Positions 1 to 64,000 of a stretch of DNA of 64,000 bases are shown here, one piece after another. The DNA comes from Brachybacterium sp. SGAir0954 (lineage in GTDB: Bacteria > Actinomycetota > Actinomycetes > Actinomycetales > Dermabacteraceae): positions 1,302,001 through 1,366,000 of the forward strand of contig NZ_CP027295.1 in NCBI RefSeq assembly GCF_005490785.1. Reading direction: 5' to 3'. The notes below the pieces were generated by a model, which was not told the DNA's origin, did no database searches, and saw only the letters and a program-made list of their open reading frames with translations. Position 1 is the stretch's first letter; each line of letters begins with the position of its first letter. The position numbers and the translations under genes were made by a program.

Positions 1-32
1 CACGGCCCCGTCGGCGCCGGACCGCGCTGCAT
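1..32 (-). CDS. possible 5' end of the next gene (partial)
   Basis: An ATG on the minus strand at 32-30 opens a frame that stays open to the window edge (only about ten codons). It lies 39 bp beyond the holB stop in the same direction, so a further gene of that operon could begin here. No convincing Shine-Dalgarno sequence is visible and nothing can be said about the product. Nothing else is recognisable in 1-71. Confidence 0.2.
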   Translation of the reverse strand, partial: MQRGPAPTGP

Positions 33-71
33 GAGACGGAGGACGGCCGGCCGGTCGCCCTTGGCGGCGGA

Positions 72-1229
72 TCAGCGCAGCGAGACGGCGACGCGGGACA
101 GGAGCGCCTCGATCGCGAGCAGCGGCGGCACGTTCCCCGCGATCCGTGAGCGCGCGCCCTGGACCGCCTCGAGCAGACCGAGCGTGGTGTGCGCCGAGCC
201 GCCGGCCGCGGCGTGCTCGATCTCCGGCGCGACCTCGACGTTCACGAGATCGCTGCCGGACCCCAGCTGGCGCGTGAGCACGTCCCGCAGCACCGAGTGG
301 GCATCCAGCAGATAGCGGTCCAGCACGTCCCGCACGAGACGGGTCTGGCGGCGCTTCGCGTCCTCCTCGAGCTGGCGCAGCTGGCCGCGCAGCGCCGGCG
401 GGACCTTGCCGTCCTCGATGCCCGCCGAGCGCAGGAACCGCTCCTTCTCCTCGGTCGCGACGAGGTCCGCATGCTCCTTCGCCTCCGCGGTGGCACGGTC
501 CACGAGCGCCTGCGCGGCGAGCACCGCCTGGCCCGTCCCTCGCAGCCCCAGCAGGCTCCGTGCGGACTCCTCCCGCGCCGCGAGGGTGCCCTCCTGGGTC
601 GCGTAGCGCAGGGCGAGGCCGATGTGCCCCTGGGCGGCGCGGGCCGCGCGCACGGCGAGGTCCTCGGGGATGCCGTCCCGCCGCTGCAGCAGACCGGCGA
701 CGACCTCCGCGGAGGGGACGGTGAGGGTCACGAGCCGGCAGCGGGAGCGGATCGTGGGGGCGAGATCCTCCGCGGAGGGGGCGCACAGCATCCACACCGT
801 CGCCGGGGGCGGCTCCTCGATGGACTTCAGCAGCACGTTGAAGGTGCCCGCGCTCATGCGGTCGGCGTCCTCGACCACGATCACGCGGTGCCGCCCCGTC
901 GCGGGGGAGCGCTGCGCGGTCATGACGAGGGAGCGCACCTCCTCCTTCGCGATGGAGAGCTTGTCCGTCGCGACGACGGTGACGTCGGGGTGGGTGCCCG
1001 CGAGGACGGTGCGGCACGCGGTGCACTCCCCGCAGCCGACGCCCTGCTCGCACTGGAGCGCCGCGGCGAAGGCGCGCGCAGCCGTGGAGCGGCCGGAGCC
1101 GGGCGGTCCCGTCACGAGCCACGCCTGGGCGAGGGACGCCTGACCGGTGGCCGCGCGGTGGAACTGGGCGACGGCGGCCTCCTGGCCCACGACGTCCCGC
1201 CACACGGCGCCCACGGCCGGGGCGCTCAC
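72..1229 (-). CDS. holB: DNA polymerase III subunit delta' (clamp-loader subunit)
   Basis: This 385-residue protein is the delta' subunit of the clamp loader, which opens the beta sliding clamp during replication. The N-terminus has an AAA+ fold with a modified P-loop GPPGSGRST (residues 41-49) in which Arg replaces the Walker A Lys, as expected for a subunit that does not hydrolyse ATP. A four-cysteine zinc module follows (CEQGVGCGECTAC), and the sensor motif SRC occurs in TIRSRCRLV. The GTG start at 1229 is chosen because it overlaps the tmk stop (GTGA), so translation is probably coupled. The frame is open further upstream but that part is shadow sequence inside tmk. It is the last recognised gene of the Gfo-tmk-holB run. 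Confidence 0.93.
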   Translation of the reverse strand: MSAPAVGAVWRDVVGQEAAVAQFHRAATGQASLAQAWLVTGPPGSGRSTAARAFAAALQCEQGVGCGECTACRTVLAGTHPDVTVVATDKLSIAKEEVRSLVMTAQRSPATGRHRVIVVEDADRMSAGTFNVLLKSIEEPPPATVWMLCAPSAEDLAPTIRSRCRLVTLTVPSAEVVAGLLQRRDGIPEDLAVRAARAAQGHIGLALRYATQEGTLAAREESARSLLGLRGTGQAVLAAQALVDRATAEAKEHADLVATEEKERFLRSAGIEDGKVPPALRGQLRQLEEDAKRRQTRLVRDVLDRYLLDAHSVLRDVLTRQLGSGSDLVNVEVAPEIEHAAAGGSAHTTLGLLEAVQGARSRIAGNVPPLLAIEALLSRVAVSLR

Positions 1230-1957
1230 AGCTCGTCCCGGTGCTTCGCGGGGACGGGCTGCTCGAAGGTCGGCTCGAACAGCTGCAGCACGCCGGAGAC
1301 CTTCTCGAGCACCTGGGCGTGCACCTCCTCCTTGGGCAGTGCCGCGTCGATCACGGCGAAGCGGTCGGGATCGTCGGCCGCGAGCTGGAGGAACTGCTCG
1401 CGCACCGCCTCGTGGAACTCGAGGCCGGCCCGCTCGAGGCGGTCCATCTCCCCGGGCGCGCGCCGCTCCGCGAGCGCCGCGGGGGGCAGGTCCAGCAGGA
1501 TCGTGCGGTGCGGCAGCAGGCCGTCCACCGCCCACAGCGACAGGGCGGCGATCTCCCGGGCCTCCAGCTCGCGACCGGCCCCCTGGTAGGCGACGGAGGA
1601 GTCGAGGTACCGGTCGCCGAGGACGAGGCCGCCGCGCGCCAGGTGCGGGCGGACCCTCGAGGCGATGTGGTGGGCGCGGTCCGCGGCGTAGAGCAGGGCC
1701 TCCGCCCGCGGGTCCACGTCGTCCCCGTGCAGCACGAGCTCGCGGATCTGTGCGCCCAGCGGCGTGCCGCCGGGCTCACGGGTGGTGAGCACGAGGTCCT
1801 CGTCGACCATCCGGTCGTGGATGAGGTGGTCGCGCAGCATGGACATCTGCGTGGACTTGCCCGCGCCGTCGCCGCCCTCGAAGGAGATGAACACGCCGCG
1901 GCGCGGCGGCCGCGGGGCGGGGACGGTGAGGGCAGGGGGCAGGCCTCCGGGCATCAT
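1226..1957 (-). CDS. tmk: thymidylate kinase
   Basis: Thymidylate kinase phosphorylates dTMP to dTDP for DNA synthesis in the cytoplasm. The 243-residue protein has the P-loop GGDGAGKST (residues 28-36) after a proline-rich N-terminal tail, the substrate motif DRYLDSS, and an Arg-rich lid region. The length is slightly above the roughly 210 usual for the family, and the excess is the N-terminal tail. The ATGATG at 1957 gives two possible starts, and the first overlaps the stop of the oxidoreductase gene (ATGA). Linkage of tmk with holB downstream of topA is a common actinobacterial arrangement. Confidence 0.93.
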   Translation of the reverse strand: MMPGGLPPALTVPAPRPPRRGVFISFEGGDGAGKSTQMSMLRDHLIHDRMVDEDLVLTTREPGGTPLGAQIRELVLHGDDVDPRAEALLYAADRAHHIASRVRPHLARGGLVLGDRYLDSSVAYQGAGRELEAREIAALSLWAVDGLLPHRTILLDLPPAALAERRAPGEMDRLERAGLEFHEAVREQFLQLAADDPDRFAVIDAALPKEEVHAQVLEKVSGVLQLFEPTFEQPVPAKHRDEL

Positions 1958-3015
1958 CGGGCGGCCTCCCCGGGGTAGACGACGCCCAGCTCGGCGCGCA
2001 CCGCGTCGAGGGTGTTCATGACGGAGAGGGTGTCCGCCCAGCTCATGAGCGGGGACTCGAGATCCCCGGCGGTGATGCGGCGGGCGGCCTCCGCGATCTC
2101 GTAGGCCATGCCGTCCCCGCCGATCCCCGGCGCCTCGAAGGAGGCGCTGCGGCCGTCGAGCAGGGTCACGGTGAGCGTGGTGGGCGCGAAGAAGGCGCCC
2201 GCGAGGCGCGCCTGCCCCGCGGTGCCGCTGATCACGGCCTCGGTGGGCGTGCGGGCGCGCAGGGTGGTCCCCAGCCGGGCCCGGCCGCGCTCGCCGCGGG
2301 CGAGGATGCCGACGTATCCGTCGACGCCCGTGGGGGTGAGGTCGCCGCGCACGGCGAGGTCGGTGAGGTCGCCGAGCACCATCTGGGCGAAGGAGACGGG
2401 GTACACGCCGAGGTCGAGCAGCGCGCCGCCGCCCAGCTCGGGGTCGTTCATGCGGTGGGAGGGATCGGTGGGCATCGACTGCCCGTGATCGGCGGCGACC
2501 TCGATGATCTCGCCGAGCAGCTTGGACTCGAGCACCTGGTTCAGCACGTCGTAGTGCGGCAGGAAGCGCGCCCACATGGCCTCCATGGCGAAGACGCCGC
2601 GCTCCCGCGCGAGGTCCAGCAGCTCCGCGGCCTGGCCGGCGTTGAGCGTGAAGGCCTTCTCGACCACGACGGGGATCCCGGCCTCGAGCACGGGGCGCGC
2701 GAGCTCCGCGTGCTGGGCGTGCGGGGAGGCGACGTAGACCGCGTCGATGCCGCCCGCGGCGAGCATCTCCTCGACGCTCGTGAAGGCGCCGTCGGCCCGG
2801 TGCTCCGCGGCGAAGGCGCGGGCGCGCTCCGCGGAGCGCGAGACGACGGAGACCACCCGGGAGGCGGTCGCGCGGTGCGCGGTCTCCGTGAACTGGGTGC
2901 CGATGTGGCCGGGGGAGACGACACCCCAGCGCAGACCCGGCGCGGCCGCCGGCTCGGGGGTGCGGGGGGCGGGGAGCTCGAGCGGCTCCCCGGGCGTGTT
3001 CTCGCGCGAGCTCAT
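1954..3015 (-). CDS. Gfo/Idh/MocA-family NAD(P)-dependent oxidoreductase
   Basis: This 353-residue protein has an N-terminal Rossmann fold beginning LRWGVVSPGHIGTQF near residue 28, the family segment VYVASPHAQHAELA, and EKAF carrying the usual catalytic-region Lys. A C-terminal alpha/beta sheet domain includes the GGGALLDLGVYPV segment. Such enzymes oxidise or reduce sugars, inositols or related polyols; the substrate cannot be read from sequence. It follows a sugar ABC importer, which suggests sugar metabolism, but it has its own leaderless promoter and is translationally fused to tmk by an ATGA overlap. The ATG at 3015 sits 6 bp after a TAGATT hexamer. Confidence 0.85.
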   Translation of the reverse strand: MSSRENTPGEPLELPAPRTPEPAAAPGLRWGVVSPGHIGTQFTETAHRATASRVVSVVSRSAERARAFAAEHRADGAFTSVEEMLAAGGIDAVYVASPHAQHAELARPVLEAGIPVVVEKAFTLNAGQAAELLDLARERGVFAMEAMWARFLPHYDVLNQVLESKLLGEIIEVAADHGQSMPTDPSHRMNDPELGGGALLDLGVYPVSFAQMVLGDLTDLAVRGDLTPTGVDGYVGILARGERGRARLGTTLRARTPTEAVISGTAGQARLAGAFFAPTTLTVTLLDGRSASFEAPGIGGDGMAYEIAEAARRITAGDLESPLMSWADTLSVMNTLDAVRAELGVVYPGEAAR

Positions 3016-3021
3016 GCCCCT

Positions 3022-3027
3022 AATCTA
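3022..3027 (-). promoter_or_regulatory. -10 hexamer TAGATT for the Gfo-tmk-holB operon (leaderless)
   Basis: On the minus strand TAGATT is followed by 6 bp and then the ATG at 3015. This spacing puts the transcription start on or next to the start codon, so the mRNA would be leaderless. Transcription of tmk and holB probably depends on it. Confidence 0.6.
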
Positions 3028-3070
3028 CCGAGCCGTCCCGACGTCCGTGCGGGACGTGGGGACGGCTCGG
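3028..3070 (-). terminator. long hairpin ending the sugar ABC operon
   Basis: The arms 3028-3039 and 3059-3070 are perfectly complementary (12 bp). One G-G mismatch follows, then a further 6 bp (3041-3046 with 3052-3057) around a 5-nt loop. It lies just after the permease stop at 3093 and has no U-tract, as is usual in GC-rich actinobacteria. The outer arm directly abuts the -10 hexamer of the next gene. Confidence 0.75.
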
Positions 3071-3092
3071 TCCTGGGGAGGGGAGGCCCGGC

Positions 3093-3986
3093 TCAGCCCT
3101 TGACGGCGCCGGAGGTCATGCCCCGCACGAGGAAGCGCTGCAGGGAGAAGAACACGATCATCGGCACCACCATCGAGATGAAGGCGCCGGCGGTGAGCAG
3201 CTCCGTGCCCTGGCCCTGGGTGCCGAGCATCTGCTGGAGGTCCACGATGATCGTCTTGTTCGCCCCGCCGCCGATGAACAGCTTCGCGATGAGCAGGTCG
3301 TTCCAGACCCACAGGAACTGCAGGGTCGCGAACGCCGCGATCGCCGGGGAGGACATGGGCGCCACGAGCCGCCAGAAGGTCTGGAAGTGGCTCGCGCCGT
3401 CGATCTTCGCGCTCTCCACGACGGAGCCCGGCAGGGTCGCCATGTAGTTGCGCAGCGTGTAGACGGCGAGCGGCATGCCGAAGCCGGTGTGCAGCAGCCA
3501 CACCGCGACGAACTGGCCGTTGATGCCCAGGCCGCGCGGCCCCAGGAGGTCCAGCATCGGCTGGAAGGCCACCTGGATCGGCACCACCATGAGCGCGACG
3601 ATGACGATGAACAGGAGGTCCTTGCCGCGGAACTCCATGAAGGTGAACGCATAGGCGGCGAAGGCCGCGAACATGATCGGCAGCACCGTCGCCGGCACCG
3701 CGACCACGATCGAGTTCACGAGCGAGGTGCCCATGGAGGCGCTGCCGAGCACCTGGGCGTAGTTGTCGAGGGTCCACCCGCCCTGGGTGAGGGCGCTCCA
3801 CCAGCCGCTCGTGGCGGCGGCCTCGCGGGTGCGGAAGCTCGTCACGAGCAGGCCGAGGGTCGGCACCGTCCACAGCAGCGCGAGCAGCGGCATGACGATC
3901 ATCGCGAGCGGGGAGCGCCGACGGCCGTCGGCCATGGTGCCCCGGGTCGACGCCGTCGGGGCGGGGGTGCGGGTCGTCGCGCTCAT
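3093..3986 (-). CDS. carbohydrate ABC transporter permease (MalG type)
   Basis: This 297-residue inner-membrane permease of the CUT1 sugar-importer class has six predicted membrane segments. The cytoplasmic EAA loop that docks the ATPase reads ESAKIDGASHFQTFWRLVAP, close to the family consensus. It forms a heterodimer with the permease encoded immediately upstream; the ATG at 3986 overlaps that gene's stop (ATGA). No ATP-binding gene is present in the operon, so the transporter must use an ATPase encoded elsewhere, probably an MsiK-like shared subunit as known for actinobacterial CUT1 systems. Confidence 0.9.
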   Translation of the reverse strand: MSATTRTPAPTASTRGTMADGRRRSPLAMIVMPLLALLWTVPTLGLLVTSFRTREAAATSGWWSALTQGGWTLDNYAQVLGSASMGTSLVNSIVVAVPATVLPIMFAAFAAYAFTFMEFRGKDLLFIVIVALMVVPIQVAFQPMLDLLGPRGLGINGQFVAVWLLHTGFGMPLAVYTLRNYMATLPGSVVESAKIDGASHFQTFWRLVAPMSSPAIAAFATLQFLWVWNDLLIAKLFIGGGANKTIIVDLQQMLGTQGQGTELLTAGAFISMVVPMIVFFSLQRFLVRGMTSGAVKG

Positions 3987-5113
3987 CGTCCTGCCTCCTG
4001 GGCCCGGAAGCTGCGCACCTGGTACACGAGGATCGGCAGCACGAGGATCAGCAGCACGACCACGACAGCGGATGCCTGGCCCGCCTGCTGGTCCGTGAAC
4101 AGCTTGCGGAAGAACAGGTTCGCGATGACGTCCGTCGAGTACAGGCCGTTGGTCGTCACGTAGATGACGTCGAAGACCTTGAGCACGAGGATCAGCACGG
4201 TGATGAAGACCGCGAGCAGGGTCGCGCGCACCTGCGGGAAGATGATCTGCCAGAAGATCCGCGCCTCGCTCGCGCCGTCCATCCGGCCCGCCTCGATCGT
4301 GTCCTCGGGGACCGCCTTGATCGCGGAGCTGAGGAGCACCATCGCGAAGCCCGTCTGCAGCCAGATGAGGATCACCATGAGCAGCAGCGAGTTCAGCCGT
4401 GCCGTGTCGAGCTGGTACCACGGCTGCGGGTCCCCGCCGAGGGCGACGACGATCGCGTTGAGCAGTCCCGTCTGCTCGGTGCCGGGGGCGTTGTACGCGT
4501 AGACGAGGCCCCAGATGGTCGCCGCGCCCACGAAGCTGATCGCCATCGGCAGGAAGATCAGGGACTTCGTGATCTTCTCGCCCGTGGGGGAGAGCTTGTC
4601 CGCGAGCACCGCGACCCCGAGGCCCAGCGCCACGGTCGCGATCGGCACCACGATGATCCACAGCAGGTTGTTCAGCAGGGCGGACCAGAACTCCCCGCTG
4701 CCGAGCACGGCCGTGTAGTTCGACAGGCCCGCCCACTCCGTGGAGTCCGCGTTCGCGAAGGAGTAGACGACGGTCTGCAACGTCGGGTAGAGCAGCAGCA
4801 GGGCGATGAGGCTGAACCCTGGCAGCAGGAAGGCGTAGGGGATCACGCCCTCGGAGAAGCGGGAGGGGAGCCCCTCGACGCACATGTTGAGGAAGCGGAA
4901 GAACAGCACGGACCCGCCGATGCCGACCACGAGCCCCAGCAGCCCGATGACGACGCTCGAATTGCCGAACCACTGCGGGTAGTAGGCGAAGGCGAGGAAG
5001 ATGTTGCAGGCGAGCCACGCGGTGAGCACCATGCCCACCGCGCCGACCACGAGCCGCACGGGCCGGGCGGGGGAGCCGGCCCGCTCCTCGCGCGCTGCGA
5101 CGGCGGTGGTCAC
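3983..5113 (-). CDS. carbohydrate ABC transporter permease (MalF type)
   Basis: This 376-residue permease is the partner of the MalG-type subunit. The EAA loop EAGRMDGASEARIFWQIIFP lies in the C-terminal half. The protein has about eight membrane segments: two extra N-terminal helices (around residues 20-75) precede the usual six, an architecture also seen in alpha-glucoside-type AglF permeases. The GTG start at 5113 overlaps the stop of the binding-protein gene (GTGA). The open frame extends upstream to 5356 but would lie inside that gene. Confidence 0.9.
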   Translation of the reverse strand: MTTAVAAREERAGSPARPVRLVVGAVGMVLTAWLACNIFLAFAYYPQWFGNSSVVIGLLGLVVGIGGSVLFFRFLNMCVEGLPSRFSEGVIPYAFLLPGFSLIALLLLYPTLQTVVYSFANADSTEWAGLSNYTAVLGSGEFWSALLNNLLWIIVVPIATVALGLGVAVLADKLSPTGEKITKSLIFLPMAISFVGAATIWGLVYAYNAPGTEQTGLLNAIVVALGGDPQPWYQLDTARLNSLLLMVILIWLQTGFAMVLLSSAIKAVPEDTIEAGRMDGASEARIFWQIIFPQVRATLLAVFITVLILVLKVFDVIYVTTNGLYSTDVIANLFFRKLFTDQQAGQASAVVVVLLILVLPILVYQVRSFRAQEAGR

Positions 5114-6456
5114 TTCGGCCACCCCGCCTCGATCTCGTCGCACACCTGCTGCGAGTCCTTCGAGCCCTTGAGCCACTCGACCATGCCGGTCCAGAAGGAG
5201 CCGCCGCCCACCGCGCCCGGCATGACGTCGGAGCCGTCGTAGCGGAACACCTGCGCGCCGGAGGCGATCTCCGCGACCTGGCGGGTGATCTCGTCCGGGT
5301 ACTGCGAGGCGTCGAAGGTGGTGTGGGGGCTGAGCCAGCCGCCCGCCTGCGCCCACGGCCCGCCGAACTCCGGCGAGCTCAGGAACCTCATGAGCTTCAC
5401 GGAGTCGTCGTTGAGGGTGAACAGCGCCGCAAGGTCACCGCCGCCCAGGATCGGCTGGCCGTCGAAGCCGCCCTCCCAGGTGGGCATCGCGAAGACCCCC
5501 ACCTCGGAGTCGAGGTTCTTCTGCACGTCCTCCGGGAAGAAGCCCGTGACGAAGTTGCCCTGGCGCACGTACATGGCCTTCGGCGGGTCCTCGAACAGCG
5601 GCAGCGGGGCCTCGGAGAAGGGCGTGTTGAGGATCGTGTCGGTGCCGCCGAGCACGTTGCCCTCGCCCTTGAGCAGGTCTCCGAGGAGGTCGAAGACCTG
5701 CACGACCTTCTCGTCGTTGAAGGGCATGCGGTGGTAGATCCAGTCGTCGTAGACGTCCGGGCCGTGGACGCGGAGCATGAGCTCCTCGATCCAGTCGGTG
5801 CCCACCCAGCCGGTGGCCTGGTCCGCGGCCCAGCCGTCGGACCAGGGGGTGATGCCGTCGGCCTTGATCTCGTCCGCGATGCCGTACAGCTCCTGCATGG
5901 TCGCGGGCTCGGCGGAGTACCCGCCCTCCTCGTACGCGGCCTTCGGATACCAGATGAGGGACTTGCAGGCCATGCGCATGGGGGCGCCGTAGACGCGGCC
6001 CTGCAGCCGTGCCGAGTCGAGGAACCCGGGGATGAGGGTGCCGTCGAGCGCGTCGTAGTCGAGGTAGACGTCGATCGGGACCACCTTCCCGCCGCGCGCG
6101 AGGTCGAAGAGCCCGCCCGGCTGCGGGAACAGCGCGACGTCCGGGGCGTCGCCGGAGCCGGCGCGCTGGCGGATGGTGTTCGTGAAGTCCGTGTCCGCCG
6201 TGTACTGCACGGTGACCCCGGACTCCTTCTCGAAGTCCTCGAGGGAGGCGAGGAAGGCCTCCTGCTCCTGGCCGCCGAAGGCGCCGAGCACCGTCACGGT
6301 CCCGGAGCCGGGCACGTCGCCCTCGGTGTACTTCTCCGCCGTGGCGGTCGTGCCGCCGGAGGAGTCCGGGTTCTGGAGGCAGCCCGCGAGCCCTACGGCG
6401 GCGGCCGCGGTCGCGGCCCCCGTCATGGCCGCGCGCCGGCTGAGGCGTCGTTGCAT
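5110..6456 (-). CDS. extracellular solute-binding lipoprotein of a sugar ABC transporter
   Basis: This is the substrate receptor of the importer, about 448 residues. The N-terminus has a lipoprotein signal ending in the lipobox LAGC (Cys 26), preceded by SRRAAM, which resembles a twin-arginine motif. The mature part has the family-1 binding-protein layout starting GTVTVLGAFGGQEQEAFL. It resembles AglE-type alpha-glucoside receptors, so an alpha-glucoside substrate is plausible but unproven. Three consecutive start codons occur (GTG 6462, ATG 6459, ATG 6456). The AAGGAG ends at 6462, giving a 5-nt spacing only for 6456, which I chose. Confidence 0.9.
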   Translation of the reverse strand: MQRRLSRRAAMTGAATAAAAVGLAGCLQNPDSSGGTTATAEKYTEGDVPGSGTVTVLGAFGGQEQEAFLASLEDFEKESGVTVQYTADTDFTNTIRQRAGSGDAPDVALFPQPGGLFDLARGGKVVPIDVYLDYDALDGTLIPGFLDSARLQGRVYGAPMRMACKSLIWYPKAAYEEGGYSAEPATMQELYGIADEIKADGITPWSDGWAADQATGWVGTDWIEELMLRVHGPDVYDDWIYHRMPFNDEKVVQVFDLLGDLLKGEGNVLGGTDTILNTPFSEAPLPLFEDPPKAMYVRQGNFVTGFFPEDVQKNLDSEVGVFAMPTWEGGFDGQPILGGGDLAALFTLNDDSVKLMRFLSSPEFGGPWAQAGGWLSPHTTFDASQYPDEITRQVAEIASGAQVFRYDGSDVMPGAVGGGSFWTGMVEWLKGSKDSQQVCDEIEAGWPK

Positions 6457-6491
6457 CATCACTCCTTCATGGGAGGGCCGTCGGTGAGGTC

Positions 6492-6497
6492 ACTGTA
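6492..6497 (-). promoter_or_regulatory. candidate -10 (TACAGT) for the sugar ABC operon
   Basis: TACAGT on the minus strand lies about 35 bp before the start of the binding-protein gene. It would give a short leader that contains the AAGGAG ribosome site. No convincing -35 or sugar-repressor operator is visible. Confidence 0.35.
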
Positions 6498-6560
6498 ACC
6501 GTGCCCGCGCTCGGAAGAGGTCTCGGATCGGCGACGATCCCGCAGGTCGCACGGACGCAC

Positions 6561-6592
6561 GCAGGGCGCGGAGCCTCAGCTCCGCGCCCTGC
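6561..6592 (-). terminator. topA terminator hairpin
   Basis: A perfect 14-bp inverted repeat (6561-6574 with 6579-6592) surrounds a CTCA loop, 51 bp after the topA stop. There is no U-tract. It separates topA from the sugar ABC operon read in the same direction. Confidence 0.8.
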
Positions 6593-6642
6593 GCACCGGG
6601 GAGGCGGCGACCGACCGGTCGATCCTCACCCCACCCCCGCCG

Positions 6643-9336
6643 TCACTTCTTAGCGGTGGTGCTCTTCTTCCTCGTCGTGGTCGTCCGACGGGCCGGCTTC
6701 TTGGCCGGACCCTTCGCACGCTTCTCCGCGAGCTTCTCGATCGCGACCTGCTCGGTGATCTCCTCGACCTTCTCGGTCGCCCGGAGGGACACGTTCGTCG
6801 TGCCGTCGGTGATGTACGGGCCGAAGCGGCCGTCCTTGATGACGATCGGCTTCTCGCTCGTGGGATCCGTGCCGAGCTCCTTGAGCGGCGGCTTCGCGGC
6901 CGCGCGGCCGCGGGTCTTGGGCTGCGCGTACAGCGCCTTCGCCTCGTCGAGGGTGATGGTGAAGATCTGCTCCTCGGTCTCCAGGGAGCGGGAGTCGGTG
7001 CCCTTTTTGAGGTACGGGCCGTAGCGGCCGTTCTGCGCCGTGATCTCCGTACCGTCCGCGTCCGTGCCCACCACGCGCGGCAGGCTCAGCAGCGCGAGCG
7101 CCTCCTCGAGGGTGATCGAGGAGAGGTCCTGGGACTTCAGCAGCGAGCCGGTGCGGGGCTTGGGCTGCTTGGACTTCGGGACCTTCTTCTCGCCCTCCGC
7201 GGGCTCGGGCAGCACCTCGGTGACGTAGGGGCCGAAGCGGCCGTCCTTCGCGACGATCTCGTGCCCGCTCGCCGGATCGGTGCCGAGCACGCGGCCGTCG
7301 TCCTTGGCGCGCTCGAGGAGCTCCTTCGCGGCCTCGACGGTCAGCTCGTCGGGCGCGAGGTCGTCGGGGACGTTCGCGCGCTGCGGGTCCGCCCCCTCGA
7401 TCAGCTCGCCGTCCTCGCCGCGCGCCGCCCGCTCGACGTAGGCGCCGTAGCGGCCCACGCGCAGGGTGATCCCCTCGCCGATCTCGATCGAGTTGATGGC
7501 GCGGGCGTCGATGTCGCCGAGGTCGTCGACCATCGGCTTCAGACCCAGCGGGCCGTCCTCGCCGGTGCCGTAGTAGAAGGAGCGCAGGTAGTCCGCGCGG
7601 GAGAGGTCGCCGCGGGCCATGCGGTCCAGCTGCTCCTCCATCTGCGCGGTGAAGTCGTAGTCGACGTAGGTCTTGAAGTGCTCCTCGAGCAGGCGCACCA
7701 CGGCGAACGCGACCCAGCTGGGCACGAGCGCGGTGCCGCGGCGCAGCACGTAGCCGCGGTCCTGCACGGTCGCGACGGTCGAGGCGTAGGTCGAGGGGCG
7801 GCCGATGCCGCGCTCCTCGAGCGCCCGCACGAGCGACGCCTCCGTGTAGCGGGGCGGCGGGGTGGTCGAGTGGCCGTCGGGCGTGAGGTCGCGGGTCTCG
7901 AGCTCCTGGCCCTCGCTCATCTGCGGGAGGCGCTTGTCGCCGCCCTCGTCCTCGCCGCCGTAGCGGCTCGCGTCGCGGCCCTCCTCGTAGGCGGCGAGGA
8001 AGCCGCGGAAGGTGATGACGGTGCCGGCGGCGCGGAAGGTCGCCGTGCGGTCGTCCTTCGCGAGCGTCAGCTCGACGGTCGAGGTGGTGCCCTTCGCGTC
8101 GGCCATCTGCGAGGCGACGGTCCGCTTCCAGATCAGCTCGTAGAGGCGGAACTCGTCCCCGGAGAGCTGGCCGGCGACGTCCGCCGGGGTGCGGAAGCGG
8201 TCCCCGGCGGGGCGGATCGCCTCGTGCGCCTCCTGCGCGGACTGCGACCTGTTCTGGTAGACGCGCGGCGTGTCCGGCACGTACTGGGAGCCGTACAGCT
8301 CCGAGGCCTGGGCGCGGGAGGCCCGGATCGCCTCGGAGGACAGCGTCACCGAGTCCGTGCGCATGTAGGTGATGTAGCCGTTCTCGTAGAGCGACTGCGC
8401 CACCCGCATCGCCTGGCGCGCGCCGAGGCGCAGCTTGCGGCTGGCCTCCTGCTGCAGCGAGGAGGTCGTGAAGGGGGCGGCGGGGCGACGCGTGTACGGC
8501 TTCGACTCGAGGCTCGTGACCTGCGCCGGGGCGCCCGTGAGCGCCTCGACGAGGACCCGAGAGGAGTCCTCGGTGAGCACCACGGCGCCCTGCGAGCGGG
8601 GCTTGAGGGATCCGTCGTCGGCGAAGTCGGAGCCGGAGGCGACCCGCGAGCCGTCGACCGTCTGCACCTTGGCGGTGAAGGCGCTCTCCTCGGTCGCGAA
8701 GGTGCCGGTCACGTCCCAGTAGTCCGCGGCGACGAAGGCCATGCGCTCGCGCTCGCGCTCGACGACGAGCCGCGTCGCGACGGACTGCACGCGGCCCGCG
8801 GAGAGCGAGGGCTTGATCTTGCGCCAGAGCACGGGGGAGAGCTCGAAGCCGACGAGGCGGTCGAGGATGCGGCGCGTTTCCTGGGCGTCGACGAGGCTGC
8901 CGTCGATCTCGCGCGTGTTCGACAGCGCGCCCTGGATCGCGTCCCGCGTGATCTCGTGGAAGACCATCCGCTTCACGGGCAGGGACTTCTTGGGCTTGAG
9001 GGTCTCGAGCAGGTGCCAGGCGATCGCCTCCCCCTCGCGGTCCTCATCGGTGGCGAGGTAGAGGTCGTCGACGTCCTTGAGCGCCTTCTTGAGATCGGCG
9101 ACCGTCTTCTTCTTGTCCGCGCTGACGACGTAGTAGGGGTCGAAGCCGTTCTCGACGTCGACGCCGAACTTCCCGTACGGCCCCTTCTTCATCTCCGCCG
9201 GCAGGTCGCGGGGCACCGGGATGTCCCGGATGTGCCCCACCGAGGCGAGGACGATGTAGTCGTCCCCGAGGTATCGGCCGATGGTCCTCGCCTTCGCGGG
9301 GGACTCGACGATCACCAGATGCCGTCCGCCAGTCAC
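6643..9336 (-). CDS. topA: type I DNA topoisomerase
   Basis: This 897-residue enzyme relaxes negative supercoils by single-strand passage. The N-terminal Toprim domain has LVIVESPAKA (residues 7-16) and the metal motif TDEDREGE (96-103). The catalytic tyrosine is Tyr324 in YITYMRTDS. The C-terminal third has four GRYGPY-type repeats (for example DGRFGPYVTEV, NGRYGPYLKKG and DGRFGPYITDG), with no zinc-finger cysteines. It ends in a Lys/Arg/Thr-rich tail; both traits are typical of actinobacterial TopA. The GTG at 9336 is preceded by AGGAAGGA at about 10 nt. The open frame continues upstream, but the family N-terminus starts here. Confidence 0.95.
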   Translation of the reverse strand: MTGGRHLVIVESPAKARTIGRYLGDDYIVLASVGHIRDIPVPRDLPAEMKKGPYGKFGVDVENGFDPYYVVSADKKKTVADLKKALKDVDDLYLATDEDREGEAIAWHLLETLKPKKSLPVKRMVFHEITRDAIQGALSNTREIDGSLVDAQETRRILDRLVGFELSPVLWRKIKPSLSAGRVQSVATRLVVERERERMAFVAADYWDVTGTFATEESAFTAKVQTVDGSRVASGSDFADDGSLKPRSQGAVVLTEDSSRVLVEALTGAPAQVTSLESKPYTRRPAAPFTTSSLQQEASRKLRLGARQAMRVAQSLYENGYITYMRTDSVTLSSEAIRASRAQASELYGSQYVPDTPRVYQNRSQSAQEAHEAIRPAGDRFRTPADVAGQLSGDEFRLYELIWKRTVASQMADAKGTTSTVELTLAKDDRTATFRAAGTVITFRGFLAAYEEGRDASRYGGEDEGGDKRLPQMSEGQELETRDLTPDGHSTTPPPRYTEASLVRALEERGIGRPSTYASTVATVQDRGYVLRRGTALVPSWVAFAVVRLLEEHFKTYVDYDFTAQMEEQLDRMARGDLSRADYLRSFYYGTGEDGPLGLKPMVDDLGDIDARAINSIEIGEGITLRVGRYGAYVERAARGEDGELIEGADPQRANVPDDLAPDELTVEAAKELLERAKDDGRVLGTDPASGHEIVAKDGRFGPYVTEVLPEPAEGEKKVPKSKQPKPRTGSLLKSQDLSSITLEEALALLSLPRVVGTDADGTEITAQNGRYGPYLKKGTDSRSLETEEQIFTITLDEAKALYAQPKTRGRAAAKPPLKELGTDPTSEKPIVIKDGRFGPYITDGTTNVSLRATEKVEEITEQVAIEKLAEKRAKGPAKKPARRTTTTRKKSTTAKK

Positions 9337-9378
9337 GGTTCGTGTTCCTTCCTCGCCGCGCTCAGGCGGCCCGTCGTC

Positions 9379-9412
9379 CCGGGAGCGGGATCCGTACCCA
9401 CCGGGCTCCCGG
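9379..9412 (-). terminator. hairpin after the PAP2 gene, ahead of topA
   Basis: CCGGGAGC (9379-9386) pairs perfectly with GCTCCCGG (9405-9412). A smaller GGG/CCC stem lies inside the loop. It lies 8 bp past the PAP2 stop and 43 bp before the topA start, so it could terminate or attenuate read-through into topA. Confidence 0.5.
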
Positions 9413-9419
9413 CGAGTGC

Positions 9420-10490
9420 TCACGGTACACGTTCGCCGCGGGGGCGCTCCGGGACGTGCGGGACCCGCAGGACCAGCACGAGCGCGAGCCACAGAGCGGT
9501 CCCGCCGCAGACCAGCGCCGCCGTTCCCGTGTACCCGGCGGACTGCTGCGCCGCGTCCTGCAGGTCGAGCGGCAGTGAGAGCGAGGCGAGCGTGAGCAGG
9601 CCGACGATCGTCGCGACGAGGCCCACGAGGGCCAGCAGCGCCGACGCCGCGGAGTCGAGCACGCCGTGGCGGGGTCGGCCCGCGACGGCCGGGGCGCCCG
9701 CGCGGCGGCGGCCGCGGGCCGAGGCCCGGGCGAGACGGGAGCGGCGCAGACGGGAGTGGATGCCGTCGACGCACAGCACGAGGAACGTCCAGGTCGCGAC
9801 CACGAGGATCGCGCCGACCACGTCGCTCGGGCGGTGCCAGCCGAGCACGAGCGTCCCGATGCCGGCGCCGGCCGTCCAGACCGCGCCGACCAGCGCCACG
9901 AGCCAGCGCGCGGCACCCGAGGCGAGCACGAGCGCGACCGCGGCGCTCGCCGCGAGGGCCGTGTGCCCCGAGGGGAAGGAGTTCGGCGTCACGTCGATGC
10001 CCGGGCCGAGCGCCTCCCGCACGACCACGAGGTGCTTGACCACCTGCGTGGTCACGTTCGCCCCCGCGACGAGGGCCGCGAGCGGCACGAGCAGGCCGGG
10101 CCGCCGCCGGATGAGGACCAGCACGACGGCGAGCACGAGCACGCCGATGATCACCGGCACGCTCACGCTGCCCACGGCGAGCTCCGCGAGGGCGGAGAAG
10201 CGGTCCTCCTGCGACTGCGCGCCGGAGAGGATCAGCTGGTCCAGCCGCTGCCCGCTCGCGGTGCCGACGGCGAAGCGGGCGAGCGCGACCGTCGCGACGA
10301 CGCAGGCGGCCGCGACGAGCAGCGAGAGGATCGGCGCGACGACGCCGCCGCGCACGCGGATCCGCTCGGGCGGCGCGGGCGGCGCCGCGACGGGCTCGTA
10401 CGTGCTGCGCGCGTCCGGCCCGTGCGGCTCGGACGCCGTGACGGGCTCGTCGGGCGTCCTGGGGTCGGTGGGCTCGGCGGGTGTCGTCAC
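9420..10490 (-). CDS. PAP2-family membrane phosphatase
   Basis: This 356-residue integral membrane protein belongs to the phosphatidic-acid/undecaprenyl-pyrophosphate phosphatase superfamily. Recognisable motifs are KHLVVVREAL (motif 1 region), FPSGHTALAASAA (motif 2) and LGWHRPSDVVGA (motif 3, with the catalytic His and Asp). The usual SR of motif 3 is replaced by LG, a variant I have also seen in other actinobacterial members. About 45 Pro/Glu/Thr-rich residues precede the first membrane helix. The GTG at 10490 overlaps the methyltransferase stop (GTGA). The lipid substrate cannot be predicted. Confidence 0.85.
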   Translation of the reverse strand: MTTPAEPTDPRTPDEPVTASEPHGPDARSTYEPVAAPPAPPERIRVRGGVVAPILSLLVAAACVVATVALARFAVGTASGQRLDQLILSGAQSQEDRFSALAELAVGSVSVPVIIGVLVLAVVLVLIRRRPGLLVPLAALVAGANVTTQVVKHLVVVREALGPGIDVTPNSFPSGHTALAASAAVALVLASGAARWLVALVGAVWTAGAGIGTLVLGWHRPSDVVGAILVVATWTFLVLCVDGIHSRLRRSRLARASARGRRRAGAPAVAGRPRHGVLDSAASALLALVGLVATIVGLLTLASLSLPLDLQDAAQQSAGYTGTAALVCGGTALWLALVLVLRVPHVPERPRGERVP

Positions 10491-12121
10491 AGGCTCAGCA
10501 TCCCGGTCGTGACCAGCTCGCGGATCTGCGGGAACAGCGTCTCGCGGGCCTGGTCTGGGTCGGTGTCGGTGAGGGCGCAGACGGCGGAGACGGTCTGGCC
10601 CAGGGTGAGGGTGCCGTCGAGGGCGCCGACGGTGGCGGCGAGCAGCTGGTCCGCACGGACCGCGCGGGCGAGGCCGGCCCCCTGGACGAGCTCGATGAGC
10701 GTGGGGTCCCAGGCGCCGGGGGTGAGGTGGCGCCGCTCGACGACGTCCGCCGCGCGCACGGGGCGGGAGGCGGCGAGGGCGTCGTCGTCGATCCCGGCGA
10801 GGACGTCGATCATCGTGAGCGAGGTGCTCAGGTGGGAGGAGAGGGTGCCCGAGCCGGTGCCCGTCGCCTCCTCGCTGCGCAGGATCCCCGGTCGCGGTGC
10901 GGACCCGTGCTCGGGCCGGCGCAGGAGCAGGTAGCCGAAGCCCAGGCCCTCCACGCCGCGCGCGGCGAAGTCGTCGAGCCAGGCCTCCTGCATGTCCTGC
11001 CAGCGGGGGTCGCGCTCGGTGACGCCGCCGTCGCGGCCCCAGGTCTCGGCGTACTGGGCCGGGTCCTCGGTTTCGCGGAGGATCACCCAGGCGTCCACGC
11101 CGTCGGCGAGAGCGGGGTCGAGCCAGGCGCGCGGGTGCGCGTCCGTCGCCTCGCCCGTGGGCACCTCCCAGTTGCCGAGCATGACGGCGCGACCGCCGGG
11201 GGCGAGGTGCGAGGGCAGCGCGCCCAGCAGCTCGGCGAGCAGGGTGTCCCCGGCGCGGCCGCCGTCGCGGTAGGTCCAGGAGCCCTCGGCGCCCGCGGTG
11301 CGGTCGTGCGCGAGCGCCGTGTCCCGCGGGGTGATGACGAAGGGCGGGTTGGAGACGACGAGGTCGAAGGTCTCCCCGGCGACCGGCTCGAGCAGGGAGC
11401 CGTGGCGCAGCTCGATCGGGGCGGCGCCCTCCTCCGCGTTCAGGGCCGCGTTGAAGGCGGCGACGGCGAGGGCCCGCTCGGAGAGGTCCGTCGCGACCAC
11501 CCGGCGGGCGTGGCGGGCGGCGTGCAGCGCCTGGATCCCGCCGCCGCAGCCGAGGTCGAGCACGGAGCCCACCTCGTCCCGGGGCGTGATCCGGGCGAGG
11601 GTGAGGGAAGCGCCGCCCACACCGAGCACGTGCTCGCCGCGCAGGGGCCGCCCGGTCGCGAGCTCGGAGAGGTCCGAGGCGATCCACCAGGCGATCTCGC
11701 CGGCGTCGTCCTGCGCGGAGTAGGGGGAGAGGTCGATCGCGGCGCGCAGCAGAGGCTCCCCGTCGGCCGCGTCCGCCCCCGCATCTGCATGCGCCTCGCC
11801 GTCGCCGGCGGCGGGGACGAGGATCCCCAGCTCGAGGGCGCCCTCCGCGCCGAGCGAGGGGAGGGCGGCGTCGATCAGCGGGCGGGGGACCGCGGCGCCC
11901 AGGGTCAGCACCGAGAGCAGCACCGCGAGCGGATCCGTGCGGCCGCGCAGGACCCGACGGGCAGGGACGGGGTTCTCGCGCCGCAGGGCGGCCACGGCGA
12001 GCGGGCCGTAGAGGTCCTCGGTCGCGGCGATCGTGAAGGGCGCCGCGAGGAGGTCGGCGCGCAGGGCGCTGACCAGGGGTGGGATCACCCGCGGCGGGGC
12101 GTCCAGGGCGTCGGTCTGCAT
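10487..12121 (-). CDS. class I SAM-dependent methyltransferase with N-terminal DUF7059-like domain
   Basis: This 544-residue protein has an N-terminal helical region of about 150 residues, followed by a Rossmann methyltransferase domain. The SAM-binding motif is VLDLGCGGGIQALHAA, and the catalytic tetrapeptide NPPF occurs in VVSNPPFVITPR. NPPF/NPPY enzymes methylate nitrogen of glutamine, adenine or guanine. The layout fits the actinobacterial methyltransferases with a DUF7059 N-terminal region; the target is unknown. The ATG at 12121 has a CACAAT hexamer 7 bp upstream, possibly a weak leaderless promoter. It is translationally coupled to the PAP2 gene. Confidence 0.82.
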   Translation of the reverse strand: MQTDALDAPPRVIPPLVSALRADLLAAPFTIAATEDLYGPLAVAALRRENPVPARRVLRGRTDPLAVLLSVLTLGAAVPRPLIDAALPSLGAEGALELGILVPAAGDGEAHADAGADAADGEPLLRAAIDLSPYSAQDDAGEIAWWIASDLSELATGRPLRGEHVLGVGGASLTLARITPRDEVGSVLDLGCGGGIQALHAARHARRVVATDLSERALAVAAFNAALNAEEGAAPIELRHGSLLEPVAGETFDLVVSNPPFVITPRDTALAHDRTAGAEGSWTYRDGGRAGDTLLAELLGALPSHLAPGGRAVMLGNWEVPTGEATDAHPRAWLDPALADGVDAWVILRETEDPAQYAETWGRDGGVTERDPRWQDMQEAWLDDFAARGVEGLGFGYLLLRRPEHGSAPRPGILRSEEATGTGSGTLSSHLSTSLTMIDVLAGIDDDALAASRPVRAADVVERRHLTPGAWDPTLIELVQGAGLARAVRADQLLAATVGALDGTLTLGQTVSAVCALTDTDPDQARETLFPQIRELVTTGMLSL

Positions 12122-12200
12122 GGCTACGATTGTGCCCCAGCGGGCCCGACCGGGACGTCCGGACATCGGGGGATCCCGCGAAGATCCTGTGAGGAGGAGC
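12122..12200. promoter_or_regulatory. 79-bp divergent promoter region (methyltransferase / helicase)
   Basis: Two opposite -10-like hexamers overlap: TACGAT on the plus strand (12125-12130) for the helicase, and CACAAT on the minus strand (12129-12134) for the methyltransferase. If both are used, polymerase binding would be mutually exclusive. The helicase has a strong purine-rich ribosome site (GAGGAGGAG) just before 12201. Confidence 0.4.
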
Positions 12201-14615
12201 ATGCGTGCAGGGCAGGCGGACGACCTCCTCCGCGACCTCTCCCTGCCGCTGACCCGTCGCGGCTGCCTCACCCACGTCGAGCACCTCCCCGAGCGGGAGG
12301 GGAAGCGCGGAACGTTCCCGGAGTGGACGGACCCGCGGCTCGTGGAGCATCTCGCCGCACGCGGCATCACCGCGCCGTGGACCCATCAGGAGCAGGCGGC
12401 GAGGCTCGCCCACGAGGGGAAGCACGTGGTGCTGTCCACGGCGACCGCCTCCGGGAAGTCGCTGGCCTACCTGCTGCCCGTGCTGAGCGCGGTGGGGGCG
12501 CGCGAGCTCGACCACTCCGCGCCTCGGGCCACGGCCCTCTACCTCGCCCCCACCAAGGCGCTCGCCGCGGACCAGCTCACGAACATCACCGCGATGGCGG
12601 ACGGCGCCGAGATCCGCGACGCCCGCGTCGCCGTGTACGACGGCGACACCCCGACCGAGCAGCGACGGTGGATCCGCCGGCACGGCTCGGTGGTGCTCAC
12701 GAACCCGGACATGCTGCACTTCGGGATCCTGCCGGGCCATGAGCAGTGGGCCTCCTTCTTCCGGGCGCTGCGTTATGTCGTGATCGACGAGTGCCACAGC
12801 TACCGGGGCGTGTTCGGCAGCCACGTGTCCCTCGTGATGCGGCGGCTGCGGCGCATCGCCGCCGCCTACCGGGCCGAGCCCACCTTCGTCCTCGCCTCGG
12901 CGACGACCGCGAACCCGGAGCTCTCCGCGTCCCGGCTCGTGGGGGAGGACGTCGTCGCGGTGACCGAGGACGGATCGCCGCGGGCCGGGCTCACCGTGGG
13001 GCTGTGGGAGCCGGGCACGCGCGAGGCGGCGATCGACGGTCGCCCGCTCGAGGACGGTGCAGGACCCCCCGCTGCCCCCGATTCCCCGGGGCCCCGTCGC
13101 AGCGAGGAGCCGCTGCGGCGCTCGGCGACCTCCGAGGCCGGGGCCCTGCTCGCGGACCTCGTCGCGGCGGACGTCCAGAGCCTCGTCTTCGCGCGGTCGC
13201 GCCGGGGTGCGGAGCTCGTCGCGAGCGGTGCCCGACGGCTGCTCGAGCAGCAGGCGGAGCAGCACGGATCCGGCGCCCTCGCGGATCTCGCCGGGCGGGT
13301 GAAGGCGTACCGCGGCGGCTACCTCGCCTCCGAGCGCCGCGCCCTCGAGGACGACCTCCGCTCCGGGGAGCTGCGGGCGCTCGCCTCGACCAACGCCCTC
13401 GAGCTCGGCATCGACATCGCCGGTCTCGACGCGGTGATGATCGCCGGCTGGCCCGGCACCCGCGCCTCCCTGTGGCAGCAGATGGGCCGCGCGGGGCGGA
13501 AGCAGACCGGGCCCGGGGCGCTCGCCCTGTTCGTCGCGCGGGAGGACCCGCTGGACACCTACGTCGTCCACCATCCCGAGACGGTGTTCGGGGCGGAGGT
13601 CGAGGCGGCGGTGTTCGACCCCGCGAACCCGTATGTGATGACCCCGCACCTGTGCGCGGCCGCCTCGGAGCTCGCGATCAAGGACGGCGAGGAGGGGATC
13701 TTCGGGCCCACGGCGCGGGAGCTGCTGACGACCCTCGCCGCGCGCGGAGTGCTGCGCCGCCGCCCCACCGGCTGGTACTGGACGCTCAGCGAGTCGGCCC
13801 ATGACCTCACCGACCTGCGCGGCAGCGGCGGGGAGCCGGTGCGGATCGTCGAGGCGGGCAGCGGCGCGCTGCTGGGCACGGTGGACGCCGCGAGCGCCCA
13901 CACCCAGGTCCACGACGGCGCCGTCTACCTCCACCAGGGCCGCTCCTACGTGGTGGACCACCTCGACGTGGACCAGGCGGTCGCGATGGTGCACCGCGAG
14001 GACCCCCTGCACTCGACGCATCCGCAGTCCCAGTCGACGATCCGGATCCGGCAGGCGGACCGCGAGGTCGAGTGGGCCGACGGCGTGCGGCTGTGCTTCG
14101 GCACGGTCGACGTCACGGACCAGGTCACCGGCTACCAGGTGCGGGACGTGTTCACCCAGGCGGTGCTCGCCCAGCATCCCCTGGACCTGCCCGCCCGCAC
14201 CCTCACCACGAAGGCCGTGTGGTGGGTCGTGCCGAAGGCCCGCACCGACGCCGCGGGCATCCCCGACGAGGAGCTCCCGGGGGCGCTGCACGCCGCGGAG
14301 CACGCGGCGATCTCGATGCTCCCGCTGCTCGCGACCTGCGACCGCTGGGACATCGGCGGGGTCTCCTCCGCGCACCACGAGGACACCGGCGAGCCGACGA
14401 TCTTCGTGTACGACGGCGCGCCGGGCGGTGCGGGCTTCGCCGAGCGCGGGGCCGACGACGCCGCGGCCTGGCTGCGGTCCACGGCGGACATGATCGCCGA
14501 GTGCCCCTGCGAGAACGGGTGCCCCGCGTGCGTGGTCTCCCCGAAGTGCGGCAACGGCAACGAGCCGCTCAGCAAGCCGCGCGCCGAGGAGCTGCTGGCC
14601 CTCCTGCACCCCTGA
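12201..14615 (+). CDS. DEAD/DEAH-box helicase with C-terminal DUF1998/MZB zinc domain (MrfA-like)
   Basis: This 804-residue superfamily 2 helicase has Walker A TATASGKS (residues 80-87), the DECH box (196-199), motif III SAT in ASATTANP, and motif VI QQMGRAGRKQTG. The C-terminus carries a cysteine cluster CPCENGCPACVVSPKC (around residues 768-783), the metal-binding MZB/DUF1998 signature. The Bacillus MrfA protein of this family takes part in mitomycin-damage repair, so a DNA-repair role is likely. The M. tuberculosis counterpart is probably Rv3649, which also lies between topA and the tad genes. The start is fixed by GAGGAGGAGC immediately upstream. Confidence 0.92.
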   Translation: MRAGQADDLLRDLSLPLTRRGCLTHVEHLPEREGKRGTFPEWTDPRLVEHLAARGITAPWTHQEQAARLAHEGKHVVLSTATASGKSLAYLLPVLSAVGARELDHSAPRATALYLAPTKALAADQLTNITAMADGAEIRDARVAVYDGDTPTEQRRWIRRHGSVVLTNPDMLHFGILPGHEQWASFFRALRYVVIDECHSYRGVFGSHVSLVMRRLRRIAAAYRAEPTFVLASATTANPELSASRLVGEDVVAVTEDGSPRAGLTVGLWEPGTREAAIDGRPLEDGAGPPAAPDSPGPRRSEEPLRRSATSEAGALLADLVAADVQSLVFARSRRGAELVASGARRLLEQQAEQHGSGALADLAGRVKAYRGGYLASERRALEDDLRSGELRALASTNALELGIDIAGLDAVMIAGWPGTRASLWQQMGRAGRKQTGPGALALFVAREDPLDTYVVHHPETVFGAEVEAAVFDPANPYVMTPHLCAAASELAIKDGEEGIFGPTARELLTTLAARGVLRRRPTGWYWTLSESAHDLTDLRGSGGEPVRIVEAGSGALLGTVDAASAHTQVHDGAVYLHQGRSYVVDHLDVDQAVAMVHREDPLHSTHPQSQSTIRIRQADREVEWADGVRLCFGTVDVTDQVTGYQVRDVFTQAVLAQHPLDLPARTLTTKAVWWVVPKARTDAAGIPDEELPGALHAAEHAAISMLPLLATCDRWDIGGVSSAHHEDTGEPTIFVYDGAPGGAGFAERGADDAAAWLRSTADMIAECPCENGCPACVVSPKCGNGNEPLSKPRAEELLALLHP

Positions 14616-14626
14616 GGCCGCCGCGC

Positions 14627-14959
14627 TCACGGCAGCTCCGCGGGGCCGGGGCCCGCCCGGGAGCGGGCCCCCATCGCGCCGAGCGGTGCGGCGTCGACCT
14701 CGACCCGGACCAGCACGTCCCAGCCCTGCACCTCGCAGGAGACGAGACGCGCCTCGTTGCGGGCGGCGGCCTCACCGGCGACCGTGCACGGGTCGCCGCT
14801 CGCCGCGGCGAGGGAGTCCGCCCCGGCGATGGAGGCGAGATCGGCGGCGGTCTCCGCCCGGGACTGGGCGAGCAGCCCCGCGCCCAGCAGCGTGAGGCCG
14901 GCGACCGCGGTCGTCATCGCCCCGGTCCAGGCGAGCACCCCGGCGGCGCCGGTGCTCAC
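14627..14959 (-). CDS. Rv3654c-family TadE-like protein
   Basis: This short 110-residue protein has one N-terminal membrane helix (about residues 10-32), followed by a small extracytoplasmic domain with two cysteines (DPCTVAGE and LVSCEV) that could form a disulfide. It matches the last gene of the mycobacterial Rv3660c-Rv3654c cluster in position and layout, so it is probably a minor pilin-like or TadG-like component. The GTG at 14959 overlaps the tadE stop (GTGA). It ends 11 bp from the converging helicase gene. Confidence 0.75.
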   Translation of the reverse strand: MSTGAAGVLAWTGAMTTAVAGLTLLGAGLLAQSRAETAADLASIAGADSLAAASGDPCTVAGEAAARNEARLVSCEVQGWDVLVRVEVDAAPLGAMGARSRAGPGPAELP

Positions 14960-15408
14960 GGCTGTCCTCCGCCCGCAGCATCCTCGCCCGGTCCGGCCCC
15001 ACCCGGCCCACCGCCTCCCGCGCCGCCCTCGAGCAGCTGCGGCTCGAGGTGGGCCTGCGCATCGGCGCGCAGCTCCCAGTGGGCGCCGCCGAGCAGCGGG
15101 GCGTCCGCGCGATAGGTGCGCCGCGCCTCGACCCGCACCCAGCTGCCGTCCCCGCCGATGCTCACCGTGGTGCCCTCGCCGCCCAGGCGCTGCGCGACCT
15201 CGGCGGCGGTGCTCGGGTCCTCCCCGCGCGCGAGCTCGCGGGCGGCGCCGCGGGCCGCGCTCTCCAGCCGCACCTGGGCCCCGATGCCGAGGCCCGCGAC
15301 GAGCAGCACGGCGACCATCGCGACCACCACGGGCAGCACGATCGCCGTCTCCGCGGTGGCGGATCCCTGGTCCTCCCGCAGGCGGGAGGACCAGGGCCGC
15401 CGTGGCAT
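14956..15408 (-). CDS. tadE: TadE-family minor pseudopilin
   Basis: This 150-residue protein has a basic N-terminus, then GSATAETAIVLPVVV at residue 15. This is a pilin-type leader (cleavage after Gly15, Glu at +5) running into a hydrophobic helix that drives assembly into the pilus. The rest is an exported domain with a Gly/Pro-rich C-terminal tail. Its ATG shares one base with the flp stop (TGATG), so the two are translated together. Confidence 0.85.
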   Translation of the reverse strand: MPRRPWSSRLREDQGSATAETAIVLPVVVAMVAVLLVAGLGIGAQVRLESAARGAARELARGEDPSTAAEVAQRLGGEGTTVSIGGDGSWVRVEARRTYRADAPLLGGAHWELRADAQAHLEPQLLEGGAGGGGPGGAGPGEDAAGGGQP

Positions 15409-15608
15409 CAGGACCCCTTGGACAGGGCCGAGGTGATGATGCCCATGAGCAGCTCGCGGACCTCGCCGGAGGCCAGCAGGGCCACCAGCACGGCGGCGAA
15501 GCCGCAGGCGGCGAGCACGGTGATGGCGTACTCGGCGGTCGAGGCGCCGGTCTCGTCCCGCAGGGCGCGGTCCAGTCGGGAGCGCAGGCGCTCCAGGGTG
15601 AGGGACAT
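15408..15608 (-). CDS. flp: Flp-type pilin (DUF4244 family)
   Basis: This 66-residue major pilin candidate has the leader motif GASTAEY at residues 21-27: cleavage after Gly21 leaves a mature protein with Glu at +5 and Tyr at +6, the Flp signature. A single hydrophobic helix follows (about residues 28-48). The length matches the DUF4244 family (Rv3656c type). It has the strongest ribosome site of the operon (AGGAGGACACC then ATG) and is set apart from the upstream genes by 128 bp with a hairpin, consistent with high expression. Confidence 0.85.
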   Translation of the reverse strand: MSLTLERLRSRLDRALRDETGASTAEYAITVLAACGFAAVLVALLASGEVRELLMGIITSALSKGS

Positions 15609-15695
15609 GGTGTCCTCCTTCTTCTCGATGACGGCGGACGCCGTCGGGGTGACGCCGGCGGGTGCCGGCGCCGGGCGTGCCCGGGAAGGGCCCGC

Positions 15696-15715
15696 CCACC
15701 GGGGTGTCCCGGTGG
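15696..15715 (-). other. intercistronic hairpin between tadB/C and flp
   Basis: CCACCGGG (15696-15703) and CCCGGTGG (15708-15715) form a perfect 8-bp stem with a 4-nt loop. A second GCCGGC/GCCGGC stem lies nearby, towards flp. The hairpins lie inside the tad operon and could partly terminate or stabilise the flp transcript. Confidence 0.5.
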
Positions 15716-15736
15716 TCGTGGGGGAGCGGTGCGGGC

Positions 15737-16828
15737 TCACAGCGCCTCGCCGCTCAGTCCGACGGTGCCGCCGAGCAGCGACATGACGGTGGGGACGATG
15801 CCGAGCACGACGAAGGCCGGCAGCAGCGTCACCCCCGTGGGGACGACGAGCGTGACGCCGAGCCGGGCCGCGCGCTCCTCCGCCGCCCGGGCCTGGCCGC
15901 GGCGGGCATCGCGAGCGGCGGAGCGGAGCAACGGGGCGAGATCCGCGCCGGACGCCTCGGCGAGCGCGGCGGACTCGCCGAGCGGGGCGAGGGCCGGGGG
16001 CAGGGCGCGGGCGGCGAGGTCGACGGGGATCCCGGCGCGCAGGGCGGTCGCGAGACGGGAGAGGGCCTGCCGCTCGGGGGACTCGGTGAGCGCCTCCGCG
16101 ACGGCGGCGCAGGACTGTGCGAGCGGCAGACCGGCACCGAGGGCGCCCGCGACGAGCTCGAGCAGCACGGAGGGGTCCACCCCGGTGCTCCGCGCCGGGT
16201 CCGCGCGCTGCAGCAGGCGGCGCATCCACCACCAGCCGGCGGCGGTGAGCAGCACCCCGAGGACCAGCAGGACGCGCCCCGCGGCGGTCGTCGCGAGCAG
16301 TCGCAGCGGGTCGCCGCCCAGCAGCATGCCGAGGCCCAGCCCGGCGAGCGGCAGCACGAGCAGGATGCGCGCCGTGGAGCGGGGGCCCGCGAAGGCCGTG
16401 CGCCGTGAGGAGGCCGCGTCGTGGAGGTCCCGCAGCGCCTCCGCGAGGGAGCGCAGCACGGCCGCCGTCGGTGCGCCGGTGCGCTCGCAGACGGCGAGCG
16501 CCGCTCCGAGCGAGGCGACCGGGGCGGAGCCGCGCAGGGCACCCGGCGCGCTGCGGCGGGGGTCCGCTCCCGCGGCGGCCGCCCGGGCGAGATCGGCGAG
16601 GTCGCCGGGCGGGAGGCTCCGCGCGACGGCCGCCCAGGCTCCGCGGAGGCTCGCGCCGGTCGCGAGCACGGTGGCGAGCCGCTCCACGAGACGGGCGAGA
16701 TCGAGCGTCCCGGCGCGGGTGGGGCGCGGGGTGGCCGGTGCCGCCACCTCGCGGACGACGGAGGAGGGCGCGGGCAGCAGCCAGGCGAGAAGCGCCATCG
16801 CCGCGATCATGAGTCCGACGACGATCAC
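15737..16828 (-). CDS. fused TadB/TadC-like type II secretion F-domain membrane protein
   Basis: This 363-residue inner-membrane platform protein belongs to the Tad secretion machine. It seems to contain two F-type halves. The first (residues about 30-190) is helical and ends in two membrane segments around GLGLGMLLGG and LLVLGVLLTAAGWWW. The second (about 200-363) has the TadC-like core LPLAQSCAAVAEAL and ends in a hydrophobic helix. Mycobacteria have separate Rv3658c and Rv3657c here, so this looks like a fusion. The GTG at 16828 overlaps the tadA stop (GTGA). Confidence 0.8.
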   Translation of the reverse strand: MIVVGLMIAAMALLAWLLPAPSSVVREVAAPATPRPTRAGTLDLARLVERLATVLATGASLRGAWAAVARSLPPGDLADLARAAAAGADPRRSAPGALRGSAPVASLGAALAVCERTGAPTAAVLRSLAEALRDLHDAASSRRTAFAGPRSTARILLVLPLAGLGLGMLLGGDPLRLLATTAAGRVLLVLGVLLTAAGWWWMRRLLQRADPARSTGVDPSVLLELVAGALGAGLPLAQSCAAVAEALTESPERQALSRLATALRAGIPVDLAARALPPALAPLGESAALAEASGADLAPLLRSAARDARRGQARAAEERAARLGVTLVVPTGVTLLPAFVVLGIVPTVMSLLGGTVGLSGEAL

Positions 16829-18018
16829 GGCTCCCGCCTCCCCACGGTGCCGGCCGGAGCAGGAGCCGGAGCCGGGGCGAGGAGGGCGGCGAGGGCCTCC
16901 GCTCCCGGTCCCTCGAGGATCCGCTCGCCCGCGGTGCGCAGCGCGGTGCGGGCGACGAGCACCCCCTGGTGGTCCCTCCCGAGCACGGCGATCTCCTCGA
17001 GACGCCGCACGCCCTCCCGCCTCCCGAGGTGGACGACGACCTCGAGGGCGCTCGCGACCTGGGCGGCGAGAGCATGGCGGTCGAGCCCGCCGAGGGCGCC
17101 GAGCGCCTCGAGACGCGCGGGGACGTCGGCCGCGGTGTTCGCGTGGACGGTGCCGCAGCCGCCCTCGTGCCCGGTGTTGAGGGCCTGCAGCAGCTCCCGG
17201 ATCTCACCGCCGCGGCACTCGCCGAGCACGATACGGTCCGGTCGCATCCGCAGGCTCTGGCGCACGAGGGCCGTGAGATCGACGCCCCCCGCGCCCTCGG
17301 TGTTGGCGTGCCGGGACTGCAGGTGCACCACGTGCGGGTGGGCGATCTCGAGCTCGAGGACGTCCTCGACGACGACGATCCGCTCGTCGGGCAGCGCCGC
17401 CTGCAGCAGAGCCGCGAGCAGGGACGACTTGCCGGTCCCCGTGCCGCCCGTGACGAGGAAGGGCACACGGGCGCGGACGATCGCGAGCAGCACCTCCTGC
17501 ACGGCGGCGGAGAAGGCCCCGTGGGCCGCGAGCGCGTCGAGGTCCCAGCGGCGACGGCCGGGCAGGCGCAGGGAGATGATCGCGCCGCCGGGGGAGAGCG
17601 GCGGCAGGACGGCGTGGAAGCGGATGCCGGAGGGGAGGTGGGCATCGGCCCAGGGCACGGCGTCGTCCAGCCGGTGACCGCCGGCCGTCGCGAGGCGCAC
17701 CGCGAGGTCACGGGCCTCGGTGGCGGTCAGGTGCACCGCCGTCCGCCGCAGCCCCTCCGCGTCGTCGCGCCAGACGGAGCCGTCCTCGTTGACGAGGAGG
17801 TCGGTGACGCCCTCCGCGGCGAGTCCCTGGAGCGGGCCGAGCCCCTCGACGTGGTCGCGCACGGTCTCGGTGAGCTCGAGCATGGTCGCCGCGCCCACGA
17901 CGACGCCGGCCTCCGCGAGCACCCGGGCGATCCGGGGCACGTCCACCGGTCCGGGCGCGTGGACCAGATCCGCGCGGACCCGGCCCAGGAGGTCGGCGCT
18001 CGCGGCCGCGGCGGTCAT
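16825..18018 (-). CDS. tadA: TadA-family secretion ATPase
   Basis: This 397-residue hexameric traffic ATPase powers Flp pilus assembly from the cytoplasmic face. The N-terminal domain contains GLGPLQGL and TDLLVNEDG. The core has Walker A GGTGTGKSS, an Asp box (RIVVVEDVLELEI), Walker B RMRPDRIVLGECRG and the His box GTVHAN. All catalytic motifs are intact. The ATG at 18018 overlaps the ssd stop (ATGA). It corresponds to Rv3659c in the mycobacterial cluster. Confidence 0.92.
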   Translation of the reverse strand: MTAAAASADLLGRVRADLVHAPGPVDVPRIARVLAEAGVVVGAATMLELTETVRDHVEGLGPLQGLAAEGVTDLLVNEDGSVWRDDAEGLRRTAVHLTATEARDLAVRLATAGGHRLDDAVPWADAHLPSGIRFHAVLPPLSPGGAIISLRLPGRRRWDLDALAAHGAFSAAVQEVLLAIVRARVPFLVTGGTGTGKSSLLAALLQAALPDERIVVVEDVLELEIAHPHVVHLQSRHANTEGAGGVDLTALVRQSLRMRPDRIVLGECRGGEIRELLQALNTGHEGGCGTVHANTAADVPARLEALGALGGLDRHALAAQVASALEVVVHLGRREGVRRLEEIAVLGRDHQGVLVARTALRTAGERILEGPGAEALAALLAPAPAPAPAGTVGRREP

Positions 18019-19139
18019 CGCGCACCGCCGTCCCGGAGGTCCTCCAGGAGCTCCTGGCAGGCGCGGTCGGCGCCGCGGCGGCGCACGTCGAGCAGGGGGA
18101 CGGCACCGCGCGGGGAATCGCGGAAGTCTGCCGCGAGGGGCAGGCCGAGGTCGGCGGCGACCTCGCCGGGAGCCAGGGGCCCGCGGCGGCGGACCACGAG
18201 CGCGGCGAGGCCGGGCGGCAGGTCCCACCGGTCCAGGCGCCGGGCGGCGGCGCGGACGGCGTGGTCGCTCGCGGGGACGAGCACCAGCAGCCGGTCCAGC
18301 TGCCGAGCGGCGGCGGGCACGAGGTCCGCGCCGAGGTCCACGACGACGGTCCCGCCCCGGGGTCGCAGCGCGGCGAGGACGCCCGCGAGTGCGGGTGCGC
18401 TCGCGCCGGCGCCGTCGGGCCCGCTCGTGAGCAGCCGGATGCCGTCCACCCGGGGCAGGGACTCGCGCAGCGCCTCACCGTCCTCGACGCGAAGGGCGGC
18501 CGCCTCCCGCCATCGCCCACCTTCCGTGGGCGGCGCCTCGACGAGCAGGTCGAGGCCCCCGCCCAGCGGATCGGCGTCCACCAGCGTCACGTCCCCCTCG
18601 GGCCCGGCGCCGCCGGAGCTCCGGGAGCGGCCGGCGGCCCCGGCGAGGCGGGCGGCGAGGCTCGAGGTGCCGGCGCCGCCGCAGCCCCCGGCGACGCCCA
18701 CGACGAGCGCGGCGTCGTCGGGCCTGCTGAGGGCGGCGAGCTCGGCGAGGAGACGATCGGACCGGGCGGGGAGGGGGAGGACGGCGCGGGCCCCGGCGGC
18801 GAGCGCGGCCTCCCACACCGCGGAGGGCACGGCGGACTCGTCGACGGCGTCGACGACGACCAGCAGCGGGAGCGGACGATCGGCGCGCGGAGGCCCGGCG
18901 AGCAGCGTGGCGGGGTCGAGGACCTCGCAGGCGGCGGCCGCGGAGTCGTCCTCGAGGAGCGGGGAGCCGACGGCGGTCGCATGGTCCCGCACGAGGTCGC
19001 GGAGGTGGGGGTCCGCGCCGCGCCAGCGGGTCCGGGCGCCGCCGGTGCCGGGGCGGGGGAAGCGCGCGGCGCGGCGCGGGTCGACGACGCCGGGGCCGTG
19101 GCCGGTGCCGGCGGTGAGGAGAGCGGATTCGCTGGTCAT
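18015..19139 (-). CDS. Ssd/CpaE-like septum-site or pilus-positioning ATPase homologue
   Basis: This 374-residue MinD/CpaE-type P-loop protein has a divergent N-terminal receiver-like region. Its deviant Walker region AGGCGGAGTSS lacks both Lys residues of a true MinD motif. VTLVDADPLGG corresponds to the Walker A' Asp strand. Family members (Rv3660c, annotated Ssd) are first genes of tad clusters and are linked to septum placement or pilus localisation. The ATG at 19139 has no clear Shine-Dalgarno sequence. A GCGGCG/CGCCGC hairpin lies just upstream at 19151-19165. Confidence 0.8.
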   Translation of the reverse strand: MTSESALLTAGTGHGPGVVDPRRAARFPRPGTGGARTRWRGADPHLRDLVRDHATAVGSPLLEDDSAAAACEVLDPATLLAGPPRADRPLPLLVVVDAVDESAVPSAVWEAALAAGARAVLPLPARSDRLLAELAALSRPDDAALVVGVAGGCGGAGTSSLAARLAGAAGRSRSSGGAGPEGDVTLVDADPLGGGLDLLVEAPPTEGGRWREAAALRVEDGEALRESLPRVDGIRLLTSGPDGAGASAPALAGVLAALRPRGGTVVVDLGADLVPAAARQLDRLLVLVPASDHAVRAAARRLDRWDLPPGLAALVVRRRGPLAPGEVAADLGLPLAADFRDSPRGAVPLLDVRRRGADRACQELLEDLRDGGAR

Positions 19140-19269
19140 GGCGACATCGTGGGCGGCGGAGCGCCGCGATGGGGCCCGGTGGGCGTCGCTGTGGACGGCG
19201 GCGCGATGGGGAGGAACCGTGCCGCCGCGCCTCCCCGGCGGGCCCCTCGTCCCCCGTCCACGCGAGTGC

Positions 19270-19298
19270 TTGCGCCCCCGGCGGGCCGGGCGTAGTGT
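19270..19298 (+). promoter_or_regulatory. sigma-A-type promoter firing away from ssd
   Basis: TTGCGC (19270-19275), a 17-bp spacer, and TAGTGT (19293-19298) form a good vegetative promoter on the plus strand, with transcription expected to start near 19305. No open reading frame with coding character follows before the converging xth gene, so it probably makes a non-coding RNA. Confidence 0.6.
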
Positions 19299-19304
19299 GA
19301 CGTG

Positions 19305-19520
19305 GACAACGACGAATATCGGCACCGGAACCCACGTGCGACTGGTCCCCGCAAGCGGACCGGCTGTGAGGCGTCGACAGCGCCACCGCAGCCAGACGGT
19401 TTTCACGCCTGATCCCGGTGCCGGAACGTCGAGGAGCGGCGGCCGCACAGCGGACCGCCGCTCCGTCCTGTCAGGCCCCGGTCACGCCCCGTGGCGCTGA
19501 CACCCCGCGACCTCGATATC
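19305..19520 (+). ncRNA. candidate structured RNA, Ms1-like by position
   Basis: The transcript predicted from the 19270-19298 promoter would be highly structured. CGGCACCGG (19320-19328) pairs perfectly with CCGGTGCCG (19415-19423), enclosing about 86 nt. A second hairpin has 10-bp arms 19433-19442 and 19455-19464. Smaller stems include GGTCC/GGACC around 19344-19361 and CCTCG/CGAGG near 19511-19526. In mycobacteria the interval between Rv3660c (ssd) and Rv3661 encodes Ms1 (MTS2823), an RNA that binds core RNA polymerase, divergent from ssd as here. Homology is inferred from position, strand and structure only. The 3' end is uncertain and may enter the xth terminus. Confidence 0.45.
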
Positions 19521-19535
19521 CCGAGGACGCCCCGC

Positions 19536-20351
19536 TCAGAGGTCGAGGTCGACGACCACCGGCGCGTGGTCGGAGGCCCCCTTGCCCTTGCGCTCCTCAC
19601 GGTCGATGAAGGAGCCCGTCACGGCCTCCTGCGCCGCCGGCGAGGCGAGCACGAAGTCGATCCGCATGCCCTCCTTCTTGGGGAAGCGCAGCGCCTGGTA
19701 GTCCCAGTAGGTGTAGGTGCCCGGGCCCGGGTGCTCGGGACGCACCACGTCGGCATAGCCCGCGTCGACGACCGCGCGGAAGGCGGCCCGCTCGGGCTCG
19801 GTGACATGGGTCTTCCCCTCGAAGAACGCCATGTCCCAGACGTCGTCGTCCTGCGGGGCCACGTTGAAGTCGCCCACGAGCACGGTGCGGGAGCGCGGAT
19901 CCGCGGCGAGCTCGCGCGCACCCTCGGCGCGCAGGGCGTCGAGCCAGCGCAGCTTGTACGGGTAGTGCGGGTGGTCGAGCTCGCGGCCGTTGGGGACGTA
20001 CAGCGACCAGATCCGCAGACCGCCGCCCTCCGAGCCGGCGCCCACGGTCGCGCCGAGCGCCCGGGCCTCGACCACGCCCGTCTCGTCCTCCGGCCAGGTC
20101 GGCACGTCGGGCAGCTGCAGGGCGACGTCCGTGAGCCCCACGCGGGAGATGACGGCGACGCCGTTCCACTGGTTTAGCCCGTGCGCCGCGACCTCGTAGC
20201 CGGCGGCCTCGAGCGGGGCGAGGTCGAGCTGGGCGGGCTTCGCCTTGATCTCCTGCAGGGCGAGCACGTCCACCTGATGGCGGCCCAGGAAGGCCACCAC
20301 CCGATCCATCCGGGCTCGCAGGGAGTTGATGTTCCAGGTCGCGATGCGCAT
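19536..20351 (-). CDS. xth: exodeoxyribonuclease III
   Basis: This 271-residue endonuclease/exonuclease/phosphatase-fold enzyme cleaves DNA at abasic sites in base-excision repair. It begins MRIATWNINSLRAR and has the metal ligand Glu in LQEIKA, the catalytic GDFNVAPQDDDVW, and the terminal SDHAPVV with the catalytic Asp-His pair. The length is normal for the family. The start is supported by a TAGGAT hexamer 6 bp upstream, indicating leaderless transcription. It converges on the candidate RNA gene. Confidence 0.93.
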   Translation of the reverse strand: MRIATWNINSLRARMDRVVAFLGRHQVDVLALQEIKAKPAQLDLAPLEAAGYEVAAHGLNQWNGVAVISRVGLTDVALQLPDVPTWPEDETGVVEARALGATVGAGSEGGGLRIWSLYVPNGRELDHPHYPYKLRWLDALRAEGARELAADPRSRTVLVGDFNVAPQDDDVWDMAFFEGKTHVTEPERAAFRAVVDAGYADVVRPEHPGPGTYTYWDYQALRFPKKEGMRIDFVLASPAAQEAVTGSFIDREERKGKGASDHAPVVVDLDL

Positions 20352-20357
20352 GGGCCG

Positions 20358-20363
20358 ATCCTA
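20358..20363 (-). promoter_or_regulatory. -10 hexamer TAGGAT for xth (leaderless)
   Basis: TAGGAT on the minus strand ends 6 bp before the xth ATG. A twin TAGGAT in the opposite direction serves the SDR gene 70 bp away. Confidence 0.6.
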
Positions 20364-20432
20364 CGGGCCCGCCCCGACCGCCCGGCAGGCCCCGATCGAC
20401 CCGTCGCGTCACCCGCGGGCGCGGGACGGCTC

Positions 20433-20438
20433 TAGGAT
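20433..20438 (+). promoter_or_regulatory. -10 hexamer TAGGAT for the SDR gene (leaderless)
   Basis: TAGGAT is followed by 6 bp and the ATG at 20445. No Shine-Dalgarno sequence is present, in keeping with leaderless translation. Confidence 0.6.
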
Positions 20439-20444
20439 CAGCCC

Positions 20445-21293
20445 ATGGCGCGCGCACTCGTCACCGGATCCACCACCGGCCTGGGCCTGGAGTTCGCCTG
20501 GCAGCTGGCCGGGACCGGGCACGACCTCGTCCTCGTGGCGCGGGACGAGAACCGGCTGCACACGGTCGCCGAGCAGATCCGCGACGTGCACCCCGTGCAG
20601 GTGGAGGTCCTGCCCGCCGATCTCTCCGACCGCCCCCGCCTCGACAAGGTCGCGATCCGCCTGACGGACCCCGTGGAGCCCGTGGACCTGCTGGTCAACA
20701 ATGCCGGCTACGGTCTGCGCGGCGGCTTCCTCGAGATCCCCGTCGAGGACCACGAGCGGCAGATGGACACCCTCATGCGGGCGGTGCTCGTGCTCTCCCA
20801 CGCGGCCGCCGGGTCGATGGTGCAGCGGCGCAAGGGCGCCATCATCAACGTCAGCTCCCTCGCGGGCTACACGACGGCCGGTCCCTACGCGGCCTCCAAG
20901 AGCTGGGTCACCGTGTTCACCGAGTCCCTCGCCATGGAGCTGCAGGGCACGGGCGTCACGGCGACCGCGCTGCTGCCGGGGTTCGTCCAGACCGAGTTCC
21001 ACGAGCGCGCGTCGATGCGGATGGACGGCCTGCCGCGGATCACGTGGCTGAAGGCGCCGTTCGTGGTCGAGCAGGCGCTCAAGGACGCCTCGAAGGGGGC
21101 GGTGCTGTCCATCCCCTCGGTGAAGTACCGCACCGCCGGGGAGGTCTCGCGGATTGCGCCGCGCTCCATGGTCCGGGCGCTGACCTCGCCGAACTGGTAC
21201 GGCCGTATGCAGCAGAAGGCCGTGCGCAAGGCCCGGCGCCGCGCCTCGAAGCGGGACCTGCACGCGCCGTGGCAGCGCGACGACGTCCCCTGA
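20445..21293 (+). CDS. short-chain dehydrogenase/reductase
   Basis: This 282-residue NAD(P)-dependent oxidoreductase has the cofactor loop TGSTTGLG (residues 7-14), NNAGYG, the catalytic Ser in INVSSLAGY and the Tyr-Lys pair in YAASKSW. The C-terminal extension of about 60 residues is basic (KARRRASKRD), as in membrane-associated short-chain dehydrogenases that act on lipophilic substrates. The substrate is unknown. It has its own leaderless promoter and is followed after 43 bp by pyrE, which also has its own. Confidence 0.88.
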   Translation: MARALVTGSTTGLGLEFAWQLAGTGHDLVLVARDENRLHTVAEQIRDVHPVQVEVLPADLSDRPRLDKVAIRLTDPVEPVDLLVNNAGYGLRGGFLEIPVEDHERQMDTLMRAVLVLSHAAAGSMVQRRKGAIINVSSLAGYTTAGPYAASKSWVTVFTESLAMELQGTGVTATALLPGFVQTEFHERASMRMDGLPRITWLKAPFVVEQALKDASKGAVLSIPSVKYRTAGEVSRIAPRSMVRALTSPNWYGRMQQKAVRKARRRASKRDLHAPWQRDDVP

Positions 21294-21323
21294 TCGGGGA
21301 CCGACCGCCCGGCCGGGACCGTC

Positions 21324-21329
21324 TACCCT
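21324..21329 (+). promoter_or_regulatory. -10 hexamer TACCCT for pyrE (leaderless)
   Basis: TACCCT is followed by 7 bp and the pyrE ATG at 21337, with no ribosome-binding site between. Confidence 0.6.
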
Positions 21330-21336
21330 GGGGCGC

Positions 21337-21936
21337 ATGTCCGAGCCTGCCGCCCCCGCCGCCCCCGCCCCTGATCTCGCCGCCGATCGCGAGCGCCTCC
21401 GCGAGCTGATCCGCGACCTCGCCGTGGTGCGCGGCCGCGTGACCCTCTCCTCCGGTGCGGAGGCGGACCACTACGTGGACCTGCGCCGCATCACCCTGCA
21501 CCACGAGGCCTCGCCGCTCGTGGGCCGCATCATGCTGGACCTGCTGCGCCGTGAGGGCCTCGTCCCCGGCGTCGAGGCCGTGGGTGGGCTGACCCTCGGC
21601 GCGGACCCGGTCGCGACCGCGATCATGCACGCCGCCGCGGCCGACGCCGAAGCCGCGCCGATCGACGCCTTCGTCGTGCGCAAGGCGCAGAAGGCCCACG
21701 GCCTCCAGCGTCGCATCGAGGGCCCCGACGTCACGGGCCGCCGCGTGGTCGCGGTCGAGGACACGTCCACCACGGGCGGCAGCGTCCTCACCGCGTGCGA
21801 GGCGCTCACCGAGGCCGGCGCGGAGATCGCCGCGGTCGCCGTGATCGTGCACCGGGCCGACGCCTCCCGCGAGGCCGTGGAGAAGGCGGGCTACCGCTAC
21901 CTCTCCGCGTACGACATCTCCGAGCTCGAGATCTGA
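21337..21936 (+). CDS. pyrE: orotate phosphoribosyltransferase
   Basis: This 199-residue enzyme joins orotate to PRPP to make OMP in pyrimidine synthesis. The PRPP-binding loop reads VVAVEDTSTTGGSV, the type I phosphoribosyltransferase signature. The flexible catalytic loop region contains VRKAQKAHGLQRRIEG with Lys residues, and DLRRITLHH lies near the N-terminus. It is transcribed alone, between its own leaderless promoter and a strong terminator. The rest of the pyr genes are not nearby. Confidence 0.93.
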   Translation: MSEPAAPAAPAPDLAADRERLRELIRDLAVVRGRVTLSSGAEADHYVDLRRITLHHEASPLVGRIMLDLLRREGLVPGVEAVGGLTLGADPVATAIMHAAAADAEAAPIDAFVVRKAQKAHGLQRRIEGPDVTGRRVVAVEDTSTTGGSVLTACEALTEAGAEIAAVAVIVHRADASREAVEKAGYRYLSAYDISELEI

Positions 21937-21958
21937 GCGCACGCACCCCCGACACGTC

Positions 21959-21993
21959 GGAGGGGCCGACGGGGCATCCCCGTCGGCCCCTCC
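21959..21993. terminator. bidirectional terminator between pyrE and the metallopeptidase
   Basis: A perfect 16-bp GC-rich stem (21959-21974 with 21978-21993) has a CAT loop, placed between two convergent genes. There is no U-tract on either strand. Confidence 0.85.
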
Positions 21994-22069
21994 GTCGTCG
22001 GTGGGCCGCTGTGCTCAGACAGTGCTCGACCGTCTGATCTCCTACCGCTCGTTCCTCGCAGTACGTCGA

Positions 22070-22990
22070 TCAGACAGAGTCCGCGCCGAAGGTGTCGCAG
22101 GCCTCGACGGTGCCCTCCTGGTAGCCCGTCATGAACCAGTTCTGCCGCTGCTCCGAGGAGCCGTGGGTCCAGGTCTCGGGCTGCACCTGCCCGCCGGAGA
22201 CGTCACCCTGGATGTGGTCGTCGCCCACGGCGGAGGCCGCGGAGAGGGCTGACTGGATGTCCTGGTCCGTGAGCGGCTGCAGCATCGTCACGCCGTTGTC
22301 GTCGGTCGTGGTCGAGGCGTGGTTCGCCCAGACGCCCGCGTAGCAGTCCGCCTGCAGCTCGAGGCGCACGCCGCCGGACTGCGGACCGGTCTCCTGATGA
22401 TCGACCTTCGACATCGTCCCGGAGAGGTTCTGGATGTGGTGGCCGTACTCGTGGGCGACGACGTACATCTTCGCGAACTGGCCGCCGTCGGCCCCGAAGC
22501 GGGACTGGAGGTCGCCGAAGAAGCTGTCGTCGACGTAGATGGTCTGGTCCGCCGGGCAGTAGAACGGGCCGACGTCCGAGGTCGCGGCGCCGCAGCCCGT
22601 CTGCACCTGATCGGAGAAGATGACCGCCTGCGGCTCGCGGAACTCGATGCCGGAGTCCGGCCCGAGCTGCGCCCAGAGGGAGTCCGCGGACTCGACGACG
22701 CCCTGTACGAGGCACTTGTCGTCGGTGTTCGCGTCCTCGCCCGTGCTGCACTGCTCGAGCGCGCCGCCTTCCCCGGAGGAGGCGGCCTCGGTCTGGGTGC
22801 CCCCGCCGCCCAGCAGGTCCATCGGGTTCCCGCCCATGAGGGTGAAGACGATGACGATCACCAGCAGCAGGCAGCCGCCGCCACCGCCCAGGGCGATGCG
22901 ACCGCCGCCCCCGCCGCGGGGGAGCATGCCGCCCCCGCCCCCGCTGCGTGTGTTGCCGGACTGGATCTCGGCATCAGGATTGAAGGTCAT
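22070..22990 (-). CDS. neutral zinc metallopeptidase (YpfJ family)
   Basis: This 306-residue membrane-anchored protein has a Gly-rich cytoplasmic N-terminus (runs of Gly around residues 15-36), one membrane helix (CLLLVIVIVFTLMGG), and an exported peptidase domain. The zinc motif is HEYGHH in VVAHEYGHHIQNLSG. The family segments GCGAATSDVGPFYCPADQ and LELQADCYAGVWA are present; the second supplies the third zinc ligand, the first Cys residues for a likely disulfide. The cellular substrate is unknown. The ATG at 22990 follows a TACCCT hexamer by 6 bp; the longer upstream frame lacks support. Confidence 0.88.
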   Translation of the reverse strand: MTFNPDAEIQSGNTRSGGGGGMLPRGGGGGRIALGGGGGCLLLVIVIVFTLMGGNPMDLLGGGGTQTEAASSGEGGALEQCSTGEDANTDDKCLVQGVVESADSLWAQLGPDSGIEFREPQAVIFSDQVQTGCGAATSDVGPFYCPADQTIYVDDSFFGDLQSRFGADGGQFAKMYVVAHEYGHHIQNLSGTMSKVDHQETGPQSGGVRLELQADCYAGVWANHASTTTDDNGVTMLQPLTDQDIQSALSAASAVGDDHIQGDVSGGQVQPETWTHGSSEQRQNWFMTGYQEGTVEACDTFGADSV

Positions 22991-22996
22991 GGGGGC

Positions 22997-23002
22997 AGGG
23001 TA
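22997..23002 (-). promoter_or_regulatory. -10 hexamer TACCCT for the metallopeptidase (leaderless)
   Basis: TACCCT on the minus strand ends 6 bp before the ATG at 22990. Confidence 0.55.
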
Positions 23003-23044
23003 GACGGCAGGGGCCCCCGAGGGGGAGCGTTCAGGCGCTCCACC

Positions 23045-23050
23045 TACCAT
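23045..23050 (+). promoter_or_regulatory. candidate -10 (TACCAT) for dedA
   Basis: TACCAT on the plus strand would start a leader of about 55 nt that contains the GAGGAGAGGA ribosome site before the ATG at 23113. No clear -35 is visible. Confidence 0.3.
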
Positions 23051-23112
23051 GGGGACGGATCGCGGCGCCGACCCGTCGCGCGAGCATCGACCCTCGAGGA
23101 GAGGATCTCTGC

Positions 23113-23781
23113 ATGAACATCGTGGACTGGGCCGTCGCGACGATGGACCGCCTGGGAGGTCTCGGCGTCTTCCTGCTGATCTTCCTCGAGAACATCTTCC
23201 CGCCGATCCCCTCCGAGGTGATCCTGCCGCTCGCGGGCGTCGCCGCCGCCGGTCCGGAGCACACCTTCGTGGTCATGCTGCTGTGGTCGATCGCGGGCTC
23301 CCTCGTCGGCGCCTGGGTGCTGTACGGGCTGGGCCGGCTGCTGGGGCCCGAGCGGCTGCGCCGGATCTTCCTCGCCCTGCCGTTCGTGCACGTCGAGGAC
23401 TACGAGAAGACGGTCGCCTTCATGGACCGCCACGGGCACAAGGCGATCTTCTTCGGCCGGATGGTGCCGGGCGTCCGCTCCCTCATCTCGATCCCGGCGG
23501 GCCTGTACGCCATGCCGTTCTGGGTGTTCAGCCTGCTCACGGTGTTGGGCAGCGGGATCTGGAACGGCATCTTCCTCACCTTCGGGTACATCCTCGGCAA
23601 TAACTGGCACATCATCGAGCCGTACACCGACGTCTTCTCCAACGTCATCTACGCGGTCATCGTCATCGCCGTGATCGTGGTGGTCGTGCGGATCCTGCTG
23701 CGCGAGCGCCGCCGCCGCGCACTCGGCCTGCCCGACCCCGACGACGCGGTCCGCGAGCAGGAGCACGAGCAGGGCAAGTGA
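23113..23781 (+). CDS. DedA-family membrane protein
   Basis: This 222-residue polytopic protein belongs to the DedA superfamily, whose members move lipids such as undecaprenyl phosphate across the membrane and support proton-motive-force homeostasis. Typical motifs are ENIFPPIPSEVILPLAG (re-entrant loop with the conserved acidic residue) and GRMVPGVRSLISIPAG (conserved Arg). Four or five membrane segments are visible and the C-terminus is charged. It has a good ribosome site and shares a GTGA overlap with the methyltransferase gene downstream. Confidence 0.9.
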   Translation: MNIVDWAVATMDRLGGLGVFLLIFLENIFPPIPSEVILPLAGVAAAGPEHTFVVMLLWSIAGSLVGAWVLYGLGRLLGPERLRRIFLALPFVHVEDYEKTVAFMDRHGHKAIFFGRMVPGVRSLISIPAGLYAMPFWVFSLLTVLGSGIWNGIFLTFGYILGNNWHIIEPYTDVFSNVIYAVIVIAVIVVVVRILLRERRRRALGLPDPDDAVREQEHEQGK

Positions 23782-24413
23782 GCACCCCGGCCCCGCGCGA
23801 GGTGGGCCTCGGCCCACATCCGGAGCCGTGGCCGGTGGACGACCGCCTCGACCCCGAGCTGCTCGCCCACGGCGACCGGCGCAACGTCGAGGACCGCTTC
23901 CGCTACTGGCGACGGGAGGCGATCGTCGCGGAGCTCGACGAGCACCGCCACCCCCTGCACGTGGCGATCGAGAACCTCGAGCACGACGCGAACATCGGCT
24001 CGATCGTGCGCACCGCGAACGCCTTCGCCCTCGAGGCCTTCCACATCGTGGGCCGGCGCCGCTGGAACCGGCGGGGCGCGATGGTCACCGACCGCTACCA
24101 GCACGAGATCCACCATCCGGATGCGGCGCACCTCGTGGCCTGGGCGCGGGAGGCGGGGAGGCCGCTCGTCGCGATCGACCTCGTCCCCGGGGCGATGCCG
24201 ATCGAGCGCACGCCGCTCCCGCGGGACGCGGTCCTGCTCGTGGGGCAGGAGGGGCCGGGCCTGAGCGCGGAGCTGCTCGCCGCGGCGGACCTCGTCGTCG
24301 GCATCACGCAGTTCGGCTCGACCCGCTCGATCAACGTCGCCGCGGCCGCCGCGATCGCGATGCACACCTGGGTGCAGCAGCACGCGGAGATCCCCGAGGG
24401 TCCGTTGCGCTGA
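23778..24413 (+). CDS. SpoU/TrmH-family RNA 2'-O-methyltransferase
   Basis: This 211-residue SPOUT-class methyltransferase carries the three family motifs: NIGSIVRTANAFA, VLLVGQEGPGLS and STRSINVAAAAAIAMH. The knot-forming C-terminus is complete. Substrate choice (tRNA Gm18 or rRNA) cannot be decided; the N-terminus is a short Pro-rich extension rather than an L30e-like domain. The GTG at 23778 overlaps the dedA stop, indicating coupled translation. Confidence 0.88.
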   Translation: MSTPAPREVGLGPHPEPWPVDDRLDPELLAHGDRRNVEDRFRYWRREAIVAELDEHRHPLHVAIENLEHDANIGSIVRTANAFALEAFHIVGRRRWNRRGAMVTDRYQHEIHHPDAAHLVAWAREAGRPLVAIDLVPGAMPIERTPLPRDAVLLVGQEGPGLSAELLAAADLVVGITQFGSTRSINVAAAAAIAMHTWVQQHAEIPEGPLR

Positions 24414-24426
24414 ACCCGCTCCAGGG

Positions 24427-24445
24427 ACGGACGCGCACCGTCCGT
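24427..24445 (+). terminator. weak hairpin after the dedA-trmH pair
   Basis: ACGGACG (24427-24433) pairs with CGTCCGT (24439-24445) around a 5-nt loop, 13 bp after the methyltransferase stop. It may end this operon ahead of the fba promoter region. The rest of the 133-bp gap contains only the fba ribosome site (GAAGGAGAA). Confidence 0.4.
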
Positions 24446-24546
24446 GCCAGGGTGCCTATGGGACACTGTGAGCGATAGGACGACTGTGCGCTGCGCCCTC
24501 TGCGCCGACCGTCGTCGCCAGTCGCTTCAGCGAAGGAGAATGCCTC

Positions 24547-25572
<1,026 letters not shown>

Positions 25573-25590
25573 GCCGGGCCGTTCGCGGCA

Positions 25591-25623
25591 GAAGGCCCCC
25601 GGAGCGCTGCTCCGGGGGCCTTC
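25591..25623. terminator. fba terminator, probably bidirectional
   Basis: A perfect 15-bp stem (25591-25605 with 25609-25623) closes on a GCT loop, 18 bp after the fba stop and 29 bp before the end of the converging DUF2516 gene. Confidence 0.85.
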
Positions 25624-25652
25624 CCCGTTCGTGCGGGGTGAGCGTCAGGCGC

Positions 25653-25973
25653 TCACCAGCGGTTGCCCGCGGCGCGGCCCATGACCCGGCGCAGGGCCGG
25701 CAGGACGTCCGCGAGGAAGATGCCGGCGATGATGATCCCGCCGATCATGAACAGCATCGACGAGCCGCCCGAGCCGATCGGGTAGGGCAGGGACAGGAAG
25801 CCGAGTAGCACCGCGACCCCCGTCAGCACGCCCCAGAAGACCTTCGACCGCTTGTCCGCGGCGGTGTAGGCGTCCGCCCGGAAGCGCAGGGCGTTCACGA
25901 GCGCCCAGATCTCCACGAGGAACAGGAGCAGGGCGAGCACGGCGAAGATCCAGAGCTGGGCGGAGGCGATCAT
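25653..25973 (-). CDS. DUF2516-family small membrane protein
   Basis: This 106-residue protein has an N-terminal helix (LWIFAVLALLLFLVEIWALVNAL), a short basic loop with RADAYTAADKRSK, and two further membrane helices. Layout and motifs fit the actinobacterial DUF2516 family, whose function is unknown. The ATG at 25973 follows a TATCCT hexamer by 6 bp, so it is transcribed separately from the FUSC gene that lies 43 bp upstream on the same strand. Confidence 0.78.
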   Translation of the reverse strand: MIASAQLWIFAVLALLLFLVEIWALVNALRFRADAYTAADKRSKVFWGVLTGVAVLLGFLSLPYPIGSGGSSMLFMIGGIIIAGIFLADVLPALRRVMGRAAGNRW

Positions 25974-25979
25974 CGGCCC

Positions 25980-25985
25980 AGGATA
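25980..25985 (-). promoter_or_regulatory. -10 hexamer TATCCT for the DUF2516 gene (leaderless)
   Basis: TATCCT on the minus strand ends 6 bp before the ATG at 25973. Confidence 0.55.
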
Positions 25986-26016
25986 CGGTCCCTTCCCGAG
26001 CGCGGGCTCCGAGGGA

Positions 26017-27324
26017 TCAGCGCCGACGGGACGGGTCGGAGCGGTCCGTGATGAGCAGCTCGAGCGCCTCGGTCGTGGCGGGGGGCTCGACGGCGCGCAT
26101 CTCCCGGGTCATCGGCCGCGGGCCGATGGAGTCGCCGTCGGCGGCGATGAGCAGGCTCGGCAGGAAGCGCTTGGCATCCTTCGCCTCGAGCCCCGTGGCC
26201 TGCAGCAGGTCGATCGCGAGCGCGCGCAGCTGCACCACGAGGGTGACGCCCTCGAAGTGGCCGGCGCGGCCGGGGCGCACGCCCTTGTCGTTCTTCAGCA
26301 GCACCTCGGGCGTGAGGTAGGCGGTGAACAGGCGGAGGCAGCGGCGCACCTCGGTGAAGTCGACCTCCTGGTGGCCGACGGCGGCACGCAGCGTCGAGAC
26401 GGCGTCCTGCGCGGCGAGCAGGGCGTCGGCGAGCGTGGAGTGCGGGTCGCCGTCGACCGCCTCGAGGAACTCGACCTCGTGGCGGGCGATCACCCGGATG
26501 TTGCGCATGGCCCGGTCCGAGCCGACGAGCAGGTGGCGCAGCCGGCCGATCTCGTCGGCGTGCCGCAGGCCGGTGGGGGAGAAGGTGGCCATCTCGTTGG
26601 CGGCGTCGTTCGCGAGCCGCCACTCGTCGGTGTACTTCTGGGAGGTGTCGCGCACGGAGCGCAGGGCGGCCCGCGCGACGCCCGTGTCCCCGGAGCGCGC
26701 GGCGAGCGAGAGCGAGACCAGGGTGTTCTCGAGCTCCCGGTAGAAGGAGCGCGCGGCGCGGCGCTGGGCCCGACGGGGATCGCCTGAGAGCAGCAGGTGG
26801 ATGACGATCGCGACGGCGGCGCCGGTGAGCGCGTCGAGCACGCGGCCGCCCGGGGACATGGTCGGCGTGATCGGCATGATCATGACCAGCAGCGACTGGA
26901 TCGACATCTGGAAGCCGAGCACGACGGAGCGGTCGATGAAGCGGGCGAGCATGCCCGCGACGAAGACGACGACCGCGATCTGCCAGGTGCCCGAGCCGAT
27001 CGTCGCCCGGGCGACCTCGCCGAGCACGACGCCCATCATCACGCCGCACGAGATCTCGACGACCTTGCGCATCTTCTTCTCGGTGCTGAAGCCGATGATG
27101 ATGAAGGCGACGATCGAGGCGAAGAACGGGTGGGCGTGGCCCCAGATGAGGCCGCTGACGAAGTAGGCGGTGGCCGCGGCGACGGCGGCGCGGCCGATGC
27201 TCAGCGCGTCGACCCGGCTGCGGCTGAAGCCGTCGTGGAAGTGGCGCTCGACGCCGCCGCGCAGGCGCTCGCCGAGCGGCAGCGCCTGGGTGGGGGTGTC
27301 CGTGCCGGAGCGGCGGGCGGTCAT
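26017..27324 (-). CDS. FUSC-family membrane protein
   Basis: This 435-residue protein has five or six membrane helices in the first 170 residues (AAVAAATAYFVSGLIWG, FFASIVAFIIIGF, ISCGVMMGVVLGEVA and others) and a cytoplasmic C-terminal half of about 250 residues. The layout fits the FUSC/aromatic-acid-exporter-like group (YccS, AaeB), which includes putative efflux proteins; the substrate is unknown. The C-terminal half ends in a Glu-rich, Arg-rich tail. The ATG at 27324 overlaps the stop of the hypothetical gene (ATGA). It is the last gene of a five-gene run starting at 29684. Confidence 0.8.
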   Translation of the reverse strand: MTARRSGTDTPTQALPLGERLRGGVERHFHDGFSRSRVDALSIGRAAVAAATAYFVSGLIWGHAHPFFASIVAFIIIGFSTEKKMRKVVEISCGVMMGVVLGEVARATIGSGTWQIAVVVFVAGMLARFIDRSVVLGFQMSIQSLLVMIMPITPTMSPGGRVLDALTGAAVAIVIHLLLSGDPRRAQRRAARSFYRELENTLVSLSLAARSGDTGVARAALRSVRDTSQKYTDEWRLANDAANEMATFSPTGLRHADEIGRLRHLLVGSDRAMRNIRVIARHEVEFLEAVDGDPHSTLADALLAAQDAVSTLRAAVGHQEVDFTEVRRCLRLFTAYLTPEVLLKNDKGVRPGRAGHFEGVTLVVQLRALAIDLLQATGLEAKDAKRFLPSLLIAADGDSIGPRPMTREMRAVEPPATTEALELLITDRSDPSRRR

Positions 27325-27767
27325 GGTCGCACCGGGTCCTTCCCGCGCATGTCGAGCAGCTCGTCGAGGTCGAAGGTCTCGCCGTCGCGGGCGCCGCGGC
27401 CCACGACGAGCGGGGCGGGGGAGGGGTCCGGGGTGACGCCGCGGAGGCGGCTCAGCAGCGATCCGTCCACCCGCATGACGTAGAAGCGGCCCTCGGTGTC
27501 CACGGCGATCGAGCGGTCGTGCTTGAGGTACCAGCCGTGCAGGGAGGTGCGCACGCTGCCGGAGCCGGTGTACGGCTGGGCGCGCAGCGGGAGCGGGGCG
27601 ATGCCCGCCTCCTGCCAGCGGCCGATCGCGGCGCGGAGCTTCGCGGTGGCACGCTCGTGCTCCTCCTGGCGGGTACGGCGCAGGGCGTCCTCCTGGGCGG
27701 CGAGCACCTCGCGCCGGTGCGCGCTCCACGCCTGCTGCCCGCCGTCACCGTCCATGGCTGCCATCAT
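27321..27767 (-). CDS. hypothetical protein, 148 residues
   Basis: I do not recognise this protein. The first 55 residues are charged and probably helical (Gln/Glu/Arg-rich, a possible coiled coil), followed by a compact region with the pattern GWYLKHDRSIAVDTEGRFYVM. It has no signal peptide or membrane segment. Three in-frame ATGs (27767, 27764, 27755) make the start uncertain. It is coupled to the FUSC gene by an ATGA overlap, suggesting a soluble partner. Confidence 0.65.
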   Translation of the reverse strand: MMAAMDGDGGQQAWSAHRREVLAAQEDALRRTRQEEHERATAKLRAAIGRWQEAGIAPLPLRAQPYTGSGSVRTSLHGWYLKHDRSIAVDTEGRFYVMRVDGSLLSRLRGVTPDPSPAPLVVGRGARDGETFDLDELLDMRGKDPVRP

Positions 27768-27795
27768 CCCTGCCTCACCGGGCCCGCGGGCCGGA

Positions 27796-28932
27796 TCAGA
27801 GCTTCGCGGTCGCGGGGCGCTGCCCGTGCTCGCGGGAGACGACGATCGGCTCCTGGGTCGCGTCCAGCCAGAGCGTGGTGGCGTCCTCGCCGGTGCCCGC
27901 GAGGGTCACGGCGAGGTGCAGCGGCGCGTCGAGCGGGACGGCGCGGCGCACGACCGCGAGGGCGATCGGGCCGAGGTCCGCGTGCAGGGCGGCGGAGGTC
28001 ACGGTGCCCACGACCTTGCCGTCGGTCCCGCCCAGGCGCACCTCGCCGCCGGGGGTGACGGGCACGTCCTGCGAGCCGTCCACGTGCAGCATGACCAGGC
28101 GCCGCGGCGGCTGGCCGAGGTTCATGACCTTCGCGACGGTCTCCTGGCCGCGGTAGCAGCCCTTGGCGGTGTGCACCGCGGTGCGCAGCAGGTCCAGCTC
28201 GTGGGGGATCGAGCGCTCGTCGACCTCGCGGGCCTGGCGGGCGCGGTGGTCGGCGATCCGCAGGGCCTCCCAGGAGGACATGCCGGCCAGGTGCTCCGCC
28301 TGCCAGGGCAGCGCCTCGAGGGCGGCCGCGTCGAGCACGGTGAGCATCGCGCCGGAGGGGTCCTCCGGGTCCGGGCCGTAGGCGACGCCGCCGGGCGCGA
28401 CATGGGGCCAGCGGTCGTCCCACACGGCGACGGGCTCCGGCAGCTCGAGCCCGGAGCCGGCGAGGACCTCGCCGGCGGGGCCGAGCGCGCCGAGCACGCG
28501 GAGGTCGTCGCGGTCGATGATCTCGACGCGGGCGGCGAAGCGCATCATCTCGAGATAGCGGCGCAGCCCGGCGCGGGCGCCGGCGTCGGTCACGAGGAGC
28601 ACGGACTCCTCGCCCGTGACGACGGCGGAGGCGAGATGCTCGACGCGCCCCTGCGGGGACAGCACCGCGAGGCTCGCGCCGGTGCCGACGGGCACGCCGG
28701 TCAGCACCTGGGAGGAGATGGTGGTGAGCCAGCTGCGGGCGTCGGCTCCGCTCAGCTCGAGCACCTCGAGCTGGCCGAGGTCCACGACCGCGCGACGGTG
28801 CAGGAGCCGGCGCTGCTCGCGCAGCGGGGCGCCGTAGTGCTCGGGGACCGCGGCGTCCGGCCCCTCGCCGAGCACGGCGGAGGTCGAGAGCAGGGGGCGC
28901 ACGGTGCGGTCGGGCACGGCGGGGTCAGGCAC
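27796..28932 (-). CDS. ygfZ: YgfZ/GcvT-domain folate-binding protein
   Basis: This 378-residue protein belongs to the YgfZ/IBA57 family, which supports maturation or repair of iron-sulfur clusters using folate. The diagnostic signature KGCYRGQE is present, with the conserved Cys. The N-terminal GcvT-like domain has LELSGADARSWLTTISSQ. The GTG at 28932 lies 8 bp inside the preceding gene. No aminomethyltransferase partners are nearby, which favours YgfZ over GcvT. Confidence 0.88.
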   Translation of the reverse strand: MPDPAVPDRTVRPLLSTSAVLGEGPDAAVPEHYGAPLREQRRLLHRRAVVDLGQLEVLELSGADARSWLTTISSQVLTGVPVGTGASLAVLSPQGRVEHLASAVVTGEESVLLVTDAGARAGLRRYLEMMRFAARVEIIDRDDLRVLGALGPAGEVLAGSGLELPEPVAVWDDRWPHVAPGGVAYGPDPEDPSGAMLTVLDAAALEALPWQAEHLAGMSSWEALRIADHRARQAREVDERSIPHELDLLRTAVHTAKGCYRGQETVAKVMNLGQPPRRLVMLHVDGSQDVPVTPGGEVRLGGTDGKVVGTVTSAALHADLGPIALAVVRRAVPLDAPLHLAVTLAGTGEDATTLWLDATQEPIVVSREHGQRPATAKL

Positions 28933-29572
28933 GGTCGAGCTCCAGGGAGAGGTACGGGGCGAGCTCGTCGCTCGCGCCGGCGCTCTCGTCGCGGCGCTCC
29001 CACAGCCACATGAGGCGGCCGCCCACGTACCCGAGCATGCGGGTCGCGGCGAGTCGCGGGTGGGAGACGCCCACGGCGGGGGCGGGCCCGTCGTCCCCCG
29101 CGAGGGCGAGCTGGATGCGCGGACCGCGCACCTCGCCGGCCCAGGGGCGGGCGTCGTCGCCGCTGTCGAGCTCCGCGGTGAGGGCGTAGGAGAGGGTCGC
29201 CTCGGGGGAGCCGGGCTTCGCGGTGCGGGCCCGCTCGAGGTCCTGGCCGGGGAGCGGCTCGCCGACGGTCCAGACGCCGCTCTCGCGCAGCAGCAGCGAG
29301 CGCTGTCCGCTGCCGGAGGGAGCGGGCGCGGCCGGCTCCTCCTTCGCGAAGGCGCTCGTGGGCGGGAGCGGGGCGGGGGCGTCGATCACGTGGATCACCG
29401 AGGTCCACGCGAGGGTGCCGTCCTCACGGGGCTCGCATCGCAGCTGCTGCTCCACACGCTGGTCCGCGGCGTCCTCGCCGTGGTGGACCGCGCCGGAGCC
29501 CTGCCACGAGCCCACGAGCCACGCGAGCGGGTAGAGCGACGGGGGGAGGGACGGGTCGAGCGTGATCGGCAC
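28925..29572 (-). CDS. nitrobindin-like FABP-family protein
   Basis: This 215-residue beta-barrel protein belongs to the actinobacterial fatty-acid-binding-like/nitrobindin group. The N-terminus has LAWLVGSWQGSG, matching the GxWxGxG start of the barrel; only part of the longer GxWxGxGxGxYP signature is retained. A C-terminal HPRLAATRML could supply the heme-ligand His known from nitrobindins that isomerise peroxynitrite, but that assignment is inference. The GTG at 29572 is 7 bp from the preceding stop and the end overlaps ygfZ, so it is part of the same operon. Confidence 0.72.
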   Translation of the reverse strand: MPITLDPSLPPSLYPLAWLVGSWQGSGAVHHGEDAADQRVEQQLRCEPREDGTLAWTSVIHVIDAPAPLPPTSAFAKEEPAAPAPSGSGQRSLLLRESGVWTVGEPLPGQDLERARTAKPGSPEATLSYALTAELDSGDDARPWAGEVRGPRIQLALAGDDGPAPAVGVSHPRLAATRMLGYVGGRLMWLWERRDESAGASDELAPYLSLELDRA

Positions 29573-29579
29573 GACGGCC

Positions 29580-29684
29580 TCAGCGGCGGTCGAAGAGGCG
29601 GGTGAGCACGAGGACCGTGAAGGCGAGCGTGCCGAGCCCCACGAGCACCACGAGCACCAGGAAGAACAGGGAGAGGAAGGACAT
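29580..29684 (-). CDS. 34-residue single-helix membrane protein
   Basis: A small reading frame begins ATG TCC TTC CTC at 29684 and encodes MSFLSLFFLVLVVLVGLGTL followed by AFTVLVLTRLFDRR and a TGA stop at 29580. It is nearly all hydrophobic, with a basic C-terminal end, so a single membrane helix with the C-terminus probably in the cytoplasm. A TACACT hexamer 7 bp before the ATG suggests it is the leaderless first gene of the operon, and the nitrobindin-like gene starts 7 bp after its stop. I know of no characterised homologue. Confidence 0.65.
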   Translation of the reverse strand: MSFLSLFFLVLVVLVGLGTLAFTVLVLTRLFDRR

Positions 29685-29691
29685 GCCCCGC

Positions 29692-29697
29692 AGTGTA
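29692..29697 (-). promoter_or_regulatory. -10 hexamer TACACT for the small-protein/nitrobindin/ygfZ/FUSC operon
   Basis: TACACT on the minus strand ends 7 bp before the ATG at 29684, indicating a leaderless transcript that runs through at least five genes. Confidence 0.5.
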
Positions 29698-29735
29698 TCG
29701 ACTCCGCGGCCGCTCAGGGGTTCAGGGGCGGGTGC

Positions 29736-30485
29736 TCAGGTGAGCATCGCCGCGGCGAGGTGGGCGATGACGCCCGCGGTCGCGACGGGCCCCGCGGCGA
29801 CTCCGAGGGCGGCGACCGGCTCCCGGGCCACGAGGGAGGAGCCCAGGAGCAGGTGGGTGCAGCTCGCGGCGACCGCGACCAGCGCGCCGAGACCGACGGC
29901 CGGGAGCGCGGCCATGGCACCGAGCTGCACGGCGAGCAGGGCGGTGATCCCCGTGCCCGCGAGGACGGCGAGGAGCGTGCGCGAAAGCACGGGCAGCGAG
30001 GTCGCGTCCAGGAGCAGGGTCGCGGCGAGGCCGGTGGCGATCGCGGTGACCAGGAGCGAGCCGCCGCCAGCCGTCGAGATCTCCTGGGCGATCGGCCAGC
30101 ACGAGGCGACGGCGGCGAGGAGCACGCCCGCGACGGTGCCGGTGAGCGAGCTCGTGAGGTCGTGGCGGTCGCTGCGCAGCATCTGGTGGCCGAAGGAGGC
30201 GAAGACGCCCACCGCGGTCACGACGAGCAGGGAGGTCACGGGGGTGAGCCTCTCGGGCGCGAGCACCGTGAGCGCGGCGCCTGCGATCCCGGACCCCGCG
30301 ACGACGATCCGGGTGCCGCGCGGCGAGGGCAGCTCGAGCAGGTCCGGCCAGGCCGCGCCGAGCAGCAGCGCGAGGCCCCCCGCGACGACCGCCATGAGGA
30401 CGGGGGAGAGGGGGCCGGTGAGGGCGACCAGGGCGATGAGGAGCGCCAGGGCGGCACCGAGGGGTGCGCGCTCGGGTGCGGTCAT
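29736..30485 (-). CDS. hypothetical polytopic membrane protein
   Basis: This 249-residue protein is dominated by seven or eight hydrophobic segments rich in Ala, Leu, Val and Gly, with only short loops. Charged residues are sparse, with one cluster at MLRSDRHDL between the early and middle helices. I cannot assign a family with confidence; the layout suggests a transporter-like or structural membrane protein. It is divergent from mshD across 173 bp. Confidence 0.65.
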   Translation of the reverse strand: MTAPERAPLGAALALLIALVALTGPLSPVLMAVVAGGLALLLGAAWPDLLELPSPRGTRIVVAGSGIAGAALTVLAPERLTPVTSLLVVTAVGVFASFGHQMLRSDRHDLTSSLTGTVAGVLLAAVASCWPIAQEISTAGGGSLLVTAIATGLAATLLLDATSLPVLSRTLLAVLAGTGITALLAVQLGAMAALPAVGLGALVAVAASCTHLLLGSSLVAREPVAALGVAAGPVATAGVIAHLAAAMLT

Positions 30486-30595
30486 GCGGGGCTCCTCAGC
30501 CTTCTCGGTGGCCTTCTCGGTCGTGCCCGGGACGTCGTCGGGACGCGCTCGGGGCGGGGTCGCGGTCGGCCTCCGGCGGGGCGGCGGTCGGGCGC

Positions 30596-30601
30596 TACAG
30601 T
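30596..30601 (+). promoter_or_regulatory. candidate -10 (TACAGT) for mshD-mutT1
   Basis: TACAGT would give a leader of about 50 nt that includes the GGAAGGA ribosome site before the ATG at 30659. No clear -35 is visible. Confidence 0.35.
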
Positions 30602-30658
30602 GGGCAGTCTACGAGCGCCCGCTCCCCGGGGCGGCATCGTGCGCATCGGAAGGACCAC

Positions 30659-31543
30659 ATGATCACGACGGATGCCCTGTCGGCCCAGCGGCGCGGCGCG
30701 ATCGAGTCGCTGCTGACCGCCGTCATCGCACACGACGGGATCTCCCCGCTCGACGAGGCGGCCCGGCTCGCCCTCCGCGGCGAGGGGGCGACCCATCTCC
30801 TGATCGAGGACGGCGCCGCCGTCACCGGCTACGCGAGCCTGCTCGAGGACGGGACCGTGCAGGGCATGGTCCACCCCGCCCACCGCCGCGCCGGGCTCGG
30901 CACCGCGCTGCTCGCGGCCGTGCTCGAGCGGCGACCCGACGCCGGGGTCTGGGCGCACGGGGCGCTGCCCGGCGCCGTCGCCCTGCTCGAGGGCCGGGGC
31001 CTGCGCCAGGAGCGGCTGCTGCTCGTGCTGCGCCGCCCGCTGGACGCCGAGCACCCGCTGCCCCCGGTGCCCGCCACGGACCTCCCGGGGGTCGAGGTGA
31101 CCTCCTTCGAGGCGGTGCGCGACGCCGAGGACTGGGTCGCCCTGAACGCCGCGGCCTTCGCCTCCCACCCCGAGCAGGGTGCGCTCACCCGGGAGGACCT
31201 GGACGAGCGCCTCTCCGAGCCCTGGTTCGACCCGGAGGACATGGTCCTCGCACGCACCCCGGAGGGCCTCGCGGGCTTCGTCTGGGTCAAGCGGGAGGAG
31301 ACTGCCGACGCGGAGCTCCCTGACGCGGAGATCTATGTCGTCGCGACGGCGCCGTCCGCGCAGGGCCACGGGGTGGCCGGGCATCTGCTGGGCACCGCCC
31401 TGCGGCGGCTCGCGGAGCGCGGCGTCCCCGGCGTCGAGCTCTACGTCGAGGGCGACAACGCCCCCGCGCTGGCCCTGTACGAGCGCTGGGGGTTCGCCGT
31501 CTCGGGCCGGCACCTGCAGCTGCGCCGGGCGACGGAGGGCTGA
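30659..31543 (+). CDS. mshD: mycothiol synthase (acetyl-CoA:Cys-GlcN-Ins acetyltransferase)
   Basis: This 294-residue protein has two GNAT acetyltransferase domains in tandem. The N-terminal domain has VHPAHRRAGLGTALLAAVL; the C-terminal, active one has IYVVATAPSAQGHGVAGHLL and ends ELYVEGDNAPALALYERWGF. MshD catalyses the last step of mycothiol synthesis, so this gene marks the organism as an actinobacterium using mycothiol as redox buffer. Start at 30659 follows GGAAGGACCAC. The next gene, mutT1, starts 2 bp after its stop. Confidence 0.9.
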   Translation: MITTDALSAQRRGAIESLLTAVIAHDGISPLDEAARLALRGEGATHLLIEDGAAVTGYASLLEDGTVQGMVHPAHRRAGLGTALLAAVLERRPDAGVWAHGALPGAVALLEGRGLRQERLLLVLRRPLDAEHPLPPVPATDLPGVEVTSFEAVRDAEDWVALNAAAFASHPEQGALTREDLDERLSEPWFDPEDMVLARTPEGLAGFVWVKREETADAELPDAEIYVVATAPSAQGHGVAGHLLGTALRRLAERGVPGVELYVEGDNAPALALYERWGFAVSGRHLQLRRATEG

Positions 31544-31545
31544 GG

Positions 31546-32502
31546 GTGCGCGTCGCCCCCGGGACCCCGCCGCCCGTCCTCGCCGCCGGCGCCCTCGCCT
31601 GGCGCGAGGGCGCCTCCGGCGTGGAGGTCATGCTGGTGCACCGTCCCCGCTACGACGACTGGTCGGTGCCCAAGGGCAAGCTCGACAAGGGGGAGACCTT
31701 CCCCGCCGCGGCCGTGCGGGAGGTCGCCGAGGAGACGGGCTACCGGGTGCGGCTGCACCGCCCGCTCCCCGCCTCCGTGTACCTGCTGCCCGACGGCCGC
31801 ACGAAGATCGTCCAGTACTGGACGGCGACGGTGCGGGCGAAGGTCGCGCCCGGCCCGGAGAACCCGCGCGAGATCGACGAGGTGCGCTGGGTGGACCTCG
31901 ACGAGGCGACGGCCCTGCTCACCCGGCAGAGCGACGTGGTGACGGTCGAGTCGCTGCGCCGCCACCTCGACGCCGACGAGCTGCGCACGGTGCCGATCAT
32001 CATCCAGCGGCACGCGGCGGCCGTCTCCCGTGCGAAGTGGCGCAAGGGGGAGAGCAAGGGAGAGAAGAGCAGGCCGCTGAGCGGCAAGGGGAAGAAGCAG
32101 GCGCAGGCCCTGCCGCCGCTGCTGGACGCCTTCGATCCGTCGCGGATCCTCTCGAGCCCCTGGAAGCGATGCCGGACGACGGTCGAGCCCTTTGCCAAGG
32201 AGGCGGGGCTGGACGTGCGCACGAAGGCCGAGCTGACCGAGGCCGGCCATGCGGACCGGCCCTCGCGCACGGCCGCCGTGGTCGAGCGGGTCATGCACGA
32301 GGCGCGCGCGACGGTCGTGTGCACGCACCGCCCGGTGCTGCCCACGATCATCGAGTCGGTGCGCCGGGTCTCCGCCCGCGGGGCGGCGCTCGAGCTGCCG
32401 CGCCAGGACCCGTACCTCGCCGCGGGGGAGGCGCTCGTGTTGCACACGACGCCCTCCGGCAGCGTCGTCGCGATCGAGCGACATCTCCCGAACATCGGCT
32501 GA
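31546..32502 (+). CDS. mutT1: MutT1-like Nudix hydrolase fused to a histidine-phosphatase domain
   Basis: This 318-residue two-domain enzyme has a Nudix box at residues 44-66 (pattern GX5EX7REUXEEXG intact) and a C-terminal phosphoglycerate-mutase-like domain starting IIIQRHAAA (catalytic His156). The partner catalytic His lies in VVCTHRPVLP. The architecture matches mycobacterial MutT1, which cleans the nucleotide pool of 8-oxo-dGTP and related molecules. Coupling with mshD fits an oxidative-damage role. GTG start, 2 bp after the mshD stop. Confidence 0.88.
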   Translation: MRVAPGTPPPVLAAGALAWREGASGVEVMLVHRPRYDDWSVPKGKLDKGETFPAAAVREVAEETGYRVRLHRPLPASVYLLPDGRTKIVQYWTATVRAKVAPGPENPREIDEVRWVDLDEATALLTRQSDVVTVESLRRHLDADELRTVPIIIQRHAAAVSRAKWRKGESKGEKSRPLSGKGKKQAQALPPLLDAFDPSRILSSPWKRCRTTVEPFAKEAGLDVRTKAELTEAGHADRPSRTAAVVERVMHEARATVVCTHRPVLPTIIESVRRVSARGAALELPRQDPYLAAGEALVLHTTPSGSVVAIERHLPNIG

Positions 32503-32533
32503 TCGGACGGGGCGGGCGTCCCCGCACGGCCGG

Positions 32534-32539
32534 TAGCAT
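32534..32539 (+). promoter_or_regulatory. candidate -10 (TAGCAT) for the DUF4190 gene
   Basis: TAGCAT lies 57 bp before the ATG at 32596, with a GGGGAGACGGGG ribosome-site region in the leader. Confidence 0.35.
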
Positions 32540-32595
32540 GCGGGGCTGGACCCCGGGGCACCACCGATCCGGGGACGAGGGGAGACGGGGCGACG

Positions 32596-33183
32596 ATGAG
32601 CGACGGACACAGCGGCGGCCAGGGCGGCGACGGGAGCTGGGGGTACGGCACCTCCGATCCCTATTCCTCCTCCGACCCCTACGGCTCCTCGGATCCCTAC
32701 GGCTCCACGTCCTCCGGCTCGGCCTCGGACCCCTACGGCGCGTACGACCCGTACGCGACGACGAGCTCCGCCACCGGCGGTGAGGACCAGCTCGCCTCGC
32801 CGGGCTTCGGGCCGGAGTTCGGCGGCTCGCCCGTCGCCGCGCCCGCCGACGCCGCCTACGCCACCCCCGCCTACGCGACGGCGGGCTACGGCATGCCCGC
32901 CTACGCGGTGGCGCCGCCCACGGCCGGCAGCGCGATCGCCGCGCTCGTGCTGGGGATCCTCTCCCTCACGCTGTGCCAGGGCATCGTCGGACCCGTCGGC
33001 CTGATCTTCTCGATCATCGCCATGCGCCAGACGGCACCCGGGGCGGTGCCCGTGCAGGGCGGTCGAGGTCTCGCGATCGCGGGTCTGGTGACGTCGATCC
33101 TCGGCACGCTGCTCCTCGCCTTCTGGATCGTCTACATCGTCCTCATGTTCGTGCTCGTGGCGACGGTCCCGACGGACTACTGA
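32596..33183 (+). CDS. DUF4190-domain membrane protein with Ser/Tyr/Gly-rich N-terminus
   Basis: In this 195-residue protein the first 110 residues are low-complexity and repetitive: four DPYxS-type units (SDPYSS, SDPYGS, SDPYGS, SDPYGA) followed by AYATPAYATAGYGMPAYA. The C-terminal 80 residues contain the two membrane helices of the DUF4190 family (AIAALVLGILSLTLCQG and LAIAGLVTSILGTLLLAF). Function is unknown. It is the last gene before the pst promoter, which lies 15-150 bp downstream. Confidence 0.8.
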   Translation: MSDGHSGGQGGDGSWGYGTSDPYSSSDPYGSSDPYGSTSSGSASDPYGAYDPYATTSSATGGEDQLASPGFGPEFGGSPVAAPADAAYATPAYATAGYGMPAYAVAPPTAGSAIAALVLGILSLTLCQGIVGPVGLIFSIIAMRQTAPGAVPVQGGRGLAIAGLVTSILGTLLLAFWIVYIVLMFVLVATVPTDY

Positions 33184-33200
33184 CGCCCGCCGCAGGTCCT

Positions 33201-33229
33201 GTGACCGGACCGTGACCAAACCTGTGACG
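33201..33229 (+). repeat. three GTGAC direct repeats upstream of the PHO box
   Basis: GTGACC at 33201, GTGACC at 33212 and GTGACG at 33224 repeat with 11- and 12-bp spacing, that is about one helical turn. They lie 28 bp upstream of the GTTCAC array and could be a binding site for another or the same regulator. Confidence 0.45.
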
Positions 33230-33256
33230 TAGACGATTCGTCCATCTGACCTGCGC

Positions 33257-33299
33257 GTTCACGGAGACGTGGATCCCGTTCACCCAATGTTCATGCGCG
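33257..33299 (+). promoter_or_regulatory. PHO box (PhoP-type direct repeats) of the pst operon
   Basis: GTTCACGGAGA (33257-33267), a degenerate 10-bp unit, GTTCACCCAAT (33278-33288) and GTTCATGCGCG (33289-33299) form 11-bp direct repeats matching the actinobacterial PhoP consensus GTTCACC. The array lies just upstream of where the -35 should be, given the -10 at 33327. This fits activation under phosphate starvation. Confidence 0.75.
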
Positions 33300-33326
33300 T
33301 GGGGGAACCCCGTCACCTCCCCTCCC

Positions 33327-33332
33327 TACCGT
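33327..33332 (+). promoter_or_regulatory. candidate -10 (TACCGT) of the pst operon
   Basis: TACCGT lies 28 bp after the PHO box and 66 bp before the pstS start. The -35 region is poor, as expected for a promoter that needs an activator. Confidence 0.45.
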
Positions 33333-33398
33333 CACTGCCGTCAGACCTCCAGACCTTCGACGGAACAGTCCGGGCTCCGGCCCCCGAAAGGACTCGCA

Positions 33399-34544
33399 GT
33401 GAACGTTCGCCAGAACAAGCTCGCCTCCCTCGCCGCGCTCGGCCTCGTGGGCGGGCTCGCCCTGACCGCCTGCGGCGGCGGGTCGGACACCGGCTCCACC
33501 TCCGGCTCCGGCTCGGACAACGGCGGCGCCGCGGCGTCCGGCGACTACGCCTCGCTCACCGGCAGCCTCGCGGGCGCCGGCGCCTCCTCGCAGCAGAACG
33601 CCCAGACCGCGTGGACCGAGTCCTTCATGGGCCTCGTCCAGGCGCAGGGCGGCTCGCTCAACGTCACCTACGACTCCGTGGGCTCGGGCACCGGCCGTGA
33701 GCAGTTCCTCTCCAACCAGGCCGCCTTCGCGGGCACCGACGCCGCCCTCACCGAGGAGGAGCTCGCCTCCTCCAAGGAGGTCTGCAACGGTGAGCAGGCG
33801 TTCGACCTGCCCGTCTACATCTCCCCGATCGCCGTCGTCTTCAACCTCGACGGCGTCGACTCGCTGAACCTCTCCCCGGAGACCATCGCCGGGATCTTCT
33901 CCGGCAAGATCACCAAGTGGAACGACGAGGCGATCACCAAGGAGAACCCGGACGCGACCCTCCCGGACCTCGACATCGTCCCCGTGCACCGCTCGGACAA
34001 GTCCGGCACCACGGAGAACTTCACCGAGTACCTCTCCGAGACCGCGGGCGACGTCTGGACCGACGGCCCCGTCGAGGAGTGGCCCACCTCGGGCGGCCAG
34101 TCCGGTGAGGGCACCTCCGGCCTCATCTCCACCGTCGAGGGCGGCAACGGCACCATCGGCTACGCCGACGCCTCGCAGGCCGGCAATCTCGGCACCGCCG
34201 CGATCAAGGTCGGCGAGGAGTACGTCCCCTACTCGGCCGATGCCGCCGCCAAGGCCGTCGACGCCTCCCCGCGCGAGGAGGGCCGCGAGGACCACGACAT
34301 CGTCGTGAAGCTCGACCGCACGACGACCGAGTCCGGCGCCTACCCGCTCGTGCTCGTCTCCTACCTCGCGGTCTGCGGCTCCTACGCCGATCAGGCCACG
34401 GGCGATGCGGTGAAGTCCTACGCCTCCTACATCGTCTCCGCCGAGGGCCAGAAGGCCGCCGCGGACAACGCGGGCGCCGCCCCGCTCTCCGACGAGCTCT
34501 CCTCCGAGGCGCAGGCCGCGATCGACGCGATCGCCGTCGGCTGA
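33399..34544 (+). CDS. pstS: phosphate ABC transporter substrate-binding lipoprotein
   Basis: This 381-residue lipoprotein receptor for inorganic phosphate has the lipobox LTAC (Cys25), followed by a Ser/Gly-rich linker of about 25 residues. The mature domain shows the phosphate-binding segments GAGASSQQN and RSDKSGTTENFTEYL, typical of PstS. The GTG start at 33399 follows GAAAGGA. It lies downstream of a PHO box and upstream of pstCAB, separated from pstC by a strong hairpin that may favour pstS expression. Confidence 0.95.
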   Translation: MNVRQNKLASLAALGLVGGLALTACGGGSDTGSTSGSGSDNGGAAASGDYASLTGSLAGAGASSQQNAQTAWTESFMGLVQAQGGSLNVTYDSVGSGTGREQFLSNQAAFAGTDAALTEEELASSKEVCNGEQAFDLPVYISPIAVVFNLDGVDSLNLSPETIAGIFSGKITKWNDEAITKENPDATLPDLDIVPVHRSDKSGTTENFTEYLSETAGDVWTDGPVEEWPTSGGQSGEGTSGLISTVEGGNGTIGYADASQAGNLGTAAIKVGEEYVPYSADAAAKAVDASPREEGREDHDIVVKLDRTTTESGAYPLVLVSYLAVCGSYADQATGDAVKSYASYIVSAEGQKAAADNAGAAPLSDELSSEAQAAIDAIAVG

Positions 34545-34566
34545 CATCCTGCACACTGCGCACACC

Positions 34567-34605
34567 GCCGTGCCGCCGGGCCGTTCCACGACCCGGCGGC
34601 ACGGC
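34567..34605 (+). other. intercistronic hairpin between pstS and pstC
   Basis: A perfect 14-bp stem (34567-34580 with 34592-34605) has an 11-nt loop, 23 bp after the pstS stop. It lies within the operon with no promoter seen before pstC, so it probably acts as a partial terminator or 3' stabiliser giving more pstS than pstCAB mRNA. Confidence 0.65.
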
Positions 34606-34643
34606 CGCGCTCCCCGTCCCGTGATCCTCGAGGAAGGCCCATC

Positions 34644-35663
34644 GTGAGCAGCACCGACGTCGCCCCGGATGCACCGGAGGCGCCCGAGCAGTCCTCCCTG
34701 AGGAGCGGCGGCCGTCGCTTCGGCGACACCCTCTTCTCCACCCTGAGCGTCGGATCCGGGATCCTGATCTTCGTGACGCTCGCGCTCGTCGCGATCTTCC
34801 TGACCGCGGAGTCGATGCCCGCCTTCCGGGAGAGCAAGGAGCTCGCCGGGATCTTCGGCACCGCCGATCCCGCCTTCTCGCTGATCGGCGGGGTCGCGCC
34901 GTACATCTTCGGCACGGTGCTCGCGGCGCTCATCGCGCTCGTCATCGCGATCCCCGTCTCGATCGGCATCGCGCTGTTCATCTCGCACTACGCGCCCCGC
35001 CGCATGGCCGCCGGGCTCGGCTACATGATCGACCTGCTCGCGGCCGTGCCCTCCGTGGTCTACGGCCTGTGGGGCGGCGTCTGGCTCGTGCCCCGCCTCG
35101 AGCCGCTGTACGTGTTCCTCAACCAGACCCTCGTGTGGCCCTCGTGGGTGCCGCTGGTCCCCTCCGGCGAGGCGATCATCCCGCTGTTCGCCGGCGATCC
35201 CACCGCCCCCATGCGCAACCTGGCCTCCGCCGCCGTCGTCCTCGCCGTGATGATCCTGCCGATCATCACCGCCATGGCCCGCGAGGTGTTCCTCCAGGTG
35301 CCGCGGCTCCAGGAGGAGGCGGCGCTCGCGCTCGGCGCGACCCGCTTCGAGGTCGTCAAGACCGTGGTGCTGCCCTTCGGCCGCTCGGGCGTCGTCGCCG
35401 CGTCGATGCTGGGCCTCGGCCGCGCCCTCGGCGAGACGATGGCCGTGCTCATGATCCTCGCCCCGGGCGCCACCTTCTCGTGGCACATCCTCGAGGTCGG
35501 CATGCACAACACGATCGCCGCGAACATCGCCTCCAAGCAGGCGGAGTCCTCCGGGGCGGACATGTCCTACCTGATCTACACCGGCCTGGTGCTGTTCGTG
35601 CTCACGTTCATCATCAACGCGATCGCCCGGTGGATCGTCTCCCGCACGACCGTGAAGGGCTGA
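34644..35663 (+). CDS. pstC: phosphate ABC transporter permease PstC
   Basis: This 339-residue inner-membrane permease has six membrane helices after a cytoplasmic N-terminus of about 25 residues, and the EAA-type loop QEEAALALGATRFEVVKTVVLP. The substrate-channel segment AVPSVVYGLWG is characteristic of PstC/PstA. The GTG at 34644 follows GAGGAAGG. It pairs with PstA encoded 4 bp downstream. Confidence 0.94.
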   Translation: MSSTDVAPDAPEAPEQSSLRSGGRRFGDTLFSTLSVGSGILIFVTLALVAIFLTAESMPAFRESKELAGIFGTADPAFSLIGGVAPYIFGTVLAALIALVIAIPVSIGIALFISHYAPRRMAAGLGYMIDLLAAVPSVVYGLWGGVWLVPRLEPLYVFLNQTLVWPSWVPLVPSGEAIIPLFAGDPTAPMRNLASAAVVLAVMILPIITAMAREVFLQVPRLQEEAALALGATRFEVVKTVVLPFGRSGVVAASMLGLGRALGETMAVLMILAPGATFSWHILEVGMHNTIAANIASKQAESSGADMSYLIYTGLVLFVLTFIINAIARWIVSRTTVKG

Positions 35664-35667
35664 GGTC

Positions 35668-36831
35668 ATGAGCACCGCCACCACCACTGCGAGCACCCTC
35701 TCCGGGGCACGGGCCGCCGAGCGTCGTCTGCCCCTCTGGCACCTGCTGCTGACGGGCGCCGCCTCCCTCGTGCTCGCCGCCCTGGTCCTCGCCACGTTCG
35801 GGAACCTGTCGATCGTGGGCGTGATCCTGCTGGGCTACGTCCTGCACCTGGTCGTCACCTACGTCTACTCGCGGGTCCGCGAGGGCCGGCGCTGGGCCGC
35901 GGACCGCGTGGTCATGCTGCTCGTGATCGGTGCCTTCGCGATCGCGCTGTTCCCGCTGCTCTCGCTGCTGTGGAAAGTCATCGTCGAGGGCGGCTCGCGG
36001 GTCGTGAAGGCCGCGCCGCACCCCTTCGCCTTCTGGACCTCGGACATGTCCGGGGTCATCGGCGGGGCCGACGCCGGCGGCGTGCTCCACGCCGCGATCG
36101 GCACCCTGCTCATCACCTTCTGGGCCTCGGTCATCTCGATCCCGATCGGCCTGTTCACGGCGATCTTCCTCGTGGAGTACTCCTCGACCGGCTGGAAGCG
36201 CACCCTCGCCAAGGGCGTCACCTTCCTCGTCGACATCATGACCGGCATCCCGTCGATCGTCGCCGGCCTGTTCGGCCTGGCTCTGTTCCTCGCCTTCATG
36301 CCGGACCAGAGCGTGCGCATGGGCATCATGGGCTCCGTCGCCCTGTCCCTGCTCATGATCCCGACGGTGGTCCGCTCGAGCGAGGAGATGCTGCGCCTGG
36401 TGCCGCTGGACCTGCGCGAGGCGGCCTACGCGCTCGGCGTGCCGAAGTGGCTCACCGTGGTGCGGGTCGTGCTGCGCACCGCGATCGCGGGCCTCACCAC
36501 GGGCATCACCCTCGCGATCGCGCGCGTGATCGGCGAGACCGCGCCGCTGCTGCTCACGGTCGGCATGGTCACCGGCGTCAACTGGAGCATGTTCGACGGC
36601 CGCATGGCCACCCTGCCGACCTTCATCAACCAGCAGTACCGTGCCGGCAAGGCCAACTGCATGAGCGACACCGTCACCAACGTGGTCAACGGCGACGTGT
36701 ACTCCTGCTCGATCACGACGAACATCGACCGTGCCTGGGCCGCCGCGCTCACGCTCATCGTGATCGTCATGGTGCTCAACATCATCGCCCGCCTCATCAG
36801 CCACTACTTCTCCCCGAAGCTCAGCCGCTGA
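35668..36831 (+). CDS. pstA: phosphate ABC transporter permease PstA
   Basis: This 387-residue partner of PstC is longer than the usual 280-300 residues. The excess is an N-terminal part with two or three extra membrane helices (residues about 30-105) and an insertion near residues 310-355 containing two cysteines 17 residues apart, in a loop expected to lie outside the membrane. The EAA loop is [20 protein letters not shown], and [11 protein letters not shown] is the channel motif. The ATG lies 4 bp after the pstC stop. Confidence 0.92.
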
Positions 36832-36860
36832 GGCGGCGGGACCGCGAAAGGACACACGAG

Positions 36861-37646
36861 ATGGCAGCCCCCCAGCCCATCACCGTCGAGGACCTCAACA
36901 TCTACTACGGCGACTTCCTCGCCGTGGAGGACGTCAACGTGACGATCCAGCCGCGCTCGGTGACCGCGCTCATCGGCCCCTCCGGCTGCGGCAAGTCGAC
37001 GTTCCTGCGCACCCTGAACCGTATGCACGAGGTGATCCCGGGCGCCTACGCGAAGGGCACCGTCGAGATCAACGGCGAGAACATCTACGCCCAGGGTGTG
37101 GACCCGGTGAACGTGCGCCGCCGCGTCGGCATGGTCTTCCAGAAGGCGAACCCGTTCCCCACGATGTCGATCCGCGACAACGTGCTCGCCGGCGTGAAGC
37201 TCAACAACCGCCGCATCAGCAAGCGCGACGCCGACGAGCTCGTGGAGTCCTCGCTCAAGGGCGCGAACCTCTGGAACGAGGTCAAGGACCGCCTCGACAA
37301 GCCCGGCATGGGCCTCTCCGGCGGTCAGCAGCAGCGCCTGTGCATCGCCCGCACCATCGCGGTGCGCCCCGAGGTGGTGCTCATGGACGAGCCGTGCTCG
37401 GCCCTGGACCCGATCTCGACCCTCGCGATCGAGGACCTCATCCATGAGCTCAAGGACAACTACACGATCGTCATCGTGACCCACAACATGCAGCAGGCCT
37501 CGCGCGTCTCCGACCGCACGGGCTTCTTCAACATCGCCGGCACCGGCAAGCCCGGCCACCTCATCGAGTTCGACGACACCGAGAAGATGTTCACGAACCC
37601 GGAGAACAAGCAGACCGAGGACTACATCTCCGGTCGCTTCGGGTGA
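36861..37646 (+). CDS. pstB: phosphate ABC transporter ATP-binding protein
   Basis: This 261-residue ATPase energises PstCA. It has Walker [10 protein letters not shown] (residues 39-47), the Q-loop VFQKANPFP, signature LSGGQQQR, Walker [14 protein letters not shown] and the switch His in VTHNMQQA; all are intact. The start at 36861 follows GAAAGGACACACGAG. The frame is open far upstream inside pstA, but those residues lack any match. It is the last gene of the pst operon; no phoU follows. Confidence 0.95.
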
Positions 37647-37649
37647 GCG

Positions 37650-37683
37650 GAGGCGGGACTCCCCCTGGGAGGAGCCCCGCCTC
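37650..37683 (+). terminator. pst operon terminator, first hairpin
   Basis: GAGGCGGG (37650-37657) pairs with CCCGCCTC (37676-37683), with an inner CTCCC/GGGAG stem. It begins 4 bp after the pstB stop. Confidence 0.65.
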
Positions 37684-37697
37684 ACACCACGGTCTGA

Positions 37698-37731
37698 CGT
37701 CGGCCCCGGGAGATCGATCCCGGGGCCGACG
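37698..37731 (+). terminator. pst operon terminator, second hairpin
   Basis: A perfect 14-bp stem (37698-37711 with 37718-37731) closes on a 6-nt loop. With the preceding hairpin it forms a tandem terminator that insulates pst from the next ABC gene. Confidence 0.75.
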
Positions 37732-37764
37732 CGCGTCCCGGTGGCCGCGACGGAAGCTCGTGCC

Positions 37765-38532
37765 ATGACCACAGCGATCCCCTCCACCTACCGCTCCCCG
37801 TCCGAGCCCGACCCCTCCGCCGGCCCTGCCGTGCTCTCCGCCCGCTCCCTCGTCCGCGACTTCGGGGACTCCGGCCGGAAGGGCCCCACGACCCGCGCGC
37901 TCGCCGGGGTGGACCTCGACATCGCCCGGGCGGACTCCCTCGCGATCATGGGCCCCTCGGGCTGCGGCAAGACGACGCTCCTGCACGTCCTCGCCGGGAT
38001 CCTCCGCCCCTCGGCGGGCACCGTGCACCACGACGGCACCGACCTCTCCTCGCTGCCCGACGCCGCGCGCACGCGGCTGCGGCGCGGCGCCTTCGGCTTC
38101 GTCTTCCAGGAGGGGCGGCTGCTGCCCGAGCTGACCGCGCTCGAGAACGTGATCCTGCCGCGGATGCTCGCGGGCACGCCGCGCCGCACCGCGACGGCGG
38201 ACGCGCGCGGCTGGCTGGACCGGCTGGGTCTCGCGGGGATGCACGACCGCCGTCCCGGCCAGCTCTCCGGCGGCCAGGCGCAGCGCGTCGCGATCGCCCG
38301 CGCCCTCGCGGGCCGTCCCCAGGTCGTCTTCGCCGATGAGCCCACCGGCGCCCTGGACCAGGCCACCGGCCGGTCCGTGCTGGAGGTGCTCGTGGGCGCC
38401 TGCCGCGACTCCGGCGCGAGCCTCGTCATGGTGACCCATGACCCGCAGGTGGCCGCCGTCTGCCGACGCACGGTCGCCATGCGTGACGGCGCCATCGTCC
38501 AGGAGTTCCAGCGCTCGGGGGAGGGACGATGA
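37765..38532 (+). CDS. ABC transporter ATP-binding protein (MacB/LolD type)
   Basis: This 255-residue ATPase has Walker A GPSGCGKTT (residues 63-71), a Q-loop in FVFQEGRLLPELTA, signature LSGGQAQR, Walker B VVFADEPTGALD and the switch His in VTHDPQ. The ADEPTGALD form is typical of MacB/LolD/FtsE-like ATPases that serve FtsX-type permeases. I chose ATG 37765; an in-frame GTG at 37741 is possible but overlaps the terminator context. It shares an ATGA overlap with the permease gene. Confidence 0.88.
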   Translation: MTTAIPSTYRSPSEPDPSAGPAVLSARSLVRDFGDSGRKGPTTRALAGVDLDIARADSLAIMGPSGCGKTTLLHVLAGILRPSAGTVHHDGTDLSSLPDAARTRLRRGAFGFVFQEGRLLPELTALENVILPRMLAGTPRRTATADARGWLDRLGLAGMHDRRPGQLSGGQAQRVAIARALAGRPQVVFADEPTGALDQATGRSVLEVLVGACRDSGASLVMVTHDPQVAAVCRRTVAMRDGAIVQEFQRSGEGR

Positions 38533-39872
38533 GCGTCCTCGCCGCCGCGCCGCTGCTGCTGCGCCGACGCAGCGCCCTCGCTGACACGCTGCCCGTCCTC
38601 GCCTTCGCCGCCTCCACCGCGATCACTGCGACCGTCCTCGGCGGCCTGCTCGCCTTCGTGGGCCGCATGCCCGCGGATGCGCTGGGGCCCTCCGCCTCGG
38701 GGGAGGACTCGATCATGGGCATGCTCGCCTTCTGCGCGCTCACGGCGAGCGTGCTGCTGGTGCCGAGCGCCGTCGGCTTCGGCGGGGCCGCCGCGCGGCT
38801 GTCCCTCGCCCGCCGCGAGCGGGACCTCGCCGCGATGCGCCTGGTGGGCGGGACCTCCGCCCAGGTGGGCGGGATCGCGCTGCTCGACGTCGCCGCGCAG
38901 GCGCTGCTGGGCTCCGTGCTCGGCGTGCTCGCGCACCTCGCGGTGACCCCCGCGCTCACCGCGCTCGACTTCGGGATCGCCCCGTTCACCGTGGGGGAGC
39001 TGCTGCTGCCCGTGTGGGCCTACCCGCTCGTGGTGCTCGGCATCCTGCTGGTCGCCCTGGGCTCCGCGGCGGTCGCGCTCGCCGGGCTCGTGCTGAGCCC
39101 GCTCGGGGTGGCGCGGGAGTCACGCACCGTGCGGATGAGCCTGCTGCGGCTCGCGGTCTGGGCGGTGCTGATCGTGCTGCTGGTCGCCGCGACCCAGCTG
39201 GCCCAGGTCGTCTCCGCGGTCGCGGGTCTGGCCGGGATGCTGATCATCATGATCGTGCTGGTGGGCGGGGTCGTCGCCGGGGTGAACGTGGTGGGCCCGC
39301 TCGTGGTGTGGCTGCTCGGCCGAGCTCTCGCAGCCACGGCCCCGACCGCGGGGCTGCTCGTCGCCGCTCGCCGCCTCGCCGCGGATCCCCGCGCCGCCTG
39401 GCGCACCGTCTCCGGGATCACGATCGCCCTGGTCGTCGCCGGGCTGCTCACGGTCATCTCGAGCCTCGGCGAGGCCTCGACCCCGGAGGACGCGATCCTC
39501 ATCACCGCGATGAGCACGGGTGGCCTGCTCACCCTCGCGATCGCCGCGGTGCTCGCCGCGATCTCCACGGGGATCACGCGCACCGCGAAGGTGATCGACG
39601 AGATGCCCGTGCTGCGGGCCCAGCACGTGGCAGGCGCACAGGTGGGGCAGCTGCAGCGGGCGCGGATGCTGCAGGCACTGCTGCCGGTGCTGCTGAGCTC
39701 CGTGCTCGCGGCGGGGACGGCGCTGCTGGTGGTCGTCGCGACCGTCGGCGCCTCGACGCCGGACCCCGCGGCGCTCGTGCAGTACGTGGCGACCGTGATC
39801 GGGGCGTACGTGCTCGTGCTCGGTGCGGTCGCGGTCTCGGCGCCGCTCGTCCGCCGCGGCGTGCGGGTCTGA
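38529..39872 (+). CDS. FtsX-like ABC permease
   Basis: This 447-residue membrane protein has about ten helices, including a hydrophobic first segment (VLAFAASTAITATVLGGLLAF) and the FtsX core LARRERDLAAMRLVGGTSAQVGGIALLD in the middle. The family is linked to peptide or lipoprotein handling and antimicrobial-peptide export. The cargo is unknown, and no two-component genes of the Bce type are adjacent. It forms an operon with the ATPase gene upstream. Confidence 0.83.
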   Translation: MSVLAAAPLLLRRRSALADTLPVLAFAASTAITATVLGGLLAFVGRMPADALGPSASGEDSIMGMLAFCALTASVLLVPSAVGFGGAAARLSLARRERDLAAMRLVGGTSAQVGGIALLDVAAQALLGSVLGVLAHLAVTPALTALDFGIAPFTVGELLLPVWAYPLVVLGILLVALGSAAVALAGLVLSPLGVARESRTVRMSLLRLAVWAVLIVLLVAATQLAQVVSAVAGLAGMLIIMIVLVGGVVAGVNVVGPLVVWLLGRALAATAPTAGLLVAARRLAADPRAAWRTVSGITIALVVAGLLTVISSLGEASTPEDAILITAMSTGGLLTLAIAAVLAAISTGITRTAKVIDEMPVLRAQHVAGAQVGQLQRARMLQALLPVLLSSVLAAGTALLVVVATVGASTPDPAALVQYVATVIGAYVLVLGAVAVSAPLVRRGVRV

Positions 39873-39935
39873 TGCGGAGGTGAGCGAGGCGGGGAGGCGG
39901 GGCTCCCTGCCTCCCCATCGCGCGTCCCGCCCCAC

Positions 39936-39941
39936 TACGCT
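39936..39941 (+). promoter_or_regulatory. -10 hexamer TACGCT for the rhodanese gene (leaderless)
   Basis: TACGCT is followed by 7 bp and the ATG at 39949, with no ribosome-binding site. Confidence 0.55.
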
Positions 39942-39948
39942 GGACGCC

Positions 39949-40278
39949 ATGGAGATGCAGAACCAGGTCGTCACCCCCGCCGAGGTGCCCGAGGGCGCCC
40001 ACCTGATCGACGTGCGCGAGCAGAACGAGTGGGACGCCGGGCACGCCCCCACCGCGACGCACCTCGCCGCGAGCGGGCTGCTCGAGAAGCTCGACGAGCT
40101 GCCCGAGGACGGCGACCTGTACATCGTGTGCCGCTCCGGCGGGCGCAGCGCCCAGGTGACCCAGTGGCTCAACGGCAACGGGTACGACGCGATCAACGTG
40201 GTGGGCGGCATGGACCTCTGGTTCGAGTCGGGCCTGCCGATGGTCTCCGACGGCGAGGGCGAGCCGTACGTGCTCTGA
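39949..40278 (+). CDS. single-domain rhodanese-like protein
   Basis: This 109-residue sulfurtransferase fold has the start motif HLIDVREQNEWDAGH and the active-site loop CRSGGRSA with the nucleophile Cys61. Such proteins carry persulfide sulfur in the cytoplasm; the acceptor is unknown. The length is typical for a single-domain enzyme. The start is supported by a leaderless -10 hexamer. Confidence 0.88.
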   Translation: MEMQNQVVTPAEVPEGAHLIDVREQNEWDAGHAPTATHLAASGLLEKLDELPEDGDLYIVCRSGGRSAQVTQWLNGNGYDAINVVGGMDLWFESGLPMVSDGEGEPYVL

Positions 40279-40291
40279 GCCCCGCCGTCGG

Positions 40292-40307
40292 CCGGCCGCC
40301 GGGCCGG
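40292..40307. terminator. short hairpin between convergent genes
   Basis: CCGGCC (40292-40297) pairs with GGCCGG (40302-40307) around a 4-nt loop in the 30-bp gap between the rhodanese gene and the CPBP gene. Confidence 0.4.
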
Positions 40308-40308
40308 A

Positions 40309-41070
40309 CTACAGCGGGAGCACGTCCTTGACGAGGCCGTAGCCCACGAAGGCGAAGGCGTCGATGAGCGTGTGCGCGACGATCAGCGGCGCGGTGCGAC
40401 GGGTGCGGCGGAACCACTGCGCGAACACGAGCCCCATGACGAGGTTCGCGACGCCCGGGCCGAGGCCCTGATAGGTGTGGTACGCCCCCCGGATCACCGC
40501 GGAGACCATGACGATGTGCCTCCCCGACCAGCCCAGGCGCTCGAGCCGCTGCACGAGATAGCCGACCACGACCACCTCCTCGATGATCCCGTTCTTCAGG
40601 GCCTGCAGGAGGAGCACCGGGATCGTCCACCAGTGCGCGTCGAGGGCCGCGGGGATCACCTCGACCGTGATGCCGAGGGCGCGCCCCACGAGGTAGAAGG
40701 CGAGGCCGGGAACGCCGATCGCCGCCGTGATCGCGACGCCCTGCCACAGGTCGCGGCCCGGCCGGCGCAGGTCCAGCCCCAGGTCGCCGAGCGCCTGGGC
40801 GACGCTCCCCGCGGTGAGCGCGAGCAGCAGCACCGCGAGCGCCGCCGGCACGAGGGTGAAGCCGATCGAGAGCAGCTGGTAGAGCAGGTCGAGCCACGGG
40901 TCGCGCGCCTGCGAGGTGTTCAGCGAGGTCGACTGCCCGGCGAGCGGTCCCGCCGCGAGGGCCTGGACGAGCGCGATGAGCGAGTAGACGGCGCTGCGGC
41001 CCAGCGACAGCCCGAGCACGATGAGCAGCTCGGCACGGAGCAGCCCCCGGGTGGGGGAGACGGGTTCCAT
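40309..41070 (-). CDS. CPBP-family intramembrane protein, degenerate first motif
   Basis: This protein of about 253 residues has seven or eight membrane helices and belongs to the CPBP (CaaX-protease/bacteriocin-processing, Abi) family. Motif 1 reads EEVVVVGYL where the family has EExxxRG, so the Arg is replaced by Val. The motif 2 region RGAYHTYQGL and the motif 3 region VAHTLIDAFAF keep their His residues. Protease activity is therefore doubtful. The start is uncertain: ATG 41070 has the best ribosome-site spacing, but ATG 41079 and GTG 41091 are in frame. Confidence 0.72.
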   Translation of the reverse strand: MEPVSPTRGLLRAELLIVLGLSLGRSAVYSLIALVQALAAGPLAGQSTSLNTSQARDPWLDLLYQLLSIGFTLVPAALAVLLLALTAGSVAQALGDLGLDLRRPGRDLWQGVAITAAIGVPGLAFYLVGRALGITVEVIPAALDAHWWTIPVLLLQALKNGIIEEVVVVGYLVQRLERLGWSGRHIVMVSAVIRGAYHTYQGLGPGVANLVMGLVFAQWFRRTRRTAPLIVAHTLIDAFAFVGYGLVKDVLPL

Positions 41071-41137
41071 GGGGCACATGCTCCCACCCACCGTCTAGCG
41101 TCAGGAGCAGCGGCGGCACCGATGGCAGACTCGAGGC

Positions 41138-41839
41138 ATGAACGACAGCACTGCCCTCCCGCGCGTCCTCGTCACCGGTGCGAACCGGGGGATCGGTCGC
41201 GAGATCGCGCTCGCCCTCGCCCCGGACCACCACCTCCTGCTCGGCGGTCGTGACGAGGCGGCGCTCACCGCGCTCGCCGCGGGGCTCCCCTCCGCGGAGA
41301 CCTTCGTCGCCGACCTCGCGGACCCCGCCGCGACGGCGGCCGCCGTCGGCGCCCTCGACCTCCCCGGCGGGCTCGACGGCCTCGTGCACTCCGCGGGCGT
41401 GCTCGTCAGCGGCCGGGTCGAGGACCTCTCCACGGCGGACTGGACCCGGTCGCTCACCGTGAACGTCACCGCCGTCGCGGAGCTGACGCGGCTGCTGCTG
41501 CCCGCGCTGCGGGAGGCCCGCGGCACCGTCGTCACCATCAACTCCGGCAGCGGCTACACCGCCAAGGGCGGAGGCGGCGCCTATGCGGCCTCGAAGTTCG
41601 CGCTGCGTGCCCTCACCGACGCGCTGCGCGACGAGGAGCGCGCCCACGGCGTGCGCGTCAGCTCCGTGCACCCGGGCCGGGTCGCGACGGACATGCAGCG
41701 CCAGCTGCGGGACTTCGAGAAGGGCGAGTACCGCGAGAGCGACTACGTGGACCCCGCGACGGTCGCCGCGACCGTGCGGCTCGCGCTGGACCTGCCGGCC
41801 GAGGCGAGCATCGACGAGCTCAGCGTCCGCCCGCGCTGA
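41138..41839 (+). CDS. short-chain dehydrogenase/reductase
   Basis: This 233-residue NAD(P)-dependent oxidoreductase has the cofactor loop TGANRGIGR near the N-terminus, HSAGVL, NSGSGYTAK carrying the catalytic Ser region, and YAASKFAL with the Tyr-Lys pair. The substrate is unknown. A CAGACT hexamer lies 6 bp before the ATG, so it may also be leaderless. It converges on csoR. Confidence 0.87.
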   Translation: MNDSTALPRVLVTGANRGIGREIALALAPDHHLLLGGRDEAALTALAAGLPSAETFVADLADPAATAAAVGALDLPGGLDGLVHSAGVLVSGRVEDLSTADWTRSLTVNVTAVAELTRLLLPALREARGTVVTINSGSGYTAKGGGGAYAASKFALRALTDALRDEERAHGVRVSSVHPGRVATDMQRQLRDFEKGEYRESDYVDPATVAATVRLALDLPAEASIDELSVRPR

Positions 41840-41854
41840 GCTCGCGGGGCGGCG

Positions 41855-42184
41855 TCACTTCATGAGCCGCTTCACGGCGGCCATGATCTCCGCCATCTTG
41901 CGGTCCAGCTCCTCGGAGTCCCCGGACTCCGCGGCGTCGTGCACGCAGTGGTGGATGTGGTCGTCCACGAGGCCGAGCGCCACCGACTGCAGCGCCTTCG
42001 TCGCCGCGGAGACCTGGGTGAGGACGTCGATGCAGTAGGTGTCCTCCTCGACCATCCGGCCGATCCCGCGCACCTGCCCCTCGATGAGCCTCAGCCGTCG
42101 CAGGTAGGCGGCCTTGGAGTCCTGGTACCCGGGATCCCCGTGCGTGCCGTGGTCGCCGTGGGCGGCCGCCTCCGGAGCGGTCAT
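41855..42184 (-). CDS. csoR: CsoR-family copper-sensing repressor
   Basis: This 109-residue four-helix metal sensor has copper ligands spaced as in M. tuberculosis CsoR: Cys51, His76 and Cys80 (25 then 4 residues apart). It therefore probably binds Cu(I) and releases DNA. An extra His-rich N-terminal tail (AAHGDHGTHGD) could add metal affinity. The usual partner copper ATPase is not in the window. Its ATG overlaps the purB stop (ATGA), so it is co-translated with a purine gene, an unexpected arrangement. Confidence 0.9.
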   Translation of the reverse strand: MTAPEAAAHGDHGTHGDPGYQDSKAAYLRRLRLIEGQVRGIGRMVEEDTYCIDVLTQVSAATKALQSVALGLVDDHIHHCVHDAAESGDSEELDRKMAEIMAAVKRLMK

Positions 42185-43626
42185 GACGCGGTCGACCCCC
42201 CGGTGTCGCCCCCGACAGGGTCCTCGTCGAGGTGGCCGACGAGGCGCGCCGCGTAGCCGACGTAGGTCGCGGGGGAGAGGGCCAGCAGGCGGTCACGCTC
42301 GGCCTCCGGGAGCCCGAGGCCCTCGATGAACTCGCGCATGCCCTCGCCGGTGACGCGGTGACCGCGGGTGAGCTCCTTGAGCCGCTCGTAGGGGTTGTCC
42401 ATGCCCGTGGTGCCCTGCACGCCGAGGGTGCGCATGACGGACTGGACGGCCTCGCCGAGCACCTCCCAGTTGCCCTCGAGGTCCGCCGCCATGGCGTCCG
42501 GGTCGACGTCGAGACCCGCGAGGCCCTTGCGCAGGTTCGCGATCGCGAGCAGCGAGTGGCCGAGCGCCGTGCCGATGTTGCGCTGCGTGGTCGAGTCGGT
42601 GAGGTCGCGCTGGAGGCGCGAGGTGACGAGGGTCTGCGACAGCGAGTCCAGCAGGGCACCGGAGATCTCGAGGTTCGCCTCGGCGTTCTCGAAGCGGATC
42701 GGGTTGACCTTGTGGGGCATGGTCGAGGAGCCGGTGCCGCCCTGCGCGGAGAGGCGCTGGCGGAAGTAGCCCTGCGAGATGTAGGTCCAGACGTCCGTCG
42801 CGAGGTTGTGGAGGATGCGGCCGGCGCGGGCGACGTCCGCGTAGATCTCCGCCTGCCAGTCGTGGGACTCGATCTGGGTGGTCAGCGGGTTCCACGTGAG
42901 GCCGAGGTGCTCGACGAAGCTGCGCGAGACCTCCTCCCAGTCCGTGCCCGGCACCGAGATCGCGTGCGCGGCGTAGGTGCCGGTCGCGCCGTTGATCTTG
43001 CCGAGGATCTGGTTGGCGGGGATCCTGCGGGCCTGGCGGCTCAGGCGGTGCACGAACACCGCGAGCTCCTTGCCGAGTGTCGTCGGGGTCGCGGGCTGGC
43101 CGTGGGTGCGGGAGAGCATCGGGACCTCCGCGGTGTCCCGGGCGAGCTGCGCGAGGTCGCCGATGACGGCCTCGTAGGCGGGCAGCCACACGTCGTGCAC
43201 GGCCCCGCGCACCATGAGCGCGTAGGAGAGGTTGTTGACGTCCTCGCTCGTGCAGTAGATGTGCACGATCTCGGCGAGCGGCTCGAGGCTCGTGCCGGCG
43301 AGGCGGCGCTTGATGTAGTACTCGACGGCCTTGACGTCGTGGACGGTCTCGCGCTCGATCTCGGCATGCTCGGCGATGCCCTTGGCGCCGAACTCCTCGG
43401 GGATCGAGCGGAGCAGGGCGCGCTCGTCCTCGGTGAGGGTGCGCAGGCCCGGGATCGCCTCGCGGTCCAGGAGGTGGATGACCCACTCGGTCTCGACGAC
43501 GAGCCGCGCCCGGTTCAGGGCCGCCTCGGAGAGGTGGTCCACGAGCGGGGCCACCTGCGAGCGGTAGCGCCCGTCGAGCGGGGTGAGGGCGATCGGGGGA
43601 GTGATGTCCGCGAAGGAGTGAGCCAT
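42181..43626 (-). CDS. purB: adenylosuccinate lyase
   Basis: This 481-residue enzyme acts twice in purine synthesis, splitting SAICAR and adenylosuccinate. The fumarase-superfamily signature GSSTMPHKVNPIRFENAEAN is intact, including the flexible loop Ser. HIYCTSEDVNNLSYA and SRTHGQPATPTTLGKE supply the other active-site segments. The sequence resembles the E. coli PurB type rather than the shorter Bacillus type. The ATG at 43626 begins MAHSFADITPP. The holin-like gene 98 bp upstream is cut off by a terminator. Confidence 0.94.
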   Translation of the reverse strand: MAHSFADITPPIALTPLDGRYRSQVAPLVDHLSEAALNRARLVVETEWVIHLLDREAIPGLRTLTEDERALLRSIPEEFGAKGIAEHAEIERETVHDVKAVEYYIKRRLAGTSLEPLAEIVHIYCTSEDVNNLSYALMVRGAVHDVWLPAYEAVIGDLAQLARDTAEVPMLSRTHGQPATPTTLGKELAVFVHRLSRQARRIPANQILGKINGATGTYAAHAISVPGTDWEEVSRSFVEHLGLTWNPLTTQIESHDWQAEIYADVARAGRILHNLATDVWTYISQGYFRQRLSAQGGTGSSTMPHKVNPIRFENAEANLEISGALLDSLSQTLVTSRLQRDLTDSTTQRNIGTALGHSLLAIANLRKGLAGLDVDPDAMAADLEGNWEVLGEAVQSVMRTLGVQGTTGMDNPYERLKELTRGHRVTGEGMREFIEGLGLPEAERDRLLALSPATYVGYAARLVGHLDEDPVGGDTGGSTAS

Positions 43627-43661
43627 GGGGGTGATTCTCCCAGAGATGCGGGCCGCCGTCG

Positions 43662-43693
43662 GCCCCTGCCCGGGGGTCGGGCCGGGCAGGGGC
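43662..43693 (-). terminator. terminator after the holin-like gene
   Basis: A perfect 12-bp stem (43662-43673 with 43682-43693) has an 8-nt loop, 31 bp after the stop at 43725 and before purB on the same strand. Confidence 0.75.
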
Positions 43694-43724
43694 GGGATGC
43701 GCAGGGGAGGGCGGGCCTCCCGGG

Positions 43725-44117
43725 TCAGGCGTCCTCGCGGTCGCCGATCCCCGTGACGGCCTCCACGATCGCGGAGAGGATGCCGATGATGACGCCCGCG
43801 AGCAGCGCCCACCAGAAGGTGTCGAAGGCCAGCGTGAGCCCGAACAGGCCGGAGACCCAGCTGGTCAGCAGCAGGATCAGCGTGTTGATGACGAGCTGGA
43901 AGAGACCCAGCGTCAGGCACGTGATCGGCAGGGCGAGGAGGGACAGGATCGGCTTCACGATCGTGTTGAGGATCGCGAGGATGAGGGCGATCGCCGCGAT
44001 CGTGAGCACCTGGGTGAGGATCGAGGCGGAGTCGTCGCCGAGGTGCATGCCGGGCAGGATCAGGGCGGTGACCCACAGGGCGAGGGACGTGACGATGATG
44101 TGGCCGAGGAATCGCAT
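43725..44117 (-). CDS. phage-holin-family-4-like membrane protein
   Basis: This 130-residue protein has four membrane helices: residues about 5-22, 35-56, 60-85 and 100-120. The pattern ILNTIVKPILSLLALPITCLTLGLFQLVINTLILLL matches the PF04020-type family named after mycobacteriophage holins but widespread in chromosomes. There is no lysin or other phage gene nearby, so a lytic role is unlikely; its function is unknown. The C-terminus is acidic (GIGDREDA). Confidence 0.82.
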   Translation of the reverse strand: MRFLGHIIVTSLALWVTALILPGMHLGDDSASILTQVLTIAAIALILAILNTIVKPILSLLALPITCLTLGLFQLVINTLILLLTSWVSGLFGLTLAFDTFWWALLAGVIIGILSAIVEAVTGIGDREDA

Positions 44118-44200
44118 GCCCCATCATCGCCGTCGGCCCGGGCGGGCGCACGGGGGATATCCCCGTGCCGGGCCCTCGATCGCGCTGCGAGGATCGGCGC

Positions 44201-45094
44201 ATGAGCGCTCTCTCCCGCCATCTGGTCGTCGACGGCCGTCGTGTGCACCTGCTGGGGTCCGTCGGCTCGACGGACGGGACGGCGGTGGGGGACCCGGAGG
44301 GGGACCTCGTGCTGCTCGAGCCGGGGCTCGGGGCGGGGGCGGCGAGCTGGGGAGCGGTGCTCGACGGCCTCGCGGCGGCAGGGCCCGTCGGCCCGCTGCA
44401 GGTGCTCGCCCACGACCGTGCCGGCTACGGGGCCAGCGACCCGGCGGGCGGCCCCCGGGACCTGGGTGCGCTCGCCGCGGAGCTCGGGACGGTCGTCGCG
44501 GCGGTGCCGCACCGACGGCTCGTGCTCGTGGGCCACAGCTGGGGCGGACCCGTGGTGCGCACGCTCGCCGCCGACCTCGCCGCCCAGGGGCGCGCGGTCG
44601 CCGGCGTGGTGCTCGTGGACCCGGCGGACGAGCTCGCCGACCTGTACTTCACCCCTACGGTCGAGGTGATGAACCGCGTGCAGGGCCACGCGATGGTGCT
44701 GCTGGACCGGGCGCACCTGCTGCGTCGCCTCCAGCGTTCCGCGACCCGCGGACTGCCCGAGGCCCATCGCGAGCAGGCCGCCGCGTCCGTCGCGACCGCC
44801 GCCGCGGCGCGCACCGTGCGCGAGGAGGCCCGCCACATCACGCGCGGCCTGCGGCATCTGCGGCTCGACCCGCCGGACCTCCGCGGGGTGCCGCTCACGG
44901 TCATCTCGGGCAGACACCCCGAGGGGCTCGGCCGGCGGCTGCGGGACGAGCTCACCGCGGCGCACCGCGAGCGCGCCGGGCCGAGACCGGGCGCAGGTGC
45001 GGGCCGGTTCGTCGCCGCGGAGCGGTCGGGGCACCTCGTCCCCGTCGACCAGCCCGAGCTCGTGGTCGAGGAGATCCTGCGGCTGCTGGGCTGA
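44201..45094 (+). CDS. alpha/beta-hydrolase
   Basis: This 297-residue hydrolase-fold protein has the nucleophile elbow GHSWGG, the oxyanion region LEPGLGAGAASW, HDRAGYGASD and a terminal catalytic His in ERSGHLVPVDQP. The probable acid residue lies in VDPADE or near VISGRHPE. The substrate is unknown. The ATG at 44201 lies 6 bp after GAGGAT, possibly a divergent leaderless -10. The gene ends 71 bp before hisC. Confidence 0.83.
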   Translation: MSALSRHLVVDGRRVHLLGSVGSTDGTAVGDPEGDLVLLEPGLGAGAASWGAVLDGLAAAGPVGPLQVLAHDRAGYGASDPAGGPRDLGALAAELGTVVAAVPHRRLVLVGHSWGGPVVRTLAADLAAQGRAVAGVVLVDPADELADLYFTPTVEVMNRVQGHAMVLLDRAHLLRRLQRSATRGLPEAHREQAAASVATAAAARTVREEARHITRGLRHLRLDPPDLRGVPLTVISGRHPEGLGRRLRDELTAAHRERAGPRPGAGAGRFVAAERSGHLVPVDQPELVVEEILRLLG

Positions 45095-45153
45095 GCGACA
45101 CTCTCCGCTCCTCGCGCCCCACGGACGCGGCGGTCGGCAGGGTCGGGACGGCA

Positions 45154-45159
45154 TACCCT
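45154..45159 (+). promoter_or_regulatory. -10 hexamer TACCCT for hisC (leaderless)
   Basis: TACCCT is followed by 6 bp and the ATG at 45166. Confidence 0.55.
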
Positions 45160-45165
45160 GACGGC

Positions 45166-46293
45166 ATGCCCGACCAGCCCTCCCAGCCCCAGCCTGCCCA
45201 GCCCGTCGAGTCGATCCGCGTGCGGCCCGCCCTCGAGGCGCTCCCCGCCTACGTGGCCGGCCGGCCCCCGGCCGACGACGGGCGCCGCCGCTTCAAGATC
45301 TCCTCGAACGAGTCGCCGTTCCCGCCGCTGCCGGAGGTGCGGGACGCGGCGATCGCGGCGATGTCGGGCACGAACCGGTACCCGGACGCGGCCGCGCTGC
45401 AGCTGCGCGAGGCGCTCGGTGCGGAGCACGGCGTGGACCCCTCCCAGGTGGTGCTCTCCACCGGGGCGGTCGCCGTGAGCGGCGACCTCGTGCGGGCGCT
45501 CGTGGGCGACGGGGACGAGGTGGTCTTCGCCTGGCGCTCCTTCGAGGCGTACCCGATCCTCGTGGGCTCGCACGGCGGGACCTCCGTCCCCGTGCCGCTC
45601 ACCGACGCCCTCGAGCACGACCTCCCGGCGATGGCCGCGGCGATCACCGAGCGCACCCGGCTCGTGCTGCTGTGCACCCCGAACAACCCCACCGGCGTCT
45701 CGCTCACCACGGAGGCGATCGAGGAGTTCCTGGGGTCGGTGCCCGAGGACGTCGTCGTCGCGATCGACGAGGCCTACCGCGAGTTCCACGACCCGCGGAC
45801 GGTGCTGGACACCGCCGCGCTGTTCCGGCGTCACGGGAACGTCGTGGTGCTGCGGACCTTCTCGAAGATGCAGGGCCTCGCGGGCCTGAGGATCGGGTAC
45901 GCGATCGCGCACCCGCGTCTCGCCCGCGCGCTGTCCCAGGTGACGGTGCCCTTCGGGGCGAGCCTGCCGGCGCAGGCCGCGGCCCTCGCGACCCTCCGGC
46001 CCGCCGTGCGGGAGCGGCTCGACGAGCAGGCGGCATGGATCCGCTCCGAGCGCGAACGGGTGCAGTCGGCCCTCGCCGCGCAGGGCTGGGAGCTCCCGGC
46101 CTCGCAGGGCAACTTCGTCTACTTCCCGCTCGGTGAGGACTCCGCGGCCTTCGCGGCCTTCGCCGAGGAGCGGGGGGTCGTGCTGCGCAGCTACGGCACG
46201 GACGGCGCGCGTGCCTCCATCGCCGAGGCGGAGGCGAGCGATCTGCTCATCTCTGCGGCCGCCGCCTGGCGGGAGCGCGCCGACCAGCGCTGA
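45166..46293 (+). CDS. hisC: histidinol-phosphate or aromatic aminotransferase
   Basis: This 375-residue PLP-dependent class I/II aminotransferase has the HisC start ISSNESPFPPLPEV with NRYPD, CTPNNPTGV, VAIDEAYREF and the PLP Lys in RTFSKMQGLAGLRIGYA. These segments fit HisC2/Pat-type enzymes, which act on histidinol phosphate and often on aromatic amino acids. No other his genes are nearby, so the second activity is equally possible. The start follows a leaderless -10 hexamer. Confidence 0.88.
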   Translation: MPDQPSQPQPAQPVESIRVRPALEALPAYVAGRPPADDGRRRFKISSNESPFPPLPEVRDAAIAAMSGTNRYPDAAALQLREALGAEHGVDPSQVVLSTGAVAVSGDLVRALVGDGDEVVFAWRSFEAYPILVGSHGGTSVPVPLTDALEHDLPAMAAAITERTRLVLLCTPNNPTGVSLTTEAIEEFLGSVPEDVVVAIDEAYREFHDPRTVLDTAALFRRHGNVVVLRTFSKMQGLAGLRIGYAIAHPRLARALSQVTVPFGASLPAQAAALATLRPAVRERLDEQAAWIRSERERVQSALAAQGWELPASQGNFVYFPLGEDSAAFAAFAEERGVVLRSYGTDGARASIAEAEASDLLISAAAAWRERADQR

Positions 46294-46299
46294 GCCTCT

Positions 46300-46326
46300 C
46301 TCCCCGGGAGTGTCATCCCCGGGGAG
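46300..46326. terminator. terminator between hisC and the converging HNH gene
   Basis: CTCCCCGG (46300-46307) pairs with CCGGGGAG (46319-46326). The stop codon of the HNH gene (46313-46315) lies in the loop, so one element serves both strands. Confidence 0.65.
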
Positions 46327-48001
46327 GCCGGTGACCGGCGAGGAGCATCTCGAGGGCGGCCCCGAGCGGATGCACCGGGGCAGGCGTCCGGCGGCGACGG
46401 AGGTGTGCCCGCAGTCTCCCCTGGGTCGAGGAGCCGTGCGACGACGAGACGGACGGCGCGCGTTCCGGCGGCAGGGGGCGGACCAGCGGGCGCGGCCCGG
46501 TGACGCGCGTGACGCCGCTGTGCCCGGTCCATGCCACGCGGTGCGCGGGCGGACTCTGCTGCGCGGTGCCGCCCGGCGGATCGGCATGCTCCGCCGCCGC
46601 ACCGATCGTCTCGACCCGCGCGAGCTGCTGCTCCTTGTCGTTGCAGTGCGCGCAGAGCTCCTGGCCGTTCCTCGCGCTCGTGGGCCCGCCCCGTGCGTGA
46701 GGGTGCACGTGGTCGTGCTGGCGGGCGGCGGCGTTGCAGAACGGACCACGGCAGGAGGTGTCCCGCCAGGTGAGGACGCGACCGAGCGCCGCGGGGAACG
46801 CCCGGCCCTGGGACTCCACCGCGACGAGCTCGCCGCTCGTGGGATGCGTGTACAGGCGTCGCAGCACCGCGCGCACCTCGGGGCCGTCGGCCCCGAAGGG
46901 GTCGGCGACGGGGTGGTCGACGGAGGACGGTGCGGGCGGCGTCAGGCAGGCGCGCAGCTGCTCGCGGATCGCCTCGGGCGGGACGGCTCCGTAGCCGGCG
47001 ATGCGGGCGGGGTCCCCGGAGTCCGGCAGCAGCAGGGCGCGGTCGGTGATGATGACGCCGACGTCGAGCTCGACCTGCTCCATCGCGCCTTCGCGTCCCA
47101 GCACGGTGTCCACGAGGGAGTCCGCCATGATCGCCACGTGGCCGTCCGAGGCGCCGTCGGCGCGACGACGCTCCGCCTCGAGGGAGAGGCGCTTGTGCAC
47201 GAGGTGCGCGTCGACTGCGGGCAGCAGGGCGGAGAACCGGGCCATGCCGTCCGCCCCCGGGGTGAGCGTGACGGAACGGGTGCGACGGGCCCGGCGATGG
47301 CGCAGGGTCGCGCCCTCGGGGTCGAGGCCCGCGATGATCCCGTGGGCCTCGTCCCTCCAGTCCCGCAGCCCGGCGCCGTCGAGGTAGGGCAGGCGCTCGC
47401 CGAGGGCCGCGTCCACCTCGCGACGCTGCGCGGAGGTGACCGTCGCGGTCGCCGTCGCGAGCGCGGTGGCGACCTCGGGGGAGAGGAGGTGGCGGGCGAG
47501 CGCGGTGCGGACCTGCGGCATCTCCTCGACGAGCCGGTGGGCCACGGCGAGGGCGCGCCCGGCGTGCGCGGGGGAACGGCGGGAGATCAGCGAGAGGTCG
47601 CGGCGCGCGATCGCGGCGGCGCGGTCGTCGAGCGCCGTGGGTGACGGGAGCGCGGCCTGCTCGTGCGCGGCCTCGTCCCGGGCGCGGGCCTCGACCTCCC
47701 GGCGGGTCTGCGTCTCGAGGGCCACGGCCGTGCGCGCCTCGAGCACGTGGAGCGCGGCGCGCAGGTCCTGCTGGACGGCGAGCAGGTGGACGAGGGTGCG
47801 GGAGCCCGCCTCCGCTGCGGTGGTGGGCGCCTCGGGGGTGAAGAGCTCACCCGGCTCCGCGGCGAGATCGGCGAGGCAGTGCGCCACGTCCCCGAGCAGG
47901 TGGCCGAGTCCCGCCAGGTCGCCGTCGCGCAGGCTCGCGGCCGTGGCCCGGAAGGGCGTGGGGCCCTCCTGGGCGGCGGGGGAGCGGGGCGTCGTCGACA
48001 T
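46313..48001 (-). CDS. DUF222-domain HNH endonuclease-like protein
   Basis: This 562-residue protein has a long helical DUF222 region (residues about 60-380) and a C-terminal HNH domain CRGPFCNAAARQHDHVHPHA followed by GGPTSARNGQELCAHCN, with all metal and catalytic residues. The tail of about 90 residues is Arg/Pro-rich. The family is common in multiple copies in actinobacteria; its biological role is unknown. The start at 48001 follows GGAGAATGGAGGC. Confidence 0.85.
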   Translation of the reverse strand: MSTTPRSPAAQEGPTPFRATAASLRDGDLAGLGHLLGDVAHCLADLAAEPGELFTPEAPTTAAEAGSRTLVHLLAVQQDLRAALHVLEARTAVALETQTRREVEARARDEAAHEQAALPSPTALDDRAAAIARRDLSLISRRSPAHAGRALAVAHRLVEEMPQVRTALARHLLSPEVATALATATATVTSAQRREVDAALGERLPYLDGAGLRDWRDEAHGIIAGLDPEGATLRHRRARRTRSVTLTPGADGMARFSALLPAVDAHLVHKRLSLEAERRRADGASDGHVAIMADSLVDTVLGREGAMEQVELDVGVIITDRALLLPDSGDPARIAGYGAVPPEAIREQLRACLTPPAPSSVDHPVADPFGADGPEVRAVLRRLYTHPTSGELVAVESQGRAFPAALGRVLTWRDTSCRGPFCNAAARQHDHVHPHARGGPTSARNGQELCAHCNDKEQQLARVETIGAAAEHADPPGGTAQQSPPAHRVAWTGHSGVTRVTGPRPLVRPLPPERAPSVSSSHGSSTQGRLRAHLRRRRTPAPVHPLGAALEMLLAGHRPPRG

Positions 48002-48053
48002 GCCTCCATTCTCCCATGAGCGAGTCGATTTCGAAAGGGTGTACGACGAATCT

Positions 48054-48075
48054 GTGGACAGGTATCCGTGGACAG
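48054..48075. repeat. GTGGACAG direct repeat upstream of the HNH gene
   Basis: GTGGACAG occurs at 48054-48061 and 48068-48075 (14-bp period). The 341-bp stretch 48002-48342 has no convincing gene; it carries this repeat, the HNH promoter region and the MFS promoter. Confidence 0.4.
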
Positions 48076-48260
48076 ATGGTGACATCACTCGCGGTCAGTG
48101 GGTGTCCCCGATGTCAAGGGCTGCACCGTGAATGTGGATGGATGGGTCGTGGGAGGAAAGGTTGGACCTTGGGGTGCGGAGGGAGGGGCGTGCGGGAGCG
48201 GCGGGGTGGCGGAGGGCGACGCGGAGGTGGTCACCGGTAAGGTGCGAGCGGCTGCGCCGC

Positions 48261-48266
48261 TACCCT
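48261..48266 (+). promoter_or_regulatory. candidate -10 (TACCCT) for the MFS-kinase operon
   Basis: TACCCT would start a leader of about 70 nt that contains the GGGGAGGA ribosome site before ATG 48343. Confidence 0.35.
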
Positions 48267-48342
48267 GGGAGCGTCGGACGAGGTGGATCGGCGCGCGCCG
48301 CGCAGGCCCTGCGCGGGGACGGCGCCGGCAGGGGAGGACTGC

Positions 48343-49689
48343 ATGGTGCGGGGTGCCGCGACGAGTGCCCGGGAGCGGATGCCCGCACGGCTCGGGGGCC
48401 CACGGGCGCATCTCGTCTGGATCGTCGCGATCCTCGCCTATGCGATCGCGGTCCTGCAGCGCACCACGATGGGCGTCTCCGGCCTCGAGGCGACCGAGCG
48501 CTTCGGCACCTCCGCCACGATCGTCTCCACCTTCGTCGTCCTCCAGCTCCTCGTCTACGCGCTCGCCCAGATCCCCGCCGGCCTGCTCCTGGACCGCTAC
48601 GGCTCCCGCGTCACGCTCGTCGCCGGGGCGCTGCTCATGGGGAGCGGGCAGCTGCTGCTCGCCCATGCGGACGTCGTCGGCACCGCGATCCTCGCCCGCG
48701 TGGTCGTGGGTGCCGGGGACGCGCTGACCTTCTCGAGCGCGATCCGGCTCGTGCCCGCCTGGTTCCCCGCCTCCCGCGTCCCCGTGCTCACGCAGCTCAC
48801 CGGCATCCTCGGCCAGGTCGGCCAGATCGCCTCCGCGGTGCCCTTCGTCGCCCTGCTCGGCGCGGCCGGGTGGACCACGGCCTTCACGGGCGCCGCCGGG
48901 ATGAGCGCCGTCGCCGCGCTGCTCGTCCTGCTGATCGTGCGCGCCGTGCCGCCGGGTGCGCCGCGGCCGCGGGCCCGACAGGACCTGCGCCGGATGCCGC
49001 TGCAGGTCGCGCGGATCGTGCGCCATCCCTCGACCCAGCTGGGCTTCTTCTCCCACTTCACCGCCGGCTTCCCCGGGATCGTCTTCGCGATGATGTGGGG
49101 CTACCCGTACCTGACGGCCGGGGAGGGGCTCGGCCGTGCGGCGGCCTCGGGCGTGATGACGGTGCTCGTGGTGGTCTCGATCGTGGGTGGCCCGCTCGTC
49201 GGTGCGCTCACCCAGCGCCATCCGCTGCGCCGCTCGACCCTCGTGCTGCTCATCGTGCTCTCGATCGTGCTGCCGCTCACCGCGCTCGTGCTCTGGCCGG
49301 GGCCGGCGCCGCTGTGGCTGCTGCTGGTCATGGTCGCCGGGTTCTCCGTGGGCGGCCCCGCCTCCTCGGTGGGCTTCGACTTCCCGCGCACGGACCTCGC
49401 CCAGCACCGCCTCGGCACGGCGACGGGCGTCGTGATCATGGGCGGGTTCATCGGCGGGCTCGTGGCCACGCTGCTGATCGGCGTGCTGCTGGACCTCCAG
49501 CGCCCCGCGGGCGACTACGACCTCGAGGCCTTCCGCCTCGCCTTCGCCGTCCAGCTGCCGCTGCTCGCGCTCGGGGTCACGGGGATGCTGGTCTCCCGCT
49601 GGCGGCTGCGCCGACGGATGGCCGCGCGCGGCCTCCAGGTGCCGCCGTGGCGCGAGGTCTGGCGCAGCGGACGCTGGCGCCGGCTGTGA
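48343..49689 (+). CDS. major facilitator superfamily transporter
   Basis: This 448-residue carrier has 12 membrane helices in two halves. The loop after helix 2 reads GLLLDRYGSR (the MFS motif A region), and LVPAWFPASRVPVLTQLTG lies around helix 4. The substrate cannot be predicted. The start follows GGGGAGGACTGC. The GTG of the kinase-like gene overlaps its stop (GTGA). Confidence 0.87.
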   Translation: MVRGAATSARERMPARLGGPRAHLVWIVAILAYAIAVLQRTTMGVSGLEATERFGTSATIVSTFVVLQLLVYALAQIPAGLLLDRYGSRVTLVAGALLMGSGQLLLAHADVVGTAILARVVVGAGDALTFSSAIRLVPAWFPASRVPVLTQLTGILGQVGQIASAVPFVALLGAAGWTTAFTGAAGMSAVAALLVLLIVRAVPPGAPRPRARQDLRRMPLQVARIVRHPSTQLGFFSHFTAGFPGIVFAMMWGYPYLTAGEGLGRAAASGVMTVLVVVSIVGGPLVGALTQRHPLRRSTLVLLIVLSIVLPLTALVLWPGPAPLWLLLVMVAGFSVGGPASSVGFDFPRTDLAQHRLGTATGVVIMGGFIGGLVATLLIGVLLDLQRPAGDYDLEAFRLAFAVQLPLLALGVTGMLVSRWRLRRRMAARGLQVPPWREVWRSGRWRRL

Positions 49690-50288
49690 GCGCCCTCGCG
49701 GGATCGGCGGGATCGACGGGGCCGACGCTGCACCTCACCGTGGGGCTCCCGGGCACCGGCAAGACGACCTGGGCGCGGGCCTTCGCGGAGCGGCACCGGA
49801 TCCTGCGGCTCGCCCCGGACGAGTGGATGAACCCGCTCTTCGGGGCGTCGGACGTCGACGGCAGCCGGGACGTGCTCGAGGGGCGCATGATCTGGACCGC
49901 CGTGCAGGTCCTGCGCGGCGGCTCCTCGGTCGTGCTCGACTTCGGCTGCTGGTCCGCGGAGGAGCGGTGGTCGCTGCGGGCGATCGCCGCGGCCGCGGGG
50001 GCCGGGTTCCGCCTGGAGTCCTTCTCCGTCCCCGAGCCCGAGCGGCGACGCCGCGCCGACGAGCGCTTCCGCGCCGCCCCGCACACGACCTTCGCGATGT
50101 CCGACGAGGACCACGACCGGTACCTCGCCCTGTTCACGCCGCCCACGGCGGACGAGATCGCGGGCACCCCGTTCCCTGCGCCGCCCGTCGGCCATGCGAC
50201 GTGGACGGCGTGGGCGGACTCCCGCTGGCCGGCGCTGGGCGACATGGGGGCGGGAGACCCCTTGCCTCCGTCCCCGCACGTGCCGTAG
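49686..50288 (+). CDS. P-loop ATP-binding kinase-like protein
   Basis: This 200-residue small soluble protein has Walker A GLPGTGKTT near residue 20, DEWMNPLFGASD and VLDFGCW (probable Walker B strand), and a Lid-like region with EPERRRRADERFR. The pattern fits the Zeta-toxin/chloramphenicol-phosphotransferase-like AAA_33 kinases that phosphorylate small molecules. The acceptor is unknown. It is coupled to the MFS transporter. Confidence 0.78.
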   Translation: MSALAGSAGSTGPTLHLTVGLPGTGKTTWARAFAERHRILRLAPDEWMNPLFGASDVDGSRDVLEGRMIWTAVQVLRGGSSVVLDFGCWSAEERWSLRAIAAAAGAGFRLESFSVPEPERRRRADERFRAAPHTTFAMSDEDHDRYLALFTPPTADEIAGTPFPAPPVGHATWTAWADSRWPALGDMGAGDPLPPSPHVP

Positions 50289-50291
50289 CGT
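50262..50291 (+). promoter_or_regulatory. promoter of the second Gfo/Idh gene
   Basis: TTGCCT (50262-50267), an 18-bp spacer and TAGCGT (50286-50291) lie over the end of the kinase gene. The leader has an unusual AT-rich stretch (TTTATTTC) just before the very strong AAGGAGGAAGT ribosome site. Confidence 0.55.
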
Positions 50292-50322
50292 TCCTCCCGA
50301 CACTTTATTTCAAGGAGGAAGT

Positions 50323-51627
50323 ATGTCGTTCACGCTGGGCATCATCGGGATCGGACAGTTCGGGTCCCACTTCGCGGAGCTCTTCTCGGCCCATCCCGAC
50401 ATCTCCGCGGTCTACGCCGTGGACGACGTCCCCGAGCGCATCGACGCGCTCGAGCAGCGCCCCGAGCACGCCGTGAGCTTCGCCGGCCGCTTCGGCTCCG
50501 TCGAGGAGCTCCTCGCCTCCGACGTCGACGCCGTCGCGATCTTCACCCAGCGCTGGACCCACGGGCGCATCGCGATCGCCGCCCTCGAGGCCGGCAAGCA
50601 CGTCTACTCGGCCGTGCCGATGGCGATCGAGGAGGCGGAGATCCGCGAGATCACCCGCCTCGTCCAGGAGACCGGGCTCGTCTACATGATGGGCGAGACC
50701 AGCCAGTACAACGCCGCCGTCGTGCTCGCCCGCCGGATCCACCGCTCCGGCGCGTTCGGCGAGGTCTTCTACGCCGAGGGCGACTACGTCCACGACATGG
50801 ACCTCGGCTTCTACGACGCCTACAAGTACTCCGGCGGTGAGGGCTGGAGGTCGACCGCCTCCTACCCGCCCATGCTCTACCCGACCCACTCGATCGGCGG
50901 GATCCTCGGCGTGCTCGGCGAGCGCCACGCGGTGTCCGTCTCCTGCATCGGCCGGCCGGACACCCGCGGCGACGGCGTCTTCGACAAGACCGTCTCCCAG
51001 TTCGACAACGACGTCTCCAACGCCTTCGCCCTGTTCGAGATGGACAACGGCGGCGCCTTCCGCACCAACGAGCTGCGGCGCGTGGGCTACCCGAGCCACA
51101 AGCGCGAGTCCCGCTTCCGCTTCTTCGGCGAGGAGGCGAGCTTCGAGGAGACCGTCGACGTCACCTACTGGCACGACAAGGAGACCGTCCTCGAGGTCAC
51201 CGAGCTCGTCGCGACCGGCAGCACGATGAGCCTGGACGACCCGCGCCTGGCCGACGTCTCTCCCACCCTGCGCGACGCCTTCGTCGCCGGCGCCTCGCCC
51301 GCGCACCACCAGACCCGCCTGCCCGCCGAGTTCCAGGGCATGCCCAACGGCCACGAGGGCGCCCACCACTTCCTCGTGGACGACTTCGCGCGCGCCGTCT
51401 CCGGCGGCCACCAGCCCGTCGTCAACGCCTGGCAGGCCGCGCGCTACACGCTCCCCGGCGTGATCGCCCACCAGTCGATGCGCGCCGGCGGCGCCCGCCT
51501 GGAGATCCAGGACCTCGGCGACTGCCCGCTGCCCGTCGTCGACCTCGACGCCGAGCAGGAGACCCTCGACAAGGCCGCGCTCGAGCGTGCCGTGGCGGAG
51601 GCGGGCGGCACGACGACGGGCGCCTGA
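50323..51627 (+). CDS. Gfo/Idh/MocA-family oxidoreductase
   Basis: This 434-residue protein has the Rossmann start LGIIGIGQFGSHFAELFSAHP, AVYAVDD, DVDAVAIFTQRWTHGRIAI and the catalytic-region AGKHVYSAVPMAI. It is longer than the first family member in this window. Segments such as FYAEGDYVHDMDLGF are as in sugar or inositol dehydrogenases. The substrate is unknown. It has the best ribosome site in the window and an apparently constitutive promoter, so it is probably well expressed, and it stands alone. Confidence 0.86.
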   Translation: MSFTLGIIGIGQFGSHFAELFSAHPDISAVYAVDDVPERIDALEQRPEHAVSFAGRFGSVEELLASDVDAVAIFTQRWTHGRIAIAALEAGKHVYSAVPMAIEEAEIREITRLVQETGLVYMMGETSQYNAAVVLARRIHRSGAFGEVFYAEGDYVHDMDLGFYDAYKYSGGEGWRSTASYPPMLYPTHSIGGILGVLGERHAVSVSCIGRPDTRGDGVFDKTVSQFDNDVSNAFALFEMDNGGAFRTNELRRVGYPSHKRESRFRFFGEEASFEETVDVTYWHDKETVLEVTELVATGSTMSLDDPRLADVSPTLRDAFVAGASPAHHQTRLPAEFQGMPNGHEGAHHFLVDDFARAVSGGHQPVVNAWQAARYTLPGVIAHQSMRAGGARLEIQDLGDCPLPVVDLDAEQETLDKAALERAVAEAGGTTTGA

Positions 51628-51671
51628 CCCGACACCGGCCCCCTGCGGCGCACGAGGGTCGGTGGCGTCGC

Positions 51672-51677
51672 TAGGCT
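51672..51677 (+). promoter_or_regulatory. -10 hexamer TAGGCT for the histidine kinase (leaderless)
   Basis: TAGGCT is followed by 6 bp and ATG 51684. The same hexamer at the same distance precedes the response regulator gene at 56139. Confidence 0.6.
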
Positions 51678-51683
51678 TCACGG

Positions 51684-53321
51684 ATGAGCCCAAGAACCCC
51701 TCTCGAGCAGCTCCGCCGTCGGCTGCTCGCCACAGGGCCGGGGCCCCGGCTGCTGGGTCCTCGTGCTGCGCTCGCCCACCAGCTCACGCTCTCGGCGTGC
51801 CTGCTGGTGGGCGTGCTGCTGGTGAGCGACCGGACGCTCGGCAACCCGGCCCTGTACTGGGGCGGCCAGGTCGCCGTCCACCTGTTCACCCTCGTCCTGC
51901 TCGTCACGGTCGTCGTCGGCCGCGCGGGCCGGGTGGCACGACCCCGCTCCGCGGACCTCCTGATCCTGCTCCCCGTCGCGGACCTGCTGGTCCTCGCCGT
52001 CTCGCGGTGGTCGCTCGCGAACGTCATGGGGTTCCAGGGTTTCCTCATGGCGGTGCCCTGCGTGTGGCTCGCCGCCCAGCTGCGCTACCGGGGCGCGATG
52101 CTGGGCATCGGCATCTCGCTCCTCTCCGTGCCGCTGGGCCTCGTGATCACCCCGGCGCTGGATCCCGTGGCCGTGCTCTCGAGAGGACTGGCCTCGAGCC
52201 TGCTCGTGGCCGCCATGGGGCTCGTGGTGGCGTCGGCGATGGTGCGGCTGGACGAGCACACGCGCCGCCTCGAGGCCGTGAGCGCGTCCCTCGGCGTGGT
52301 GAGTCTCGTCCTCGACGAGGACGGCCGCGTGCTCGAGTCCTCCGGCCGGCTGCGCGGCGCCTCCCGCGGCCTCGACGTCCACGACCTGCTCGCCGATCCC
52401 GTGTTCGGCGAGAGCGGGCGCAGTCCGTTGCCCCCGGAGCGTCACCCGCTGGCCCGTGCCGCCCGCGGCAGCGAGCTGGACGGTGAGGCGGTCTGGTCCT
52501 CGGGGGCGACCGGGCGCCGGGTCGCGCTCTCCGTCTCCTCCACGCGGCTCGACCCCGACCGCATGCTCGTCGTCGTGCACGACGTGACGGCCTCCCTGGG
52601 GGCGGTGCTCCAGGAGGAGCAGTTCCTCGCGAACATCTCCCACGAGCTGAAGACCCCGCTGACCTCGATCACCGGGTACGTCGAGCTGATCGAGGACGAG
52701 GTCGCCGAGGGGGCGGGCGGCGACCCCGAGACGATCCGCCGGCACCTGGCCGTGGTCAGCCGCAACGTCGAACGCCTCCAGCGTCTGATCCTGGGGCTGC
52801 TCGAGACCGCCCGCACCGTGAGCGGCGACCGGATCGGGTCCGGCGGGGGACCCCGTCGCGTCATCGCCCTGGACGAGCTCCTCCGCCGGCAGGTGGAGGC
52901 GCTCGAGCCGCGGCTGCGGGCCCGCAGGCTCCGCGTCGACCTTGCCGGGGTCGCCGCGTCCGTGGAGCTGGTCAACGCCGACCCCGAGCGGCTCGGGCAG
53001 GCCGTCGACAACGTGCTCACCAACGCCGTGAAGTACGCCCACGAGGGCGGGACCGTCACCGTGTCGCTCGGCACCGAGGGGCCCGATGCCGTCCTGGGTG
53101 TCGCCGACGAGGGCATCGGCATCGGCGCGGAGGACCTCGAGCGCCTGTTCACGCCGTACTTCCGGGCGCGCACGGCCACGAGCGCGGGCGTCGCCGGGTA
53201 CGGCCTGGGGCTGATGATCACCCGTCGCATCGTGCGCGCGCACGGCGGGGAGATGGCGATCTCCTCCGAGGTGGGCGTGGGGACCCGGGTGGAGATGAGG
53301 ATCCCGCTGGTGCGGACCTGA
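51684..53321 (+). CDS. membrane sensor histidine kinase
   Basis: This 545-residue kinase has six membrane helices (about residues 30-185), a linker with a divergent PAS-like fold (about 195-305), a dimerisation domain with the phospho-accepting His320 in FLANISHELKTPLTSI, then N box DNVLTNAVKYA, G1 VADEGIGIG and G2 GYGLGLMIT. The stimulus is unknown. It ends 9 bp from the converging glycosyltransferase gene, whose operon begins with a response regulator, so the two probably form one signalling pair. Both have leaderless promoters. Confidence 0.9.
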   Translation: MSPRTPLEQLRRRLLATGPGPRLLGPRAALAHQLTLSACLLVGVLLVSDRTLGNPALYWGGQVAVHLFTLVLLVTVVVGRAGRVARPRSADLLILLPVADLLVLAVSRWSLANVMGFQGFLMAVPCVWLAAQLRYRGAMLGIGISLLSVPLGLVITPALDPVAVLSRGLASSLLVAAMGLVVASAMVRLDEHTRRLEAVSASLGVVSLVLDEDGRVLESSGRLRGASRGLDVHDLLADPVFGESGRSPLPPERHPLARAARGSELDGEAVWSSGATGRRVALSVSSTRLDPDRMLVVVHDVTASLGAVLQEEQFLANISHELKTPLTSITGYVELIEDEVAEGAGGDPETIRRHLAVVSRNVERLQRLILGLLETARTVSGDRIGSGGGPRRVIALDELLRRQVEALEPRLRARRLRVDLAGVAASVELVNADPERLGQAVDNVLTNAVKYAHEGGTVTVSLGTEGPDAVLGVADEGIGIGAEDLERLFTPYFRARTATSAGVAGYGLGLMITRRIVRAHGGEMAISSEVGVGTRVEMRIPLVRT

Positions 53322-53330
53322 GGACAGGGG

Positions 53331-54791
53331 TCAGGAGGCGTCGAACCCGGAGCGGGTCATCTCGCCCCACACCGCCGTCCTCCCGCGCACCGCCTGCCAC
53401 CAGCCCTGGAGACGCCACACCGCGGTGAGCTGACGGTAGCCGAGGTTCTCCAGCAGCGCGCAGCCCATCATGAGCAGGAGGTCCCCCGCGGTGGAGGCGC
53501 GTCGCAGGGAGATCTCCTCGAGGAGCACGGAGAGGATCGTGACCAGCACGCCGCATCCGATCGCGACGCCCAGCAGGGCGAGGGTCATCGTCGCGTTCAC
53601 GGCACCGGTCAGCAGCGCGGCGAGGATGATCACCGCGCCGAGCACCTCGAACAGCGGCGCGAGCAGCTCGAACAGCCAGTAGTAGGGGAGCCCCAGCATG
53701 CCGATGCGCCCGTAGCGGGGGTTCAGCAGCATGCCGCGGTACTTCCACAGGACCTCCCACAGCCCGCGGTGCCATCGGGCGCGCTGGCGGTGCAGCACGG
53801 CCAGGGTGGAGGGCACCTCGGTCCAGCAGGTCGGCTCGGAGACGTACACGACGCGGTAGTCGCGGCGTCGCCGGCGGCACCAGCGATGGACCTTGAGGGT
53901 GAGCTCGAAGTCCTCGCCGATCGTGTCGGGGTCCAGTGCGCCGACGGCCAGCAGCACGTCCCGTCGGTAGACGCCGAAGGCGCCGGAGATGAGCAGCAGT
54001 GCACCGAGGCGGGACCACCCCGCGCGGCCCAGGCTGAACGCCCGGAGGTACTCGACCACCTGGAAGCGGGCCAGCCAGGGGCGCGGCATGCCCTCCGCGG
54101 TGACGCGGCCGGCGACGACGCGGCTGCCGTTGACGGCGCGGATGTTCCCCCCGGCGGCGACGACCCGCAGCGGGTCGTCGAGGAAGGGCTGGACCGCGAG
54201 GAGCAGGGCGTCGGGGTCCATGACGGAGTCGGAGTCCATGATGACCACGAGGTCCTTCGCGGCGAGGCCGATCCCCGCGTTGACGGCGTCGGAGCGCCCG
54301 GAGTTCTCGGTGTCGAGCACGACGAGCGGGATCGAGGGGTCGCGGGGCTCGAGCACGCCCCGCACGCGGCCGCGGATCTCCAGATGCGGCCCGGTGTCCA
54401 CGACACGGCGGCTCTCGACGAGGTCGAAGGTCTCCCGGAGGACGGCGAGGGTCGGGTCCGTGGACCCGTCGTTGACGACGACGACCTCGTGGTCGGGGTA
54501 GTCGAGGGCGAGCGCGGAGCGCACCGACTCGATGATCACCGCGGACTCGTTGTACGCGGGGAGGATCACCGTCAGGCCCAGGGAGACCGGGGACGTGGCT
54601 GTCTCGGCGAGGTCGAGGACGGAGCGCCGTGCGGCCGAGCGCCGGGTGTCCGCGAACCCGAGCAGCACCAGGCACAGGTAGACGGCGTTGATCGCCACGA
54701 AGTACGCGAGGGTCGGCCAGGCGGTCCAGATCAGCACCGTCCGGACGACCTGGTGGGCGGTGGTGCCGGTGAGGTCCAGGAGCTCGATCAC
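53331..54791 (-). CDS. family 2 processive-type glycosyltransferase
   Basis: This 486-residue membrane enzyme resembles poly-N-acetylglucosamine, cellulose or hyaluronan synthases. One N-terminal helix (about 20-45) precedes the catalytic domain: ILPAYNE, VVNDGS (Asp108 region), DSDS (186-189), GED (292-294) and QRARW (336-340), that is D, DxD, general-base D and QxxRW. Three or four C-terminal helices follow (about 360-445). It probably extends a cell-surface polysaccharide from a UDP-sugar. The GTG at 54791 overlaps the HEAT gene stop (GTGA). Confidence 0.88.
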   Translation of the reverse strand: MIELLDLTGTTAHQVVRTVLIWTAWPTLAYFVAINAVYLCLVLLGFADTRRSAARRSVLDLAETATSPVSLGLTVILPAYNESAVIIESVRSALALDYPDHEVVVVNDGSTDPTLAVLRETFDLVESRRVVDTGPHLEIRGRVRGVLEPRDPSIPLVVLDTENSGRSDAVNAGIGLAAKDLVVIMDSDSVMDPDALLLAVQPFLDDPLRVVAAGGNIRAVNGSRVVAGRVTAEGMPRPWLARFQVVEYLRAFSLGRAGWSRLGALLLISGAFGVYRRDVLLAVGALDPDTIGEDFELTLKVHRWCRRRRRDYRVVYVSEPTCWTEVPSTLAVLHRQRARWHRGLWEVLWKYRGMLLNPRYGRIGMLGLPYYWLFELLAPLFEVLGAVIILAALLTGAVNATMTLALLGVAIGCGVLVTILSVLLEEISLRRASTAGDLLLMMGCALLENLGYRQLTAVWRLQGWWQAVRGRTAVWGEMTRSGFDAS

Positions 54792-55777
54792 GGGTGGGCC
54801 TCCGGGGACGGTGGTGCGGGTTGCGCCGCGAGCAGCGGGGTGAGGAGGGGATCGGGCCGACGCGCCACCTCGGCGAGGGCCGCGGCGGTGACCTCGCGGG
54901 GCAGGGCGAGGAGGGCGAGCAGGCTGTGCGTGCGCACCGGGCCCCAGGGGGAGCGGGTCCCGTCCAGGAGCGCCGGCACGGCGGACGCCCGGCCGACCCG
55001 CTCGAGGGCGGTGGCGGCGGCGAGCTGCACCCCGGGGGTCGGGTCGCGGCGCAGGAGGCGGCCCAGCGCCGCGGCGTCGGCGGTGCTCGTGAGCTCCCCG
55101 AGCGTCTGGGCGCACGCGGCCCGCACGCGGCTCGACGGGTCGACGAGGCCTTCCCGGATCGCGGCCAGGGCGTCGGCGGACGCGGCACCCTGGGCGATGA
55201 GCGAGGTGACGACCACCAGCGCGGGGACCTCGCCGCGGCCGCGGAGACGCTCGAGCGCCGCGGCGACGGAGGCGCGGCCGGGGTACGACGCCGCCGCCCG
55301 GATCGCGATCGCCGCGACGACGGGTGAGGGGTCGGCGGTGGCCCCGCGGATCAGGTCCTCGTCGGTGGGGAGGGCGAGCTGTCCGAGCCGGCGGAGGGCG
55401 GCGGCGCGCACGGTCGTGCGTCGGGACCGAGCCCGTCTCCGCAGCCGGGGCGGGTGCCCCCGGTCCACGAGCAGGGCGACGATGCGCTCCCGGGAGTCGC
55501 CGCGGAGGGTCTCGAGCACGGAGAGGAGGCGCTCGTCCACCCGGTCGCCGAAGGCGCCGGAGGCGCGGGCGAGGGTGCCCTCGAGCGCGGGGTCGTCCTC
55601 CTCGGCGAGGGCGAAGCGCACGACGAGGGGACGGGCCCTGCGGTCCAGCTCCTCTCGGTGCCGGGATCTCCCCCGGCGCAGGGCGTGGGAGAGGAGGATG
55701 AGCAGGACCGTCGCGGCGATGAGTGTCCAGAGCGCGGCGAGGGCGACGAGGATCAGGTGCGGCGTGAGGAGCGTCAT
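54788..55777 (-). CDS. membrane-anchored HEAT-repeat protein
   Basis: This 329-residue protein has one N-terminal membrane helix (residues about 8-33), a basic linker, and then at least six Ala/Leu-rich two-helix repeats of about 30 residues. Examples are TVRAAALRRLGQLALP, SRVRAACAQTLGELTS and PVRTHSLLALLALP, the HEAT/PBS-type pattern for protein-protein contact. It is wedged between a response regulator and a glycosyltransferase with 4-bp overlaps on both sides, so it may link signalling to the synthase at the membrane. Confidence 0.82.
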   Translation of the reverse strand: MTLLTPHLILVALAALWTLIAATVLLILLSHALRRGRSRHREELDRRARPLVVRFALAEEDDPALEGTLARASGAFGDRVDERLLSVLETLRGDSRERIVALLVDRGHPPRLRRRARSRRTTVRAAALRRLGQLALPTDEDLIRGATADPSPVVAAIAIRAAASYPGRASVAAALERLRGRGEVPALVVVTSLIAQGAASADALAAIREGLVDPSSRVRAACAQTLGELTSTADAAALGRLLRRDPTPGVQLAAATALERVGRASAVPALLDGTRSPWGPVRTHSLLALLALPREVTAAALAEVARRPDPLLTPLLAAQPAPPSPEAHP

Positions 55778-56139
55778 CGGCGGGCGAGCATCGCGCCGAC
55801 CCGGGCTGCGAGCTCACGGGGCGAGAAGGGCTTGGTCATGTAGTCGTCGACCCCGGCGGTGAAGCCGTTCTCGAGGTCGCGCTCCTGGCTGCGGGCGGTG
55901 AGCATGAGGATCCTCAGCTGCGATCCCTCGGCGCGCAGCGCCCTCACGAGGTCCACGCCGGTCATCCCGGGCATCATGTGGTCGACCACCGCGAGGTCCA
56001 CGTCGCGACGGGAGGCGAGCACATCGCGCGCCGCCTCGCCGGAGCCCGCGACGGTCACCTCGTGCCCACCCGCGCGCAGCTTGAGGGAGACGAGCTCCAC
56101 GATGTCCGGGTCGTCGTCCACCACGAGAATGTGCGCCAT
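55774..56139 (-). CDS. stand-alone response regulator receiver domain
   Basis: This 121-residue receiver domain has no output domain. Acidic pocket VVDDDPD, phospho-acceptor Asp53 in VVDHMMPGMTG, Thr81 and Lys103 in TKPFSP are all present. With no DNA-binding part it must work by contact with another protein, most simply the HEAT protein or the glycosyltransferase encoded in the same operon. The start follows a TAGGCT leaderless hexamer. Confidence 0.9.
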   Translation of the reverse strand: MAHILVVDDDPDIVELVSLKLRAGGHEVTVAGSGEAARDVLASRRDVDLAVVDHMMPGMTGVDLVRALRAEGSQLRILMLTARSQERDLENGFTAGVDDYMTKPFSPRELAARVGAMLARR

Positions 56140-56145
56140 GGGTCA

Positions 56146-56151
56146 AGCCTA
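56146..56151 (-). promoter_or_regulatory. -10 hexamer TAGGCT for the regulator-HEAT-GT2 operon (leaderless)
   Basis: TAGGCT on the minus strand ends 6 bp before the ATG at 56139, identical in sequence and spacing to the kinase gene. Confidence 0.6.
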
Positions 56152-56211
56152 GATGCCGGTGCGGCATGCGGTGCGACCGCCGGCGGGGCACCTCCCTGCA
56201 CGGAGCCCTGC

Positions 56212-56240
56212 TTGGAACCTACGCCACCGTAGGTTAGTCT
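56212..56240 (+). promoter_or_regulatory. promoter with perfect palindromic operator for the 2-oxoacid dehydrogenase operon
   Basis: TTGGAA (56212-56217), a 17-bp spacer and TAGTCT (56235-56240) precede the GTG at 56248 by 7 bp, so the mRNA is leaderless. AACCTACG-CCAC-CGTAGGTT (56216-56235) is a perfect inverted repeat filling the spacer and touching both hexamers. A bound repressor (TetR-like by the look of the half-sites) would block polymerase. Confidence 0.7.
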
Positions 56241-56247
56241 CTCCGCC

Positions 56248-57423
56248 GTGAGCGTGTTCCAGACGACGATCCCCGCCGTGGCCGACCAGGAGCCGATGAT
56301 CCAGCTCCTCGCACCGGACGGCACACGGACCCCGCACGACGAGTTCGACGCCGTCCTCGACGGCAGCGCGGGCGGGGGCGGTGACGACGACCTCCAGACC
56401 CCCGAGCGCCTGCGCGGCTACTACCGCGACATGGTGATGATCCGCGCCGCGGACCTCGAGGCGACGAGCCTCCAGCGGCAGGGCCAGCTGGGCCTGTGGG
56501 CGAGCGCCCTGGGGCAGGAGGCCGCGCAGATCGGCGCCGGCCACGCGTCCCGCGCCCACGACTACCTCGTGCCCACGTACCGCGAGCACGGCGTCGCGTG
56601 GGCCCGCGGCATCGAGCCCTGGCGCCTGCTCGAGATGTTCCGCGGCATCAGCCACGGCGGCTGGGACCCCGCGGAGCTGCGCACCCACCCGTACATGATC
56701 GTGCTCGGCTCCCAGGCCCCGCACGCCGTCGGCTACGCGATGGGCCTGCAGCGCGACGGTCTCGTCGGCACCGGCGACCGGGACACCGACACCGCCGTGC
56801 TCGCCCTGTTCGGCGACGGCGCCTCGAGCGAGGGCGAGGTCGCGGAGTCCTTCACCTTCGCCGCCTCCTTCCAGGCGCCCACCGTCTTCTACACGCAGAA
56901 CAACCAGTGGGCGATCTCCGTCCCCACCGCCGTCCAGTCCCGCGTGCCGCTCGCCCAGCGCTCCCGCGGCTGGGGCATCCCCTCGGTGCGCGTGGACGGC
57001 AACGACGTGCTCGCCGTCATGGGCGCCGTGCGCAGCGCCCTCGACGCCGCCCGCGCGGGGGAGGGGCCCCGCTTCATCGAAGCCGTCACCTACCGCATGG
57101 CCGCGCACACCACGAGCGACGACGCCTCCCGCTACCGTCCCGGCGCCGAGGAGCAGGAATGGGCGGAGAAGGACCCGATCCTGCGGCTGCGCCGCCACCT
57201 CGAGCAGCTCGGCGAGATCGGCGAGGACTACGTGAAGCGCTGCGACGAGGAGGGCCACGACCTCGCGATGCAGCTGCACCACCACATCCACGGCATGGAG
57301 GACCCGGACCCGGTGATGATCTTCGACCACGTCTACGCCGAGCCCCACCCCGTCGTGGACGCCGAGCGCGAGCAGTACCTCGAGTACGCCGCCCAGTTCG
57401 AGGACGAGGAGACCGCGCGATGA
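56248..57423 (+). CDS. 2-oxoacid dehydrogenase E1 component, alpha subunit (branched-chain type)
   Basis: This 391-residue thiamine-diphosphate enzyme subunit has the cofactor motif GDGASSEGEVAESF and NNQWAIS. HPYMIVLGSQAPHAVGYAMG and YRMAAHTTSDDASRYR (phosphorylation-loop region) resemble BkdA/PdhA of branched-chain or pyruvate complexes. It decarboxylates a 2-oxoacid and, with E1beta, passes the acyl group to the lipoyl E2. The GTG start is set by the promoter. An ATGA overlap couples it to the beta subunit. I favour branched-chain 2-oxoacids, but pyruvate is possible. Confidence 0.88.
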   Translation: MSVFQTTIPAVADQEPMIQLLAPDGTRTPHDEFDAVLDGSAGGGGDDDLQTPERLRGYYRDMVMIRAADLEATSLQRQGQLGLWASALGQEAAQIGAGHASRAHDYLVPTYREHGVAWARGIEPWRLLEMFRGISHGGWDPAELRTHPYMIVLGSQAPHAVGYAMGLQRDGLVGTGDRDTDTAVLALFGDGASSEGEVAESFTFAASFQAPTVFYTQNNQWAISVPTAVQSRVPLAQRSRGWGIPSVRVDGNDVLAVMGAVRSALDAARAGEGPRFIEAVTYRMAAHTTSDDASRYRPGAEEQEWAEKDPILRLRRHLEQLGEIGEDYVKRCDEEGHDLAMQLHHHIHGMEDPDPVMIFDHVYAEPHPVVDAEREQYLEYAAQFEDEETAR

Positions 57424-58421
57424 CCGAGACCCGCTCCGGGCACGCCACGACGCTGCCCATCGCCAAGGCCATCACCGCCGGTCTCCGCGACGCCATGCGC
57501 GCCGACGACCACGTCATGCTCATGGGCGAGGACATCGGCCGCCTCGGCGGCGTGTTCCGCGTGACCGACGGCCTCTTCGACGAGTTCGGCGCCCTGCGCG
57601 TGGTCGACACGCCGCTCGGCGAGGCGGGGATCGTCGGCACCGCCGTCGGCCTCGCGATGCGCGGCTACCGGCCCGTCGTCGAGATCCAGTTCGACGGCTT
57701 CGTCTTCCCCGCCTTCAACCAGATCACCACGCAGGTCGCGAAGATGCACTACCGCACCGGCGGCCGCGTCACCCTGCCGATGGTCATCCGCATCCCGCAC
57801 GGCGGCGGCATCGGCGCGGTCGAGCACCACTCCGAGAGCCCCGAGGCGCTCTTCGCGCACACCGCGGGCCTGCGGATCCTCGCCCCCGCCTCCGCGCAGG
57901 ACGCCTACTGGATGACCCGCCAGGCCATCGAGTCCGAGGACCCGGTCATCATGCTCGAGCCCAAGAAGCGCTACTGGATCAAGGGCGACGTCGACCCCGA
58001 CCACCGCCCCGAGCTGTCCCCGTGGCAGGCCCGCGTGCTGCGCGAGGGGACCGACGCGACGCTGCTCGCCTGGGGGCCGAGCGTGCCGCTCGCCCTCGAG
58101 TCCGCCGGCGCCGCGGAGGAGGACGGCACCTCGCTCGAGGTGATCGACCTGCGCTCCCTCGCGCCCTTGGACCTGCCCACCGTCACCGACTCGGTGCGCC
58201 GCACCGGCCGCCTCGTCATCGTCCACGAGGCGCCCGTGACCGGCGGCCTCGGCGGGGAGATCGCCGCCCGCGTCGCCGAGGAGTGCTTCTACCACCTCGA
58301 GGCGCCCGTGACGCGGGTGGGCGGCTACTCCACGCCGTATCCGCCCGCGCGCACCGAGCACGCCTACCTCCCCGACCTCGACCGGGTGCTCGATGCGGTG
58401 GACCGCGTCCTGCAGCACTGA
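57420..58421 (+). CDS. 2-oxoacid dehydrogenase E1 component, beta subunit
   Basis: In this 333-residue partner of E1alpha the N-terminal half has LMGEDIGRLGGVFRVTDGL, DTPLGEAGIVGTAVG and the metal/ThDP segment RIPHGGGIGAVEHHSES. The C-terminal transketolase domain has VIDLRSLAPLD and HEAPVTGGLGGEIAA. All hallmark residues of branched-chain/pyruvate E1beta are present and the length is normal. It is translationally coupled to E1alpha and followed 13 bp later by E2. Confidence 0.92.
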   Translation: MTETRSGHATTLPIAKAITAGLRDAMRADDHVMLMGEDIGRLGGVFRVTDGLFDEFGALRVVDTPLGEAGIVGTAVGLAMRGYRPVVEIQFDGFVFPAFNQITTQVAKMHYRTGGRVTLPMVIRIPHGGGIGAVEHHSESPEALFAHTAGLRILAPASAQDAYWMTRQAIESEDPVIMLEPKKRYWIKGDVDPDHRPELSPWQARVLREGTDATLLAWGPSVPLALESAGAAEEDGTSLEVIDLRSLAPLDLPTVTDSVRRTGRLVIVHEAPVTGGLGGEIAARVAEECFYHLEAPVTRVGGYSTPYPPARTEHAYLPDLDRVLDAVDRVLQH

Positions 58422-58434
58422 AAGGATCACCGCC

Positions 58435-59859
58435 ATGAGCTCCCAGCCCACCCCGTCGCTCGTCACGATCGACCTCACCGATCCCGGTGAGGGCCTCACC
58501 GAGGCGGAGATCCTCGACATCAAGGTGAAGCCCGGTGACGCCGTCGCCATCAACGACCCGGTGATCGAGGTCGAGACCGCCAAGAGCGCCGTCGAGCTCC
58601 CCAGCCACGTCGCCGGCACCGTCACCCGCGTGCTCGTCGCCGTGGGCGACGAGGTCGCCGTGGGCGCCCCGCTCATCGAGGTCGACACCGCGGGCGGCGC
58701 AGCGCCCTCCGGCGCAGCGACGCCCGACGTCGACACCGAGGTGCCCTCGCCCGAGGAGCCCGCGGCCGCGGCGCCGGACCCTGCCGACGCCGAGCCGAAG
58801 AACCTCGTGGGCTACGGCGCGAAGGAGGCCCCGCAGCGCCGGCGCCGCCGCCCCGCGGCCCAGGAGGAGCAGGCGGGGGACGAGCAGTACCCGGCCGAGC
58901 GCGCCCTCGCGAAGCCGCCCGTGCGCAAGCTCGCCCGCGACCTCGGCATCGCCCTGTCCTCCGTGATCGCGACGGGCCCCGGCGGCACCGTGACCCGCGA
59001 GGACGTGCTCGGCGCCCAGCAGCGCGCGATCTCCGGCACGACCTCCGGCGAGAGCGACGCCGACTTCTTCCCCGAGGAGTCCCCGCAGGTCCCCGAGGGG
59101 CTCGGCGGCGCCATGAAGTCCGTCCGCGACCAGCCCTTCGCCGGCGTCACGAGCGACGAGCGCACCACCCGCGCGCCCATCCGCTCCGTGCGCAAGCGCA
59201 CCGCCGAGGCGATGGTGGCCTCCGCCTTCACCGCCCCCCACGTCACCGTGTTCAACGAGGTGGACATCACCGCGACCTGGGACATCGTCCAGCAGCTGAA
59301 GGCGTCACGGGAGTGGAAGGACGTCAAGGTCTCCCCGCTCGTCGTGGTCGCGAAGGCGCTGCTCGTCGCGATCCGCCGCAACCCCGAGGTGAACGCCTCC
59401 TGGGACGAGGCCGCCGGCGAGATCGTCTACAAGCACTTCGTGAACCTCGGCATCGCCGCGGCCACCCCGCGCGGGCTCATCGTGCCCAACATCAAGGACG
59501 CGCACCTCATGACCCTGCGCGAGCTCGCCGACGCGATCGACGACCTCGCCCGCACCGCCCGCGCCGGCCGCACCCCGCTCTCCGCGACCCGCCAGGGCAC
59601 GATCACCATCACGAACTTCGGCGTGTTCGGCATCGACTCGGGCACCCCGATCCTCAACCCGGGCGAGTCCGTGATCCTCGGCGTGGGCGCGATCAAGGAG
59701 AAGCCGTGGGTGGTGGACGGCCAGATCGTCCCCCGCCGCGTCGTGCAGCTCGCCGCGAGCTTCGACCACCGCCTCATCGACGGCGCCCTCGGCGCGGAGC
59801 TCCTGCGGGACGTCTCCGCGGTGCTCGAGAACCCGAGCATGGGCCTGGTCTGGGGGTGA
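58435..59859 (+). CDS. dihydrolipoamide acyltransferase (E2)
   Basis: This 474-residue core enzyme has one lipoyl domain with Lys50 in EVETAKSAVELP, an acidic linker, the E3/E1-binding domain PPVRKLARDLGIALSSVIATGP, and a catalytic domain with the HxxxDG motif DHRLIDG (His445, Asp449). It moves the acyl group from E1 to CoA. The start is set by AAAGGA. No dihydrolipoamide dehydrogenase (E3) gene follows, so that subunit is supplied from elsewhere. Confidence 0.92.
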   Translation: MSSQPTPSLVTIDLTDPGEGLTEAEILDIKVKPGDAVAINDPVIEVETAKSAVELPSHVAGTVTRVLVAVGDEVAVGAPLIEVDTAGGAAPSGAATPDVDTEVPSPEEPAAAAPDPADAEPKNLVGYGAKEAPQRRRRRPAAQEEQAGDEQYPAERALAKPPVRKLARDLGIALSSVIATGPGGTVTREDVLGAQQRAISGTTSGESDADFFPEESPQVPEGLGGAMKSVRDQPFAGVTSDERTTRAPIRSVRKRTAEAMVASAFTAPHVTVFNEVDITATWDIVQQLKASREWKDVKVSPLVVVAKALLVAIRRNPEVNASWDEAAGEIVYKHFVNLGIAAATPRGLIVPNIKDAHLMTLRELADAIDDLARTARAGRTPLSATRQGTITITNFGVFGIDSGTPILNPGESVILGVGAIKEKPWVVDGQIVPRRVVQLAASFDHRLIDGALGAELLRDVSAVLENPSMGLVWG

Positions 59860-59861
59860 CC

Positions 59862-59882
59862 GGTGGCCGGTCCGGGGCCACC
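59862..59882 (+). terminator. hairpin after E2
   Basis: GGTGGCC (59862-59868) pairs with GGCCACC (59876-59882) around a 7-nt loop, 2 bp after the E2 stop and before the crcB promoter. Confidence 0.5.
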
Positions 59883-59908
59883 CTGGGTCCGGTCGGGACG
59901 AGCATCGG

Positions 59909-59914
59909 TACCCT
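59909..59914 (+). promoter_or_regulatory. -10 hexamer TACCCT for the crcB pair (leaderless)
   Basis: TACCCT is followed by 6 bp and the GTG at 59921. A leaderless start leaves no room for a fluoride riboswitch. Confidence 0.55.
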
Positions 59915-59920
59915 GATCCG

Positions 59921-60574
59921 GTGACCTCGACCCCTCCAGCCCGCGACAGCTCCGCGCGCCGCGACGACCCGCGGATGCACACGGTCGAGATGGCCGCCCT
60001 GCAGCTCGACGAGGTCGAGGCTTCGCGGGTGCTCGGCTCCGGCCCCGTGCAGCCCGGCGGGCTCACCGCGCGGCGCACCGCCCTGCTCGTCGGCATCGGC
60101 GGCGCCGTGGGCGGCGGCCTGCGGTACCTGATCTCGGTCATCGCGCCGACCGTCACGACGCCCACCCTCGTCGAGATCCCGTGGGCGACCCTCTGGGCGA
60201 ACGTCATCGGCTGCCTCGCGCTCGGCGCGCTCACCGGCGTGCTCGAGGTGCGCCGCGCCCCGGCCTGGACGATGCCGCTGCTGGGCACGGGGCTGTGCGG
60301 CGGCTTCACGACGATGTCAGCGGTGGTTCTCGAGGGCTCGGCGATGCTCGGCGCCGACTTCCCGATCCTGGCCCTCGCCTACGGCATGCTCACCGTCTCC
60401 CTGAGCCTCGGCGCGGTGGTGCTGGGCCTGCTGATCGCCCGCCGGATCGCCCGCCCCGTCGCGGACCCGGCCCTCCACGACGGCTCCCGCACGCCCGCCG
60501 CGCTGCCCGGCCCGGGTGCCCGGGTGCGCTCCGCCGAGTCGCCGGTGTCGCCGGTGGAGGGGGAGGCCCGATGA
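59921..60574 (+). CDS. CrcB/Fluc-family fluoride channel subunit 1
   Basis: This 217-residue protein has four membrane helices (about residues 50-180), preceded by a 48-residue charged N-terminal extension and followed by a Pro/Ala-rich tail of about 35 residues; typical CrcB proteins have 110-130 residues. The family motif appears as GTGLCGGFTTMSAVVLEG, where the usual TTFSTF aromatic pair is Met and Val. It probably forms a dual-subunit Fluc channel with the next gene, exporting fluoride. GTG start; ATGA overlap downstream. Confidence 0.8.
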   Translation: MTSTPPARDSSARRDDPRMHTVEMAALQLDEVEASRVLGSGPVQPGGLTARRTALLVGIGGAVGGGLRYLISVIAPTVTTPTLVEIPWATLWANVIGCLALGALTGVLEVRRAPAWTMPLLGTGLCGGFTTMSAVVLEGSAMLGADFPILALAYGMLTVSLSLGAVVLGLLIARRIARPVADPALHDGSRTPAALPGPGARVRSAESPVSPVEGEAR

Positions 60575-60987
60575 CCACCGCGCTGCTGGGCCTCGGAGGC
60601 CTGCTCCTCGTCATGATCGGCGCCGGCATCGGCACCGTCGGCCGCTGGGCCCTCGCCGAGCACGGGCCGCGGCTCCTCGCACGCCGCCTGCCCGAGGTCG
60701 ACCTCGCCGTCGTGCGCCCCTGGATGACCTGGACGGCGAACGTCGTCTCGAGCTTCCTGCTGGGCATCGTCGTCACCCGCCTGGGCGCAGCGACCGGCGG
60801 CGCCGGCTACGTGTTCCTGCTGCTCGGGACCGGGCTCTGCGGTGGCCTCTCGGTGCTCTCGACCGCCGCGATGGACGTCGTGGACCTCGTGCGCCGCGGC
60901 ACCGCCTCGATCGCGCTCGGCTACCTCATGCTCTCCGTCGGCGTCTCCATGGCCTTCCTGTGGCTGGGGCTGGTGATCGGCTCGTGA
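60571..60987 (+). CDS. CrcB/Fluc-family fluoride channel subunit 2
   Basis: This 138-residue partner has four membrane helices and GTVGRWAL near the N-terminus, NVVSSFLLGI in helix 2 (conserved Asn), and the motif GTGLCGGLSVLSTAAMD. The conserved TTFSTF is again altered (SVLSTA), so both partners lack the phenylalanine pair known to line the pore in studied Fluc channels. It is translationally coupled on both sides (ATGA and GTGA). Confidence 0.8.
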   Translation: MTTALLGLGGLLLVMIGAGIGTVGRWALAEHGPRLLARRLPEVDLAVVRPWMTWTANVVSSFLLGIVVTRLGAATGGAGYVFLLLGTGLCGGLSVLSTAAMDVVDLVRRGTASIALGYLMLSVGVSMAFLWLGLVIGS

Positions 60988-62786
60988 CCACCCGTCCCCA
61001 TCCCGGCGCGCTCCTCGCCGCCGGCGGCGTCCTCGTGCTCGTCGCCGTCGTCTCCGTCCTCGCGGCCGACGCCGCGGGCGGCGGCGCCCTCGCCCTGGCC
61101 GACGCGGGCGCCGTCGCCCGGCACGGCGGCCCCGTCGCCTCCCTGATCGCCGATCTCGCCGCCGCGGTGCTGCTGGGCGGCGCCGTCGTCGCCGGCTGGC
61201 TGCTGCGCGAGGACGAGGACCGCGTGCGCGCCATGGCCCTCGTCGCGATCGCCGGCGGCGTCACGACCCTCGCCCGCGGCGTGTCCCTCCTGTTCTCCTA
61301 CGCGGTCGCGACCGGGCAGCCCGTGGGCAGCGCACGCTTCGGCTCGGACCTGCTCGTCTTCGTCTCCACCGACCTCGGGGTCTGGCTGATCACGGCGGTG
61401 GTCCTCGCGGCGATCGCGACCACGGCCGCCGCGACCGGCTCCTCGGTGGGCCTCGCCCGCACGGTCGCCGTGCTCGCCGGGATGCTCGCCTTCAGCGCCG
61501 CGATGACCGGGCACGCGGCGGGGGACTCGAGCCACGAGGTCGCGACCTCCACGATGCTCGTGCACCTGCTCGCCGTGGGCGTCTGGCTCGGCGGCCTCGG
61601 CACCCTCCAGCTGCTCCCCGAGCGCTCCCGGGACGACGCCCGCGTGGTGCGCGGCTACTCGCACCTCGCCCTCGTGTGCTGGATCGCCCTCGCCCTGAGC
61701 GGCGTGTGGGCGCTCGCGGTGCGGATGAACGGCCCCGGCGACCTGCTCACGAGCGCCTACGTGCAGATCGGCCTCGCGAAGGCGGCCCTGCTGATCGCCC
61801 TCGGCGTGCTCGGCGCCCTGCAGCGCCGCGAGCTCGCGACCGCGGGGACCGTCTGGGCGCGGGGCTCCGTCGCCGCCTACCGCCGCCTCGCCCTCCTCGA
61901 GCTCGTGCTCATGGCGCTCGCCGTCTCCCTGGCCGCGGCCATGAGCTCCTCCCCGCCGCCCGCCGAGCAGTCCACGCCGCCCTCGGGCCCCGCGGGTCTG
62001 CTCACGGGCTACGTGCTGCCGCCCGCGCCGGAGCTCCCCGCGCTGCTCGCCCAGTGGCGCCCCGCGCCCTTCCACCTGGCGCTCTGCGCGGTCGTGCTGC
62101 TCGTGTGGTGGCGCGCCGCCGCCCCGGCCCGCCCGCGCCGCGCGACGGTGCGCCTGCTGCTGGGGCTCGGGGCGCTGCTCGTGCTCACGCAGGGCCCCTT
62201 CGAGGTCTACGCGACCGTCGCCTCCTCCGCGCACCTGCTGCAGCACGTGCTGCTCGCCGCGCTCGCCGGGGTGCTGATCGGCAGCGCCCTCACGGTGCCC
62301 GAGCGGTGGCGCGCCCTCACCGGGCGGTCGCAGCTGCTGCTCCTGCTGCCCGCCGCGGCGCCGCTGCTGCTGGTGGGCGCCGCCTATGCGGTCTCACCCG
62401 TGCTGCACCTCGCCCTGGACTCGCATCCCGCGCACCTCGCCCTGCAGCTGCTGTCGCTGCTCGCGGGGGTGCTGCCGGTGCTCGCCGTGCGGGCCTCGAC
62501 ACGGCCGCTCCTGCTGGCCGCCGTGCCGCTCGCGCTCACCGCGGCGGGCGGGGCCGCGCTGCTCGGCACCGACGTGCTGCTCGCGGCGAGCTGGTTCGGC
62601 GCGACCGGACGCACCTGGTGGGCCGACGCCCTCGCCGATCAGCGCCGCGGCGGCGCCGCGGTGCTGGGCGTGGCCCTGCTCACCGCGATCGCCGCCGTCG
62701 TGACGCTGCTGCTCCGCCGCTCGCGGATCAGGAGAGCAGCGAGCGCACCGTCCGCAGGCGCGCGAGGAGCTGCTCGCGGTCGGTGA
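60984..62786 (+). CDS. large CopD/CtaG-type membrane protein
   Basis: This 600-residue protein with about 15 membrane helices appears to combine two known parts. The N-terminal half is CopD-like (LVHLLAVGVWLGGLGTLQLL, copper-resistance family), and the C-terminal half resembles the CtaG/cytochrome c oxidase assembly membrane domain (QGPFEVYATVASSAHLLQHV, LHLALDSHPAHLALQLLS). Both are associated with copper delivery, but function here is inferred. The GTG at 60984 overlaps the crcB2 stop. Its last 59 bp overlap the converging monooxygenase gene. Confidence 0.78.
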   Translation: MTTRPHPGALLAAGGVLVLVAVVSVLAADAAGGGALALADAGAVARHGGPVASLIADLAAAVLLGGAVVAGWLLREDEDRVRAMALVAIAGGVTTLARGVSLLFSYAVATGQPVGSARFGSDLLVFVSTDLGVWLITAVVLAAIATTAAATGSSVGLARTVAVLAGMLAFSAAMTGHAAGDSSHEVATSTMLVHLLAVGVWLGGLGTLQLLPERSRDDARVVRGYSHLALVCWIALALSGVWALAVRMNGPGDLLTSAYVQIGLAKAALLIALGVLGALQRRELATAGTVWARGSVAAYRRLALLELVLMALAVSLAAAMSSSPPPAEQSTPPSGPAGLLTGYVLPPAPELPALLAQWRPAPFHLALCAVVLLVWWRAAAPARPRRATVRLLLGLGALLVLTQGPFEVYATVASSAHLLQHVLLAALAGVLIGSALTVPERWRALTGRSQLLLLLPAAAPLLLVGAAYAVSPVLHLALDSHPAHLALQLLSLLAGVLPVLAVRASTRPLLLAAVPLALTAAGGAALLGTDVLLAASWFGATGRTWWADALADQRRGGAAVLGVALLTAIAAVVTLLLRRSRIRRAASAPSAGARGAARGR

Positions 62787-64000
62787 ACGGCACGAGCCGC
62801 TCACCGGTGCCCTCGACCGCGGCGGGCCGGCGCGCGCCGCCGCCCAGGAGCGACCCGAGCCGGCCGCGCAGGCCCTCACCGCCCGGGGCCGGGGCCGTCG
62901 GGACCGCGGAGTCCGAGCCCGCGCGCAGGCGGCGGAACTGCTCGATCCCCGTCGACCCTGCGGCGCCGTCGAAGCGGGCGCGCAGGAGGTAGGCGGCGAC
63001 GTCGGCCTGCTCCACGAGCACCGGCAGCACACCGCCGGTGACCCGCTGCTGGCCGAGCACCACGAGGTCGTCGCGGCCGCGCGGGAACGCGCCGAGGAAG
63101 AGGTCCAGGTCGCCGTTCGCCGTGCGGGGCACGACGCCCTCGGGGAGGTGGCCGGCGCCGGTCTCGTAGCCGGTCGCGAGGATGATGAGATCCGCGGCGA
63201 CCGGGCCGAGCCCTGCGACCACGGGACGGCCGTCCTCGATGCCGGTCACGGCGCCCACGGGGGTGATGCGGCCCTCGCGCACGCGGTCCAGGACGTCGTC
63301 GGAGACGATCACGGAGTCCTCGAGCAGCGGGGCGGTCGGGGCGGGCAGGCCGACGGAGGCCGGATCGCCCGCGGCGCGGGAGACGACCGCCTCGGCGATC
63401 CTCCCGTTGAGGCGGCCCAGCACTGCCGGCTCGCGCGCGGCGAGCACGTCGCCGGGGGTCCCGGCGATGCGGCGCGGCACCACCCAGTGGCCCGTGCGGA
63501 CGGACCACTGCACCTCGAGGGCGCGGCGGGCGGCGTCCACGGCGATGTCGGCCGCGGACTGCCCCGAGCCGACGACGAGCACGCGCCGGCCCTCGAGGCC
63601 GTCCGCCCCGTTCCACTGCGAGGAGTGGATGACCGTGGTGCCGTGGCCCACCTCCGACGCCCACGCGGGGCGGTGGGGGCGCTCGGCGATGCCGTGCGCG
63701 GAGACGACGGCGCCGTAGACGTGGATCTCCCCGGTGGAGAGCTCCACCTGCCACACGCCGTCCTCGAAGGGGCGCGCCGAGCGCACCTCGACGCCGGGGC
63801 GGAAGTGCGCGGTGAGGTCATGGCGCGCGGCGTAGGCGCGCAGGTACTTCGCCATCTGCCCGGGCGTGAGGAACTCGGGGAAGGACACCGGCTGCAGCAT
63901 GTCCTCGTACTGCGTGCTCTCGCGGGAGGAGACCATCTCGAGCGCGGGCCACACCGGGGAGTCCTCGCGCTGCAGGTTCCAGATGCCGCCCACGTCCTTC
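62728..64000 (-). CDS. flavin-containing monooxygenase / NAD(P)-binding oxidoreductase (5' end outside window)
   Basis: The visible 420 residues begin at KDVGGIWNLQRED, the segment that follows the FAD-binding Rossmann motif in flavin monooxygenases; that motif lies beyond 64000. Present are the second dinucleotide fold VLVVGSGQSAADIAVDAA (NADPH) and LIILATGYETG, the family's closing motif. The C-terminus is Gly/Arg-rich. The substrate is unknown. The gene converges on and overlaps the CopD/CtaG-type gene by 59 bp. Confidence 0.85.
   Translation of the reverse strand, partial: KDVGGIWNLQREDSPVWPALEMVSSRESTQYEDMLQPVSFPEFLTPGQMAKYLRAYAARHDLTAHFRPGVEVRSARPFEDGVWQVELSTGEIHVYGAVVSAHGIAERPHRPAWASEVGHGTTVIHSSQWNGADGLEGRRVLVVGSGQSAADIAVDAARRALEVQWSVRTGHWVVPRRIAGTPGDVLAAREPAVLGRLNGRIAEAVVSRAAGDPASVGLPAPTAPLLEDSVIVSDDVLDRVREGRITPVGAVTGIEDGRPVVAGLGPVAADLIILATGYETGAGHLPEGVVPRTANGDLDLFLGAFPRGRDDLVVLGQQRVTGGVLPVLVEQADVAAYLLRARFDGAAGSTGIEQFRRLRAGSDSAVPTAPAPGGEGLRGRLGSLLGGGARRPAAVEGTGERLVPFTDREQLLARLRTVRSLLS

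Follow-up and report, generated by a model that had tools for sequence, protein, structure and literature searches.

Two bacterial RNAs, Ms1 and scr3559, bind RNA polymerase (PMC4191392, PMC11077062, PMC9130861), and for scr3559 the binding to core polymerase is described as experimental in PMC9130861 and PMC11077062. According to PMC4191392, conservation in Ms1 is highest in an internal bubble and its flanking stems, and the bubble is important for binding to the core enzyme. Another RNA, CoRP of Corynebacterium glutamicum, is presented in PMC11077062 as a completely new type. The published Ms1 catalogue was built from the synteny of annotated genes since a search by sequence could not connect mycobacteria with Streptomyces, and it records Ms1 gaps that have shrunk in other genera (PMC9130861). 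Here, we describe a 64,000-nt stretch of DNA from Brachybacterium sp. SGAir0954 (hereafter the window), in which a first-pass annotation made from the sequence had proposed a candidate Ms1-like RNA.

The gene-free gap between Ssd and exodeoxyribonuclease III measures 396 bp when read from the window sequence, and the coordinates of ssd and xth confirm that annotated length (Table 1). We conclude, at a probability of roughly 0.9, that this gap holds an independent, promoter-driven noncoding RNA gene that is a homologue of Ms1, whose transcription, ends, growth-phase control and binding to core polymerase we infer. Structured RNA found between genes, next to an operon, might instead be a cis-acting leader, either a riboswitch or an attenuator, of a neighboring gene. 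However, the RNA is on the plus strand and its two neighbors, ssd and xth, are encoded by the minus strand, such that it diverges from one and converges on the other; its own promoter elements are conserved, and a 3' hairpin precedes the next gene. Because the RNA strand is opposite to that of both neighbors, we reject a cis-acting leader and give it next to no weight. The HAD hydrolase is not present at the window locus, where the RNA directly adjoins ssd. Matches to the HAD-IB family occur at two places only in the window's own genome, both away from the RNA locus, and the HAD gene is therefore missing from it. These matches are located at G000:C1:1188459-1189052 and 2437804-2438184, the better one within an 813-aa open frame.

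Table 1. Coordinates of the predicted RNA, its parts and its neighbors in the window, with the basis for each assignment.
Feature	Position	Strand	Basis
ssd (CpaE-like septum site-determining protein)	18015..19139	-	TIGR03815 138.7 bits, E 2.4e-40, below curated cut-off 154.45
-35 element TTGCGC	19270..19275	+	TTG in 30/30 aligned relatives, 17-18 nt from -10
-10 element TAGTGT	19293..19298	+	TANNGT in 30/30 aligned relatives
Predicted Ms1-type RNA, ~166 nt	19305..19470	+	31/38 genus genomes, covariation, Ms1 homology
Outer closing stem	19310..19314 with 19427..19431	+	MFE fold; related consensus helix 1 has 97.3% of cells paired
Long-range stem beside bubble	19322..19328 with 19415..19421	+	Consensus helix 2; both-side changes in other families and class-wide
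Internal bubble, 5' strand AACCCA, start of motif ACCCACG	19329..19334	+	Motif invariant in 34-sequence alignment
Inner stem CGTG	19335..19338 with 19404..19407	+	Helix 100% paired
First apical hairpin (GGTCC...GGACC)	19344..19361	+	100% of cells paired
Second apical hairpin	19362..19393	+	97.2% of cells paired; 5 pairs with both-side changes
Internal bubble, 3' strand CCTGATC, within motif CGC-Y-TG-D-T	19408..19414	+	34-sequence alignment; printed Ms1 and Streptomyces alignments
3' hairpin	19433..19464	+	14 consensus pairs, 7 with both-side changes; uncalled by generic terminator scan
xth, exodeoxyribonuclease III, convergent flank	19536..20351	-	TIGR00633 236.7 bits, above its cut-off

The plus-strand promoter that the first-pass annotation read as TTGCGC-17-TAGTGT stands where it had been placed, and its elements are kept in all 30 aligned relatives, with a 17-nt spacer in 29 of these sequences, the window included, and an 18-nt spacer in one. 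A generic sigma-70/terminator scan of 18900-19700 called neither a promoter nor a terminator, and the promoter claim therefore rests on conservation. Taking the 5' end from the position of the -10 element (6-7 nt after it) and the 3' end from the end of the hairpin plus a tail gives a predicted RNA of ~166 nt, and not the 200-300 nt that had been anticipated. The hairpin at 19433-19464 is likely a terminator with a weak T-rich tail. The 396-nt gap exceeds the 300-nt minimum used in the search for the Ms1 class, and the predicted RNA is shorter than both of the RNAs reported to have been sized experimentally (~230-300 nt). A small coding gene was rejected, as no open reading frame is conserved: the longest closed frame starting at ATG measures 0 aa in 20 of the 30 rows and does not exceed 38 aa in any row. 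A two-part element, GTGGAC-N10-TGGGGAGGAA, is located at window 19191-19216, in the stretch that separates ssd from the RNA promoter, and could serve ssd, on the minus strand, or the RNA; the full script pattern of GTGGAC-N10-TGGGGAGGAA is found at a similar place in 14 of 30 relatives. Overlapping this element is a CcsR1-like hairpin on the minus strand (window 19196-19232; 21.4 bits, E 0.0071, against a gathering score of 65.3) that is probably there by chance.

The plus strand from 19305 to 19500 folds at -102.7 kcal/mol, compared with -83.6 +/- 4.9 in 200 shuffles (z -3.9), none of which was as good. Both of the stems pointed out in the first-pass annotation are exact reverse complements, CGGCACCGG at 19320-19328 with 19415-19423 and GGAGCGGCGG at 19433-19442 with 19455-19464, but their extents needed correction: the first two pairs of the 9-bp long-range stem fall outside the consensus of the relatives, and the 10-bp 3' hairpin reaches further inward, to 14 consensus pairs. 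In the relatives' alignment the long-range stem occupies seven columns (19322-19328 with 19415-19421), six of which are paired. Covariation in the stems, on which the annotation had made its proposal depend, is evident among the relatives. Across the 30-row genus alignment 97.7% of cells are paired, and both partners have changed in 17 of 46 pairs, compared with 3.8 in shuffled alignments (0 of 500 reaching the observed value), a control that leaves the kinship of the rows in place. The most telling single pair, in the inner stem, is G-C in 15 and A-U in 15 of the 30 rows. Sliding the pairing partner by 1-3 columns in this alignment reduces the paired cells to 23-52%.

The same pairing extends beyond the genus. 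For the other families alone, we counted 57 double-change cells against 22.4 after shuffling (0 of 500), with 78% of cells paired and one helix at only 57.5%. The class-wide alignment gave 300 double changes against 125 and a covariation score of 0.348 against 0.122 in shuffled data (0 of 500), figures from an alignment that was fitted to the structure of the model and hence leans towards that structure. At the equivalent of the long-range helix, both-side changes are seen at 8 of 9 pairs in the other families and, likewise, at 8 of 9 class-wide. Compared with the other families, the window's family has the 3' arm of this stem shifted by one base, and because of this offset no model was built from the trial alignments A3 and A4.

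A search with the Rfam Ms1 covariance model, suggested in the first-pass annotation as a check, returned nothing: RF02566 has no match in the window at its gathering cut-off (162 bits), nor in 19100-19620 up to E 10. Membership in RF02566 as drawn therefore fails, and the Brachybacterium RNA is outside that family as Rfam draws it. The only matches in the gap up to E 10 were to RF01297 and RF02791, and both were rejected as far below their gathering scores. The Rfam scan of the window at gathering threshold also found no 6C RNA (RF01066).

In order to follow the RNA outside the genus we relied on our own models. In the order, model R1 gave matches in 52 of 396 genomes, of which 27 belong to families other than the window's. 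Nineteen of those 27 outside loci were fetched, of which 17 carry the sequence core around the bubble; the other two (L100 and L101) are GC hairpins without the core that match the terminator part of R1, and were rejected. Antisense terminator matches of R1 were likewise rejected, and alignment A2, which holds antisense hairpin rows, was not used. Model R2 was built from alignment A5, consisting of 16 of the 17 outside core sequences and none from the window's family; L091, a partial match, was left out. R2 finds the window RNA as its sole match in 64 kb (19311-19430, plus strand, 51.7 bits, E 9.5e-12). Throughout the class, R2, which is free of the terminator, matched 86 of 394 genomes with one match each. 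Model R3 has 66 training rows, the window's family among them, such that only R2 is free of that family; it matched 166 of 394 genomes in the class at E <= 0.05, representing 69 of 138 genera, and among the matches listed three genomes have two.

These results bear on whether the gap contains an RNA gene at all, rather than a DNA element or an artefact produced by GC-rich hairpins. The genome is GC rich, the terminator part of R1 does pick up GC hairpins by chance (L100, L101 and the antisense rows), and the generic scan came back without promoter or terminator. Nevertheless, helices that lie far apart show both-side pair changes, promoter spacing is kept in 30 of 30 sequences, and the terminator-free R2 gives a single match per matched genome, and we regard an artefact as very improbable.

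A pattern scan of named genomes yielded 79 stretches, 74 of which were recovered by R2; those unfound by R2 (L152, L164 (Serinicoccus), L195, L210 and L217) are treated as chance. Brachybacterium, Dermabacter and Helcobacillus are represented among these stretches, and the same RNA is seen in Cellulomonas, Oerskovia, Actinotalea, Sanguibacter, Jonesia, Timonella, Ruania, Occultella, Pseudactinotalea, Kineosporia and Knoellia. Table 4 of PMC9130861 gives as Ms1 carriers Cellulomonas, Actinotalea, Oerskovia, Sanguibacter, Ruania, Occultella, Kineosporia and Knoellia. The family Dermabacteraceae, here Brachybacterium, Dermabacter and Helcobacillus, is absent from that table. Among the literature matches listed, none brings Brachybacterium together with an Ms1 RNA, the supplementary species table of PMC9130861 lying outside the scope of that search. 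The host does lie well outside the mycobacteria, as the first-pass annotation remarked, but such a host is not new, as PMC9130861 reports Ms1 candidates in 824 species of 14 orders. We also observed a Cellulomonas-like Ms1 RNA (104.1 bits) on a contig titled Proteobacteria from a MAG bin (L190), which is probably a mis-binned contig.

The connection between the window RNA and mycobacterial Ms1 is a stepwise one drawn through sequence models, and the scores at its final step are modest. In Streptomyces olivaceoviridis, the HAD gene was confirmed as HAD-IB (208.7 bits). The best R2 match in 11 kb around this gene is just downstream of it (5923-6052; 18.4 bits, E 1.1e-3), and R3, whose 66 training rows do not include this locus, scores 33.8 bits (E 2.6e-8) there against 12.4 for the next best. 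The R3 match carries GGGCACCCACGC ... ACGCUUGGUAACCC. Its site downstream of HAD-IB corresponds to the published position of scr3559 next to SCO3558, although the species differs from S. coelicolor.

For the final step, we took nine HAD loci of one family (f22), judged mycobacterial from the Rfam label, eight of which Rfam labels as Ms1 (RF02566, E 5e-58 to 3e-83). When these nine HAD loci were searched with filters off, the best R3 match fell inside the Ms1 span and on the same strand in all eight labeled loci, at 25.5, 25.1, 23.2, 23.1, 22.1, 21.7, 20.9 and 19.5 bits (E 2.5e-5 to 1.2e-3). The match in L281 is partial, and the unlabeled locus, L288, scores 15.9 bits. The genome-wide search of the class, with stricter filters, had R3 report only one f22 genome (G672, E 0.024), and the mycobacterial link therefore depends on the restricted search. 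Four printed R3/Ms1 alignments share the letters GGCACCCACGCG on one side and CACGCUUGGUAACC on the other, and can be compared with the alignment that RF02566 itself gives for L289; at the same places the window has GGAACCCACGUGCG and CACGCCUGAUCCC. ACCCACG is also present in the printed Ms1 and Streptomyces alignments, and the 3' strand of the bubble reads UGAU in the window as opposed to UGGU in both of these. A shape that marks the Ms1 class, a long hairpin with a conserved internal bubble, is thus found in the window RNA, in that covarying stems flank the bubble and R3 falls inside the Ms1 span at all eight labeled loci examined. Together with the top match downstream of the S. olivaceoviridis HAD gene, this supports the Ms1-like identity put forward in the first-pass annotation.

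A long hairpin with an internal bubble is a shape also shared with 6S RNA, and the window RNA could conceivably be a genuine 6S RNA, one that blocks promoters by binding to the holoenzyme with its sigma factor, in which case the likeness to Ms1 would stem from shared mimicry of an open promoter. A length of ~166 nt is closer to 6S than to mycobacterial Ms1, and PMC11077062 reports scr3559 weakly on HrdB in stationary phase (~45-fold, compared with ~1250-fold on polymerase). However, no 6S RNA match was obtained among all 4227 Rfam families, either in the window at gathering thresholds or in 19100-19620 up to E 10, and the sequence core, the bubble and the gene neighborhood are those of Ms1. 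We therefore consider a 6S RNA unlikely and retain the assignment as an Ms1 homologue.

Regarding gene neighborhood, PMC9130861 looks for Ms1-class RNAs in intergenic DNA next to a HAD-IB and/or CpaE/Ssd gene, and in the window it is ssd that adjoins the RNA. In other families the same RNA has a HAD gene nearby. We examined 49 class loci from 48 of the 86 R2-matched genomes (G412 is represented twice, by L108 and L147), and the HAD-IB hydrolase and/or ssd is within the fetched stretch in 44. The five loci with neither in the stretch are L103, L128, L132, L133 and L151; the genomes of L132 and L133 (G578 and G616) have a HAD match a few kb further off, and L151 is without the core and was rejected. 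At L098, ssd (minus), HAD-IB (plus) and the RNA (plus) follow in a row, which is the published Ms1 arrangement. The first-pass annotation had likened the locus to mycobacteria in which Ms1 occupies the gap upstream of ssd. The window RNA does adjoin ssd, but at the mycobacterial-type loci (L286 is one example) the RNA is found on the far side of the HAD hydrolase and not directly upstream of ssd. A 6C RNA (RF01066) was seen near the HAD gene at L137 (1296-1371), L239 (4767-4842), L240 (6081-6154) and L281-L289; in the loci checked (L137, L239, L240 and L286), it is on the side of HAD away from the Ms1-type RNA.

R3 also reached other classes of the phylum. In a sample of 286 genomes, 23 matched at E <= 0.01, 11 of them in other classes, and ten of these 11 were fetched (L300-L309; from G893, G942, G932, G802, G1010, G774, G813, G811, G903 and G853). 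A HAD match is located just upstream on the same strand in six of the ten, all from families f66 and f68, and the HAD neighbors that were tested, at L303 and L307, are HAD-IB. R3 contains no training sequence from other classes, and the repeated HAD neighbor is therefore independent support. The four f101 loci among the ten have no such HAD match; in each of them, inspection by eye shows ACCCACG ... GC-N-UGGUC enclosed by a closing stem that is long and almost perfect. None of the ten loci is labeled Ms1 by Rfam at gathering thresholds. Selenocysteine tRNA genes are located near the Ms1-type RNA at L306 (2301-2389) and L307 (831-921), in another class, the one at L306 being ~30 nt downstream of the RNA on the same strand.

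Conservation of the intergenic region in related species is a further mark of the Ms1 class, and is seen here in 31 of 38 Brachybacterium genomes, in which R1 finds the RNA at the locus, and in the 74 of 79 named pattern stretches. DNA matches occur in 32 of the 38; two of these, in G022 and G034, are short and away from the xth locus, and were rejected. In six genomes without the RNA (G005, G007, G011, G013, G022 and G034) ssd and xth are still side by side, separated by 112, 146, 90, 90, 125 and 90 nt, respectively, as measured to a start codon in the position that the ATG has in the window. R1 gave no convincing match on these six (loci L290-L295), the best being 16.9 bits and away from the gap. 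One genome, G032, is incomplete and without xth, and cannot count as either carrier or non-carrier. In an xth tree that leaves out two fragment rows (L025 and L026), four of the six non-carriers fall into one clade (support 99/99). Mapping the presence of the RNA onto the best tree calls for three state changes, of which the starred branches force only one, the bootstrap not being settled.

Taken together, it is likely that Ms1 is one ancient family with a definable core (ACCCACG ... CGC-N-UG-N-U round the bubble) and not a patchwork of RNAs that are unrelated in sequence and known by synteny. The family would predate the class Actinomycetes and occur in other classes, in several of which the same HAD hydrolase is immediately upstream. 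Brachybacterium would have a minimal form of ~166 nt with no HAD beside it, gone by one or more losses in six of the sampled genus members. In the structure that we propose, the RNA would be a long hairpin in which a closing stem leads to the internal bubble (AACCCA opposite CCTGATC) and then to a short inner stem with two apical hairpins, and the separate 3' hairpin probably ends transcription. By analogy with Ms1 and scr3559, the bubble, which resembles an open promoter, may be the contact site for sigma-free core polymerase, and the RNA may accumulate in stationary phase, hold a stock of polymerase and so regulate its level.

Through sequence and structure, the core and the models connect the window's family with RF02566 Ms1, and direct searches for Ms1 become possible, including where synteny has been lost and in other classes. 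If the minimal form works, it narrows the parts needed for polymerase binding, and the 5' hairpin and the long apical arm that mycobacterial Ms1 carries would be dispensable. Sister Brachybacterium that are without the RNA and keep its neighbors are natural deletions for probing the role of Ms1. Shrunken Ms1 gaps are reported from other genera in PMC9130861, whereas here they are found within a single genus.

Among the systems already described, CoRP RNA of Corynebacterium glutamicum is similar as an abundant polymerase-binding RNA from a related order (PMC11077062), a likeness by description only. 6S RNA has in common the open-promoter-like hairpin with its internal bubble, and differs in that its model gives no match and its partner is the holoenzyme. 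With the published Ms1 candidates of Micrococcales (Cellulomonas, Oerskovia, Sanguibacter, Ruania and others; PMC9130861, Table 4), our model matches in named members agree at the level of genus. The S. coelicolor homologue, scr3559, is ~230 nt in length compared with ~166 nt in the window. Relative to Ms1 of Mycobacterium smegmatis, the window RNA goes undetected by RF02566, is ~166 nt against a model of 304 positions, has no HAD at its locus and, by prediction, is without the 5' hairpin and the long apical arm. Nevertheless, it shares with Ms1 of M. smegmatis (MTS2823; RF02566) the core ACCCACG ... CGC-UG-U round the bubble, the closing stem, the 3' hairpin and a location near ssd.
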